50,328 nt of DNA from an uncultured Gammaproteobacteria bacterium. Its GTDB lineage: Bacteria > Pseudomonadota > Gammaproteobacteria > PS1 > Pseudothioglobaceae. The stretch spans positions 1 through 50,328 of the forward strand of contig CAJXHL010000003.1 in the NCBI GenBank assembly GCA_913054335.1. The letters are read 5' to 3'. How positions within the stretch are numbered: position 1 is the first letter of the stretch; every line of letters begins with the position of its first letter. Positions 1 to 50,328 of this stretch are shown piece by piece. Made by a program: the position numbers and the translations under genes. The notes under the pieces were generated by a model, which was given only the letters and a program-made list of their open reading frames with translations, did no database searches and was not told the DNA's origin.

Positions 1-34
1 AGTATAACCTTTTCTCTCAATGACCAGAAAATTT

Positions 35-43
35 TGATATGAT
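35..43 (+). promoter_or_regulatory. possible extended -10 promoter element
   Basis: TG, one base, then TATGAT at 38-43 matches an extended -10 box. It lies about 44 bp before the amidotransferase start at 87. No good -35 box is visible, so this is weak support only. Confidence 0.3.
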
Positions 44-86
44 GAGAGGCCAATAGTAGATGTTTTGGCACAAGAGAGAGGTATTG

Positions 87-803
87 ATGAAATTGCTTGT
101 TTTTCAACATATTAACTGTGAGCACCCCGGCTCATTGCGAGGATTTTTAGCCGAGGATAATATTCAGTGGGATGCTGTTAATCTGCATCTAGGTGAGTCA
201 ATTCCTGACTTAGATAAATACGACGCCCTTTGGGTGATGGGCGGCCCAATGGATGTTTGGGATATTGAAGACTGCCCTTGGTTGGTGGCAGAAAAATCGG
301 CTATTCGTCGCTGGGTCGGTGAACTTGGCAAGCCTTATCTGGGTCTTTGTTTGGGACATCAGCTACTTGCTGATGCGTTGGGTGGCACCTGTGGGCCAAT
401 GCCCACGCCTGAGATTGGCGTGCTGGAAGTTGAGCTTACTAATGAAGGCGTCTCCGATCCTATTTTTCAAGGCATGGCTGGCACACAGCAATGCCTGCAA
501 TGGCATTCTGTGCGCGTTGCCCAGCCACCTGAAGATGCAATTGTTCTGGCAAAATCAAATGTTTGTTCGGTACAAGCTATGCGCATTGGGTCTAATGCCT
601 GGTCGATGCAATACCATGTGGAGATCGAACCAGATACGGTCGACAATTGGGGCGCTGTCCCTGCGTATGCTGCCGCTCTGCAAGCCACCCTAGGCGATGA
701 TGGCCTGTCAATGATGAAAAGAGAGTCAGAAGCCGTTATTGAGAACTGCCTAGTCAGTGCAAGGCAAATATATCAAAATTTTATGCAGCTTGCGAAAAAA
801 TAA
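87..803 (+). CDS. class I glutamine amidotransferase-like protein
   Basis: Single-domain class I glutamine amidotransferase, 238 residues, probably cytosolic. Numbering from the ATG at 87, the nucleophile elbow GLCLGHQ places the catalytic Cys at about residue 88, and QYHVEIE supplies His177 and Glu179 of the triad. An oxyanion-type VMGGPMDVW motif lies near residues 50-58. I chose 87 over the in-frame ATG at 60 because GAGAGAG at 74-80 gives a Shine-Dalgarno site six bases upstream. Family members hydrolyse glutamine for a partner synthetase or act on gamma-glutamyl compounds. No synthetase partner is adjacent, so the acceptor is unknown. It could be linked to the methylated-amine island downstream, but nothing in the sequence proves that. 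Confidence 0.85.
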   Translation: MKLLVFQHINCEHPGSLRGFLAEDNIQWDAVNLHLGESIPDLDKYDALWVMGGPMDVWDIEDCPWLVAEKSAIRRWVGELGKPYLGLCLGHQLLADALGGTCGPMPTPEIGVLEVELTNEGVSDPIFQGMAGTQQCLQWHSVRVAQPPEDAIVLAKSNVCSVQAMRIGSNAWSMQYHVEIEPDTVDNWGAVPAYAAALQATLGDDGLSMMKRESEAVIENCLVSARQIYQNFMQLAKK

Positions 804-914
804 AACAAGTTGCCTTCTGAGCGGTGAGGTAAGATAGTTATCAATTAGGCATGTTTTGAGGTGTCTTTGGATTTGCGAACAACAAATTTTTCATATCAAT
901 TCAGGAGAAGCTAT

Positions 915-1082
915 ATGCCGGTCGACAAGCATTTATATAAAGTAAATTCGATTGAGAAAGGTCACGAAGACCATGAATTTATTAAAGCTCAAAACATGGA
1001 AGAAGCAAAAGAAAAGGCACATAACGCTCACCCAAATGCTGAAGTAGAAGTGATTGAGTTAGAGGTTGGTGCCGAAGATTAA
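915..1082 (+). CDS. small acidic hypothetical protein (55 aa)
   Basis: The ATG at 915 follows CAGGAGAAG at 902-910, a good ribosome binding site, so this start is preferred over the upstream in-frame ATG at 861. The product is a highly charged, soluble 55-residue protein beginning MPVDKHLYKVN and ending in an acidic EVGAED. It has no Cys and no membrane segment. The pattern (beta-like start, Glu/Lys/Ala-rich helix, beta-like VEVIELEV) suggests one compact alpha/beta unit. I do not recognise a family. It sits between the amidotransferase and decayed sequence. Confidence 0.6.
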   Translation: MPVDKHLYKVNSIEKGHEDHEFIKAQNMEEAKEKAHNAHPNAEVEVIELEVGAED

Positions 1083-1092
1083 ACGCTAAATA

Positions 1093-1407
1093 ATGGTTGT
1101 GATTGGTCCCAGTGCTTATAATTTGACAAGCACGATTCTCAGGCGATCGTATTCCCAAGGTGCGAGCGATGTTAACAAGGTGCATAAGATTATTTTAAGG
1201 TTGCCGCCAACCAGTAATGCTTTCCACAAAGGCCACAAAATTCGGCTTGAAATCTCCAGTAGTGATTTCCCTCATTTTGATCGCAACGCAAACACTGGGA
1301 AAGAGTTTGATAGTGCGGAAAATAGTCGCATAGCAAAGCAAAAAATTTATCATTCAGCGCAATATCCCTCTAGGATCGTATTGCCAATAATCCCAATCAA
1401 AAATTGA
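1093..1407 (+). pseudogene. C-terminal remnant of a CocE/NonD-type hydrolase
   Basis: The 104 codons read as the end of the beta-sandwich C-terminal domain of X-Pro dipeptidyl-peptidase/CocE-type hydrolases: YNLTSTILR, PTSNAFHKGHKIRLEISSS, then FPHFDRNANTG and IVLPIIP. These normally close a protein of more than 500 residues. Nothing upstream encodes the alpha/beta-hydrolase core, since a separate small gene ends at 1082. There is no ribosome binding site. An internal stretch between ILRRSY and KIILRL looks shorter than in intact homologues. It differs in sequence from the complete CocE-family gene at 47.6 kb, so it is not an obvious recent copy of it. Confidence 0.7.
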
Positions 1408-1426
1408 TAAATATAACAATTGTTGA

Positions 1427-1530
1427 GTTGCGGACCATCAAGCTATTCCAGGCGCCCTTGTGTCAGGTCATGAAAGCGCTGTAACCGTTGCTACTAAGGC
1501 AATAAACTCTATCGGAAAATCCGATTTTTA
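1427..1530 (+). pseudogene. possible C-terminal tail of a flavin-dependent oxidoreductase
   Basis: In the frame ending with TAG at 1528-1530, the codons after a TGA at 1424-1426 read VADHQAIPGALVSGHESA and continue to IGKSDF. The pattern resembles the FAD-binding C-terminal strand and helix of amine-oxidase or phytoene-dehydrogenase-type flavoproteins, where G(A/D)xxxxPGAxxSG is common. No start codon or upstream domain exists. With the CocE remnant beside it, this suggests a region of decayed genes. It is a short match judged by eye. Confidence 0.3.
1511..1529 (+). terminator. weak hairpin with T-run
   Basis: ATCGGA, AAA, TCCGAT (1511-1525) is a six-pair stem with a three-base loop, followed by T residues to 1529. 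It overlaps the end of the suspected flavoprotein remnant and precedes the methyltransferase operon promoter, so it would separate the two. The short AT-leaning stem keeps confidence low. Confidence 0.35.
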
Positions 1531-1547
1531 GCAGTAAAAAATATCGG

Positions 1548-1576
1548 TTGACTTTAAAAAACGTCCGCGGTTAAAT
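1548..1576 (+). promoter_or_regulatory. sigma70-type promoter of the methyltransferase operon
   Basis: TTGACT at 1548-1553, a 17-bp spacer and TTAAAT at 1571-1576 (four of six matches to TATAAT). It ends about 40 bp before the corrinoid protein start. It is the best candidate for driving the eight-gene operon that runs to 9241 with short intergenic gaps. Confidence 0.5.
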
Positions 1577-1615
1577 TACATTTTTACGTGAGTAATAATA
1601 ATTTAAGGGACCGTG

Positions 1616-2320
1616 ATGATTGATGAAGACGATTTAGACTTAAATGAATTAGACGACAAAGATCTTGTTGAGCAAATTCAAGACGATTTATACGACGGAT
1701 TAGCCGCTGAAGTAACCGAAGGTACGGAGATTTTACTCTCTCGTGGCTGGGATGCGAACGATGTTTTGGGCGAGGCCTTAGTCGGTGGCATGAAAATCGT
1801 TGGCGTTGACTTCAGAGACGGTATCCTGTTTGTTCCCGAAGTGCTGAAATGTGCGGGTGCAATGAAAGGTGGCATGAAAATTCTACGCCCAATTCTTGCA
1901 GAGGCTGCAGAAGACACCTCTTTGGGTAAGTTTGTGATTGGTACGGTTAAAGGTGATATCCACGATATTGGCAAAAACCTTGTGGGCATGATGCTTGAGG
2001 GCGCTGGTTTTGAAGTGATTGACCTAGGCATTAACAACCCAGTTGAAAACTATCTTGAGGCTGTTGATAAGCATCAGCCAGTGATTGTGGGCATGTCAGC
2101 TCTATTGACAACGACTATGCCGTATATGGGTGTTGTTTCCGAAGAGTTTGAAAAACGCGGTCTGCGTAAAGACATTCACATGATGTGTGGTGGTGCGCCA
2201 CTTAACCAAGAGTTTGCAGACGCGATTGGTGTGCCGGCTTACGGCCGTGATGCAGCACGTAGTTCGGAAATGGCAGAGACTCATGTGCGCGACCGAAAAA
2301 ACAAACGTGCACACAGATAA
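1616..2320 (+). CDS. corrinoid (B12-binding) methyltransferase protein, MttC/MtbC family
   Basis: Cobalamin-carrying shuttle protein of corrinoid methyltransferase systems. It accepts a methyl group from the MttB-type enzyme and hands it to a methyl-THF-forming enzyme. An N-terminal helical cap (about residues 15-95) is followed by a Rossmann-like B12 domain with the signature GDIHDIGKNLVG; the cobalt-ligating His is near residue 116. AAGGGA at 1605-1610 favours the ATG at 1616 over the GTG two codons' width upstream at 1613. Unusual: residues 2-16 are dense in Asp/Glu (IDEDDLDLNELDDKD), while the C-terminus is basic (RDRKNKRAHR). It is first in the operon, and its 3' end overlaps the DUF1638 gene by 38 bp. 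Confidence 0.93.
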   Translation: MIDEDDLDLNELDDKDLVEQIQDDLYDGLAAEVTEGTEILLSRGWDANDVLGEALVGGMKIVGVDFRDGILFVPEVLKCAGAMKGGMKILRPILAEAAEDTSLGKFVIGTVKGDIHDIGKNLVGMMLEGAGFEVIDLGINNPVENYLEAVDKHQPVIVGMSALLTTTMPYMGVVSEEFEKRGLRKDIHMMCGGAPLNQEFADAIGVPAYGRDAARSSEMAETHVRDRKNKRAHR

Positions 2321-2933
2321 AAAACGTCTTGTTCTCGGCTGCGGAGCGCTCGTTTACGACCTTCTTCGACTGATTGAACAAAATCCGGGTTTATCAGATA
2401 AGGTTAAATTGCAGTGTTTACCAGCAAGCTGGCACAACAATCCGCAATTGATAGCCCCGGGCGTGGATGATTATTTAGCTAAGCATGGCAATCTTTATGA
2501 GGATATCTATATTGCTTATGCAGATTGTGGCACAGGTGGAGCGCTCGATAGGGTTATCGAAAAATACCAGGCAAAACGCATTGGCGGCGCTCATTGTTAT
2601 GAGTTTTTTGCAGGCTCTGAAGTCTTCCAAGAAATGGCCGAGCAGGAGTTGGGCACATTCTACCTAACCGATTACTTGGTCAAGAATTTCCAAAGACTCA
2701 TGATTAAGGGTATGGGCTTGGATCGTTACCCTGAGTTGTTTGATGTTTATTTTGCCAATTATAAAAAATTGGTGTATTTGGCGCAAACTGAAAATGAACA
2801 GTGGCAAAGGGAGGCTGCACAGTATGCAAAAGACTGGGGCTTTGAGTACGAATACAAGTTGGTGGGTACGGGCTATTTAGACTGTGTCTTTGATGATATT
2901 GAAATAATGCCATTGGCAAGCGAAGAAAATTAA
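2283..2933 (+). CDS. DUF1638 domain-containing protein
   Basis: A 217-residue protein of the DUF1638 family (function unestablished; from memory it often sits beside mttB/mttC-like genes). Landmarks include LVLGCGAL, LPASWHNNP, YADCGTGG and GGAHCYEFFAG, rich in conserved Cys, His and Gly that could hold a metal or a corrinoid-related ligand. The ATG at 2283 overlaps the corrinoid gene, and a GTG at 2307 is an alternative start. Longer upstream in-frame starts lie deep inside the corrinoid gene and are unlikely. It ends one base before the MetV-like start, implying translational coupling. A role in corrinoid loading or methyl-group handling is inferred only from position. Confidence 0.8.
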   Translation: MCATEKTNVHTDKKRLVLGCGALVYDLLRLIEQNPGLSDKVKLQCLPASWHNNPQLIAPGVDDYLAKHGNLYEDIYIAYADCGTGGALDRVIEKYQAKRIGGAHCYEFFAGSEVFQEMAEQELGTFYLTDYLVKNFQRLMIKGMGLDRYPELFDVYFANYKKLVYLAQTENEQWQREAAQYAKDWGFEYEYKLVGTGYLDCVFDDIEIMPLASEEN

Positions 2934-2934
2934 G

Positions 2935-3387
2935 ATGTATAAAGCAAGATTATTTGCCAGTAAACATGCGAGAGCTTATGAGGCGATGTATAACGCTTCG
3001 TCGCCTATTATTTTGGCGTCTCTTAGGCTTGTGCAAAAACTAACAAAAGGCAAGCTTGACAAGCCAATTACTTGGGCCGAAAAGAAAATCAAGGGTTTTT
3101 TGTTTGATTGTCAAATGTGCGGCAATTGTATACTTTCAACAACAGGCATGACGTGCCCAATGAACTGCCCAAAAACCCTTAGAAATGGTCCTTGTGGTGG
3201 TGTTCGTGCCAATGGTAATTGTGAAGTTAAACCAGAAATGAAATGTGTTTGGGTTGAGGCTTGGCGTGGCTCAAGAGAAATGAAACACAATCATAAGATC
3301 CAAGAAATTCAATTTGCGGTAAATCACGAACATAAGGGTTCGAGCGCTTGGATTCGACTGGCGAATGAAGACGTTAAGGCAAAATAG
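2935..3387 (+). CDS. MetV-like subunit (methylene-THF reductase C-terminal domain family)
   Basis: 150 residues matching the MTHFR_C / MetV family, which partners MetF in acetogen-type methylene-THF reductases. The core is a Cys cluster at residues about 59, 62, 65, 74, 78, 87, 96 and 104 (CQMCGNC, CPMNC, GPCGGV, NCEV, KCVW) expected to bind zinc or Fe-S. The first 55 residues are basic and helical. It lies two bases upstream of the MetF-like gene, supporting a two-subunit MetVF enzyme. In this operon the enzyme would run in the oxidative direction, methyl-THF to methylene-THF. The electron acceptor is not evident. Confidence 0.85.
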   Translation: MYKARLFASKHARAYEAMYNASSPIILASLRLVQKLTKGKLDKPITWAEKKIKGFLFDCQMCGNCILSTTGMTCPMNCPKTLRNGPCGGVRANGNCEVKPEMKCVWVEAWRGSREMKHNHKIQEIQFAVNHEHKGSSAWIRLANEDVKAK

Positions 3388-3389
3388 CA

Positions 3390-4406
3390 ATGGTATCCGA
3401 CGAATCAATCAAAATTAATCCGGAATATGTTTACCATCCGGGTAACCCATTGCCAGAAATTGAAGGCCATGTTTCACGTGGAAGATTCGAACGCGTTCTA
3501 AAACGCGGTGAGTTTGCGGTAACGACAGAATTGGCGCCACCGGATTCTGCCGATCGTACCGAAGTTTTTCACGAAGCGGCGATGTTTGATCATGTGGTTG
3601 ATGCGATTAATGCGACCGACGGTTCGGGCGCAAATTGTCATATGTCGAGTGTTGTTGTTTGTGCATTGTTAGCCCATATTGGCTATTCGCCGATTCTGCA
3701 AATTTCTTGTCGAGACAAAAACAGAATTGCTATTCAAGGTGACATTTTGGGCGCAGCGGCACTCGGAATTGGCAATGTATTGGCATTAACAGGTGACGAT
3801 GTCAGTGCCGGCGATCAACCAGAAGCGAAACGCGTTTTTGACTTGGACAGCATTTCGTTATTGTCTACTATTATAAAGATGCGTGATGAGTCGGTACTAC
3901 TCAGTGGTCGAAAGTTGACAGAGCCGCCAAAAATGTTTGCCGGCAGCACCATCAATCCTTTTGTGCCCCCTTTTAAATCCAGAGTATTGCAAATGGAGAA
4001 AAAAATTGATGCGGGTGCACAATTTATTCAGACGCAGTACTGCTTCGATATGCCAATGCTAAAAGCTTTTATGTCGGAAGCTGTCGATAAAGGCCTCACG
4101 GAGCGTGCCTTTATTTTGCCAGGCGTGGGTACATTGGCATCTGCAAGAACAGCAAAATGGATGAGGAGTAATGTGCCTGGTGTGCATATTCCTGATAGTG
4201 TTATCAAGCGTTTAGAAGGCGCAGAAAACCAGAAGAAAGAAGGTCAAAAGATTTGCGTTGAGCTGATGCAACAAGTCAAAGAACTTGAGGGCGTTAGTGG
4301 CGTGCATGTGATGGCGTACAAGCAAGAGCAGTACGTCGCAGAGATGGTCAAAGATTCGGGCGTTCTTGGCGACAGAAAGCCTTGGGCGCCTAAGAATGAG
4401 TATTAA
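3390..4406 (+). CDS. methylenetetrahydrofolate reductase, MetF-type subunit
   Basis: 338-residue FAD-dependent TIM-barrel enzyme that interconverts 5-methyl-THF and 5,10-methylene-THF. Family landmarks: FAVTTELAPPDSAD (substrate-side acidic motif near residue 42), INATDGSGANCHMSS, LALTGDD (flavin site near residue 130), GAQFIQTQYCFD, and ILPGVGTLASA. The N-terminal extension of about 35 residues is longer than in E. coli MetF. Placed after MetV and before the methyl-THF:corrinoid methyltransferase, it should oxidise methyl-THF generated by the operon. A biosynthetic metF may exist elsewhere; that is not testable here. Confidence 0.9.
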   Translation: MVSDESIKINPEYVYHPGNPLPEIEGHVSRGRFERVLKRGEFAVTTELAPPDSADRTEVFHEAAMFDHVVDAINATDGSGANCHMSSVVVCALLAHIGYSPILQISCRDKNRIAIQGDILGAAALGIGNVLALTGDDVSAGDQPEAKRVFDLDSISLLSTIIKMRDESVLLSGRKLTEPPKMFAGSTINPFVPPFKSRVLQMEKKIDAGAQFIQTQYCFDMPMLKAFMSEAVDKGLTERAFILPGVGTLASARTAKWMRSNVPGVHIPDSVIKRLEGAENQKKEGQKICVELMQQVKELEGVSGVHVMAYKQEQYVAEMVKDSGVLGDRKPWAPKNEY

Positions 4407-4429
4407 TTAGTTTACGGAGTAAGAAAGAA

Positions 4430-5326
4430 ATGACAACAACAACTTTATCATCAGCAAAGAAAGAAGTGACGATTGGTTTTGGCCACCCTTTTGTTATGAT
4501 TGGTGAGCGTATCAATCCTACAGGCAGAAAAATTCTCGCCGAAGAGATGAAAAATGGTGATTATTCACGCGTCGTAGCAGACGCCATCGCCCAAGTAGAG
4601 GCTGGCGCACAAATGCTGGATATTAATGCCGGTATTCCACTGGCCGACGAGCCTGCAATTCTAGCGGAAGCTATTCGTCGCGTACAAGCGGAGGTCGACG
4701 TGCCTTTATGCATTGATTCGTCTATTATTGAGGCGCTTGAAGCTGGCCTTGCGGCTTATGATGGCCGTGCACTGGTGAATTCAACGACCGGTGAGACTGA
4801 AGTTTTAGAGCGTGTTTTGCCTTTGGTAAAAAAATACGGCGCGGCCGTTGTTGCGATTTCTAATGACGAAACAGGTATCAAGCAAGATCCAAATGAGCGT
4901 TTTTTGGTTGCAAAGAAAATTGTAGAGCATGCAGCGGATTACGGTATTAAGCCTGAAGACGTTGTTGTGGATCCGTTGGTAATGCCAATTGGTGCGATTT
5001 CGCAAGCTGGCAATCAAGTGTTTGATTTGGTTCGTCGTTTGCGTGCCGAATTAAAAGTAAATACAACTTGTGGCGCTTCCAATGTGAGCTTTGGTTTGCC
5101 TCAGCGTAATGGCATTAATAACGCATTCTTGCCGATGGCGATTGTGGCCGGAATGACTTCGGCGATTGTTAATCCATTGCATGCTGAATTGGTACAAGCA
5201 ATCAGAGCGGCAGACGTATTAACGGGTGTTGATGACGGTTGTGTTGCATGGATTAGGGCATATAAAGATCCTTCGGCGGAAGGTGCTGATGGTCGCGAAG
5301 GACGTCGTCGTAGAAAGCGCGCTTAA
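4430..5326 (+). CDS. methyltetrahydrofolate:corrinoid protein methyltransferase
   Basis: 298 residues with the pterin-binding (DHPS-like) TIM barrel of AcsE/MtgA-type methyltransferases: GERINPTGRK near residue 26, MLDINAG near 63, CIDSS, LVNSTTGE, VAISNDE, DPLVMPIGA and TTCGASNVSFGLP. It should move the methyl group between methyl-corrinoid and THF, here most likely from corrinoid to THF. It starts 23 bp after the MetF gene, with GGAG at 4416-4419. Odd: the last dozen residues are strongly basic (GREGRRRRKRA), beyond the usual barrel end. Similar Arg-rich tails occur on two more proteins of this operon. Confidence 0.92.
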   Translation: MTTTTLSSAKKEVTIGFGHPFVMIGERINPTGRKILAEEMKNGDYSRVVADAIAQVEAGAQMLDINAGIPLADEPAILAEAIRRVQAEVDVPLCIDSSIIEALEAGLAAYDGRALVNSTTGETEVLERVLPLVKKYGAAVVAISNDETGIKQDPNERFLVAKKIVEHAADYGIKPEDVVVDPLVMPIGAISQAGNQVFDLVRRLRAELKVNTTCGASNVSFGLPQRNGINNAFLPMAIVAGMTSAIVNPLHAELVQAIRAADVLTGVDDGCVAWIRAYKDPSAEGADGREGRRRRKRA

Positions 5327-5337
5327 TTATTATTACT

Positions 5338-5751
5338 ATGGCTGATATTGAATACAAAGGATCTTGTGTTTGCGGTCAAACGGCTTATGTAGCGTTTGAT
5401 TTGTCGGATGTGTCCTTTTGTCATTGTCAGCAGTGTCGCAAGATGACTGGCCACTATATGGCTGCTTGTCAGGCGCAAAGAGATAAAATAACAATCAGTG
5501 GTGAGATTAAATGGCACTATACACACGAGGGGTCGCGCCACGGTTTTTGTGAAAATTGTGGGGCGCATATGTTTTGGCAGAACGACACTAGGCCAACAAT
5601 TAGCGTCACGGCAGGCAGTCTAGATGATTCGAAAGGTTTAGGCGTGCGGCACCATGTTTTTATCGAAGAAAAAAGCTGCTATTATGAAATTAATGCCAAC
5701 GAGCCGCAATTTGAAGGCTACGGTAATAGCAAAACAAAGAGAGGCGAGTAA
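5338..5751 (+). CDS. GFA/CENP-V family zinc protein
   Basis: 137-residue protein with the zinc pattern of the glutathione-dependent formaldehyde-activating family: CVCG near residue 11, CHCQQCRK near 30, and FCENCGAHMFW near 70. Classical members bind zinc and promote S-hydroxymethylglutathione formation or act as related thiol-adduct enzymes; many homologues are uncharacterised. Location between the methyl-THF methyltransferase and the corrinoid activator suggests handling of formaldehyde or another one-carbon thiol adduct released by demethylation. That function is inferred. It starts 11 bp after the preceding stop. Confidence 0.85.
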   Translation: MADIEYKGSCVCGQTAYVAFDLSDVSFCHCQQCRKMTGHYMAACQAQRDKITISGEIKWHYTHEGSRHGFCENCGAHMFWQNDTRPTISVTAGSLDDSKGLGVRHHVFIEEKSCYYEINANEPQFEGYGNSKTKRGE

Positions 5752-5753
5752 TC

Positions 5754-7694
5754 GTGGACGATATTCAGCAAATTTGTTTTACACCGTCGGGTCGCCAATA
5801 CAAAGGCGAAGTTGGTGATACGCTGTTGCAAGTTGCTCAAGACGCGGGCGTTGCAATTCGTTCGTTATGCGGCGGCTACGGTCAATGTCACCAATGTTGG
5901 ATTGAGGTTTCAGAAGGAACACATTCGAAGTTTGGCGTTGATTGCAAGCCAGAGAACGTCAGCGGCATTACTCGACTTGAAAGACAGCTGATTGAAGAAA
6001 ATCCGAAATATCAAGGCAAGCGGCTCGCATGCCAAACCTGCATTCAAGGCGATTTGGTTATTGACGTGCCGGAAGAGTCTCAAGAACATTTAGCCTACAT
6101 AAGTAAGAAAAACGCCAAGCAAGATTACAATATTTCGACCACTATTGAGTTGATCCATTGCACTTTGGATGAGCCTACTTTGGATGAAAACCCTTCAGCC
6201 TCAGAAAACCTACTTGAGCAATTACAAAAACAAGACATTCAGGCGACATTTGATTTTAGTTTGCTTAGAGAGCTTCAGCCCCTAATTCATGAGACCAAGG
6301 GTGTTCTCAGTGTTGCTGTGCGCGACAATAAAGAGGTTGTTGCTGTTTATCCACAAGGCGAGCATCAAATTATTGGTGCAGCTGTTGATATTGGCTCAAC
6401 CACATTAGCAGTCTATGTGTATGACTTAGTAACAGGACAATTGCTGTTTGAGTCGAGCGCAATGAATCCGCAAATTCGCTACGGCGAAGACCTAATGTCC
6501 CGAGTTTCCTATGTCATGATGAACAAAGGCGGTGACAAGAAACTCACCGATGCCGTGCGTGGCAAATTAACAGAAATGTTTCACGAGGCTTGTGATGAGC
6601 TAAAACTGGGCAGAGATAAATTACTAGAAATTGTATTGGTTGGTAACCCGATCATGCATCATTTGTTTTTTGGACTTTCACCAGTGGAGTTAGGTCAGTC
6701 GCCATTTACTTTGGCAACTCGTGAATGGCTGGATATTGATGCCAAAGATTTGGGCCTTGATTTGTACGCAAAAACAAGAATTTCGTTTTTGCCACTGATT
6801 GCCGGTCACGTGGGTGCAGACACTGCAGCGGCCTATTTGAGTCAAATGCATATCATGAACAACAAAACCACTTTGTTGGTGGATATTGGCACCAACGCTG
6901 AAATTATGTTGGCTAAAAATGGCAAAGTGTACGCCACTTCTTCGCCAACAGGCCCGGCTTTTGAGGGTGCGGAAATCTCTTCAGGGGTACGTGCTACACA
7001 TGGCGCTATTGAGCGCGTCAGGATTGATAAAGACACACTTGAAGTGCGTTACAGAATGATTGGCACGGAAGCTTGGTCTGACGAAGAAGACTTCAAGAAA
7101 GTCAAACAAAAGGCTGTTGGCATTTGTGGCAGTGGCATTATCGAAGCGATTGTTAGTTTTGCTGAGGTTGGCATTATTGACCAAAGCGGCCTTTTCGTTC
7201 AGTCTAGTGCGCCTGAAAGGTTTTCAAAAATAGGCAATACCACAAGGTTTTTGCTTGTTGATCAAGGCGAGCAATCGATATATATTGAGCAGGTTGATAT
7301 TCGATCCATTCAGTTGGCAAAAGCAGCGCTTTCAGCAGGCGTGAGTTTGTTAATGGATTACCAAGAATGCACAGAGTTTGAGCAAGTGCTTTTGGCGGGC
7401 GCGTTTGGCGCACATCTTGATGCACGATATGTGGCTTTATTGGAGATTATTCCGAGTGCTACAGAGGAAGTGATTACTTCTGTTGGTAATGCGGCTGGCA
7501 TTGGTGCCAGTATGGCGTTGCTGGACGTAGGTAACAGGAAGAAGATTATTGATGCAGTGGCCGAGGTGATTAAAATCGAGAGTGCCACCGAAGCGAAATT
7601 TCAAGATTATTTTGTTGATGCAATGAAGTTCAGTGTATCGCCAATTAAAGAGCAAAAAATTAATAGAACCAGACGCCGTAGAAGAGCGTCTTAG
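5754..7694 (+). CDS. corrinoid activation protein, RACo-like (2Fe-2S plus ASKHA ATPase)
   Basis: 646 residues with a GTG start preceded by GAGAGGCGAG. The N-terminal [2Fe-2S] domain has C39-x5-C45-x2-C48 and a fourth Cys at about 93. A linker region is followed by a C-terminal ASKHA-type ATPase fold (DUF4445 family) with AAVDIGSTTLAVYV, LLVDIGTNAEI, SSPTGPAFEGAEIS, ICGSGIIEA and LAGAFGAHL. RACo/RamA proteins use ATP to reduce inactive Co(II) corrinoid back to Co(I). This one should keep the operon's corrinoid protein active. The C-terminus is basic (RTRRRRRAS), a tail shared with the neighbours. Confidence 0.9.
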   Translation: MDDIQQICFTPSGRQYKGEVGDTLLQVAQDAGVAIRSLCGGYGQCHQCWIEVSEGTHSKFGVDCKPENVSGITRLERQLIEENPKYQGKRLACQTCIQGDLVIDVPEESQEHLAYISKKNAKQDYNISTTIELIHCTLDEPTLDENPSASENLLEQLQKQDIQATFDFSLLRELQPLIHETKGVLSVAVRDNKEVVAVYPQGEHQIIGAAVDIGSTTLAVYVYDLVTGQLLFESSAMNPQIRYGEDLMSRVSYVMMNKGGDKKLTDAVRGKLTEMFHEACDELKLGRDKLLEIVLVGNPIMHHLFFGLSPVELGQSPFTLATREWLDIDAKDLGLDLYAKTRISFLPLIAGHVGADTAAAYLSQMHIMNNKTTLLVDIGTNAEIMLAKNGKVYATSSPTGPAFEGAEISSGVRATHGAIERVRIDKDTLEVRYRMIGTEAWSDEEDFKKVKQKAVGICGSGIIEAIVSFAEVGIIDQSGLFVQSSAPERFSKIGNTTRFLLVDQGEQSIYIEQVDIRSIQLAKAALSAGVSLLMDYQECTEFEQVLLAGAFGAHLDARYVALLEIIPSATEEVITSVGNAAGIGASMALLDVGNRKKIIDAVAEVIKIESATEAKFQDYFVDAMKFSVSPIKEQKINRTRRRRRAS

Positions 7695-7714
7695 AGATAC
7701 CATAGGGGAAAAAC

Positions 7715-9241
7715 ATGGCAAGAGAAAGAAGAAGACGTAGAGGCGGTGGCGAGTCAGAGAAGCCAGCAATACCAAAACCACCAGCCTATATTACGCGCAA
7801 AATTCCACATTACAGTATTCTAAGTGATGAGGATTTAAGCATTATTGAAGAAAACGCCGACACCATTCTTGAAGAAATTGGCATTGTCTTTTCTGAGGAT
7901 CAAGAGGCGCTGGATATCTTTGGCGCGGCAGGCGCCAATATTGATGGCGACCGCGTGCGCTTTCCAAGAGGTATGTGCCGTAAAATTATTCAAGATTCTG
8001 CACCGAAGGTTTTTACTCAATACGCTCGCAACCCTGAGAAAAGTGTTGTTATAGGTGGCGATAGTATGGTTTTGGTGCCAGCTTACGGCTCGCCGTTTAT
8101 TCACAATCTTGACGAAGGACGTCGTTATGCGACGATTGAAGATTTTCGTAATTTTGTCAAATTGGCGTATATGTCGGACAATCTTCACCATTCCGGTGGC
8201 ACAATTTGTGAGCCTTGCGATTTACCAGTAAACAAACGTCATTTCGATATGGTCTATAGCCATATTAAGTATTCTGATAAGCCTTTTATGGGCTCAGTGA
8301 CCGCCGCTGAACGCGCACAAGACACGGTTGATATGGCCAAGATTGTGTTTGGCGATGACTTTGTCGATCAGAACTGTGTTTTGATTAGTTTGATTAATGC
8401 CTCTTCACCGATGTCTTTTGATGACACGATGTTGGGCGCATTGAAGGTTTATGCGAGAAACAATCAAGCTTGTATTGTTACACCATTTATTGTTGCCGGT
8501 GCGATGGCACCTGTGACAGCTGCTGGCGTTGCTGCGCAAAGCTTGGCTGAAGGCATGGCGGGTATGGCATTTGCTCAATTGATACGCCCTGGTGCGCCGA
8601 TTGTTTATGGTAACTTTGTCACAGCGATGTCAATGAAATCGGGTGCGCCAACCTTTGGCACGCCAGAAGCCGCCCATATGATGAACATCTCGGGCGCGCT
8701 TGCAAGACGATTGGGTGTGCCGTTTAGAAGTGGCGGTGGTTTTAATGGTGCCAAGATGCCGGATGCACAAGCCGGTTATGAAGCGGCCAACACCATGCAA
8801 GCAACGATTAATGCCAGTGTTAATTTCAATCTGCATACCGCCGGTTGGCTTGAGGGTGGTTTGTGTATGAGTTACGAGAAGTTCATTCTAGACGTAGATC
8901 AAGCGGGCATGATGCGTGTATCGGTCGAGGGTATCGATATGAGCGAGAACGGCCAGGCAATGGATGCGATTCGTGAAGTTGGCCCTCAGTCTCATTTTTT
9001 AGGCTGCAAGCACACCGAGAAAAACTTTAAAACAGCGTTTTATATGTCGGATGTTTTGGATGACAATAGCTTTGAGCAATGGGTTGAAGACGGCTCTAGG
9101 GATACGGCAGCTATTGCCGCAGAGAAATACAAGCAAATGCTTGCCAGCTACGAGCTACCACCACTAGATCCGGCAATCGATGAAGCCTTGCTTGCATACA
9201 TCAATGAACGCAAGAGCAGTTTTGAGGATTCTAATATATAA
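7715..9241 (+). CDS. MttB-family (trimethylamine methyltransferase-like) corrinoid methyltransferase, non-pyrrolysine
   Basis: 508 residues in one uninterrupted frame, so no amber codon encodes pyrrolysine. That separates it from true trimethylamine methyltransferases and places it with the wide MttB family whose characterised non-Pyl members demethylate quaternary amines such as glycine betaine, proline betaine or carnitine. Landmarks: YITRKIPHYS near residue 24, VFSEDQEALDIFG, GGTICEPCDLPV, FMGSVTAAERA, SPMSFDDTMLGALK and LHTAGWLEGGL. The N-terminus carries an Arg-rich then Gly-rich tail (RERRRRRGGGE). ATAGGGG at 7701-7707 is the likely binding site. Last gene of the operon; the exact substrate cannot be read from sequence. 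Confidence 0.88.
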   Translation: MARERRRRRGGGESEKPAIPKPPAYITRKIPHYSILSDEDLSIIEENADTILEEIGIVFSEDQEALDIFGAAGANIDGDRVRFPRGMCRKIIQDSAPKVFTQYARNPEKSVVIGGDSMVLVPAYGSPFIHNLDEGRRYATIEDFRNFVKLAYMSDNLHHSGGTICEPCDLPVNKRHFDMVYSHIKYSDKPFMGSVTAAERAQDTVDMAKIVFGDDFVDQNCVLISLINASSPMSFDDTMLGALKVYARNNQACIVTPFIVAGAMAPVTAAGVAAQSLAEGMAGMAFAQLIRPGAPIVYGNFVTAMSMKSGAPTFGTPEAAHMMNISGALARRLGVPFRSGGGFNGAKMPDAQAGYEAANTMQATINASVNFNLHTAGWLEGGLCMSYEKFILDVDQAGMMRVSVEGIDMSENGQAMDAIREVGPQSHFLGCKHTEKNFKTAFYMSDVLDDNSFEQWVEDGSRDTAAIAAEKYKQMLASYELPPLDPAIDEALLAYINERKSSFEDSNI

Positions 9242-9291
9242 GGGCCGGGTTAAGTTATCCAGTGATTTGAATTCACGTAGGTATGAATTTT

Positions 9292-9321
9292 TTGACTATT
9301 GCTTTAGTGGAAAAATAAGAT
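9292..9321 (+). promoter_or_regulatory. possible promoter for fhs
   Basis: TTGACT at 9292-9297, then TAAGAT at 9316-9321 (18-bp spacer); GATAAT at 9319-9324 is an alternative -10. Transcription from here would give a leader of roughly 120 bases carrying the hairpin at 9347-9416. The rest of 9242-9449 is non-coding. Confidence 0.4.
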
Positions 9322-9346
9322 AATACGCGTCAGAATTTAATTTTTA

Positions 9347-9425
9347 AGAGAGGTAGAGCTCATTTTCACTGGAATTTAATAATATTCCGAGTGATGATGG
9401 GTTCTTATACCTCTCTATTTTTATT
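9347..9425 (+). promoter_or_regulatory. long leader hairpin with U-rich tail upstream of fhs
   Basis: A nested hairpin: AGAGAGGTA (9347-9355) pairs with TACCTCTCT (9408-9416); GAGCTCAT (9356-9363) pairs with ATGGGTTC (9397-9404) including two G-U pairs; TCACT (9366-9370) with AGTGA (9390-9394); GGAAT (9371-9375) with ATTCC (9384-9388). The loop is 9376-9383, with a three-base bulge at 9405-9407. T-rich sequence follows. It may terminate the methyltransferase operon, act as an attenuator or structured leader of fhs, or both. Confidence 0.6.
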
Positions 9426-9449
9426 TTTATACTATATTCAGGAGAATAC

Positions 9450-11129
9450 ATGAGCGAATATAAATCAGATATTGAGATTGCAAGAGAAGCCACTGGCGAG
9501 CATATTAATGACATTGGCGCAAAATTAAATATCAGGCAAGAGGATTTAGTACTTTTTGGTCATGATAAGGCGAAGATTTCTTGGCAAGCTATTGAGGCCG
9601 CACAAGGCAACGAAGATGGCAAGCTAATTTTGGTTACTGCGGTAACGCCAACACCAGCCGGCGAAGGTAAGACAACAACTTCAGTTGGTCTAACAGACGG
9701 CCTTAATAAAATTGGCAAGCAAGCAACAGTATGTTTGCGTGAGCCGAGCTTAGGTCCTTGTTTTGGTATGAAAGGTGGTGCTGCCGGTGGTGGTTACGCT
9801 CAAGTCATTCCAATGGAAGATATTAACCTGCACTTCACAGGTGACTTTCACGCCATCACATCTGCACACAGTTTATTGTCTGCAATGATTGATAACCACA
9901 TTTACTGGGGCAACTCACTAAACATCGATAGCAGAAAAGTTGCCTTCCGTCGTGTTGTTGATATGAACGATCGTTCACTTCGTTCAATTACTTCATCTTT
10001 AGGCGGCTCAACAAACGGCTACCCACGTGAAGACGGTTTTGATATTACCGTGGCATCAGAAGTTATGGCGATTTTCTGTCTTTCTGAAAACCTAGCAGAG
10101 CTAGAAGAAAGACTGGGCAACATCATTGTTGCTTATACGCGTGAAATGGTTCCGGTGAGAGCGAAGCAAGTCAACGCTCACCATGCGATGACAGTATTAC
10201 TTAAAGATGCTTTCAGGCCAAATATCGTACAAACATTAGAAGGTAACCCGGCGATCATTCACGGCGGTCCATTCGCTAACATTGCTCACGGTTGTAACTC
10301 AGTAATTGCCACTAAGACAGCGCTTAAAATGTCTGAATACACAGTAACAGAAGCTGGCTTCGGTGCCGACTTAGGCGCTGAAAAGTTCTTCAACATTAAG
10401 TGTCGTAAAGCAGGCTTAGCACCGGATGCGGTGGTATTGGTTGCAACGATTCGTGCGTTGAAGCACCAAGGCGGCATTGCTAAAGACCAATTAAACGTTG
10501 AGAATACAGAAGCACTACTTAAGGGTTGTGTAAACCTAGGCAGACACATTCGTAACTTAAGTCAGTTTGGCGTTCCAATCGTTGTTGCTATTAACAACTT
10601 TGTTACAGACACTGAAGCTGAATTTGAAGTGATCAGAGAGTACTGCAAGCAGTTCCATATTGACGTGAGTGTTTCAAGTCACTGGGAGCACGGTGGTGAT
10701 GGTGCGATTGACTTGGCTGAAAAAGTTGTTGCATTGGCTGAATCCGGCGCCTCTCAATTCAAGACACTTTACGACGATGAAATGCCATTGTTCGAGAAAG
10801 TTGAAACAATCGCTAAGACACTTTACCATGCCGACGAAGTATTGGCTGATAAAGTTGTTAGAGACAAGCTTGCTTGGTTCCAAAACAACGGCTTTGGTCA
10901 TTTACCAGTGTGTATCGCTAAAACACAATATTCATTCTCAACAGACCCACAATTACTAGGTGCGCCTACAGGTCACTCTATGTCAATCCGTGAAGTAAGA
11001 TTATCAGCGGGTGCGGAATTTGTGGTGGTGGTTTGTGGTGCGATTATGACAATGCCTGGTCTACCGAGATCTCCTGCGGCAGACAAGATTCATTTAGATG
11101 AAGAGGGCCTAGTACAAGGTTTATTCTAA
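9450..11129 (+). CDS. fhs: formate--tetrahydrofolate ligase
   Basis: 559 residues, full length for the family. It catalyses reversible formate + THF + ATP to 10-formyl-THF; in a methyl-oxidation route it runs backwards, yielding ATP and formate. The ATP-binding P-loop [13 protein letters not shown] is near residues 66-78, and [21 protein letters not shown] and DFHAITSAH are typical. CAGGAG at 9440-9445 is the ribosome binding site. Its stop codon abuts a repeat element that separates it from fdhD. With the formate dehydrogenase genes downstream it forms the final steps to CO2. Confidence 0.97.
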
Positions 11130-11400
11130 GAGACCTTTGCATAAATCATTTTAAATTTGATAGTGGGTTTTTTATTATTTTACAAGGCATATTTTTAAAA
11201 GCTCTACTTGTTGTCTAGCGAAAAAAATTAACGCAGGAAAATAGTAAAAATCACCTATCCCAAAGGGCTGAGGCTAAAATATGATAAAAAGTGCAGAAAA
11301 ATTCTCATCAATAGCCAGTGCTATTAATTTTAAATTTTTACACACTTTTTATTCATTTTTATCACTCAGCAAATTTTAAAATGATTGTTGTAAAGATCTC
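11130..11400 (+). repeat. MITE-like element, copy 1
   Basis: A 271-bp non-coding element starting GAGACCTTTGCATAAATCAT and ending with the near-complement (ATGATTGTTGTAAAGATCTC). The extended ends AGAGACC and GATCTCT are flanked by CTA on both sides (11126-11128 and 11402-11404), a possible 3-bp target duplication that overlaps the fhs stop codon. The right half folds as AAAAAGTG...CACTTTTT, AAAAATT...AATTTTT and AATAGC-cagt-GCTATT. The core CCCAAAGGGCTGAGGCTAA is shared with copy 2. No ORF is present. It fills the gap between fhs and fdhD. Confidence 0.85.
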
Positions 11401-11412
11401 TCTATAAATCAT

Positions 11413-12261
11413 ATGGCTGTTAGCGATACAGTTAACTACGATATTCATAAGGTTGAGAATTCAACCATAACGAGTACGAGTGACTGTATCGCAATAGAAG
11501 AACCACTTGAGATTATCATACGATATTTCTCAAATGAGGAGTGGGTTGAGGAGCCATTAATGGTTACCATGAGAACGCCGGGCGATGATGATTCATTGGT
11601 TTTCGGTATTTTGTTTTCTGAAGGCGTCATTAATGACAAAAGCGCAATTGAAAGCATTGCGCCAAGAGGCACAAATAAAGGCCTCTACGATGTTGATAAT
11701 TCTTTGCTGGTGACACTAGGCAAGGGAAATCAACTGGATTTAAAGAATTTGCAGCGCCATTTTATGGTGAGTTCTAGCTGCGGAGTTTGTGGCAAAGGCA
11801 CGTTGAATGCGATTGAAATTGCCTACGAGCCTCAGATAGAAAAATTAACACCCCTTGTGAGCGTTGATTTGATTACAAAATTGCCTGATATATTGAGGGC
11901 AAAACAAGAACAGTTTGCCAATACTGGCGGCGTTCATGCTAGCGGTCTTATTAGTGCTAGCGGTGAGTTGCTGCATTTGGCTGAAGATGTAGGTAGGCAC
12001 AATGCGCTAGATAAGCTCATTGGCTATGTTAGGTGTAGGGATATGCTTAATCCGAGCGAACAATTTGTCATGTGTTCGGGAAGGTTGGGCTTTGATATCA
12101 TCCAAAAAACGCTGATGGCGGGAATAGGAATGATAGCTGGAATTGGGGCGCCAACCTCGTTAGCTCTAGATCTAGCACGGAAGTTTGATATTACTTTGAT
12201 TGGTTTTATCAAGAAAAACAAATATAATATTTATAATGGTGCATGGCGCATCAAAGATTAG
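11413..12261 (+). CDS. fdhD: formate dehydrogenase accessory sulfurtransferase FdhD
   Basis: 282 residues of the FdhD family, which passes sulfur to the molybdenum bis-MGD cofactor before insertion into formate dehydrogenase. The active-site loop SSSCGVCGKGTL (near residues 117-128) carries the paired Cys, and LHLAEDVGRHNALDKLIG is characteristic. It starts only 12 bp after repeat copy 1, and no Shine-Dalgarno site is visible before the ATG, so the repeat end forms its immediate upstream region. The next gene, the formate dehydrogenase beta subunit, begins 14 bp downstream. Confidence 0.95.
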   Translation: MAVSDTVNYDIHKVENSTITSTSDCIAIEEPLEIIIRYFSNEEWVEEPLMVTMRTPGDDDSLVFGILFSEGVINDKSAIESIAPRGTNKGLYDVDNSLLVTLGKGNQLDLKNLQRHFMVSSSCGVCGKGTLNAIEIAYEPQIEKLTPLVSVDLITKLPDILRAKQEQFANTGGVHASGLISASGELLHLAEDVGRHNALDKLIGYVRCRDMLNPSEQFVMCSGRLGFDIIQKTLMAGIGMIAGIGAPTSLALDLARKFDITLIGFIKKNKYNIYNGAWRIKD

Positions 12262-12275
12262 TCCTAGGAGATTAA

Positions 12276-13916
12276 ATGTCTAGAAATATCAGTTTATTGT
12301 CAGGCAAGAAAGACGACAAAAACCCATTGTTTGGTAAAATTGCAGCAAGCTCTACTGAAGTTACCGACAACCAGTTAGCTGGCGAGTACAACTTAGGTGT
12401 TTCAACTATCCACGGCGCCAAGAGTTTTTACGATTTCTTTAGTGAAGACTTCAAAAGCAAAAAAGCCTACGTTTGTACGGGCAGTGCTTGTCTTTGTCGG
12501 GGCACACAAGACGCAGTTACTGAAAAACTAGGCGCTAAATTTGGTGCTGATAATGTTGGCGAGATTGTTTGCCTGGGCAGATGTTACGAAAACAGTTCGT
12601 TCCACTATGAAGGCAAGAATTATTCTGGTGATGACATTAACAAATTAGACAGCATTATTGCTGGTGAGCACACCAGTCCAGCGTACACAATGAAGTCTTA
12701 TTCTGATACTTCATTCTTAGTCGAAGATGAGGTTTTCTCTAGCTACGACGATTTCAAAGAATTACTAGAAATTTGCTTTGCAGCAGATAAAGCAGAGTTA
12801 ATCAGCACCCTTAAAGAATCCGGCCTACGTGGTCGCGGTGGCGCAGGCTTCCCTACTGGTATGAAGTGGGAATTCTGTCAAGCACAAGAAGCGAGCGCTA
12901 AGTACGTTGTTTGTAATGCCGATGAAGGCGATCCAGGTGCATTTTCTGACAGGTATTTACTGGAAGAGCAAACGCTTAAAGTATTGTTTGGTATGGCCAT
13001 TTGTGGTTATCTAATTGGTTCAAAACAAGGCTTCCTATACATTCGCGGCGAATACCCAGAATCGATTAAAGCAACCGACGATGCGCTGGCTAAATTGCGC
13101 GAGCTCGGTTTATTGGGCGATAATATTCTAGGCACTGGTTTTGACTTTGACATGAGTGTTGTTGAAGGCCAAGGCGCCTACATTTGTGGTGAAGAAACAG
13201 CACTAATCGCCTCGATCGAAGGTCGACGCGCTGAAGTGGATGTTCGCCCTCCATTCCCAACGGTTGAAGGCTTGTACAAAAAACCAACCGTGGTCAATAA
13301 CGTTGAGAGCTTAGCCGCAGTGCCAGCCATCTTTAAGCTTGGCGGCGAGTCCTTCAAGAAAATTGGAAACGGTCGTTCGACAGGCACCAAGCTAATTTCT
13401 TTGGACGGCTACTTTAACAAGCCGGGCTTGTACGAGGTGGATATGGCCACACCAATGAGTTACATCATTGATGAAATAGGCGGCGGCTTTAACGATGACA
13501 TTAAAGTCATTCAAGTTGGCGGTCCACTGGGCGGCTGCGTCCCGATTGATATTCTGCGTACATTGACGCTAGATTTTGAGTCGTTTGATGAGGGTGGCTT
13601 CTTAATGGGTCACGCGAGCTTTGTTTGTATTCCTGAGTCATTTTCAGCGGTAGAGTATGCCAAACACCTGTTTGAATTCACTGCTCACGAGTCATGTGGC
13701 AAGTGCTTCCCATGCCGTTTGGGTGCTACTCGCGGCAAAGAAATGTTACAATCAGCGATAGAAGACAATCAAAAATTCTCAGAAGAGCTGATTCAAGATT
13801 TATTAGAGACAATGGAAGTAGGTTCATTATGCGCACTAGGCGGCGGCTTACCACTTCCTGTTAAAAACCTACTCGAGCATTGCGCTGACGAGTTTAAACC
13901 TTATATGGAGAAATAA
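12276..13916 (+). CDS. fdsB: NAD-dependent formate dehydrogenase beta subunit (NuoE-like/NuoF-like fusion)
   Basis: 546 residues. The N-terminal part has a helical LAGEYNLGVSTIHGAKSFYDFF segment then a thioredoxin-like [2Fe-2S] site C67-x4-C72...C99-x3-C103, the NuoE arrangement. Residues about 145-546 are NuoF-like: GLRGRGGAGFPTGMKW, CNADEGDPGAFSDR (FMN/NADH), and a [4Fe-4S] motif ESCGKCFPC near 473-479 with a further Cys near 517. It passes electrons from the catalytic subunit to NAD+. No separate gamma subunit (fdsG) is present nearby, and the fused NuoE domain may replace it. Preceded by CCTAGGAG; ends one base before fdsA. Confidence 0.9.
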   Translation: MSRNISLLSGKKDDKNPLFGKIAASSTEVTDNQLAGEYNLGVSTIHGAKSFYDFFSEDFKSKKAYVCTGSACLCRGTQDAVTEKLGAKFGADNVGEIVCLGRCYENSSFHYEGKNYSGDDINKLDSIIAGEHTSPAYTMKSYSDTSFLVEDEVFSSYDDFKELLEICFAADKAELISTLKESGLRGRGGAGFPTGMKWEFCQAQEASAKYVVCNADEGDPGAFSDRYLLEEQTLKVLFGMAICGYLIGSKQGFLYIRGEYPESIKATDDALAKLRELGLLGDNILGTGFDFDMSVVEGQGAYICGEETALIASIEGRRAEVDVRPPFPTVEGLYKKPTVVNNVESLAAVPAIFKLGGESFKKIGNGRSTGTKLISLDGYFNKPGLYEVDMATPMSYIIDEIGGGFNDDIKVIQVGGPLGGCVPIDILRTLTLDFESFDEGGFLMGHASFVCIPESFSAVEYAKHLFEFTAHESCGKCFPCRLGATRGKEMLQSAIEDNQKFSEELIQDLLETMEVGSLCALGGGLPLPVKNLLEHCADEFKPYMEK

Positions 13917-13917
13917 T

Positions 13918-16632
13918 ATGTCAGATAATCCACAGGGCGTATTTATTGATGGTGTTGAGTTTCCTTTCGATGACTCGAGTTCAGTTCTGGAATTTTCTAA
14001 CAGATCATTGGGTGATAAGATTATTCCAACCCTTTGTGATGATGTCAATCTAAAGCCTTATGGTGCTTGTCGAGTTTGCTCTGTAGAAATTCAGTACAAC
14101 GAAGACGGCCCTAAGAGAACAGTTGCCTCATGCCACACACCAATCAGTCCAGGTATGCGTATTTACACCAACTCTGATAGCATCAAAAAACTGCGTAGAA
14201 ACATCGTTGAATTAGTTTTAAGTGACCACCCACCCGAGTGTTTGACTTGTGAAGTGAACGGCAACTGTGAGCTGCAAGATGTGGCTGCCAGTGTTGGTGT
14301 GAGAAAAATTCGTTATGCCAAAGGCGCCAACCATATTGACCGTGAAAAAGACCTAAGCCATGCTTATATGCGTATGGACTTGTCGAAGTGTATTAACTGT
14401 TCACGTTGTGTGCGTGCTTGTGATGAAGTTCAAGGTCAATTTACATTGACGATGACAGGCCGTGGTTTTGAATCTCGTATTACGACTGATAACGACATGT
14501 TATTCGGTGATTCGTCGTGTGTTTCGTGTGGTGCTTGTGCGCAAACTTGCCCAACATCAGCGATTTCAGACGTGTTCCAATCAAAGTCCGTTGAAGCAGA
14601 TAAAACAGTGCGTACAGTTTGTGCTTACTGTGGCGTAGGCTGTAATTTAGAAGTAGCGGTTAAGAACAACGAAGTGTTATCAATTCGTGCACCGCAAGAT
14701 GCGGTTAATGCTGGCCATACATGCTTGAAAGGTCGTTATGCCTTTAAATTCTACAACCATGAAGACCGTTTAACCTCACCATTAATTCGTAAAAATGGTG
14801 AACTGGTTCCATGTTCATGGGATGAGGCATTCGGTTATATTAAAGACAAGTTTGAGTCTATAAAAGCAGAGCACGGTCCAGACGCGATTGCAGGTATTTC
14901 TTCAGCGCGTTGTACCAATGAAGAGAATTTCCTATTCCAAAAAATGATTCGACAAGTGGTTGGCACTAACAATGTTGATTGTTGTGCGCGTGTATGTCAC
15001 TCACCGACAGCTTGGGGCATGCAACAAGCCTTTGGTACCGGTGCAGGCACAAATTCAACGGCCGATATCCCATTAGCGGACTTGATGATTGTTATTGGTG
15101 CGAACCCATTAGCTGCTCACCCAGTAACGGGGGCGAAAATCAAGCAACAAGCGATGTCTGGCGCAACGTTAATCGTTGTCGACCCAGTTAAAACCGAGCT
15201 TGCTCGTATGGCTGACCATCACTTGCAGTTAAAGCCAGGTACAAATGTTGCCCTGCTCAACATGATGCAATACTTCATTGTTGAGGCCGGCCTATTGGAT
15301 CACAAATTTATTGAAGATCGCTGTGAAGGTGGCGCTGAATTTATTGAGCAAATTAAAGAACTTGACGTTGATGCAATGTCGGTAATTTGTGGTCTTGATA
15401 AAGAAGCCGTTAAAGCAGTGGCAATTGCTTATGCTAGTGCTAGCAATGCGATGGAATTCCATGGTTTAGGTGTGACTGAGCATTCACAGGGCTCACAAAC
15501 AGTGATGTTAATTGCCAACCTAGCAATGATGACGGGCAACCTAGGTCGTCCAGGTGTTGGCGTCAATCCACTGCGTGGCCAGAACAACGTGCAAGGTGCA
15601 GCTGACATGGGTTGCCAACCGCATCATGGTCCAGGTTATTTATGGATGAACCAGAAAGAAGTTCAAGAATATTACGAAGATAAATTTGGCGTTCCATCAC
15701 CAACTACCGACGGTAAGAAAATCCCTGAAATGTTTGATGGTGCCATTGATGGCTCAGTGAAGGCGCTTTGGATTTTTGCCGAAGACGTTGTGCAAACAGA
15801 TCCAAACACTCACCATGTTAAGAAGAGCATGGAGGCGTTGGATTTGCTTGTTGTGCAAGAGATCTTTATGACAGAAACATCGAAGATGGCCGATGTTGTA
15901 CTTCCTGGTACAACTTTCCTTGAGAAGAGCGGTACGTTTACCAATACTGAACGTAGAATCCAACGAGTGAATGCCGCAGTTAAGCCGCTTAAAGGCTGTA
16001 AAACTGACGGTCAAATCATTGTTGAAATGATGCGTACTCTAGGCTTTGACCAGCCAGACTATGATGCAGCCGAAGTGCTTAAAGAGATTGCTGATGTTGT
16101 TTCATTCTTTGAGGGCGTTACTTGGGAAGGTTTAGGCGCCAGCCCAATGGGTCTGCAGTGGCCAGTGAACAAGAAAGGCGAGGACACACAAATTCTACAC
16201 ATTGGCGAGTTCAAGATTGGCAAAGGCAAGTTCCATTACTACGATTGGAGAGAGTCTGAAGAGTTGGTTCAGCACAAAGACAAGTATCCGTTTATTTTGA
16301 CTACCAGTCGTGAGCTTCAGCATTACAACTGCGCAACGATGACCCGCCGTACGTCAAACGTAGAACTCTTGACAAAAGATGTGATTATGCTTAATCCGAA
16401 AGATGCAAAAGCGAAAGACCTTATTACAGGTGATCGTGCGACATTGAAATCGGATCGTGGCGAAATCACCCTTGACGTTCAAGTGACTGATCGTGTTAAG
16501 AAAGGCGTTGTTCGTACAACGTTCCACTTCCCCGAAGTGCTTATTAACGAAGTTACCAGTGCGGTAACAGACGAAGAAACCCAATGTCCTGAGTATAAGA
16601 TTGTGGCAGTGGACGTCTTAAAAGCCTCTTAA
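13918..16632 (+). CDS. fdsA: formate dehydrogenase alpha (catalytic) subunit, cysteine type
   Basis: 904 residues, molybdenum (or tungsten) bis-MGD enzyme oxidising formate to CO2. Order: [2Fe-2S] domain (C40, C51, C54, C72), His-Cys [4Fe-4S] (HPPECLTCEVNGNC), two ferredoxin clusters (CINCSRCVRAC, CVSCGACAQTC), then the Mo domain with its own [4Fe-4S] site (CAYCGVGC, GHTCLKG). The catalytic residue is Cys360, codon TGT at 14995-14997 in CARVCHSP, where selenocysteine enzymes have Sec. GATase-free, soluble, no Tat signal, so cytosolic. Last gene before a strong bidirectional terminator. Confidence 0.95.
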   Translation: MSDNPQGVFIDGVEFPFDDSSSVLEFSNRSLGDKIIPTLCDDVNLKPYGACRVCSVEIQYNEDGPKRTVASCHTPISPGMRIYTNSDSIKKLRRNIVELVLSDHPPECLTCEVNGNCELQDVAASVGVRKIRYAKGANHIDREKDLSHAYMRMDLSKCINCSRCVRACDEVQGQFTLTMTGRGFESRITTDNDMLFGDSSCVSCGACAQTCPTSAISDVFQSKSVEADKTVRTVCAYCGVGCNLEVAVKNNEVLSIRAPQDAVNAGHTCLKGRYAFKFYNHEDRLTSPLIRKNGELVPCSWDEAFGYIKDKFESIKAEHGPDAIAGISSARCTNEENFLFQKMIRQVVGTNNVDCCARVCHSPTAWGMQQAFGTGAGTNSTADIPLADLMIVIGANPLAAHPVTGAKIKQQAMSGATLIVVDPVKTELARMADHHLQLKPGTNVALLNMMQYFIVEAGLLDHKFIEDRCEGGAEFIEQIKELDVDAMSVICGLDKEAVKAVAIAYASASNAMEFHGLGVTEHSQGSQTVMLIANLAMMTGNLGRPGVGVNPLRGQNNVQGAADMGCQPHHGPGYLWMNQKEVQEYYEDKFGVPSPTTDGKKIPEMFDGAIDGSVKALWIFAEDVVQTDPNTHHVKKSMEALDLLVVQEIFMTETSKMADVVLPGTTFLEKSGTFTNTERRIQRVNAAVKPLKGCKTDGQIIVEMMRTLGFDQPDYDAAEVLKEIADVVSFFEGVTWEGLGASPMGLQWPVNKKGEDTQILHIGEFKIGKGKFHYYDWRESEELVQHKDKYPFILTTSRELQHYNCATMTRRTSNVELLTKDVIMLNPKDAKAKDLITGDRATLKSDRGEITLDVQVTDRVKKGVVRTTFHFPEVLINEVTSAVTDEETQCPEYKIVAVDVLKAS

Positions 16633-16653
16633 GGGCTTCTAAAAGAAAGACCA

Positions 16654-16680
16654 AAACAAGCCTCTATTCGAGGCTTGTTT
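16654..16680. terminator. bidirectional intrinsic terminator
   Basis: AAACAAGCCTC (16654-16664), loop TATTC, GAGGCTTGTTT (16670-16680): an 11-pair perfect stem with A-rich and T-rich flanks. It lies between the convergent fdsA and ppsA-regulator genes and can serve both strands. Confidence 0.85.
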
Positions 16681-16690
16681 ACTATTAAAT

Positions 16691-17503
16691 TTAGTAACGT
16701 CTTTTGAGCTTTTTCTTGTTCAGAATGCGCGTTGCAATTTCCTCGATCGATATTTGACTGGTATCGAGAAAAGGCACCTTGTTTTCAGCAAAAATATCCT
16801 CAGCACGTCTAACTTCTTTTCGACATTGATTAATCGAAGCGTAGCCGCTATTTGAACGGCGCTCGTTTCGGATGTTTTGTAAGCGCACAGGATTGATACT
16901 AAGGCCAAACAGTTTGTCTTTGTGCTGTCTTAATTCCTTTGGTAAATGCATGGTATGCAAGTCTTGTTCGATCAAGGGGTAGTTGGCCGCATAAATGCCG
17001 TATTGCAGTGCTAAAAATAAACAAGTTGGGGTTTTTCCAGAGCGCGAAACACCGGTTAAGATGATGTCGGCATTGTCGTAGTTTTGTGTGTTTAAGCCGT
17101 CGTCATTTGTGAGCGAAAAATTAATACTATCTATACGGTTGGCATAGGTTTTGATGTCGGTAACACCGTGTGAGAGTCCTGCTGCATGAGAGGATTTCTC
17201 GCCAAGCGTATCCTCCATTTTTGAAATAAAAGTTTCGAAAAAATCAAATACAACACCACCGCAATGCTCAAGCACTTGGCGATATTCATTTTTGATTTGG
17301 GTGCTAAATATTAGCGCAGGCTGGCCATCGGCTTTAGAGGCCACTTTGATTTTCATGGCGGCTTTTTCGGCTTTTTCAAGACTGTCGATAAAAGCCAGAT
17401 TAACGCGTTTAAATTCAATGTTGCCAAATTGAGTGAGCAAGCTGTTGCCCAGAGCTTCGGCGGTAATACCTGTTCGGTCGGAGACAAAGAAAACGGTTCT
17501 CAT
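16691..17503 (-). CDS. ppsR: phosphoenolpyruvate synthase regulatory kinase/pyrophosphorylase
   Basis: 270 residues of the DUF299/PpsR family, bifunctional regulators that switch PEP synthase off by ADP-dependent phosphorylation and on by phosphate-dependent dephosphorylation. MRTVFFVSDRTGITAEALGNSLL opens the protein in two parts, and the nucleotide-binding loop GVSRSGKTPT is near residue 150. The gene lies 18 bp downstream of ppsA on the same strand, the expected enzyme-regulator pairing. It ends next to the shared terminator. Confidence 0.95.
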   Translation of the reverse strand: MRTVFFVSDRTGITAEALGNSLLTQFGNIEFKRVNLAFIDSLEKAEKAAMKIKVASKADGQPALIFSTQIKNEYRQVLEHCGGVVFDFFETFISKMEDTLGEKSSHAAGLSHGVTDIKTYANRIDSINFSLTNDDGLNTQNYDNADIILTGVSRSGKTPTCLFLALQYGIYAANYPLIEQDLHTMHLPKELRQHKDKLFGLSINPVRLQNIRNERRSNSGYASINQCRKEVRRAEDIFAENKVPFLDTSQISIEEIATRILNKKKLKRRY

Positions 17504-17521
17504 GGCGCTATCTTAACAGTA

Positions 17522-19888
17522 TTAGAGTTCGCCTAGACGATTCCAAGTTTCAACCACAGTGTCTGGGTTAAGAGAAATGCTACTAATGTTTTGTTGCAAT
17601 AACCACTGTGCTAAATCGATATGATCGGACGGCCCTTGACCACAAATACCAATATACTTTCCTTGGCGATGACAAGCATCAATCGCCATCGAAATCATTT
17701 TTTTGACTGCTGGATTGCGCTCGTCAAAACCCTCTGCAACAAGGCCTGAGTCTCTGTCCATACCAAGTGTTAACTGTGTCATGTCGTTTGATCCAATAGA
17801 AAAACCATCAAAATATTCAAGAAATTCATCGGCTAAAATAGCGTTTGACGGCAGTTCACACATCATGATAATTCGCAAACCGTCTTTGCCGCGTTCAAGG
17901 CCATTTTCTTTCAGTAGTTTGATTACTTTAGCTGCTTCATCGGTGGTACGCACGAATGGGATCATGATTTCCACATTGGTGAAGCCCATCTCGTTTCTCA
18001 CTTTTTTTAGCGCTTGGCATTCAAGCTCAAAGCACTGACGGAATTCTTCTGAGATATAGCGTACCGCCCCTCTAAAGCCAATCATCGGATTTTCTTCATG
18101 GGGCTCGTAACGATCACCTGCGTAGAGGTTGGCGTATTCATTCGATTTGAAATCTGACATGCGAATAATCACTGGAGAGTTGGCAAAACTAGCAGCAATC
18201 GTCGCAATGCCTTCGGTCAGTTTTTCAACATAAAAGTCAACCGCCGAGTTGTAACAAGAAGTCTTAGCTTCGATTTCAGTTTGTAATTCCCTAGGCAATT
18301 GATCAAATTCAAGTAGCGCCTTAGGGTGAATGCCTATGGTGTTATTAATAATAAATTCAAGGCGCGCAAGGCCAACACCTGCATTCGGTATATTGGCGAA
18401 ATCAAAGGCGCGAGAGGGGTTGCCAACATTCATCATAATCTTAACAGCCACTTCCGGCAAAGTACCTATGGCGGTGTGTGTATGCTCAAAGTCTAAAATA
18501 CCTCGATATACTCGCCCAGTATCGCCTTCCGAACAGCTTGCGGTGATTGGCTGGCCATTTGCAAGTACTTGTGTCGCATTGCCACAACCAACGATAGCAG
18601 GCACACCTAATTCACGGGCAATAATGGCGGCATGACAAGTTCGACCGCCACGGTTGGTAATAATTGCTGAAGCTAATTTCATTACCGGCTCCCAGTCGGG
18701 ATCGGTCATGTCCGTCACCAAAACATCACCTTGCTTCACTTGATTCATTTCAGACAAGTTTTTAATTACGCGGACAATGCCAGCACCAATTTTTTGACCA
18801 ATAGCGCGTCCTTCGACTAACACCTCGGATGAATCTCTCAGTCGGTATCTCTCAATCTGTTGTGAAGTGTTTTGGCGACTTTTTACTGTTTCAGGGCGCG
18901 CTTGGACAATATAAAGCTCGCCGTCGTTGCCATCGAGTGCCCATTCAATGTCCATCGGTCTGCCATAATGCTCTTCGATAGTCATCGCATAATGAGCCAA
19001 TTGTTGTATTTGAGTGTCATCTAAACTGAATAATCTACGGTCATGTTCATCAACAGACACTATTTCAACGGGCTCGCTCGAAGCAGTGCCAGCGTATATC
19101 ATCTTGATGGCCTTAGAACCAAGTTTACGAGACAGAATGGCGTGCTTGCCAGCGCTTAAAGTTGGCTTGTGCACATAGAATTCATCTGGATTAACGGATC
19201 CTTGAACAACGGTCTCTCCAAGGCCGTAAGCAGCTGTGATGAAAACCACATCTTTAAATCCTGATTCAGTATCGAGGGTAAACATAACACCACTAGCGCC
19301 AATATCGCTTCGTACCATTTGCTGGATGCCAGCAGAAAGCGAGACTGTTTCGTGTTCAAAGCCTTGGCGTACACGGTAAGAAATTGCGCGATCATTATAA
19401 AGCGAGGCGAAGACTTTTTTAATGGCTCTCAGAATATCATCAATTCCACTGACGTTAAGAAAGGTTTCTTGCTGACCAGCAAACGAAGCCTCAGGAAGAT
19501 CTTCTGCGGTAGCGGATGAGCGTACGGCAAAAGTTGCCTCGCTGCCTAATTTGTCAACAAGTGTCTGGTAGTTGTCCTGAATTGCGAGCAGCAAGACTTC
19601 GGGGAAAGGGGATTCCTCAACCCACTGTCGAATCTTCGCACCGGTCGTAGTTAGTGCTTCAATATTGCTGGTATTAAGATTACGCAGCAAGTCGTTGATT
19701 TTTTCTTTGAGGTTGGAGTGGCTTAAAAACAATTCAAAAGCGCTAGCTGTGGTTGCGAATCCACCAGGAACGCAAACACCTTTTGCACCAAGTGCGCCAA
19801 TCATTTCTCCCAAAGAGGCATTTTTACCGCCAACTTTATCAATATCACTTATACCGACTTCATTTAGCCAAACTACGTTTTGAGTCAC
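17522..19888 (-). CDS. ppsA: phosphoenolpyruvate synthase (pyruvate, water dikinase)
   Basis: 788 residues, full length. It converts pyruvate + ATP + water to PEP + AMP + phosphate, the entry to gluconeogenesis. Domains: N-terminal ATP-grasp ([20 protein letters not shown] in two parts, [20 protein letters not shown]), central phosphohistidine domain with [18 protein letters not shown] around residue 415, and a C-terminal PEP/pyruvate barrel ([23 protein letters not shown]). The start is GTG (complement of 19886-19888), with GGGA upstream on that strand. Pairing with the sugar-phosphate cluster on the other strand fits growth on C1-C3 substrates. Confidence 0.96.
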
Positions 19889-20205
19889 TTTTTTCCCAAA
19901 TTTTTATTAATTATAAATCACAATGAGTCTAATATTAATTCGCTGGAGAGCGTGACCATTGTAAAGAGTTTAATTTTAATATACTTAATAATGAAATAAT
20001 CTATGTTTTAAGTTGAAATATAGTAAAAATATCTCTTATTATTTGCTCCTTTCAAAGTGGAGCATATAACCTTTATTTTTGGCGGCTTTTTGAAATAGGT
20101 AATTTATAAAGTTCGAGTGAAATTTTTTCGGGTGTTATGTGGATATTGACGCGCTTTTCTCTAAGGTATAATGCAGGGTTTCTTCACAGTAGTTAAGGCT
20201 TTATC
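19889..20205. other. divergent intergenic region between ppsA and tkt
   Basis: About 317 bp, AT-rich, no credible gene. On the minus strand a TATAAT (complement of 19910-19915) could be the ppsA -10 box but lacks a good -35. On the plus strand the tkt promoter lies at 20146-20172. The middle (about 19980-20110) shows only AT-rich tracts. Confidence 0.6.
20146..20172 (+). promoter_or_regulatory. promoter of the tkt-gap-pgk-pyk-fba operon
   Basis: TTGACG at 20146-20151 and a perfect TATAAT at 20167-20172, with a rather short 15-bp spacer. The start codon is 33 bp further on, leaving room for a short leader with AAGG near 20194. This is the best -10 match among the promoters seen in the window. 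Confidence 0.65.
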
Positions 20206-22194
20206 ATGTCAGAACAAAGAGTATTAGCGAATGCAATCCGCGCCCTAAGTATGGATGCGGTGCAACAGGCTAAGTCTGGTCATCCGGGTGCTCCAATGGG
20301 TATGGCTGATATTGCTGAGGTATTGTGGAATTCGCACCTTAAATACAACCCAAGCAATGCCAAGTGGGCAGATCGCGATCGCTTTGTACTCTCAAACGGT
20401 CATGGCTCAATGCTGCTTTATTCATTGTTACATTTGACCGGTTTTGATTTAAGTATTGATGAGATCAAAAATTTCCGTCAATTGCATGCAAAAACGCCAG
20501 GCCACCCTGAATACGGTTACGCGGATGGCGTTGAAACGACAACAGGTCCGCTAGGTCAAGGCATTACCAACGCGGTTGGCATGGCGATTGCCGAGCGCAC
20601 ATTGGCTGCAACTTTTAATAAACCGGGTCATGCAATTGTTGACCACTTCACTTATGTCTTTATGGGTGACGGCTGTTTGATGGAGGGCTTGTCCCACGAA
20701 TCATGCGCCATGGCAGGCACATTAGGCCTCGGTAAGCTAATTGCATTTTGGGATGACAACGATATTTCTATTGATGGCCACATTGGTGATTGGATGGAAA
20801 AAGGCGTTCCAGGTCGTTTTAAGTCCTACGGTTGGCATGTTATTGCCAATGTTGATGGTCATGATGCTGAAGAAGTGAATGCGGCAATTGCTGAAGCGAA
20901 AGCGATGGGTGATAGACCGACATTAATTTGTACGCGCACCGTTATCGGTTTTGGCTCGCCAAACCTTGCAGGTTCGCATGATTGTCATGGTGCGCCTTTG
21001 GGTGATGAGGAAATTGCCAAAACTCGTGAGCAATTGGGCTGGAGGCATGCACCATTTGAAATCCCACAAGAGATTTATGACGGTTGGGACCACAAGGCGC
21101 AAGGCGCTGAAGTTGAAGAAGACTGGAATGAAAGATTTAAAGCTTATAGAGCCTCTTACCCTAGTGAGGCGAGCGAGTTCGAGCGTCGTACAGCGGGTGA
21201 TTTGCCGGCTAATTTTTCTGAGGAAATGGACAAGTACATTGCCAAAACTCAGCAAGAGATGCCCAATATTGCCTCTAGAAAAGCTTCGCAAAATGCAATT
21301 GAGGCAATGGGTCCAATCGTGCCAGAATTGTTTGGTGGTTCGGCGGACTTAACCGGCTCTAACCTTACGAATTGGTCAGGCTCAGTGGTTGTTAACCACG
21401 ACAATGCTGATGGTAATTACATCTCATGGGGCGTGCGTGAATTCGGCATGGCGGCGATGATGAATGGCATGGTCCTACACGGTGGCTTCAGGGTTTATGG
21501 CGCAACTTTCTTGATGTTTATGGAGTACATGCGCAACTCACTGCGTATGTCGGCATTGATGAAAATTGGCACAATCTATGTTTATACGCACGACTCTATT
21601 GGTCTCGGTGAAGATGGCCCAACTCACCAAGCGGTTGAGCAAATCGCAAGCATGCGTGTGATTCCAAACTTCCATACGTGGAGAGCGAGTGATGCAATTG
21701 AGTCTGGCGTTTCTTGGAAAGTGGCCATGCAAAGAGGTGATGCACCAACTGCGTTAATCTTCTCCCGCCAGAACTTGACGTCAATGGAGCGAACAGTTGA
21801 GCAAGTGGCAAATATTGAGAAGGGCGGTTACGTATTGAAAGATTGTGTTGGCGAGGCGGACGTTATTTTGATTGCGACAGGCTCCGAAGTCTCGCTTGCA
21901 GTTGATTCAGCAACAGCAATGTCGGACAAGAAAGTTCGGGTGGTTTCAATGCCATGTACGAATGCATTTGATGAGCAAGATCAAGCCTATAAGGATTCCG
22001 TGTTATCACCTGGTGTTAAGCGCGTTGCAATTGAAGCAGGTGTTGCGGATTCTTGGTATAAGTACATTGGTCTTGACGGTGGTCTGGTGGTAATGACAAC
22101 GTTTGGTGAGTCGGCCCCTGCGGTTGATTTATTTAAACATTTTGGTTTTACAGTAGAGAAAGTTGTTGCTACTGTAGAGTCGGTATTAGGTTAA
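20206..22194 (+). CDS. tkt: transketolase
   Basis: 662 residues. Thiamine-diphosphate enzyme exchanging two-carbon units among sugar phosphates in the pentose phosphate or Calvin cycle. The TPP/Mg motif [13 protein letters not shown]...DDN is near residues 156-185; [18 protein letters not shown] near the N-terminus and [14 protein letters not shown] near 463 are diagnostic. First gene of a five-gene operon for sugar-phosphate metabolism. Confidence 0.97.
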
Positions 22195-22210
22195 TTTTTT
22201 TAGGAGTTAG

Positions 22211-23212
<1,002 letters not shown>

Positions 23213-23233
23213 TTACTGCAGGCGGAGAGCATA

Positions 23234-24397
23234 ATGAGCGTAATAAGAATGACTGACCTGGATTTATCCGGTAAGCGCGTTTTAATCAGACAAGATTTAA
23301 ATGTGCCCATAAAGGATGGTGAGGTTGTTAGTGATAAACGCATTCAAGCCTCTTTGCCAACGATCGTCCAAGCTTTAGAAGCAGGCGCCAAAGTAATACT
23401 CACTTCACATCTCGGCAGACCTACTGCTGGTGAATTTGAACCAAGGTTTTCTTTGGCGCCGGTGGCTAGACATTTATCTAAGTTGTTGGGTCAAGAAGTG
23501 AGGCTTGTTTCAAACTGGCTTGACGGTGTGGAGCTAAATGATGGCGAAGTGGTTCTTTGTGAAAATGTTAGGTTTAACGAAGGCGAAAAAGAGAACGATG
23601 AGGCGCTTTCCAAAAGGATGGCGGCCTTATGTGATATTTGTGTACAAGATGCCTTCGGCACAGCGCACAGAGCTCACGCTTCAACTCATGGTGTGACGCA
23701 GTTCGCACCAATCGCTTGTGCCGGCCCACTACTGGTTGGTGAGTTAGAAGCATTAGCAAAGGCCCTAGATAATCCAGCACGCCCTATGGTGGCGATTGTT
23801 GGCGGTTCTAAGGTGTCGACGAAATTGACCGTACTAAAGTCTCTCTCAAAGATTGTCGATCAGTTGGTTGTTGGTGGCGGTATTGCTAATACTTTTATTG
23901 CTGCACAGGGTAAAGTTGTAGGGCAGTCTTTATGTGAACATGACTTAATCCCAACGGCGCAGGCATTAATGGAGAGCTGTCAGATTACCGTACCAACAGA
24001 TGTGGTTTGTGGCAAGGAGTGTTCAGAGTTTGCGACAGCTGAAACTAAAAGTGCTGCCAGTGTAGCTGAAGATGATATGATTTTAGATATCGGCCCAAAT
24101 TCTGCACAGGAGTTGGCAGAAATTATGAAAAATGCAGGCACTATTGTTTGGAATGGCCCATTGGGCGTGTTTGAATTTGACCAGTTTGCAAATGGCACCG
24201 AAGTATTGGCGAGAGCTATTGCTGATTCTGATGCCTTCACTATTGCGGGTGGTGGCGATACACTGGCTGCGGTTAGTAAGTATAATATTGAAGACAAAAT
24301 CTCTTATATTTCAACAGGCGGGGGTGCTTTTTTGGAATTTCTTGAAGGCAAGAAATTACCAGTTGTTGAGGCACTGGAAGCAAGAGAAAGTGAATAA
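23234..24397 (+). CDS. pgk: phosphoglycerate kinase
   Basis: 387 residues, standard bacterial length. [22 protein letters not shown] and HASTHGV form the substrate side; [13 protein letters not shown] and the glycine-rich [13 protein letters not shown] form the nucleotide side. It transfers phosphate between 1,3-bisphosphoglycerate and ADP. 21 bp separate it from gap, and GGCGGAGAG at 23221-23229 precedes the ATG. Confidence 0.97.
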
Positions 24398-24427
24398 TAA
24401 TTTATAGTTGAAAAGAGAAGATTATCA

Positions 24428-25876
24428 ATGATTTTTAGAAGAACAAAAATTCTCGCTACTTTAGGCCCGGCAACGGACAAGCCCGGTGTATTAGAAGGCA
24501 TTATCGATGCGGGCGTTAACGTTGTCCGCATTAACTTTTCTCATGGCGAGGCATCAGAGCACTTGGCGCGGGTCGATGCTGTTAGGGCTTACGCCAAAAA
24601 GAAAAATACCTATGTTGGTATTTTGATGGATTTGCAAGGCCCAAAAATCCGAATTTCATCCTTTAAAGATGGCAAGATCCAGCTTAATGAAGGCGATAAT
24701 TTTGTCCTTGACGCAGAATTAGATGCCGATGCTGGCGATCAAAATGCGATTGGCATCAGTTATAAAACATTGCCTAACGAGGTCAAGTTAGATGATGTAT
24801 TGCTTCTGGATGATGGAAAGATTGTTCTGAGTGTGACAGGTGTAGATGGCGCTAAAATCCATACTGTTGTCACTCAGGCAGGCCCACTGTCTAATAAAAA
24901 AGGCATCAATTTAAGAGGTGGTGGTCTAAGCGCCGACGCTCTTACCGAAAAAGATAAAAAAGATATTTTAATTGCCGCTAAAGCAGACGCTGATTATGTG
25001 GCCCTTTCTTTCCCTGTGCATGGTGATGACGTCAGAGAGACTAAGAAATTACTTAAAGCAGCTGGCTCTAGAGCGGGTGTTATCTCAAAAATCGAACGTG
25101 CCGAGGCTTTAGAGAGTGGCATTATTGAAGACATTATTGAAGAGTCGGCAGGTATTATGGTTGCCCGTGGTGATTTAGGTGTTGAGATTGGCGACCCGCA
25201 GCTACCAGCGCAACAAAAAAGATTGATTCAGATGGCAAGATCACAGAATAAGGTTGTCATCACTGCTACGCAAATGTTGGAGTCTATGATTAGCAACCCA
25301 ATTCCAACGCGTGCAGAAGTGTTTGATGTAGCCAATGCAGTGTTAGACGGTACCGATGCGGTGATGTTGTCAGCTGAAACTGCTGCTGGACAATATCCTA
25401 TCAACGCAGTTAAAACGATGGTTGAAGTATGTATTGAGGCAGAGAAAAACCCAACCGCAGCCGTGTCACGACACCGCTTGAATGAAGAGTTTAAAGATAT
25501 TGATGAGACGATCGCACTGAGTGCAATGTATGCGGCAAATCATTTGGGTGTTAAGGTTGTTGCCTCTCTTACCGAATCAGGAAAAACTGCGCTTTGGATG
25601 TCAAGAATCAGTTCAAATATTGCTATTTTTGCAATGTCAGAAAATGACAGAACTTTGAGCACAGTAACCTTGTACCGAGGAGTTTACCCATGCAACATGG
25701 GTAAGCAAAGTGCTAGCAGCTGGGACAAAGTTAATGAAGCAGTTGTTAACGCATTAATCAAAAACGAAGTTGTAGCGGATGGAGACTTAGTGGTAATTAC
25801 CAAAGGAATGCACAAGTTCACATTAGGCGGAACAAACGTGATGAAAATTCTTCGTGTTGGCGAAGGCGATTATTAA
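24428..25876 (+). CDS. pyk: pyruvate kinase
   Basis: 482 residues. Barrel and B-domain motifs: RRTKILATLGPATD, VRINFSHG, GILMDLQGPKIRI, ISKIERAEAL (catalytic Lys), MVARGDLGVEI, TATQMLESM and DAVMLSAETAAGQYP. It makes pyruvate and ATP from PEP. Its presence alongside ppsA means the PEP/pyruvate step must be controlled, consistent with the ppsR gene nearby. Confidence 0.96.
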   Translation: MIFRRTKILATLGPATDKPGVLEGIIDAGVNVVRINFSHGEASEHLARVDAVRAYAKKKNTYVGILMDLQGPKIRISSFKDGKIQLNEGDNFVLDAELDADAGDQNAIGISYKTLPNEVKLDDVLLLDDGKIVLSVTGVDGAKIHTVVTQAGPLSNKKGINLRGGGLSADALTEKDKKDILIAAKADADYVALSFPVHGDDVRETKKLLKAAGSRAGVISKIERAEALESGIIEDIIEESAGIMVARGDLGVEIGDPQLPAQQKRLIQMARSQNKVVITATQMLESMISNPIPTRAEVFDVANAVLDGTDAVMLSAETAAGQYPINAVKTMVEVCIEAEKNPTAAVSRHRLNEEFKDIDETIALSAMYAANHLGVKVVASLTESGKTALWMSRISSNIAIFAMSENDRTLSTVTLYRGVYPCNMGKQSASSWDKVNEAVVNALIKNEVVADGDLVVITKGMHKFTLGGTNVMKILRVGEGDY

Positions 25877-25901
25877 ATATTAAAAAGGGGCGGAAAAAAG
25901 A

Positions 25902-26963
25902 ATGATTGAAAAGCAAGATGAGTTGAGAGAAACGGCCAACCTCTTGGCAGCAAAAGGCAAAGGTTTACTTGCTGTTGATGAATCTACACCAACAATTGGT
26001 AAGCGCCTTGCGGGAATCAATGTTGAGAACACCGAAGTCAATCGTCAGGCATATCGTGGTATGTTGTTTAATGCACAAGGCTTGGGTGATTACATCAGTG
26101 GTGCAATTCTTTTTGAAGAAACCCTTTATCAAGACCACTTAGATGGCGGCACTATGATCGCTAAACTTGAAAAGTTGGGTATTATTCCTGGTATTAAAGT
26201 TGACAAGGGACTCAGCCCTTTAGCTGGCGCACATCCTCTAGAGACTTGGTGCAAGGGTTTAGAAGGCCTAGCAGAGCGTACAGCTGAGTATTATGAGCGG
26301 GGCGCACGTTTTGCAAAATGGCGTGCTGTATTGCAAATAACTGCTGATGGCTGTCCTAGCGATCTTGCCATCAAAGAAAATGCTTGGGGTTTGGCGCGTT
26401 ATGCCAGAACTTGCCAAAATTCTGGCCTTGTACCAATCATCGAGCCTGAGATTTTAATGGATGGTGATCACAGTATTGAGCGTACAGCAGAAGCGCAAGA
26501 AAAAATTCTTACAGAGGTGTACAAAGCCTGTGAAGAGAACGGTGTTTTGCTAGAAGGTAGTTTATTAAAGCCATCGATGATCGTTTCAGGCGCCGATAAT
26601 GCCAATAAGGCGAGCCCTGAAGAAGTGGCAAAAATAACGGTACGCACTATGGATCGTTGTGTCCCTGATGCTGTTCCCGGCATTATGTTTCTTTCAGGCG
26701 GCTTAACAGAGGAAGATGCCTCTGTTTATCTGAATACGATGAACAGAATGGATCGTAAAAGCCCTTGGAGTATGACATTTTCTTACGGTAGGGCATTACA
26801 GCAATCTTGCTTGCAAGCGTGGAAAGATGGCGGTGATGAGGCAGGTAAAAAAGCGCTAATGGCTAGGGCACAGGCCAACTCTGAAGCTTCTATGGGTGAT
26901 TATGTTGCTGGCTCTCAGCCTTCTTCACAAGCCACTTTATTCGAAGCTGGCTATAAATACTAG
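25902..26963 (+). CDS. fba: fructose-bisphosphate aldolase, class I
   Basis: 353 residues of the Schiff-base (class I, animal-type) aldolase family rather than the zinc class II enzyme common in gammaproteobacteria. GKGLLAVDESTPTIGKRL near residue 20 and the Schiff-base Lys at about 223 in EGSLLKPSMI are diagnostic; FLSGG near 264 binds phosphate. It condenses or cleaves fructose-1,6-bisphosphate. AAGGGGCGG at 25884-25892 is the binding site. Last gene of the operon, followed by a terminator. Confidence 0.95.
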   Translation: MIEKQDELRETANLLAAKGKGLLAVDESTPTIGKRLAGINVENTEVNRQAYRGMLFNAQGLGDYISGAILFEETLYQDHLDGGTMIAKLEKLGIIPGIKVDKGLSPLAGAHPLETWCKGLEGLAERTAEYYERGARFAKWRAVLQITADGCPSDLAIKENAWGLARYARTCQNSGLVPIIEPEILMDGDHSIERTAEAQEKILTEVYKACEENGVLLEGSLLKPSMIVSGADNANKASPEEVAKITVRTMDRCVPDAVPGIMFLSGGLTEEDASVYLNTMNRMDRKSPWSMTFSYGRALQQSCLQAWKDGGDEAGKKALMARAQANSEASMGDYVAGSQPSSQATLFEAGYKY

Positions 26964-27045
26964 CATTTAAAGGCTCGGCAGTCTGCATTGGGAAAATTAG
27001 ATGCTCTGGTTAGATTGAGCAACAAAGGTATAAAGGTATAATAAG

Positions 27046-27069
27046 AGGCTCACAATGCGGGCCTTTTTT
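27046..27069 (+). terminator. intrinsic terminator after fba
   Basis: AGGCTC (27046-27051) pairs with GGGCCT (27059-27064, one G-U) around a seven-base loop, followed by six T residues. It closes the tkt operon. Just upstream, TGCTC...GAGCA (about 27002-27020) can form a second small hairpin. Confidence 0.7.
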
Positions 27070-27080
27070 ATTGTTAAATA

Positions 27081-27351
27081 GAGACCTTTACAACAATCAT
27101 TTTAAGTTTGATAGTGGGATTTTCTTTATTTTACAAGGCATAATTTTTGAAACTCTACCTGTTGTCTAGCGATAAAATTTAACGTAGGAAGATTGGAAAA
27201 ATGCCCTGTCCCAAAGGGCTGAGGCTAATAAATGTTAAAAAATTCAGAAAAATTCTCATCAATAGCCAGTGCTATTAATTTCAAGTTTTTACACATTTTT
27301 TATTCATTTTTATCACTCAGCAAATTTTAAAATAATTGTTGAAAAGGTCTC
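27081..27351 (+). repeat. MITE-like element, copy 2
   Basis: 271 bp, the same length and orientation as copy 1. Ends: GAGACCTTTACAACAATCAT and its near-complement ending AAAAGGTCTC, flanked on each side by TA (27079-27080 and 27352-27353). It shares CCCAAAGGGCTGAGGCTAA and the AATAGC-cagt-GCTATT hairpin with copy 1. In the long right-half stem, copy 1 AAAAAGTG/CACTTTTT is replaced by AAAAAAT/ATTTTTT, so pairing is kept by matched changes. No ORF. It fills the gap before mnmG. Confidence 0.85.
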
Positions 27352-27363
27352 TAAAATAAACAC

Positions 27364-29238
27364 ATGATCGAACAAAGTAAATACTATCCTGTCATTGTAG
27401 TCGGTGGTGGCCATGCTGGCACTGAAGCAGCGCTTGCCTCGGCACGTATGGGTGTAGACACTTTGTTGATCACACATAATATTGAAACCTTAGGTCAAAT
27501 GAGTTGCAATCCTGCCATTGGTGGTATTGGCAAAGGTCATTTGGTGAAAGAAATTGATGCAATGGGTGGCATCATGGCCAAAGCGATTGATAAAGCTGGT
27601 ATTCAATTCCGTACGCTCAACGCCTCTAAAGGTCCCGCTGTAAGAGCGACTCGAGCGCAAGCAGACCGTATTTTATACAAGGCGGAAATTCGCTACACCT
27701 TAGAAAATCAGCCTAACTTAAGCATATTCCAGCAAGCGGTTGATGACCTTATCATTGAGCACGATCAGGTGAAAGGTGTTGTTACCCAAATGGGATTGAA
27801 GTTTTTTGCTGATAAAGTTATTCTTACTTCGGGCACCTTCTTGGGTGGTGTTATTCACATTGGCCAGAAAAATTTCCAAGGTGGACGCGCAGGTGACGCA
27901 CCAGCTAACGCCTTGTCGCAGAGATTGCGAGGCTATGATTTAGGTGTTGGGCGACTTAAAACAGGTACGCCTGCACGACTTGACGCCAGAACGATTAATT
28001 TTGACGTATTACAAAAGCAACACGGCGATACACCTTTGCCAACTTTTTCATTCATGGGCTCTAGTGCAGACCACCCCCTCCAAATCCCGTGCTATATCAC
28101 CCATACCAATGAAAAAACACATGATTTGATTCGCGCTGGATTGAAAGACTCGCCAATGTACTCTGGCAATATTGAGGGTGTTGGCCCGCGTTATTGCCCT
28201 TCGATTGAAGACAAAGTAGTGCGCTTTTCAGAGCGCAACTCACATCAAATTTTTGTTGAACCAGAGGGTTTAACAACCAACGAAGTTTATCCAAATGGTA
28301 TTTCGACATCACTGCCTTATGAGATTCAAGAGGCCTTTATTCGCTCGATAAAAGGGTTCGAGAATGCCAAAATTATGCGCCCTGGTTATGCAATTGAGTA
28401 TGACTTTTTTGACCCAAGAGGTTTGAAGCAAACACTAGAACTCAAGAAAATTTCAGGTTTATTTTTTGCCGGCCAAATCAACGGCACAACAGGCTATGAA
28501 GAAGCGGCGGCGCAAGGTCTTCTTGCTGGCATCAATGCTGCCTTGCAAGTGAAAGAGCTAAACTCTTGGGTGCCGAAGCGCGACGAGTCTTATATTGGCG
28601 TAATGGTTGATGATTTGACCACCAAAGGTGCGAATGAGCCATATCGCATGTTTACCTCACGTGCAGAGTATCGTCTGCTGTTGCGTGAAGGTAATGCCGA
28701 TGAGCGTTTAACACCTCATGCGCAAAAATTAGGCCTTATTGATGAGGCGCGTTGGCACTCTTTTTGTGGAAAATATGAGCAAATTGCCGCAGAGAAGCAG
28801 AGACTGAAGTCGTTCTGGGTGCAAGCTGATGATGTTCAAGCGCAAAGTGTTTTGGGCATTAAGCTTAATCATGAATACAGTCTTGAGGCTCTGCTTAAAA
28901 GACCAACAATTGACTACAAACTGCTCAGTAAAATTGAAAAAGCCAAACCGTTTTTGGAGGAGTCTTCTTTAATTGAGCAAGTCGAAAACCAGATTAAATA
29001 CGAAGGCTATATCAAGCGTCAATTAGATGAGATTGAGAAGTATCGTAAAAACGAAGATACGAAGTTGCCTGAGGATATGGACTACCAATCGATAAAAGCA
29101 CTTTCGGCTGAAGTCATTCAACAACTCAGTGAATCTAGGCCAGAAACCATTGGCCAAGCGAGCCGCATTCAAGGTGTAACCCCTGCCTCTATTTCGATTC
29201 TCCTGGTTTATTTAAAGACTTATAAAAAGGTCTTGTGA
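27364..29238 (+). CDS. mnmG: tRNA uridine-5-carboxymethylaminomethyl(34) synthesis enzyme MnmG (GidA)
   Basis: 624 residues, full length. FAD protein that with MnmE modifies the wobble uridine of certain tRNAs. [19 protein letters not shown] is the dinucleotide fold; [33 protein letters not shown] and [12 protein letters not shown] are signature blocks; the C-terminal helical MnmE-binding part ends [15 protein letters not shown]. The ATG lies 12 bp after repeat copy 2; the nearest purine-rich site, AAAAGG at 27342-27347, is inside the repeat and rather far upstream. Confidence 0.97.
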
Positions 29239-29846
29239 GCGAGTCACAAATCCTGCTTTGTGAGGGTGCAGAATTAATGGGTATTTCGCTCACTGAAGAG
29301 CAAACTCAGCAGTTGATGGATTATGCTGCATTAATTCAAAAATGGAATAAAACGTATAATCTTAGCGCAATTCGAGATCCACTTGAGTCTGTTAAAAAAC
29401 ATTTAATCGATTCACTTTCTGTCCTGCCATTTATTAAAAAAGGTCGGCTTCTGGATGTGGGTGCAGGTGCTGGTTTGCCCGGTATCGTCATTGCCATTAT
29501 GCGGGATGATGTTAGTGTTACTGTGCTTGATAGCGTTGGCAAAAAATGCCGTTTTATGCAAGTAGTAAAAACAGAATTAGGCTTGGGTAATTTGGACGTG
29601 GTTAATGCTCGAGTGGAGTCCTTTGAGCCAGAATATCTTTTCTCGCAAATTACCTCCAGGGCTTTTGCTGAAGTGGACAAAACGTTGAGTTTAACAAGAC
29701 ACCTGTTAGCGCAGGGTGGTAGCTACGTGCTAATGAAGGGCAACCATGCAGATGAAGAGCGAGCTGTTGATGTCAACATTGTCTCTCACAGCCTGAACGT
29801 GCCTTTTGTTTCCGACAGGCGCTCACTTTTAGAAATTCATTTATAA
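29235..29846 (+). CDS. rsmG: 16S rRNA (guanine-N7)-methyltransferase RsmG (GidB)
   Basis: 203 residues; methylates a guanine in the 530 loop of 16S rRNA using [20 protein letters not shown] near residue 70 is the SAM motif and [15 protein letters not shown] near 35 is typical of GidB. The GTG start (29235) overlaps the mnmG stop as GTGA, with AAAAAGG at 29224-29230 as binding site, so translation is coupled. The usual parA-parB continuation is absent; a repeat and tatD follow. Confidence 0.95.
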
Positions 29847-29848
29847 TT

Positions 29849-30014
29849 GGAGACCTTTGTATCAATACAAGCAATCATTAAAATGCAACCTCTCACTCAC
29901 TTAGAAATTTTCCAAAAACCAACTTTAGTCATACCAGAGATGGCTTTAGGAGAATTCCGAATTGAGCAAAATATTAACATTTTACTAATCACTTCTATTA
30001 ATACAAAGGCCTCC
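29849..30014 (+). repeat. 166-bp repeat with long terminal inverted repeats
   Basis: Left end GGAGACCTTTGTATCAATA and right end complement GGAGGCCTTTGTATTAATA match over roughly 37 bp with scattered mismatches, both continuing to TAAAATG. The tip resembles that of the 270-bp elements (GAGACCTTTG), but the interior is different. It accounts for the whole rsmG-tatD gap and ends four bases before the tatD ATG, supplying AAAGG as a possible ribosome binding site. A 61-codon ORF across it is not considered real. Confidence 0.65.
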
Positions 30015-30018
30015 TGTC

Positions 30019-30786
30019 ATGAAAATCGTTGACTCCCATTGCCATATTGATCGTGTTGATTTAGATGCCTTTGGCGGCAGTATTGAATCCATGCTAGCGC
30101 ACGCCAAAGAGTTATCGGTCACCGAATTCTTATGCGTATGTATTGATCTAGAGCATTTCGAGGATGTTCATAATTTGGCTTTAGCGCACCCAAGTATTTA
30201 TACCTCTGTCGGCGTTCACCCAACGGAAGTTGATGGCAAAGACCCGAGTGTTGACGAATTAATTGAGCTTTCAAAAAGCGATCGGGTGATTGCTATTGGT
30301 GAAACTGGTTTGGATTATTTTCATATAAAAAAAGCTGAGGCCGATTGGCAGCGCGATCGCTTTCGTCGCCATATTGAGGTGTCGAATCGCACTGGCAAAC
30401 CAATGATCATTCACACCCGTGAAGCGAAAAAAGACACCATCGCTATCATGCGCGAAGAAAAAGTAGAGGCTGGCGTAATGCACTGTTTTTCCGAGGATTG
30501 GGAAACAGCCAAGGCCGCTCTTGATCTTGGTTTCTATATTTCTTTCTCTGGTATTTTGACTTTTAACAGCGCCAAGGAATTAAGAGAAGTTGCAAAAAAA
30601 GTGCCGGAAAATCGACTTCTGGTAGAAACCGATTCTCCTTATCTGACGCCGATGCCACATCGTGGCCGTCCTAACAGTCCAGCATTCACTTACTATGTTG
30701 CCGAAAAATTAGCCGAAGTGCGAGGCTCAACGATTGAAGCGATTGCTGAGGTCACCACAAATAATTTCAGGCGTTTGTTTTTCTAA
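30019..30786 (+). CDS. tatD: TatD-family metal-dependent hydrolase
   Basis: 255 residues, TIM-barrel metallohydrolase; characterised members are 3'-5' exonucleases or deoxyribonucleases acting in DNA repair/turnover. Metal ligands: DSHCHID at residues 4-10, IGETGLDY (Glu) near 95, IHTREA (His) near 133, MHCFS (His) near 153 and ETDSPYL (Asp) near 204. Its stop overlaps the rluC start by one base (TAATG). Confidence 0.92.
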   Translation: MKIVDSHCHIDRVDLDAFGGSIESMLAHAKELSVTEFLCVCIDLEHFEDVHNLALAHPSIYTSVGVHPTEVDGKDPSVDELIELSKSDRVIAIGETGLDYFHIKKAEADWQRDRFRRHIEVSNRTGKPMIIHTREAKKDTIAIMREEKVEAGVMHCFSEDWETAKAALDLGFYISFSGILTFNSAKELREVAKKVPENRLLVETDSPYLTPMPHRGRPNSPAFTYYVAEKLAEVRGSTIEAIAEVTTNNFRRLFF

Positions 30787-31721
30787 TGAGCGACCAGTCG
30801 CCTTTATACAATTCTGTTCAATTAGTTACTGTTGACGAGTTTTCGATTGGCCAACGTCTAGATAACTACCTGCTAAAGCAGCTTAAAGGCGTGCCAAAGT
30901 CGCATATTTATCGCCTTATTCGTAAAGGTGAGGTACGCGTTAATAAGGGGCGTAAAAAAGCCGAATATAAACTTCAGACTGGGGACGTTGTTCGAATTCC
31001 ACCCATTCGACTCACAGCTGAAAAGGAGCATAAACCCTCTGTCGGCATGATCGAAACCCTGCACAATTCTATTCTTTATGAAGATAAAGGCTTGATGATT
31101 ATTAACAAAAAAAGCGGTATGGCGGTGCATGGTGGTAGCGGTATCGGTATCGGCATCATCGAGGCCCTAAAAGCAGAATACAAGCATCCAATTGAACTTG
31201 TGCACCGACTTGACCGCGCCACTTCAGGTGTTTTGATTTTGGCGAAAAAACGCTCGGTATTAAAGGCTTTACACGAACAGCTCACGCAACATCAGATGGA
31301 AAAGCGCTACGTTGCTTTGGTGAAGAACTCTTGGAGTAAAAAACGTCATACGGTTGACGCGCCCATTTACCAAAACTCTCGTTATAGTGTGATTGATAGC
31401 AAAGGAAAGGAGTCGCTCAGCCATTTTCACCCGCTGAAGAATTTCCATAATGATGAATTCAGTGCGTCACTTGTTGAGGTGGTGATTGAAACCGGTAGAA
31501 CACACCAAATTCGCGTGCATGCCAAACACGCTGACCATCCAATCGCGCAGGACGATAAATACGGCGATCGTGAGTTTGACGCACAAATGAAAGCCAAAGG
31601 CCTCAATCGATTATTCCTTCATGCCAAGGCGCTTACTTTCACAAACCCTACTACAAATGAAATTCAAAAAGTTTTAGCACCCTTACCAGATGAACTTGAA
31701 GATTTCTTAAGCAAATTATGA
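30786..31721 (+). CDS. rluC: 23S rRNA pseudouridine synthase, RluC/RluD type
   Basis: 311 residues. An N-terminal S4 RNA-binding domain (RLDNYLLKQLKGVPKSHIYRL in two parts, near residues 20-40) is followed by the catalytic domain with HRLDRATSGVLILAK near residue 140, whose Asp is the nucleophile. RTHQIRVHAKHADHPI is conserved near the C-terminus. RluC (positions 955/2504/2580) seems likelier than RluD from domain layout, but the distinction is not certain. It overlaps ubiA by four bases (ATGA). Confidence 0.9.
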   Translation: MSDQSPLYNSVQLVTVDEFSIGQRLDNYLLKQLKGVPKSHIYRLIRKGEVRVNKGRKKAEYKLQTGDVVRIPPIRLTAEKEHKPSVGMIETLHNSILYEDKGLMIINKKSGMAVHGGSGIGIGIIEALKAEYKHPIELVHRLDRATSGVLILAKKRSVLKALHEQLTQHQMEKRYVALVKNSWSKKRHTVDAPIYQNSRYSVIDSKGKESLSHFHPLKNFHNDEFSASLVEVVIETGRTHQIRVHAKHADHPIAQDDKYGDREFDAQMKAKGLNRLFLHAKALTFTNPTTNEIQKVLAPLPDELEDFLSKL

Positions 31722-32560
31722 ACGCCTATTTTCGCCTAATGCGACTTGATAAGCCAGTCGGTATTTACTTGCTGCTGTGGCCAACTTATTGGGCGCTCTT
31801 CCTTGCTGCGGGCGGATGGCCAGATGTTGATTTGCTCATTATATTTACTATAGGTGTTATTGTGATGCGCAGCGCCGGCTGTGTCATTAATGATTATGCC
31901 GATCGTGAAATCGACAAGCACGTTGAGCGCACAAAAAATCGCCCCATTGCTTCGGGCGAAGTTCGTCCTAAAAGTGCTTTGCTGTTGTTTTTCGTATTAA
32001 TATTGTCGGCCTTTGGCTTGGTACTACTGACCAACACCCTGACAATTCAACTGTCTTTTGTGGCAGTTGCACTTGCAAGTTTGTATCCCTTTACCAAGCG
32101 CTGCATTCAGCTACCTCAGTTTGTTCTAGGCCTTGCTTTTGGTATGAGCGTGCTGATGGCATTCAGCGCCCAGACTGGAGAGCTACCACTTTCGGCTTAT
32201 TGGATTTTTGCAGCAAACATTGTCTGGACGCTGATTTATGACACTATTTATGCAATGTCCGATCGTGAGGAAGATCTTAAAATTGGAGTGAAATCCAGTG
32301 CTATTTTATTTGCCAAATATGACCGGATAATTATCGGAATATTGCAAATTTCACTGCTATTAATCTTCTTTAAAATTGGCAATTTATTCGATTTAGGGCT
32401 TTTTTATCAACTTTCTGCATTAATTATTTCGATACTAATGATTTACCACCAGTTTTTAATCAAAAGCCGTAAAAAAACAGCCTGTTTTAAGGCGTTTTTA
32501 CACAATCATTACATTGGTCTGACTCTGTTTGCGGGTATTTTGGTTTCGCTGCCACTCTAG
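31718..32560 (+). CDS. ubiA: 4-hydroxybenzoate polyprenyltransferase
   Basis: 280 residues, integral membrane prenyltransferase of ubiquinone synthesis, attaching the polyprenyl tail to 4-hydroxybenzoate. The two Asp-rich motifs are present: NDYADREIDKHVERT near residue 54 and YDTIYAMSDREEDLKIG near 175, separated by hydrophobic helices. The start overlaps the rluC stop. Presence of ubiA supports a respiring aerobic proteobacterium. Confidence 0.95.
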   Translation: MNAYFRLMRLDKPVGIYLLLWPTYWALFLAAGGWPDVDLLIIFTIGVIVMRSAGCVINDYADREIDKHVERTKNRPIASGEVRPKSALLLFFVLILSAFGLVLLTNTLTIQLSFVAVALASLYPFTKRCIQLPQFVLGLAFGMSVLMAFSAQTGELPLSAYWIFAANIVWTLIYDTIYAMSDREEDLKIGVKSSAILFAKYDRIIIGILQISLLLIFFKIGNLFDLGLFYQLSALIISILMIYHQFLIKSRKKTACFKAFLHNHYIGLTLFAGILVSLPL

Positions 32561-32644
32561 AAATAAATTTGTTGTTATTTTGCAACATTTGAACTATTTT
32601 TTACGTTTTTTGTTGTTTATTTAGCATTTTTTCCTAAAAAAAAC

Positions 32645-32671
32645 TTGACATAGAGTTTTTGCTACTATAAA
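32645..32671 (+). promoter_or_regulatory. strong-looking promoter of the small membrane protein gene
   Basis: Perfect TTGACA at 32645-32650 and TATAAA at 32666-32671 (15-bp spacer). A long A/T-tract region upstream (about 32575-32644) resembles an UP element. Predicted transcription start falls near 32677, at the base of the stem-loop that follows. Confidence 0.6.
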
Positions 32672-32679
32672 AAGTGCAG

Positions 32680-32703
32680 CAATCAACAAATAAATGTTGG
32701 TTG
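32680..32703 (+). promoter_or_regulatory. 5' UTR stem-loop
   Basis: CAATCAACA (32680-32688), loop AATAAA, TGTTGGTTG (32695-32703): nine pairs including one G-U. It would sit at the extreme 5' end of the transcript, as in mRNA-stabilising 5' hairpins such as that of ompA. Stabilisation is inferred. Confidence 0.55.
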
Positions 32704-32727
32704 TCTTTTAACTAAAGGGAGACAAAT

Positions 32728-32949
32728 ATGTTAGATAACGTAATAGGTTGGATAAAGAAAGGAACAGAAGCAGGTGTAGCACTTATCGCATTAGCTGTTG
32801 TTGTTCAGGTAATCTTTGGTACTACTGCTGCATTCCTTCCAGGAGATGTGGTTGGCAATATCACAAGTATAGTTACTGCTCTTGGCGGTGCCAATTTGGT
32901 TGGCTTAGTTGCAGTTGGCTTACTCTACGCCATCTTTACACGTAGATAA
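32728..32949 (+). CDS. small two-helix membrane protein (73 aa), unknown
   Basis: No family recognised. The protein has an amphipathic start (MLDNVIGWIKKGTEAG), a hydrophobic helix (about residues 17-37), a Gly/Ser/Thr-rich turn with FLPGDVVGNIT, a second hydrophobic helix (about 55-69) and a basic end (TRR). No Cys or His; no clear cleavable signal. AAGGGAGA at 32715-32722 is an excellent binding site. It has its own promoter, 5' stem-loop and terminator, so it is monocistronic and probably well expressed. A pilin-, channel- or holin-like structural role is conceivable but unsupported. Confidence 0.75.
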   Translation: MLDNVIGWIKKGTEAGVALIALAVVVQVIFGTTAAFLPGDVVGNITSIVTALGGANLVGLVAVGLLYAIFTRR

Positions 32950-32975
32950 TAACATAAAAGTTACGCAATAAAAAA

Positions 32976-32998
32976 CCCGCTGAAAGGCGGGTTTTTTT
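32976..32998. terminator. bidirectional intrinsic terminator
   Basis: CCCGC (32976-32980), loop TGAAAG, GCGGG (32987-32991), extended by A-tract/T-tract pairing and seven T residues. It serves both the small membrane protein gene and, on the other strand, dapD. Confidence 0.85.
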
Positions 32999-33015
32999 AA
33001 TGTCTGGGGTTTTTA

Positions 33016-33831
33016 TTAAATACCGCGAAGCAATTCGTTAATACCCACTTTAGACCTTGTCTTGGCGTCCACTTGCTTAACAATCACTGCACAATATAGT
33101 GAGTAGCTACCATCTGTAGATGGAAGGTTGCCAGAGACAACCACAGAACCAGCAGGAATACGACCATAAGTCACTTCGCCAGTTGCACGGTTAAAGATTT
33201 TCGTAGATTGTCCAATATAGACGCCCATAGAAATCACAGCGCCTTCTTCAACAATCACACCCTCAACCACTTCTGAACGAGCACCGATGAAGCAATTGTC
33301 TTCAATAATTGTTGGATTGGCTTGTAGTGGCTCTAGAACGCCACCGATGCCAACGCCACCTGAGAGGTGAACGTTTTTACCAATTTGAGCACAAGAGCCG
33401 ACAGTAGCCCATGTATCGACCATTGTGCCAGAATCAACATATGCGCCGATATTGACATAACTTGGCATTAAAACAGTGTCAGAGGCAATATATGAGCCTC
33501 TTCTAGCTGTGGCAGGTGGTACGACACGTACGCCTGCTGCTTGAAATTCTTGTGCAGTTGTATTGGCAAATTTTGAAGGAACTTTGTCGTAGAACTGGGT
33601 GTAACCAGCTTGCATGACAGCATTGTCTTCTAGCCTAAAGGACAGTAAAACAGCCTTTTTCAGCCACTCATTAACCGTCCAATCGCCCACACCTTTTTGC
33701 TCTGCAACTCTGGCTTTGCCTGAATCGAGTAAATGAATCGCTTCTGCGACTGCTTCTCTAACCTCTTTAGGCGCTGAATCAGGGGTAATATGCGCGCGAT
33801 CTTCAAAAGCCGCTTCGATGATGTCCTTCAT
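33016..33831 (-). CDS. dapD: 2,3,4,5-tetrahydropyridine-2,6-dicarboxylate N-succinyltransferase
   Basis: 271 residues, left-handed beta-helix acyltransferase of the succinylase route to diaminopimelate and lysine. Hexapeptide repeats run through residues about 100-220 ([23 protein letters not shown] in overlapping parts, [28 protein letters not shown]), with a helical N-terminal domain before them. A clear extended -10 promoter lies just upstream, next to repeat copy 3. Confidence 0.97.
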
Positions 33832-33857
33832 AATTTTTCTCAGAAAAAAAAAGATAC

Positions 33858-33866
33858 ATTATATCA
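33858..33866 (-). promoter_or_regulatory. extended -10 promoter of dapD
   Basis: On the minus strand TG, A, TATAAT (complement of 33858-33866) is a perfect extended -10 box about 27 bp before the dapD ATG. The -35 position would fall at the left end of repeat copy 3 (33887), where no consensus is seen. Confidence 0.55.
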
Positions 33867-33886
33867 GCGACAGGGCTTTTAGTTTT

Positions 33887-34155
33887 GAGACCTTACGACA
33901 GCCATTTCAGATTTGATAGTGGAATTTTTTTTCATTTTACAAGGCATAATTTTAGAAGCCCTACTTGTTGTCTGGGAATAAAATTTAACATAGGAAAATG
34001 TAAAAACCCCTTTATCCCGAAGGGCTGAGGCTAAAAATACTAAAAAGTGCAGAAAAATTCTCATCAATAGCTATCGCTATTCATTTTAAATTTTTACACA
34101 TTTTTTATTCATTTTTATCTCTCGGCAAATTTGACATGGCTGTCGCAAAGATCTC
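33887..34155 (+). repeat. MITE-like element, copy 3
   Basis: 269 bp, most diverged copy. Inverted ends carry GACAGCCAT on the left and ATGGCTGTC on the right, where copies 1 and 2 have CAATCATTTT-type arms: both arms changed together. It keeps CCCGAAGGGCTGAGGCTAA and a hairpin AATAGC-tatc-GCTATT with a different loop. No target duplication is visible. It occupies nearly all of the dapD-znuC gap, abutting the znuC stop. Confidence 0.8.
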
Positions 34156-34159
34156 AGTC

Positions 34160-34879
34160 TTAATGTTCGTGGTTGTGGTTGTGGTGATGTTCATAAGTTG
34201 CCATTAATTCGGTCATTTGATCGGCAAAAAGGTCATTAAATTGCTCGTCTTTAAGAATTGCTTCAGGGTGACCCTTGCAACAAATGTGATGATATAGACA
34301 GAGCACTTGTGTGGATTCTTTCATTACTCTGTGCAGATCATGAGAGACCATGAGCACAGCACAGTTTTGAGTTTGATGAATTTCTTGAATGAGCTTGTAC
34401 AGTTGCATTTGACCATCAACATCTAAATTTTGTGCAGGCTCATCCAAGATCAAAACGTTGGGTTTATTCATTAGAGCTCGCGTCAATAAGACTTTTTGTA
34501 ATTCACCGCCCGATAAATCTTTAAGCTGTAAGTTTAGTAGGGAGGTAACTCCAGTTGTTTCTGCGGTTGCGCCGATAAAAGATTTTTCTACTTTTTGGTT
34601 GAGCGTTAAAAAGTCAACAACCGAAATTGGAATAAAAGGGTTGGGCGTAAATAACTGTGGTGTATAACCAAGGCGAATTGACTTTGAGCGCTTAATTTTG
34701 CCACTGTCTTGTTTAATCAGACCCAATAGAACTTTAATTAGAGAGCTCTTGCCGGCACCATTGGGACCAATAAGGGTAATAAACTCACCTGGATTAAGGC
34801 TAAAGCTAACGTCATCAAGTATTTTTTTACCTTGATGATTGAGACTGATATTTTGTGCGGTGATAAGTGCATCTGACAT
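34160..34879 (-). CDS. znuC: ABC transporter ATP-binding protein, ZnuC-like
   Basis: 239 residues, ATPase of a metal ABC importer. Walker A GPNGAGKSS near residue 37, signature LSGGELQKV near 123, Walker B VLILDEPAQNLD near 142, and H-loop VSHDLH. The C-terminus is His-rich (YEHHHNHNHEH), as in zinc-type systems, and could bind metal. Neither the permease (znuB) nor the binding protein (znuA) is adjacent in the window; repeat copy 3 follows and a divergent polA precedes it. Zinc as substrate is likely but inferred. Confidence 0.88.
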   Translation of the reverse strand: MSDALITAQNISLNHQGKKILDDVSFSLNPGEFITLIGPNGAGKSSLIKVLLGLIKQDSGKIKRSKSIRLGYTPQLFTPNPFIPISVVDFLTLNQKVEKSFIGATAETTGVTSLLNLQLKDLSGGELQKVLLTRALMNKPNVLILDEPAQNLDVDGQMQLYKLIQEIHQTQNCAVLMVSHDLHRVMKESTQVLCLYHHICCKGHPEAILKDEQFNDLFADQMTELMATYEHHHNHNHEH

Positions 34880-34923
34880 GTTAATATTTTATAGCTTATC
34901 AACGCGTCAAACGATTGGTTTAC

Positions 34924-34965
34924 GAGGCCTCTGCATAAACCATTTTAGATTTGTGCAGAGGCCTC
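34924..34965. repeat. perfect 12-bp inverted repeat, repeat-end remnant
   Basis: GAGGCCTCTGCA (34924-34935) and TGCAGAGGCCTC (34954-34965) flank 18 bases that include CATTTTAGATTTG, the same sequence that follows the left tip of the 270-bp elements. It looks like two element ends brought together with the interior lost. It lies between divergent znuC and polA, so it could influence either promoter. It is not positioned to terminate either gene. Confidence 0.6.
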
Positions 34966-35006
34966 TTTATGCAATGGCGTGCCAAGATTATTGGTAAAAT
35001 TCTGTT

Positions 35007-37739
35007 ATGACTCAACAACTTATATTGGTCGACGGATCGGCTTTTCTTTTCCGCTCGTATTTCTCTACTCTTTCTCAAAATTTAAGCAACGATGACGGCT
35101 TCCCAACTGGGGCGATGTTTGGCGTCATCAATGCCATCAAACATCTGCAGAGGCAATACAATGATGCAAAAATAATTATGATCTTTGACGCCAAAGGATC
35201 TAACTTTCGCCATGAGATTTATTCGGAATATAAGGCGCACCGAAAACCAGCGGATGATGACTTAATTGTGCAAATCGAACCTCTCTATAAAATGATTCGA
35301 GCAATGGGTTTTCATTTTCTCTGTGTTGACGGCGTTGAGGCGGACGATGTCATCGCTACTTTAGCCACACAAGCTGATGCAAAAAATACAGCCACCATTA
35401 TTGCAAGCGGAGATAAAGATTTATTTCAATTGGTGAGTGATAACGTCAAACAACTTGACATGAAGGGTAAGCTTTATGATTGTGCTCTAGTTAAAGAAAA
35501 AATGGGCGTGGAGCCACATCAAGTTTCCGATCTATTGGCACTCACTGGCGATACTTCAGACAACATCCCGGGCGTTCCAAGTGTCGGACCAAAAACGGCT
35601 GCCAAATGGTTGGATGTGTACAACGATCTTGCAGGGGTTAAGGCTAATGCCGACAAAGTGGGCGGTAAAGTGGGTGAAAAGCTGCGCGACTCTTTTGATC
35701 TTCTAGATTTGTCAAACACTTTAGTGCAACTCAAATTTGATGTCGAAATTCCGATTGATATTTTCTCCGATGAGCCCGGCGAAGACAGAGCAACATTAGC
35801 CAGTCTTTATCAAGAATATGGCTTTTCAACGTGGTTGCGACAATTGGGTGATGTTAAAGTCCCGAGCGTTGTTGAGTCCGATGTGTCGATTGAGATCGAG
35901 GATGCTGTAGAGGAAAACAAAGAGTTGCTAAAAGGGTATTCCCAGAATTTGATACTTAGCCAAGTTGACTTTGACAACTTATTAAGCCAATTGTTAGCCA
36001 GTAAATCGTTTGTTTTCGATTTGGAGACCAATAGCCTTGATTATATGGAGGCGCAGATTGTTGGCTTCGTATTTTTAATCAATAAGCAAAGCTACTATTT
36101 GCCGGTCGCGCATGATTACATAGACGCACCAGTGCAACTATCAAGACAGAGCACTTTGGCAGCACTGAAGCCAATTCTTGAAAATGCTAAGATAGGAAAA
36201 ATTGGCCAAAATTTAAAATATGATGCCCATGTCTTGGCCAATGTTGGTGTGGATTTAAACGGCATTGAAGATGACACTATGGTCAAATCTTATTGTCTTA
36301 ATTCGGTAGCGACAAGACACAATATGGATGACTTATCTGAATTTTATTTGGGTCACACAACCATACATTTCTCTGATGTGGCTGGCAAAGGCAAAAAGCA
36401 ACTCAGCTTTAACGAAGTAAGTCTTGACCAAGCGATGCCTTATGCCTGCGAGGATGTGATTGTCACCCAAGAGCTGAACAAGGTCCTAGAGGAAAAAATT
36501 GCAAAACTGCCAACTCTGAAAAACCTTTACCAAAAGCTTGAATTGCCTTTGGTAAAAATCATGTTTAAACTTGAGCGCAATGGTGCGCTGATTGATGTGG
36601 CCTCTTTATACAACCAACAATTGCAAATTAAAGCAGAGATGGCCAGTATTCAGATACAAGCTTTTGAAATTGCTGGCAATGAATTTAATTTAGAGTCACC
36701 AAAGCAAATTCAGCAAATACTATTCAGTGAAGAGGGTCTTGGTCTTGAACCAAAAAAGAAAACACCAAAAGGTCAGCCTTCTACCAACGAAGAAGCGCTT
36801 AAATTGCTTGATCATCCCTTGGTGGATTTAATCATGTCTTATCGCACTTTGACTAAGTTAAACTCAACTTATCTCGAGGCTTTGCCAAAACAAATCAATA
36901 ACCGAACGGGGCGTTTGCATACTTCGTATCATCAAGCGGTTACAGCAACAGGGAGGTTGTCCTCATCTCATCCGAATTTACAAAACATCCCAATTCGCTC
37001 AGAGCAAGGTGCACGCATTCGTAGTGCTTTTGTTGCAAGCGAGGGCAACGTTATTGTTGCGGCCGACTATTCTCAAATCGAACTGAGGATTATGGCCCAT
37101 ATTTCTAAAGATAAAAATCTACTAGAAGCGTTTGCTAATAACGTCGATGTTCATAGCGTAACAGCCTCACAAATGTTTGACACGCCACTGGCAGAAGTCA
37201 GTAAAGATCAGCGTCGCAACGCCAAAGCAATCAACTTTGGCTTAATCTATGGCATGAGTGCTTTTGGCCTAGCCAAACAAATAGATGTATCGCGCACCGA
37301 AGCAAAAGCCTATATTGATGCTTATTTTGATAATTATCCCAGTGTATTAAAGTATATGGATTCCACCAAAGAAAGGGCCAAAGAAATGGGTTTTGTGGAG
37401 ACGATTGAGGGTAGGCGACTGTACTTGCCGCAAATCAACGCTAAAAACAAAATGCTACAACAGCGCGCATTTAGAACGGCAATTAACGCGCCGATGCAAG
37501 GCTCTTCTGCAGATATTATTAAAAAAGCAATGCTTGATATTCAGGCTTGGATTGATGAGGCAAACAACGGCGTTAAAATGTTGATGCAAGTACACGATGA
37601 ATTGGTGTTTGAAATGCCTTCTGATAAAGCCCAAGACTACGCCGAGGTGATACGTTCCATGATGGAAAATGCCGTAGAGCTTGACATTCCACTGGTGGTT
37701 GATGTCGGTATTGCTGATAATTGGCAAGAGGCTCATTAA
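35007..37739 (+). CDS. polA: DNA polymerase I
   Basis: 910 residues, all three domains. The 5'-3' exonuclease (about 1-290) opens LILVDGSAFLFRSYF; the 3'-5' proofreading domain is active-looking (FVFDLETNSL near residue 336, with Asp and Glu); the polymerase domain has ADYSQIELR near 688, RRNAKAINFGLIYG (O-helix) and VHDELVFE. A TAAAAT at 34995-35000 could be a -10 box only six bases before the ATG, which would give a nearly leaderless message; this is tentative. Confidence 0.97.
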   Translation: MTQQLILVDGSAFLFRSYFSTLSQNLSNDDGFPTGAMFGVINAIKHLQRQYNDAKIIMIFDAKGSNFRHEIYSEYKAHRKPADDDLIVQIEPLYKMIRAMGFHFLCVDGVEADDVIATLATQADAKNTATIIASGDKDLFQLVSDNVKQLDMKGKLYDCALVKEKMGVEPHQVSDLLALTGDTSDNIPGVPSVGPKTAAKWLDVYNDLAGVKANADKVGGKVGEKLRDSFDLLDLSNTLVQLKFDVEIPIDIFSDEPGEDRATLASLYQEYGFSTWLRQLGDVKVPSVVESDVSIEIEDAVEENKELLKGYSQNLILSQVDFDNLLSQLLASKSFVFDLETNSLDYMEAQIVGFVFLINKQSYYLPVAHDYIDAPVQLSRQSTLAALKPILENAKIGKIGQNLKYDAHVLANVGVDLNGIEDDTMVKSYCLNSVATRHNMDDLSEFYLGHTTIHFSDVAGKGKKQLSFNEVSLDQAMPYACEDVIVTQELNKVLEEKIAKLPTLKNLYQKLELPLVKIMFKLERNGALIDVASLYNQQLQIKAEMASIQIQAFEIAGNEFNLESPKQIQQILFSEEGLGLEPKKKTPKGQPSTNEEALKLLDHPLVDLIMSYRTLTKLNSTYLEALPKQINNRTGRLHTSYHQAVTATGRLSSSHPNLQNIPIRSEQGARIRSAFVASEGNVIVAADYSQIELRIMAHISKDKNLLEAFANNVDVHSVTASQMFDTPLAEVSKDQRRNAKAINFGLIYGMSAFGLAKQIDVSRTEAKAYIDAYFDNYPSVLKYMDSTKERAKEMGFVETIEGRRLYLPQINAKNKMLQQRAFRTAINAPMQGSSADIIKKAMLDIQAWIDEANNGVKMLMQVHDELVFEMPSDKAQDYAEVIRSMMENAVELDIPLVVDVGIADNWQEAH

Positions 37740-37762
37740 GCCACATCAGACTCAATCCCCAA

Positions 37763-37809
37763 GTCGGACATTTCGAGTATTTGGCTTCGAGATAAACTAA
37801 AATGTCGAC
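37763..37809. repeat. imperfect inverted repeat between polA and argS
   Basis: GTCGGACATTT (37763-37773) and AAATGTCGAC (37800-37809) are complementary apart from one extra G, separated by 26 bases. The 103-bp gap has no gene. It could be an operator, a weak terminator or part of the argS leader. Confidence 0.35.
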
Positions 37810-37842
37810 TATATTTATTCGGTTTTCAATTTCACAGAAATT

Positions 37843-39591
37843 ATGAAAGAACAGTTACAACAATTACTTATTGTAAGTTTGGAAGCCTTGCTTGCTGAAG
37901 GTGTTATCGCTGAAATACCAACTCAAATTCGATTGGATCATACCAAAGACAAAACGCACGGCGACTACGCAACGAATATTGCTTTAATCCTTGCTAAGCA
38001 AGCAAAATGTGCACCTAAGGTGTTGGCTGAGAAAATCATTGCCAAAATCGGTGATTCGTCTCTTGTAAACAAGACTGAAATTGCGGGTCCTGGCTTTATT
38101 AATTTCTTTTTATCAGAAGCATCTAACAGCGCTGTGGTTACAGATATTTTAGCTTCTGCTGAAGACTATGGTCTTTCCAATGTTGGTGAAGGAAAAAGAG
38201 TCTTACTCGAATTTGTTTCCGCCAATCCAACGGGTCCGTTACACGTTGGCCACGGTCGCAGTGCCGCCTATGGGGCAACGGTTGCCAATCTTATGAGAGC
38301 TGTCGGTTTTGCAGTGGACAACGAATATTATGTTAATGATGCCGGTAGGCAGATGGATATTCTAACCGTCAGTATTTTCCTACGATATTTAGAGGTTTTT
38401 GGAGAAGACTTAAGATTTCCTGATAATGGTTACCAGGGTGAGTACATCAAAGACATCGCCAAAAGTGTTGTTGCTGAGCACGGCGAGCGTTGGCGGAAAA
38501 ATGCTGATGAGCTGTTTGAGGATATTTGTAAAGACGAAGCTGAAGGTGGCGACAAAGAAGCACATATTGACGCAATTATTAAGCGCTCCAAGCGTTTATT
38601 GGGTGAAGGATACCAAGCTGTTTTCAGAGTTGGAATAAACTCAATCTTAGGTGGCATTAAAGACGATTTAGCTGAATTTGGCGTTGACTATCAGCAATGG
38701 TTTTCAGAGCAATCGTTGATTGATGATGGCCTCGCAAAAAGCACCACGGAAACTTTGCAAGAAACCGGTCATATCTATGAAAAAGACGGCGCTCTGTGGT
38801 TTAAGACTACAGATTACGGCGACGAAAAAGATCGGGTGGTTGTGAGAGAAAATGGTATTCACACGTATTTTGCCTCGGATATTGCCTATCATTTAGAAAA
38901 GTTTGATCGTGGTTACGATAAAGTCATCAATATTTGGGGGGCCGATCACCATGGTTATATCGCTAGGGTAAAGGCCTCAATTGCCGCACTTAATCACGAC
39001 CCCGAAAAGTTAGAAATATTATTGGTGCAGTTTGCCAATTTATATCGAGGTGGCAAAAAGGTTCAAATGTCTACCCGTAGCGGCTCGTTTGTCACCCTCG
39101 AAGAGCTGCGTAATGAGGTTGGTAACGATGCGGCACGTTTTTTCTATGTATTGAGAAAATCAGAACAGCATATGGATTTTGATCTTGATTTAGCAAAATC
39201 AAAAACCAATGAAAACCCGGTTTTCTATATTCAATATGCACATGCTCGTATTTGCTCAGTATTTCGACAAGCAGGCGAAAAGGGTGTAACAGTGAACAGC
39301 AGTGATGCAGATTTGTCCCTGCTTATTGAGGGCAGTGAAAAAGCGTTACTAAAAGAGCTTAATCGTTACAAGTCTGTCATAGAGTCTTCAGCATTGCAGT
39401 ATGAACCCCATCAATTAGCTTACTACCTCAGAGAGCTTGCAACCAACTTCCATAGCTACTACAACGCCTGTCCTTTCTTGGTGGACGACGATGCACTGAC
39501 ACAAGCCAGACTAGCATTGATCAAAGCCTGTAAGCAAGTACTTGTCAATGGCTTGTCTTTATTAGGGGTGGGTGCGCCAGAATCGATGTGA
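37843..39591 (+). CDS. argS: arginyl-tRNA synthetase
   Basis: 582 residues, class I synthetase charging tRNA-Arg. [21 protein letters not shown] (in overlapping parts) holds the HIGH-equivalent HVGH near residue 132; [13 protein letters not shown] is the degenerate KMSKS-region motif; the C-terminal helical anticodon-binding (DALR) domain covers about 455-582. Its TGA overlaps the next start as GTGA. Confidence 0.96.
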
Positions 39592-42500
39592 ATGACCAAA
39601 AACAAAGAGATCAAGCACTTAATATTCACGAATCTTTTATCGTTCAAGCGCCAGCAGGATCTGGCAAAACTGAATTACTGACTCAGCGTTATTTAAGTCT
39701 TTTGGGCGATACTTCACAGCCTGAGAGCATCTTGGCGATGACCTTTACCAACAAGGCGGCTGACGAACTTAAACACCGTGTTTTGCAGTATTTGAAGGAC
39801 GCCAGCTTGATGCCCGCCAAAGAGCCTCACAAACTCAAAACATTCGAATTGGCCAATAAGGCGCTTGTGCAATCTCAAAAACAAGGTTGGAATTTGTTGG
39901 GCAATCCCTCGAGAATTAAAATCAGCACTATTGATTCATTGTCTAGCTTGATTGTAGCAAAGTATCCAACTATTGATAGGCTCATACCGCCAAGAGTAAT
40001 GGCTGATCGTTATGAATATGAGGCATTTTATCAAAGCGCTGCAGAAAACACTTTTAAGCTTTTGGAAGAGACAGAGTATCAAGATGAGATTGCCAGTGTG
40101 TTGTTGTATTTGGATAATCATGTTGAGAAGTTTTATCGACTGTTAACACAAATGCTTGCGAAGCGTGAGCAATGGCTGCCGAGGCTTTACCAGAAGGGCG
40201 CGCTTGAAATAGAGGTGTTGGAGAAAACGGCGCAAAAAATCATCAGCAAACATTTACTGTATGTCCAGGCTCTTGCCAAAAGTTTTTTTGATGAGCCATT
40301 CTTTTCACTTCTAAGTGAAAACGAGATGGTAACAAATAAACTACCAAGTGCTAGTATTAACGCACTTGATGACTGGATTGGATTGGCAAGTGTGTGTTTA
40401 ACATCCAAGGGACAGTGGCGCAAAACAGTTGATAAGAGACAAGGTTTTGATTCAAGTCTTAAGGACCAGAAACAAGCTTTTGTTGCTACTCTTGTAGGGT
40501 TGAGCTCTGAAGATGAGCTACGGGAGGCTTTGTTTGAGTTGACACTACTTCCTGAACCGTATCACACTGAGACAGATCATCAGATTCTACATAGCATAAG
40601 CCAAGTATTGAAATTAGCGGTTGCTCAATTAAAGCTCTTGTTTGAAACCCATAATGTTTTTGATTTTGCAGAGGTTGGCCTTAGCGCATCAGAAAAATTA
40701 GATGATCTGGAGGGTGTCACAGATGTTGCGTTATTCTTGGATTATAAAATCGACCATTTGTTAATTGACGAGTTTCAGGATACCTCGTATGCGCAGTTTT
40801 CATTAATAGAAAAACTTGTCACTAATTGGCAAGATGATGCTGGAAAAACACTGTTTTTTGTGGGTGACCCGATGCAATCCATCTATCGATTTAGAGAGAG
40901 TCAGGTGGGGATTTTCCTAGAAGTGAAAAATAACGGGATAGCCGATATTCGACCAAAATACCTTCAACTTAACTGTAATTTTAGATCAATTAAAAGCATT
41001 GTTGAGTCTAACAATCGATATTTTTCAGCTATTTTCCCGGATAAAGATAATGTTTCAAAGGGTGCTATTCACTATGCTCACTCTTTGCCATCCTCGGAGC
41101 ATGTGATTGACAAGTCCGTAAATTTTTATCCGTTTTTATCTAACATGGCTCAGCAAGAAGCAACACAAGTATGCGAAATTGTTACAAGAGCACTTGCTGA
41201 AAATACCTCTGATGAAATAGCAATCTTGGTTAGATCGAGAAGCCATCTTAATGAAATTATTAACGCGTTTCAATTAAATGGTATTGACTATGAAGCGATT
41301 AAAATGACTGCTTTACGATCCCATTTATATACTCGAGATTTACTTAGTTTGACTCGAGCTATGCTTTCACTTGGCGACAAACTTGCTTGGTTGGCCTTGC
41401 TGCGCGCGCCATGGTGCGGTTTGTTACTTGAAGACTTGTTGACTCTTAGCGCGTCAGATACGATGACCATTTATCATCAATTGAATGACAAAGAAGCTAT
41501 TGAGGTGCTCAGCAATGATGCAGTGCGTCGCATTCTGCCGATTCAAAGAATTCTCGGAAAAGCTATTGAAAATGATGGCCGTTTTTCTTTTGTTGAGCGT
41601 TTTAGTGGTGCGCTCGATAAGTTGTTGCCTCATGAATGTCTGGATGAAGAAAAACGCAGTATAAAAACTCAATTTCTCTCTATCTTGCACCATTGCGAGT
41701 CGCGTGACAAGCTTGCTATCGAGCAAGTAGAAGCAATGCTTGGTGAGCTATATGCGCCTAGCCATTCAGCACGAGTTAAACTAATGACCATTCATCAGGC
41801 CAAGGGGTTGGAATTTGATGTTGTCATCTTGCCAGGGCTTGGCAAGGCAGGAAAGTCAGATACCTCACCCCTAGTGCAATTAAAGGCTCTGCTAGATGGA
41901 AATTTATTATTAGCACCGATTAAGTCTGCGTTTGAAAAGAATGACTCTCAGACCTATAGCTATCTTAAATACATAGACAAAAAGCAGAATCATTTTGAGA
42001 TGATGCGCTTATTGTACGTTGCGATGAGCCGTGCGAAAAAGAAGATTCACCTTTTAGGTCACGTCAATGAGGATGGCAAGGCCGCAAAAAACACATTGCT
42101 GGATTTTATTTTGCCTTTTGTTAAAGACACAATGGCCACACCTGAGAGGCCTGATGAGGTGGATACTAAGAGCGATTTATCTCCTCATCTAGAACGTTAC
42201 CAGCATTTGCCAAGTATCGAGGGCATTGGCTCACAAACTGCTGATAAAACATTTAATTTGTCGAAAAATCTTGACTTAATTTACCAAGGGGTCTTAGGCA
42301 CAGTTGTACACCATTATTTAGAGCATGAGATATTTGAGCCCGATGACACGAGCATTGATACCAGACTGCTACAACTTGGTGTGCCTAGTAAGTTGCGCGA
42401 ACACTATAGTGAGAAAATCCGTAAATTATTGGACAACACCAAAAATGATCCGACATTCGCCTGGTTGTTTCAGAAAAGACAAAGCACTCAGGTCGAGGCA

Positions 42501-42749
42501 GAATTTGGCAGTGTAGAGGGGTCAGTCATTATCGATCGATTGTTTGTTGAGGGAGGCATTCTGTGGATTATCGATTTCAAAACCGCGTCAATTTCAGTTG
42601 AAGAATCGAAAGAGGATTTTATTGAGCGTGTTAAAAAACAACACCAAGATCAATTGCACCACTACCAAAGTGTTCTTGAGGGTATTTTTCAACTGCCGTC
42701 AAAGGCAGCCATCTATTGCCCCGCAGCTCCTGAGTTGATTTGTCTATAA
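39588..42749 (+). CDS. UvrD/RecB-family helicase with C-terminal nuclease (AddA/RecB-like)
   Basis: 1053 residues. Superfamily 1 helicase motifs: [10 protein letters not shown] near residue 20-29, [28 protein letters not shown] near 391, [33 protein letters not shown] and [11 protein letters not shown]-terminal PD-(D/E)xK nuclease has IIDRLF and [10 protein letters not shown] near 995 then QLHHYQ. Such proteins process double-strand breaks as part of AddAB or RecBCD. It is shorter than typical AddA, and no addB, recC or recD lies nearby. The GTG start overlaps the argS stop. Partner and exact family are uncertain. Confidence 0.85.
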
Positions 42750-42821
42750 CGTGTGAAAATGACTAGACAAGGCTGCAAATTTCCCCTATGATGACTATCA
42801 TTATACAAGCCTTTAAAAACA

Positions 42822-43988
42822 ATGAGTGAGCCCAGTGAAATTATCGGATGGCATGACTATAGTGATAGCTTTGGTGGCAAGAAAATAACAACCATTAATC
42901 CTGTTGTTCAAAGCGGTTCCACCGTATTATTCGATAACTACACAGATATGCTTGCAGCGCAAAATGGCGAGTATTCTGGCGTGACTTATGGCACTGGTGG
43001 ACTGACGACTCAAAAAGCATTTGAAGAGGCGCTTTGTAAACTTGAAAATGGCTATACCACTAAAGCCTTTCCCTCTGGCATTAGTGCCATTATTAACACT
43101 TTAATGGCGTTTACTGAGGCTGGCGACGAGATTTTGCTCTGTGATAATGTTTACGGATCAACGGCAAGATTTTGCCATACAGTACTGGCAAACAAGTATG
43201 GCGTTAAGATCAGCATGCTCGCCTCTAATGTCGGCGCCGAGATTGAAGAACAAATTACTGACAAAACAAAATTGATTTTCCTCGAGTCTCCCGGTTCTAA
43301 TACCTTCGAGATTCAAGATATTCGCGCGATTACAAAAATAGCAAGTGGCAGAAACATCGTTACTGTGATTGACAACACTTGGGCAACACCCTTGTATCTC
43401 AAGCCGCTCGATTTGGGTATTGATGTGTCTATTCATGCGGTGACTAAATATATTTGTGGCCACTCTGATTTATTGATGGGCGTTGTTACGGTAAATAAAA
43501 AATACGCCGATGTTTTCGACAATTTCTATCACAATCTGGAAAATTACACCCATTCTCAAGATTGTTATTTAGCACTGAGGGGGCTTAGGACATTAGAAGT
43601 GCGTCTTAAAGCGCATGAAAAATCCGCCTATGAGATCGCACAATGGCTTGAGAGGCATGAATTGGTGGATAAAGTTCTACATCCAGGGTTACCTTCCCAC
43701 CCACAACACGATTTATGGAAAAGAGACTTTACAGGCGCAGCAGGGCTTTTTGCCTTCACTTTTAAGCAAAACTATAGCGTTGAGAAAATTGGCAATTTCG
43801 TCAATTCGCTTAACCTATTTGGTCTCGGTTTTAGCTGGGGCGGCTTTAAAAGTTTAATCACTGCCGGCAAGTTTAAACGAGGTGGCGAGTGGAGCCACAA
43901 TGGCAAAGACTTGATTCGCCTTAACATTGGTCTTGAGAATGTACAAGATCTTAAGGCAGACTTAGAGGTCGCTTTTGACAAACTCTAG
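42822..43988 (+). CDS. metC: cystathionine beta-lyase (PLP-dependent Cys/Met metabolism enzyme)
   Basis: 388 residues of the Cys/Met metabolism PLP family. YGTGGLTTQKAFEEAL and TKAFPSGISAI are near the N-terminus; VIDNTWATPLYLKP binds the cofactor and the Schiff-base Lys is in SIHAVTKYICGHSD near residue 210. SWGGFKSL near the end favours beta-lyase over gamma-synthase. It cleaves cystathionine to homocysteine, pyruvate and ammonia. Its last four bases overlap the convergent dioxygenase gene. Confidence 0.9.
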   Translation: MSEPSEIIGWHDYSDSFGGKKITTINPVVQSGSTVLFDNYTDMLAAQNGEYSGVTYGTGGLTTQKAFEEALCKLENGYTTKAFPSGISAIINTLMAFTEAGDEILLCDNVYGSTARFCHTVLANKYGVKISMLASNVGAEIEEQITDKTKLIFLESPGSNTFEIQDIRAITKIASGRNIVTVIDNTWATPLYLKPLDLGIDVSIHAVTKYICGHSDLLMGVVTVNKKYADVFDNFYHNLENYTHSQDCYLALRGLRTLEVRLKAHEKSAYEIAQWLERHELVDKVLHPGLPSHPQHDLWKRDFTGAAGLFAFTFKQNYSVEKIGNFVNSLNLFGLGFSWGGFKSLITAGKFKRGGEWSHNGKDLIRLNIGLENVQDLKADLEVAFDKL

Positions 43989-44821
43989 TTTGTTTTAGCT
44001 AGCCTTTTATCGTCTAGAACAGTAATCCGCTGCATGTGGCGAATGTTCGGTAGATAATCACAAATCGCGTAATGATGGGTAATGCGGTTGTCCCAGATAG
44101 CGATCGAGTTATTACGCCAACGAAAGCGCACTTGGAATTCAGGCTTAGCCATATGCTGGTATAAGTAGTGCAATATTCTATCGCTTTCACCTTGGATCAT
44201 GCCAACAATGTTACGGGTAAAGGACTGATTGACATTTAGATACTTTAGTCCAGAGACAGGATGTGTGTCAATAATTTTATGAACCGCTGAGCCAGTATCT
44301 TTCAGCGCATTATTGACCGCTTCAATACCACCTTTTTTGTAAAAATCGTTTCTAAAAGTGCCAATATCGTGCATCGCCTCAAGCCCCTCTAGATGAGTTT
44401 TCCATGCATCTGGCAAATTATCATAAGCCGCACTTGTGCTAGACCAAAGTGTATCACCTCCGACTGCTGGTACATTAACCGCGTGCAGAATTGAGGTAAA
44501 CGGCGGGTTGGCTTTAAAAGTCATGTCTTTGTGCCAGTCATTGGTATCGGGCACATCACCACCACCACTTTTCAGTAGTACAATATTTTCGAAGTCTTCA
44601 ACATGAGGATAAACAGGGTGAGGGGGCTCTGGTTCGCCAAAGCTTTTGGCTAGTTGCAAATGCGCTTCAGGTGATAAATCTTGATCTCTAAAAAAGATAA
44701 CCTGGTGATTAATCAGTGCATCATAGATCTCATCGCAAACATCGCTAGTTAAATCCCTACTCAGGGCAATTCCTGAAATTTCAGCACCAATTGCGCCAGT
44801 AATTTTTTCTATCTTAAGCAT
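43985..44821 (-). CDS. TauD/TfdA-family 2-oxoglutarate-dependent dioxygenase
   Basis: 278 residues. The non-heme iron triad is visible: His97-x-Asp99 in NDWHKDMTF and a distal His at 249 or 250 in RITHHYAICDY; Arg261 or Arg265 is placed to bind 2-oxoglutarate. Family members oxidise taurine, alkylsulfates, 2,4-D and related compounds with O2, often releasing sulfite or an aldehyde. The opening (ITGAIGAEISGIALSRDL in parts) is TauD-like. It lies 86 bp downstream of an MFS transporter on the same strand, which may import its substrate. Substrate unknown. Confidence 0.9.
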   Translation of the reverse strand: MLKIEKITGAIGAEISGIALSRDLTSDVCDEIYDALINHQVIFFRDQDLSPEAHLQLAKSFGEPEPPHPVYPHVEDFENIVLLKSGGGDVPDTNDWHKDMTFKANPPFTSILHAVNVPAVGGDTLWSSTSAAYDNLPDAWKTHLEGLEAMHDIGTFRNDFYKKGGIEAVNNALKDTGSAVHKIIDTHPVSGLKYLNVNQSFTRNIVGMIQGESDRILHYLYQHMAKPEFQVRFRWRNNSIAIWDNRITHHYAICDYLPNIRHMQRITVLDDKRLAKTN

Positions 44822-44907
44822 AATTTAACCCCTCCAGGAAAAGACCGACACTTTAACTTAAAGGCTGAAAAAAAGCAATGATTTTGTATCGCTACGGTTT
44901 ATGCTAA

Positions 44908-46074
44908 TTAAGCATCACGCCTCAGCCACCATAAAATGAACAGGAGTTGTACTACCAATAATGGAATGACTGACAATAATGTTAACTCCCAGCTGTAATT
45001 AAAAACAAACCAACCGGCAGAAAGTGCTGCAAAAGCTTGAAAGCCAAACACCAGAAAGTCGTTAATTGATTGCACTTTGAATTTTTCATTTTCATTGTAT
45101 GTGCGTGGTAATAAGCTTGTGCCGCCAATAAATAAGAAATTCCAGCCCAATCCAAGCAATATCAGGGCAATCCAATAATTACCAAGTGAGCGATCAATGT
45201 AGGCAACAATAATGGCACTAAAAAGAATAATGACACCAGCAAGTATCATTCGTGAAATACCAAGGTATTTAACGATGAATGCAGTAAATAATGAAGGTAG
45301 AAACATGGCAACAACATGGCTCTGTATCACGTGCTTGGTTTGCTCTAGTGAAATACCATCCATTACGTGCATACTGACGGGTGTGGCCGTCATTATGAAA
45401 CTCATTACAACATAGCCAGTAATTGCTGAAGAAGCAGCTACAATAAAAACCTTTTGTTTCATGATTTCAAAAAGACTGCGTTTTGACCGATCTTCTTCTG
45501 CATTAAATTTCTTTTCTGGTTTAAAAAACAACAATAGCACAAAGGCGACAGCTAATAGAAGTGCAAGAAGTAAGAAAGAACCGGCAAATTCCACACTAAA
45601 CCAATCTTTCCCTAGAGTGGCAGCTTCAGTTCCGAGATAAGCTGAAGCCAAACCACCTAAAAGAACAACGGCAGCAGCACTAGCTCTTTGATCGCCCTCA
45701 ACACTTTCAATGGCAGCAAAGCGAAATTGGTACATGGTAGCAAAGGTGACGCCAAATCCAAAACTTACAAGGCAAAATAGCACAAAGGAGCCAATCGTTA
45801 GGGATGCAATTCCAACCATTGTCAAGACGACTGTATAAGCGCAAACGCTAAGAAATATTTTGCTTCTACCAAACATTGACATCAGTCGAACAACAGGGAT
45901 TATAGTGGATACTGTACCGACGACAGTCAAAGCAACTGGCAATGTTGATAAGCCTTTGACCGGTGTGAGTGAGTCACCAATAATGCCACCAACAAATACC
46001 ATAAAAACACTAGGTGACATAAAGAGCGCTAGACTTAGTGACAATATCCAAACATTTTTTGGCAGTTGGAGCAT
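44908..46074 (-). CDS. major facilitator superfamily transporter
   Basis: 388 residues with about twelve hydrophobic segments, typical of an MFS permease in the inner membrane. A central basic loop (FFKPEKKFNAEEDRSKRSL, about residues 185-205) divides two halves. The first helix pair ends FVGGIIGDSLTPVKG, and the MSMFGRSK loop after helix 2 matches the family's conserved cytoplasmic motif position. It is upstream of the dioxygenase gene and probably co-transcribed with it. Import or export and the substrate cannot be told. Confidence 0.85.
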   Translation of the reverse strand: MLQLPKNVWILSLSLALFMSPSVFMVFVGGIIGDSLTPVKGLSTLPVALTVVGTVSTIIPVVRLMSMFGRSKIFLSVCAYTVVLTMVGIASLTIGSFVLFCLVSFGFGVTFATMYQFRFAAIESVEGDQRASAAAVVLLGGLASAYLGTEAATLGKDWFSVEFAGSFLLLALLLAVAFVLLLFFKPEKKFNAEEDRSKRSLFEIMKQKVFIVAASSAITGYVVMSFIMTATPVSMHVMDGISLEQTKHVIQSHVVAMFLPSLFTAFIVKYLGISRMILAGVIILFSAIIVAYIDRSLGNYWIALILLGLGWNFLFIGGTSLLPRTYNENEKFKVQSINDFLVFGFQAFAALSAGWFVFNYSWELTLLSVIPLLVVQLLFILWWLRRDA

Positions 46075-46532
46075 AAAGAGGAAAAATTATTGGTCAAGGT
46101 GCGATTATAAACCGTTTTGGATCACTAAATGAAAACGACATAAACAGTGAAGTATTTTTAAACTTTGCACGAAACTCAAAAACGATTTATTTGGGTATTT
46201 AGGGATAAGACCAATTTTTTTTATCATAAATTAGTGTAAATCAATTTTTTCGAAATTTTTGTTCAAGGTTCTTTGTTTTTGCTATTTAACAACAAATAAC
46301 GTTATTTATAGGCAAAAATTGCGTATTTATAAGAATTTGTATTTATTTATTAGCTTAATTTTGTTAAATTAAGTCAAAAATTAGCCGTTTTATTGCCATT
46401 TCGATAATTTTCAAATTATTTATTGAAAGTGTATTGATAACCAAAAAAAAGCAAATATTATGAGGTATACTCACTCTGAAAAAATCGAAGTGATGAGCAG
46501 GTTAATAACTAATATTTTGAGAATGAAATGTT
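46075..46532. other. AT-rich intergenic region with palindromes
   Basis: About 458 bp without a credible gene, more AT-rich than its surroundings. AAATAACGTTATTT (46294-46307) is a perfect palindrome. CTTAATTT-TGTT-AAATTAAG (46354-46373) is a perfect eight-pair hairpin. TATACT at 46466-46471 is a likely -10 box for the downstream EEP gene, though no properly spaced -35 is seen (TTGATA at 46434 is too far). It also holds the upstream region of the divergent MFS gene. Confidence 0.6.
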
Positions 46533-47411
46533 ATGAAGTTGGTTACCTATAATATTCAATATTCCCTTGGAAAGGATGGTAACTATGAGCTTGATCGTAT
46601 CGTTGAAGCGGTTCACGGTGCTGATATTATTGCTTTGCAAGAAGTGACCCGAAACTTCGGCCAATTTCCCGATGCAGATCAGCCAGCACGAATTGCTGAA
46701 CTTCTGCCGGACTACTATTGGGTTTATGGCCCGCCGGTTGATTTGGATGCTAGTGAGCGTGATGGCAATGGACGAGTGTTCAATAAGCGCGCACAGTTCG
46801 GAAATATGCTTCTAGCTAAGTGGCCTATTTTGTCTTCTCGACTTTTGTTGTTGCCCTTTATGCGCACCTACGACAAAGCAAATTTTCAAAATGGAATGTT
46901 GGAGGGTATTATTGATTTCCCCGCAGGGCCTTTGCGTGTTTACTCAACACACTTAAACCATCTGAGCGCCGCTGAAAGAATCGCTCAAATAGATTTTATG
47001 CTGTCCAAGCTATTCGATGCCCCAAGAGAAGGGGGTTCTATATCTGGTTCCGAAGTCTCTAAAATTGCCTCTGAACTTCGAGAAGTGCCTGTGCCAGTGG
47101 AGTTTGTTGTTCTCGGTGATTGTAACTTGACGCCGGGTTCTGCTGAATACACCCGCATCGTTGGAGAGGCGGATTATTATTACGGCTCACGAATTGTCGC
47201 TCAACACCTCGTCGATACTTGGGTGCAGTCAGGCAATCCACAGGATTCAGGAGTAACTTGGTTTGATATGACCGAAAACTCTAACAATGAGCTCCGCCTT
47301 GATTACGGCTTTGTCAGTGCTGGTTTAGCTTCAAGGGTGAAACGTGCCTGGATTGATAATGAGGCAATTGGATCGGATCATCAACCCACCTGGTTTGAAC
47401 TGGATCTATGA
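46533..47411 (+). CDS. endonuclease/exonuclease/phosphatase family protein
   Basis: 292 residues of the EEP metal-dependent phosphoesterase fold. MKLVTYNIQYSLG holds the first Asn, IALQEVTRN the metal-binding Glu near residue 37, STHLNHLS a His, LGDCNLTPGS the Asp/Asn pair near 194-196 and IGSDHQPTWF the catalytic Asp-His near 282. Family members cleave phosphodiesters in nucleic acids, sphingomyelin or inositol phosphates; the substrate here is unknown. No signal peptide. The best binding site is weak (GAGAATGAAATG). Confidence 0.88.
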   Translation: MKLVTYNIQYSLGKDGNYELDRIVEAVHGADIIALQEVTRNFGQFPDADQPARIAELLPDYYWVYGPPVDLDASERDGNGRVFNKRAQFGNMLLAKWPILSSRLLLLPFMRTYDKANFQNGMLEGIIDFPAGPLRVYSTHLNHLSAAERIAQIDFMLSKLFDAPREGGSISGSEVSKIASELREVPVPVEFVVLGDCNLTPGSAEYTRIVGEADYYYGSRIVAQHLVDTWVQSGNPQDSGVTWFDMTENSNNELRLDYGFVSAGLASRVKRAWIDNEAIGSDHQPTWFELDL

Positions 47412-47587
47412 TTAAAGTATGACAGTACAGTTTGCTTTAATAGTTGTGATGATTTGCCAGTTTGTGATTACTTTTACTTTGCCGTTTACCAACGTTGATG
47501 ATGTACAACACCTGTAAATCAAACTGTTTCACCCCACAATTGTCCGATATACTGGTCCATCTTGACCCTACGTTGGAGTATTGAACG

Positions 47588-49594
47588 ATGTCGACCAGAC
47601 CCATCTACACACACAGTATTCAAGAGTGGACGCATTTTTTTATTCCCCTTGCTGATGGCATCCAACTGGCAGCTCGTGCATGGTTGCCGACCAATCCCAC
47701 CGAGCAACCGATCCCCGCTATCTTGGAGTATATTCCCTATCGAAAGCGTGATGGTACTGCCATTCGTGATGAACAAATGCACCCTTATTGGGCCGCTTTT
47801 GGCTATGCTTGTGTGAGAGTGGATATGCGGGGTTGTGGTGAATCTGACGGTCTGATGCTTGATGAGTATTTGCAACAAGAATTGGATGATGCCGTTGAAA
47901 TAATTGCTTGGCTTGCAGATCAAGATTGGTGCACTGGCAAAGTGGGGATGATGGGTAAATCTTGGGGAGGTTTCAACGCCTTGCAAGTGGCAGCGCTGGC
48001 ACCAGATGCATTAAAAGCCGTCATCACTGTCTGCTCAACGGACGATCGTTATGCCGACGATATTCATTATCGTGGTGGCACCCTGTTAACAGAGAATTTT
48101 AGCTGGGCCTCCACCATGACTTGCACTATGGCCAAGGCGCCTGATCCGCTATTGTTGCCGGATACATGGCGTGAAAAATGGCTAGAACGTTTGCAACACA
48201 TGCCATTTTTAGCAAGAAACTGGTTAGAGCACAGTTATAAAGACGACTACTGGAAGCATGGGTCTATTAATGAGGACTATTGTGCTATTAAAGCCGCAGT
48301 CTATTGTATTGGAGGCTGGGGTGATGCCTATTCTGTAGCCATCCCACGCATGATGCAAGGCTTGCAGGGTCCAAAGAAAGCCCTCATCGGACCTTGGGCG
48401 CACAAATACCCAAATTTTGCATCCCCCAAGCCAGAGATGGATTTTTTGGCCGAGGCCAAACGATGGTGGGATTATTGGCTCAAAGACATCAATAACGGCG
48501 TTATGAGTGAGCCCACTATTGCTGCCTACATTCAAGACTCTGTGCCACCTCAAGCCGCTTATGATCAACGGCCCGGACTGTGGGTAGAAGGGGATCAATG
48601 GCCGCTACAAAATCAGAAAATGGATTTCAACCTGAGTAGTGATGGTCGCTTAACCGATGCCCAAACCATGGGTGAGGCGTCAGTACAAAGCCCTTTAACC
48701 ACGGGTGCAGCAAGTGGTGAATATTGTGTGATGTGGTGTGGGCCTGATTTTCCTACAGACCAACGACAAGACGATGCAAATAGCCTGTGCTTTGATTCCG
48801 AGCCACTAACAACCCCCATATCTTTATTGGGAGCTGGTGAGCTTAGGGTGAAAGTCACTAGTGATAAAAACTGTGGCCAAATGATTATTCGTCTGTGTGA
48901 TATAGCCCCCAATGGCAGCAGTAAAAGAATTAGCTACGGCGTTCTTAATCTTGCTATGCGTGAGGGTTTTGACAACCCTCAAACTGTAGTTGCCGGGGAA
49001 GTCATATCTCTGTGCATTAAATTGGATGACACGGGCTATCAAATACCCACTGGCCACAGATTACGCCTAGCAATCTCGAGTGCTTATTTTCCTTTGATTT
49101 GGCCTGCGCCACAAGAGGTAAAGTTAACCTTGGATTTGGCATCCGCTTGTTTGACATTGCCAATACATGACCGCAGTACAACATTAAATCGAGATCTAGG
49201 TCAAGGCTACGTCTGTCCAGTCGGTAAAACCAAAGAAATCCGCCCAGAAAAACACAGCCGAATAACTCAAACCGATGCTGCCGACGAGCGAGTGACAACA
49301 TTGATCGATGACGATTTTGGTGAATTTACCTTTGTGGATCACAATCTCACAGTGGCTCAATCTTGTACTGAAAAGCACACGATTCTACCCCACGACCCCC
49401 ATTCTGCATACAGCGAATGTCGCTGGCATTCCCGTCAATCAAGACCGGGGTGGGACATTGATGTCTATACTTATTTAGAAGTGACTTGCGATGCCGATTA
49501 CTTCTACCTCGAAAGTAGTCTCGAAGCGTTAGAAAATGGCACACAAGTTCATCAACAACACTGGCAAGAAAAAGTGTCCAGGGGTTTTGCTTGA
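47588..49594 (+). CDS. CocE/NonD family hydrolase
   Basis: 668 residues. The alpha/beta-hydrolase core has IPYRKRDGTAIRDE (tyrosine/oxyanion region) near residue 55 and the nucleophile elbow GMMGKSWGGFNALQ near 122. The catalytic Asp is probably in the GWGDAYS region (about 240) and His in GPWAHKYP (about 272). A jelly-roll C-terminal domain follows (IPTGHRLRLAISSAYFPLIWP near 475), plus an extra 120 residues beyond usual CocE length. Such enzymes hydrolyse esters or acylated peptides/antibiotics. GGAG at 47575-47578 precedes the ATG. It is coupled to the next hydrolase. Confidence 0.9.
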   Translation: MSTRPIYTHSIQEWTHFFIPLADGIQLAARAWLPTNPTEQPIPAILEYIPYRKRDGTAIRDEQMHPYWAAFGYACVRVDMRGCGESDGLMLDEYLQQELDDAVEIIAWLADQDWCTGKVGMMGKSWGGFNALQVAALAPDALKAVITVCSTDDRYADDIHYRGGTLLTENFSWASTMTCTMAKAPDPLLLPDTWREKWLERLQHMPFLARNWLEHSYKDDYWKHGSINEDYCAIKAAVYCIGGWGDAYSVAIPRMMQGLQGPKKALIGPWAHKYPNFASPKPEMDFLAEAKRWWDYWLKDINNGVMSEPTIAAYIQDSVPPQAAYDQRPGLWVEGDQWPLQNQKMDFNLSSDGRLTDAQTMGEASVQSPLTTGAASGEYCVMWCGPDFPTDQRQDDANSLCFDSEPLTTPISLLGAGELRVKVTSDKNCGQMIIRLCDIAPNGSSKRISYGVLNLAMREGFDNPQTVVAGEVISLCIKLDDTGYQIPTGHRLRLAISSAYFPLIWPAPQEVKLTLDLASACLTLPIHDRSTTLNRDLGQGYVCPVGKTKEIRPEKHSRITQTDAADERVTTLIDDDFGEFTFVDHNLTVAQSCTEKHTILPHDPHSAYSECRWHSRQSRPGWDIDVYTYLEVTCDADYFYLESSLEALENGTQVHQQHWQEKVSRGFA

Positions 49595-50328
49595 GTCAAT
49601 TAGATGCTCAAATGCAGCTCTTTGTACAGAGGTCACTGAAGTGCTATCCCACCGATGCTATTGAGTCAAGTGCAGTTGACCAAAGACGCTGGTATGATGC
49701 CTTGTGTGAAGAGTTTTCTGTGCCAAGACCCCAAGGGATTATTGCCACTAATGGCTTTGTTCAAGCGCCAAATGGCCACAAAGTTCCGATCCGTCGCTAT
49801 CAAGTAGGGTGCCAATCAAGCAAAGTTCAAATTGTCTATGCTCATGGTGGTGGCTTTGTTGTAGGTGGCTTAGATAGCCACGACGATATTTGTGCAGAGC
49901 TTGCTCATTATAGCGGTGTGGATTTGGTGGCAGTGGATTATCGTTTAGCACCAGAATTTAATTATCCAGATGATATTAATGATTGTTTGGCTGTGGTAGA
50001 TCAGTTACTGGCTGATGGTCATCAACTCATATTAGCGGGCGATAGTGCTGGTGGTACTTTGAGTGCCTGTGTTGCCAATGCCCGTTGTCAATTCACTTCT
50101 TCACAACTGCTTGGGCAAGTGTTGATCTACCCAGCCCTAGCCCAAGGTGTAGATACATCTTCAATGAGCGAGCACGCCTTCGCACCCTTGTTGAGCCGAG
50201 CTGATGTGGAATATTACCTGCCTATAAGAGTCGGTGTAGGGGAAATGCCAACCTGCGACCCTTTGTATTGGCCCATGCAAGGGAGTGAATTAGAGCAATT
50301 GCCAGTCACTCACCTGTTTCCTGCAGAA
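49591..50328 (+). CDS. alpha/beta hydrolase, HSL/acetylesterase type (cut by window end)
   Basis: An open frame runs from a TTG at 49591 to the window edge, 246 codons without a stop. It reads as a hormone-sensitive-lipase-type esterase: YAHGGGFVVGG (oxyanion HGGG) near residue 89, VAVDYRLAPEFNYP near 121 and the nucleophile motif AGDSAGG near 150. The catalytic Asp/His lie beyond the edge or near it. The TTG overlaps the CocE stop (TTGA), with CCAGGGG at 49578-49584 as binding site, so I prefer it to the ATG at 49612. Likely co-transcribed and perhaps sequential with the CocE hydrolase. Confidence 0.85.
   Translation, partial: MSQLDAQMQLFVQRSLKCYPTDAIESSAVDQRRWYDALCEEFSVPRPQGIIATNGFVQAPNGHKVPIRRYQVGCQSSKVQIVYAHGGGFVVGGLDSHDDICAELAHYSGVDLVAVDYRLAPEFNYPDDINDCLAVVDQLLADGHQLILAGDSAGGTLSACVANARCQFTSSQLLGQVLIYPALAQGVDTSSMSEHAFAPLLSRADVEYYLPIRVGVGEMPTCDPLYWPMQGSELEQLPVTHLFPAE

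Follow-up and report, generated by a model that had tools for sequence, protein, structure and literature searches.

A small two-helix membrane protein family with its own expression cassette, shared by bacteria and uncultured viruses

Introduction

Marine phages carry auxiliary genes derived from their hosts; hli and psbA, both found in cyanophages, are examples. Small membrane proteins with quite different functions are also well described in phages and bacteria: T4 Imm is a small membrane protein of superinfection exclusion, the class II holins are two-helix hairpins of ∼70 residues, and CydX and AcrZ are small subunits or regulators of larger membrane complexes. The channel protein MscL is built, in this order, from an N-terminal amphipathic helix, a first transmembrane helix (TM1), a loop, and a second transmembrane helix (TM2). 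At the RNA level, ompA is the classic case of an mRNA with a stabilizing stem-loop at its 5′ end. Stabilizing 5′ stem-loops of the recA and vacA mRNAs are described in a review (PMC7509114).

Here, we analyze an open reading frame (ORF) for a 73-residue protein in a 50,328-nt stretch of DNA from an uncultured gammaproteobacterium of the Pseudothioglobaceae (contig CAJXHL010000003.1; herein the window). A sequence-only reading of this DNA had proposed that the ORF stands alone and encodes a small membrane protein under a dedicated control cassette. We find the same arrangement in relatives of the gene; what is new is that the gene belongs to a family, unnamed in the libraries tried, that bacteria and uncultured viruses share.

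Results

A Conserved Two-Helix Membrane Protein

The ORF at 32728-32949 (+) encodes a two-helix membrane protein, as judged from the ORF call, its relatives, an AlphaFold2 model, and dN/dS. It is a real gene under purifying selection: the median dN/dS is 0.19 (range 0 to 0.57) across 196 pairs of equal length with dS between 0.1 and 1.0, from all of which the window copy is absent because it has no partner in this range. It lies between an upstream ORF that we take to be ubiA-like (31718-32560, +) and a downstream ORF that we take to be dapD-like (33016-33831, −), and no metabolic partner points to a pathway.

AlphaFold2 modeling with 84 sequences gave a pLDDT of 90.1 and a pTM of 0.63 (with 16 sequences, the pLDDT was 79), with helices at residues 2 through 30, 41 through 54, and 58 through 71. 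The model bears out the two helices seen earlier, the second arm of the hairpin being broken into the segments 41 through 54 and 58 through 71. The conservation of TM1 is strong and favors no face of the helix (p = 0.44), as is expected if the helix is packed on every side; the conservation of helix 41 through 54 does have a preferred face (p = 0.016). Lys and Arg residues lie close to both ends of the protein and the loop is acidic; the positive-inside rule, which is used to assign the topology of membrane proteins, suggests that both ends are inside.

Structural searches did not place the protein. A single-sequence search of the Protein Data Bank (PDB) with the 73-residue protein gave no match, a profile search gave one match only, at chance level (E = 2.4), and Foldseek searches with the predicted models found no fold match in the PDB; a structure search of BFVD returned a single chance match (E = 8.3). 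There is no matching family in Pfam, NCBIfam, PHROGs, PADLOC, or the PDB, and the earlier remark that no family could be recognized thus holds in the libraries tried. Matches in NCBIfam (E ≥ 0.00025, to unrelated proteins) and in Pfam (E ≥ 0.0038, none over the cut-off) were taken to reflect composition. A literature search of titles and abstract openings did not find a description of the family, and six motif strings of the gene occur in no paper of the literature library searched.

Promoter, Leader, and Terminator in the Window

An A/T-tract region resembling an UP element (32563-32644, +) lies 5′ of the −35 box. It is 80% A+T, compared with 57% window-wide, in agreement with the upstream AT tract of the sequence-only reading. 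Among 59 unique leaders, the T runs ∼27 to 24 and 17 to 14 nt 5′ of the −35 box are mostly kept, as is the A run immediately 5′ of it. The −35 box itself, TTGACA (32645-32650, +), was read in the sequence and recurs in relatives. The −10 region, TATAAAAA (32666-32673, +), contains TATAAA (32666-32671) at a spacer of 15 nt from TTGACA and TAAAAA (32668-32673) at a spacer of 17 nt. Scored against TATAAT, 39 of the 59 unique leaders reach 5/6 at 15 nt and 49 reach 4/6 at 17 nt. Two −10 registers are possible, since leaders without TATAAA carry TAAATT or TAAAAA at 16 to 17 nt; of the promoter proposed earlier, TTGACA stands, and TATAAA becomes one of two candidate −10 elements. A simple promoter scan, which requires a spacer of 16 to 18 nt and a final T, lists neither −10 candidate.

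The likely 5′ end of the transcript forms a stem-loop (32679-32704, +) with z = −2.97; 2 of 200 shuffles are equally stable. The hairpin is thus present as described, although we count ten pairs, including G-U, rather than nine. It is followed by the Shine-Dalgarno site AAGGGAGA (32715-32722, +), read in the sequence as a strong site, and relatives have a purine-rich AGAGGGGAAA or TGGAGAGA at the corresponding position.

Downstream of the ORF, a Rho-independent terminator (32970-32997; no strand assigned) has a stem of 12 pairs, a folding energy of −16.5 kcal/mol, and z = −3.77, and none of 200 shuffles is equally stable, in agreement with the strong terminator of the sequence-only reading. 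A simple terminator scan missed it, probably since A-U pairing absorbs the T run. The stem, with an A tract on its 5′ side and a T tract on its 3′ side, is located 18 nt past the stop of the convergent ORF (33016-33831, −), and because of these two tracts, it may end the convergent transcript as well.

Recurrence of the Cassette in Bacterial Relatives

TTGAC(A/T) is found 61 to 90 nt 5′ of the start codon in all 61 leaders long enough for the test, and a terminator is found 3′ of the ORF in all 55 loci whose downstream sequence extends for 80 nt or more. Tandem pairs are frequent among the genome loci (n = 33). In all 19 pairs from the window's bacterial family, a terminator and a new TTGAC(A/T) separate the copies; the eight alphaproteobacterial-type pairs have gaps of 66 to 87 nt with neither element, and the remaining six comprise five Nitrospina-type pairs and L160.

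The bacterial leader is a covarying 5′ hairpin placed before the Shine-Dalgarno site. In a set of 53 distinct leaders, from which duplicates and N-containing sequences had been removed, the nine-pair stem is paired in 84.6% of cells and seven pairs vary on both sides. The covariation score is 0.351, compared with 0.245 for shuffled data and at most 0.140 for slid partners. The count of pairs changed on both sides is reached by 29 of 500 shuffles, and the number of further pair types does not exceed the shuffles (287 of 500 as high). RNAalifold retains six of the nine pairs. A covariance model of the leader (R1) was searched against 58 genomes. Its 50 matches above 50 bits all end at copies of the gene, and many of these 50 leaders, or near-copies, were part of the model; a further 18 matches fall below 33 bits, one of them again at this gene. 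At the window leader, Rfam gives no match over its gathering scores. As its parts recur in relatives, namely TTGAC(A/T), the terminator, the covarying hairpin, and the R1 matches, the cassette is more than a product of chance.

The second-best R1 match in the window's own genome (L210 1501-1559, −; E = 0.017) precedes an AmtB-like ORF that starts with TTG. Weak R1 matches in relatives precede TctC-like and amino-acid-binding-protein-like ORFs (named by eye). A shared regulon was considered and rejected, the weak matches at all three types of ORF being taken as generic strong leaders.

Distribution in Bacteria

The gene family is patchy yet firmly kept in a few groups. In 95 genomes searched, 48 have a match at E ≤ 0.1, with weak matches only in eight of these (G029, G034, G039, G046, G048, G088, G090, and G093). 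Strong matches (E = 6.6e-11 or better) occur in 40 of 60 genomes of the window's bacterial family and in 25 of 29 genomes of its genus, 21 of the 29 having at least two copies; the window's own genome has a single copy. Going by record titles, further relatives are found in the Nitrospinota (Nitrospinaceae), Opitutales, and Alphaproteobacteria. The homolog search proposed with the original reading therefore yields relatives both within the family and across phyla, and because the coding sequence is conserved over this range, the objection that coding potential might not extend to relatives fails.

Three Thioglobus-type loci analyzed in full (L150, L152, and L154) hold the gene in the same syntenic place as the window (neighbors assigned by eye). 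Within the same family, the genus g2 has a strong match in none of its six genomes (G029, G039, G046, G050, G054, and G057; five are single-contig), a case of natural loss, which indicates that the role is dispensable. The 0.9-Mb genome G090, from the same class, has two distant tandem copies. A profile that includes these copies finds tandem pairs in 52 of the 61 small genomes around G090, which form another group of the class; 51 of the 52 have exactly two matches, and the remaining one has four. The wider profile matches 8 of 369 genomes class-wide; phylum-wide, the narrow profile matches 1 of 398 genomes and the widest profile 3 of 398, two of them marginally.

Two loci have unusual features. 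The relative at L240 (1168-1719) is 183 residues long, with a long Lys/Thr repeat tail after the second helix that sets it apart from the other members seen. On a contig assigned to a Saprospiraceae metagenome-assembled genome (MAG; L165, 1-7842), the gene adjoins ThyX-like, GMP-reductase-like, and isocitrate-lyase-like ORFs (assigned by eye); this contig may be a piece of a phage binned with the MAG.

Copies in Uncultured Phages

Scans of IMG/VR identified 106 contigs with a single sequence and at least 518 with a profile. The viral sample analyzed comprises 99 loci, and DNA similarity divides these into 31 groups. The gene is present in all 99 and in two full copies in none; L063 has a second, broken fragment of it, and L190, counted among the viral loci, looks like a bacterial contig. 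The gene is carried by genuine phage genomes. On the part of the 99 contigs for which neighbors were established, these match the terminase large subunit, tail tube, tail sheath, ribonucleotide reductase, exonuclease, translation repressor, and clamp loader, which identifies the carriers as tailed phages; on our reading, several are T4-like. The position of the gene varies: one phage set has it between nrdA-like and nrdB-like genes, a second has it adjoining the tail tube gene, and others have it next to a cytidyltransferase, terminase, or exonuclease gene; the recurrent neighbors differ between phage groups. A search of 50,697 cultured-phage records gave no match at the sensitivity used, to which the low-complexity filter of BLAST may contribute, and no viral copies of the G090 type were found in the scans.

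In five Nitrospina-type phage groups, the gene adjoins a second small membrane protein of 63 to 69 residues (L192 1502-1699, L193 2489-2683, L194 4122-4331, and similarly L198 and L200); that of L194 has no PHROG match. Some phage contigs have an AmtB-like gene less than 9 kb from the small membrane gene (L054 1238-2389, L073 7883-9046, and also L070 and L076), and L054 has a porin-like gene too (by eye). Since these four are the only ones among the 99 loci, a linkage with AmtB is not general and was set aside.

The motif TATAAATA, which is the T4 late promoter motif, occurs within 200 nt upstream of the gene in 20 of 96 loci; by group, the count is 9 of 31, compared with 253 of 6200 random windows. 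One T4-like set has a different hairpin, with a YGNRAN-type loop, 5′ of the gene. In 22 viral leaders, 90% of cells in the hairpin pair, a value inflated by the preselection of 21 of them with a hairpin filter, which 42 of 97 viral loci passed and which the remaining leader (L059) failed. Their covariation score is 0.617, compared with 0.238 for shuffled data and at most 0.113 for slid partners; two of the five covariation measures, namely the counts of pairs changed on both sides (three) and of further pair types (six), lie within the shuffles (466 and 470 of 500 as high, respectively). The exchange of pair types across the viral hairpin set still remains informative. By eye, most phage groups had a hairpin in the leader. 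The generalization to every viral leader was dropped: as a whole, the folding of the 31 viral leaders is no stronger than that of 168 control leaders from the same contigs (z < −2 in 16% vs. 19%; Mann-Whitney p = 0.047 on z and 0.21 on energy, with mononucleotide shuffles), and the covariation of the T4-like set alone stands.

A viral leader model (R2) was searched on 34 of the 99 loci. Of its 26 strong matches (≥47 bits), 25 lie before the gene, most of them being leaders used in the model itself, and one (L063, 2698) lies before the broken second fragment. On 20 bacterial loci, R2 gave seven weak matches (E = 0.05 to 0.68), all on the leader of the gene; the reverse search, with the bacterial model on 29 loci, also gave seven weak matches, three of them on the leader. 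These cross-matches suggest that the bacterial and viral leader designs are related, by descent or by convergence.

Exchange between Cells and Viruses

A tree was calculated from 142 rows (47 viral and 95 cellular) of 73 columns and is hence weak inside. It needs at least four changes between virus and cell labels on starred branches. Viral set 1 (7 rows, L001/L016 type) joins 17 mostly alphaproteobacterial rows (99/97), and viral set 2 (8 rows, L190-L201 type) joins Nitrospina rows (99/93 for the whole group); by this grouping, each of the two sets has the gene version found in a particular group of bacteria. Viral set 3 (32 rows) has no resolved sister; it shares a group with Thioglobus-type and Nitrospina rows (96/84), and the cellular rows L178 and L179 are nested within the set. 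As far as the tree can be read, the phylogeny shows host-phage exchange for the gene family. This applies to the family and not to the window's own subclade, since that clade (45 rows, 99/96) has no viral row. The bacteria with which the viral sets group are their putative hosts, and transfer probably ran from host to virus.

Discussion

The gene has moved between bacteria and viruses repeatedly and is kept in tandem behind strong signals. Having moved more than once and been kept in tandem copies, it probably does something that both sides need. The role that we consider most plausible, though we put it forward tentatively, is that of an abundant and probably oligomeric inner-membrane protein for envelope upkeep, whose gene phages have adopted for auxiliary use. 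Judging from the promoter and leader signals, the product would be abundant: the cassette would yield large amounts of the 73-residue protein in the inner membrane, with the 5′ stem-loop and the strong Shine-Dalgarno site probably shielding the mRNA. The predicted fold is a helical hairpin, in which a short polar loop connects an N-terminal amphipathic part and TM1 to a second amphipathic segment and TM2. The protein most likely self-assembles, or assembles with its tandem paralog, into an inner-membrane oligomer, and the gene would require no fixed partner gene. The bacterial role would be upkeep of the envelope, for which a passive channel or a membrane scaffold is our guess. Host copies would have been acquired as an auxiliary gene by tailed phages, T4-like phages among them, of at least two host groups and perhaps of a third; these phages would express the copy partly from late promoters, and the membrane would thereby be kept working during progeny production.

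The best-placed alternative, which we nevertheless regard as unlikely, is a superinfection exclusion or anti-phage membrane protein, with which phages would shut out rivals and bacteria would keep a standing protection. Such a role is compatible with a small membrane protein that occurs in both phages and bacteria, patchily among the bacteria and at variable places in the phages, and T4 Imm and its like share the size, the two-helix membrane architecture, and the carriage by phages. However, no profile match connects them to the present family, and exclusion is expected early, whereas the T4-type late motif precedes the gene in part of the phages (the 9 of 31 groups above). The retention of the gene in bacteria is also housekeeping-like, with a fixed syntenic place in the three fully analyzed Thioglobus-type loci, and PADLOC, in which 1 of 30 members matches (E = 0.0094), points to no catalogued defense family.

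Less likely again is that the protein serves a larger membrane complex, as a subunit or as a regulator, and that phages boost the two together. The all-round conservation of TM1 in so small a membrane protein is in line with this, but the neighbors vary between lineages, and the carriers, going by their record titles, include lithotrophs and heterotrophs alike.

We consider it improbable that the protein acts in lysis in the manner of a holin, as a two-helix hairpin whose ends both lie inside and which is used late in the phage, with tame homologs in bacteria. In size and topology, it resembles the class II holins, which share the two-helix hairpin of ∼70 residues in phages; the late promoter motif found in some of the phages fits as well, and a PHROG holin is matched weakly. 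That best match (E = 1.3) is, however, at chance level, and among the 58 of 177 gathered phage neighbors that were scanned, no lysis family appears in the best 25 of 92 families. Unlike a holin, moreover, the gene is kept by bacteria of the window's family in one to three copies with strong promoter signals and under purifying selection, which makes a lethal pore unlikely.

Just as improbable is a small osmotic or mechanosensitive channel in place of MscL: the order of elements is similar and MscL occurs in 0 of 60 family genomes (the window's own genome has no PF01741 match) and in 0 of 61 genomes around G090, but the complementary distribution fails, because 3 of 13 further carrier genomes have both, and in addition genus g2 lacks both, streamlined genomes may drop MscL anyway, no PDB fold matches, and PF01741 is absent from Pfam scans of 16 and 9 members.

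The family is of use as a target because its protein is short and expressible; it also has a defined RNA leader and a link to phages in groups that matter for the marine sulfur and nitrogen cycles. Its leader resembles the 5′ stabilizing stem-loops of recA, vacA, and ompA in having a stem-loop at the likely 5′ end and then a strong Shine-Dalgarno site; in contrast to these, it covaries within one small-protein family and has a separate viral version, and stabilization is putative here. The likeness to hli and psbA of cyanophages lies in a host-like gene carried by tailed phages at varying positions, and in the tree, where two of the three viral sets join particular bacteria; the present gene differs in that it encodes no known enzyme or photosystem part, belongs to no known pathway, and matches no family in the libraries tried. 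A broader proposal, which we hold to be possible but rather doubtful, is that the proteins form an unrecognized superfamily of two-helix membrane proteins, often encoded as tandem pairs, that build an abundant homo-oligomeric or A/B hetero-oligomeric channel or scaffold in the inner membrane of several leading groups of ocean bacteria. Uncultured phages of two or more of these groups would supply a copy of the gene themselves, with its own structured leader, to sustain this structure during infection. Such a superfamily would be the light-independent counterpart of the cyanophage hli genes.
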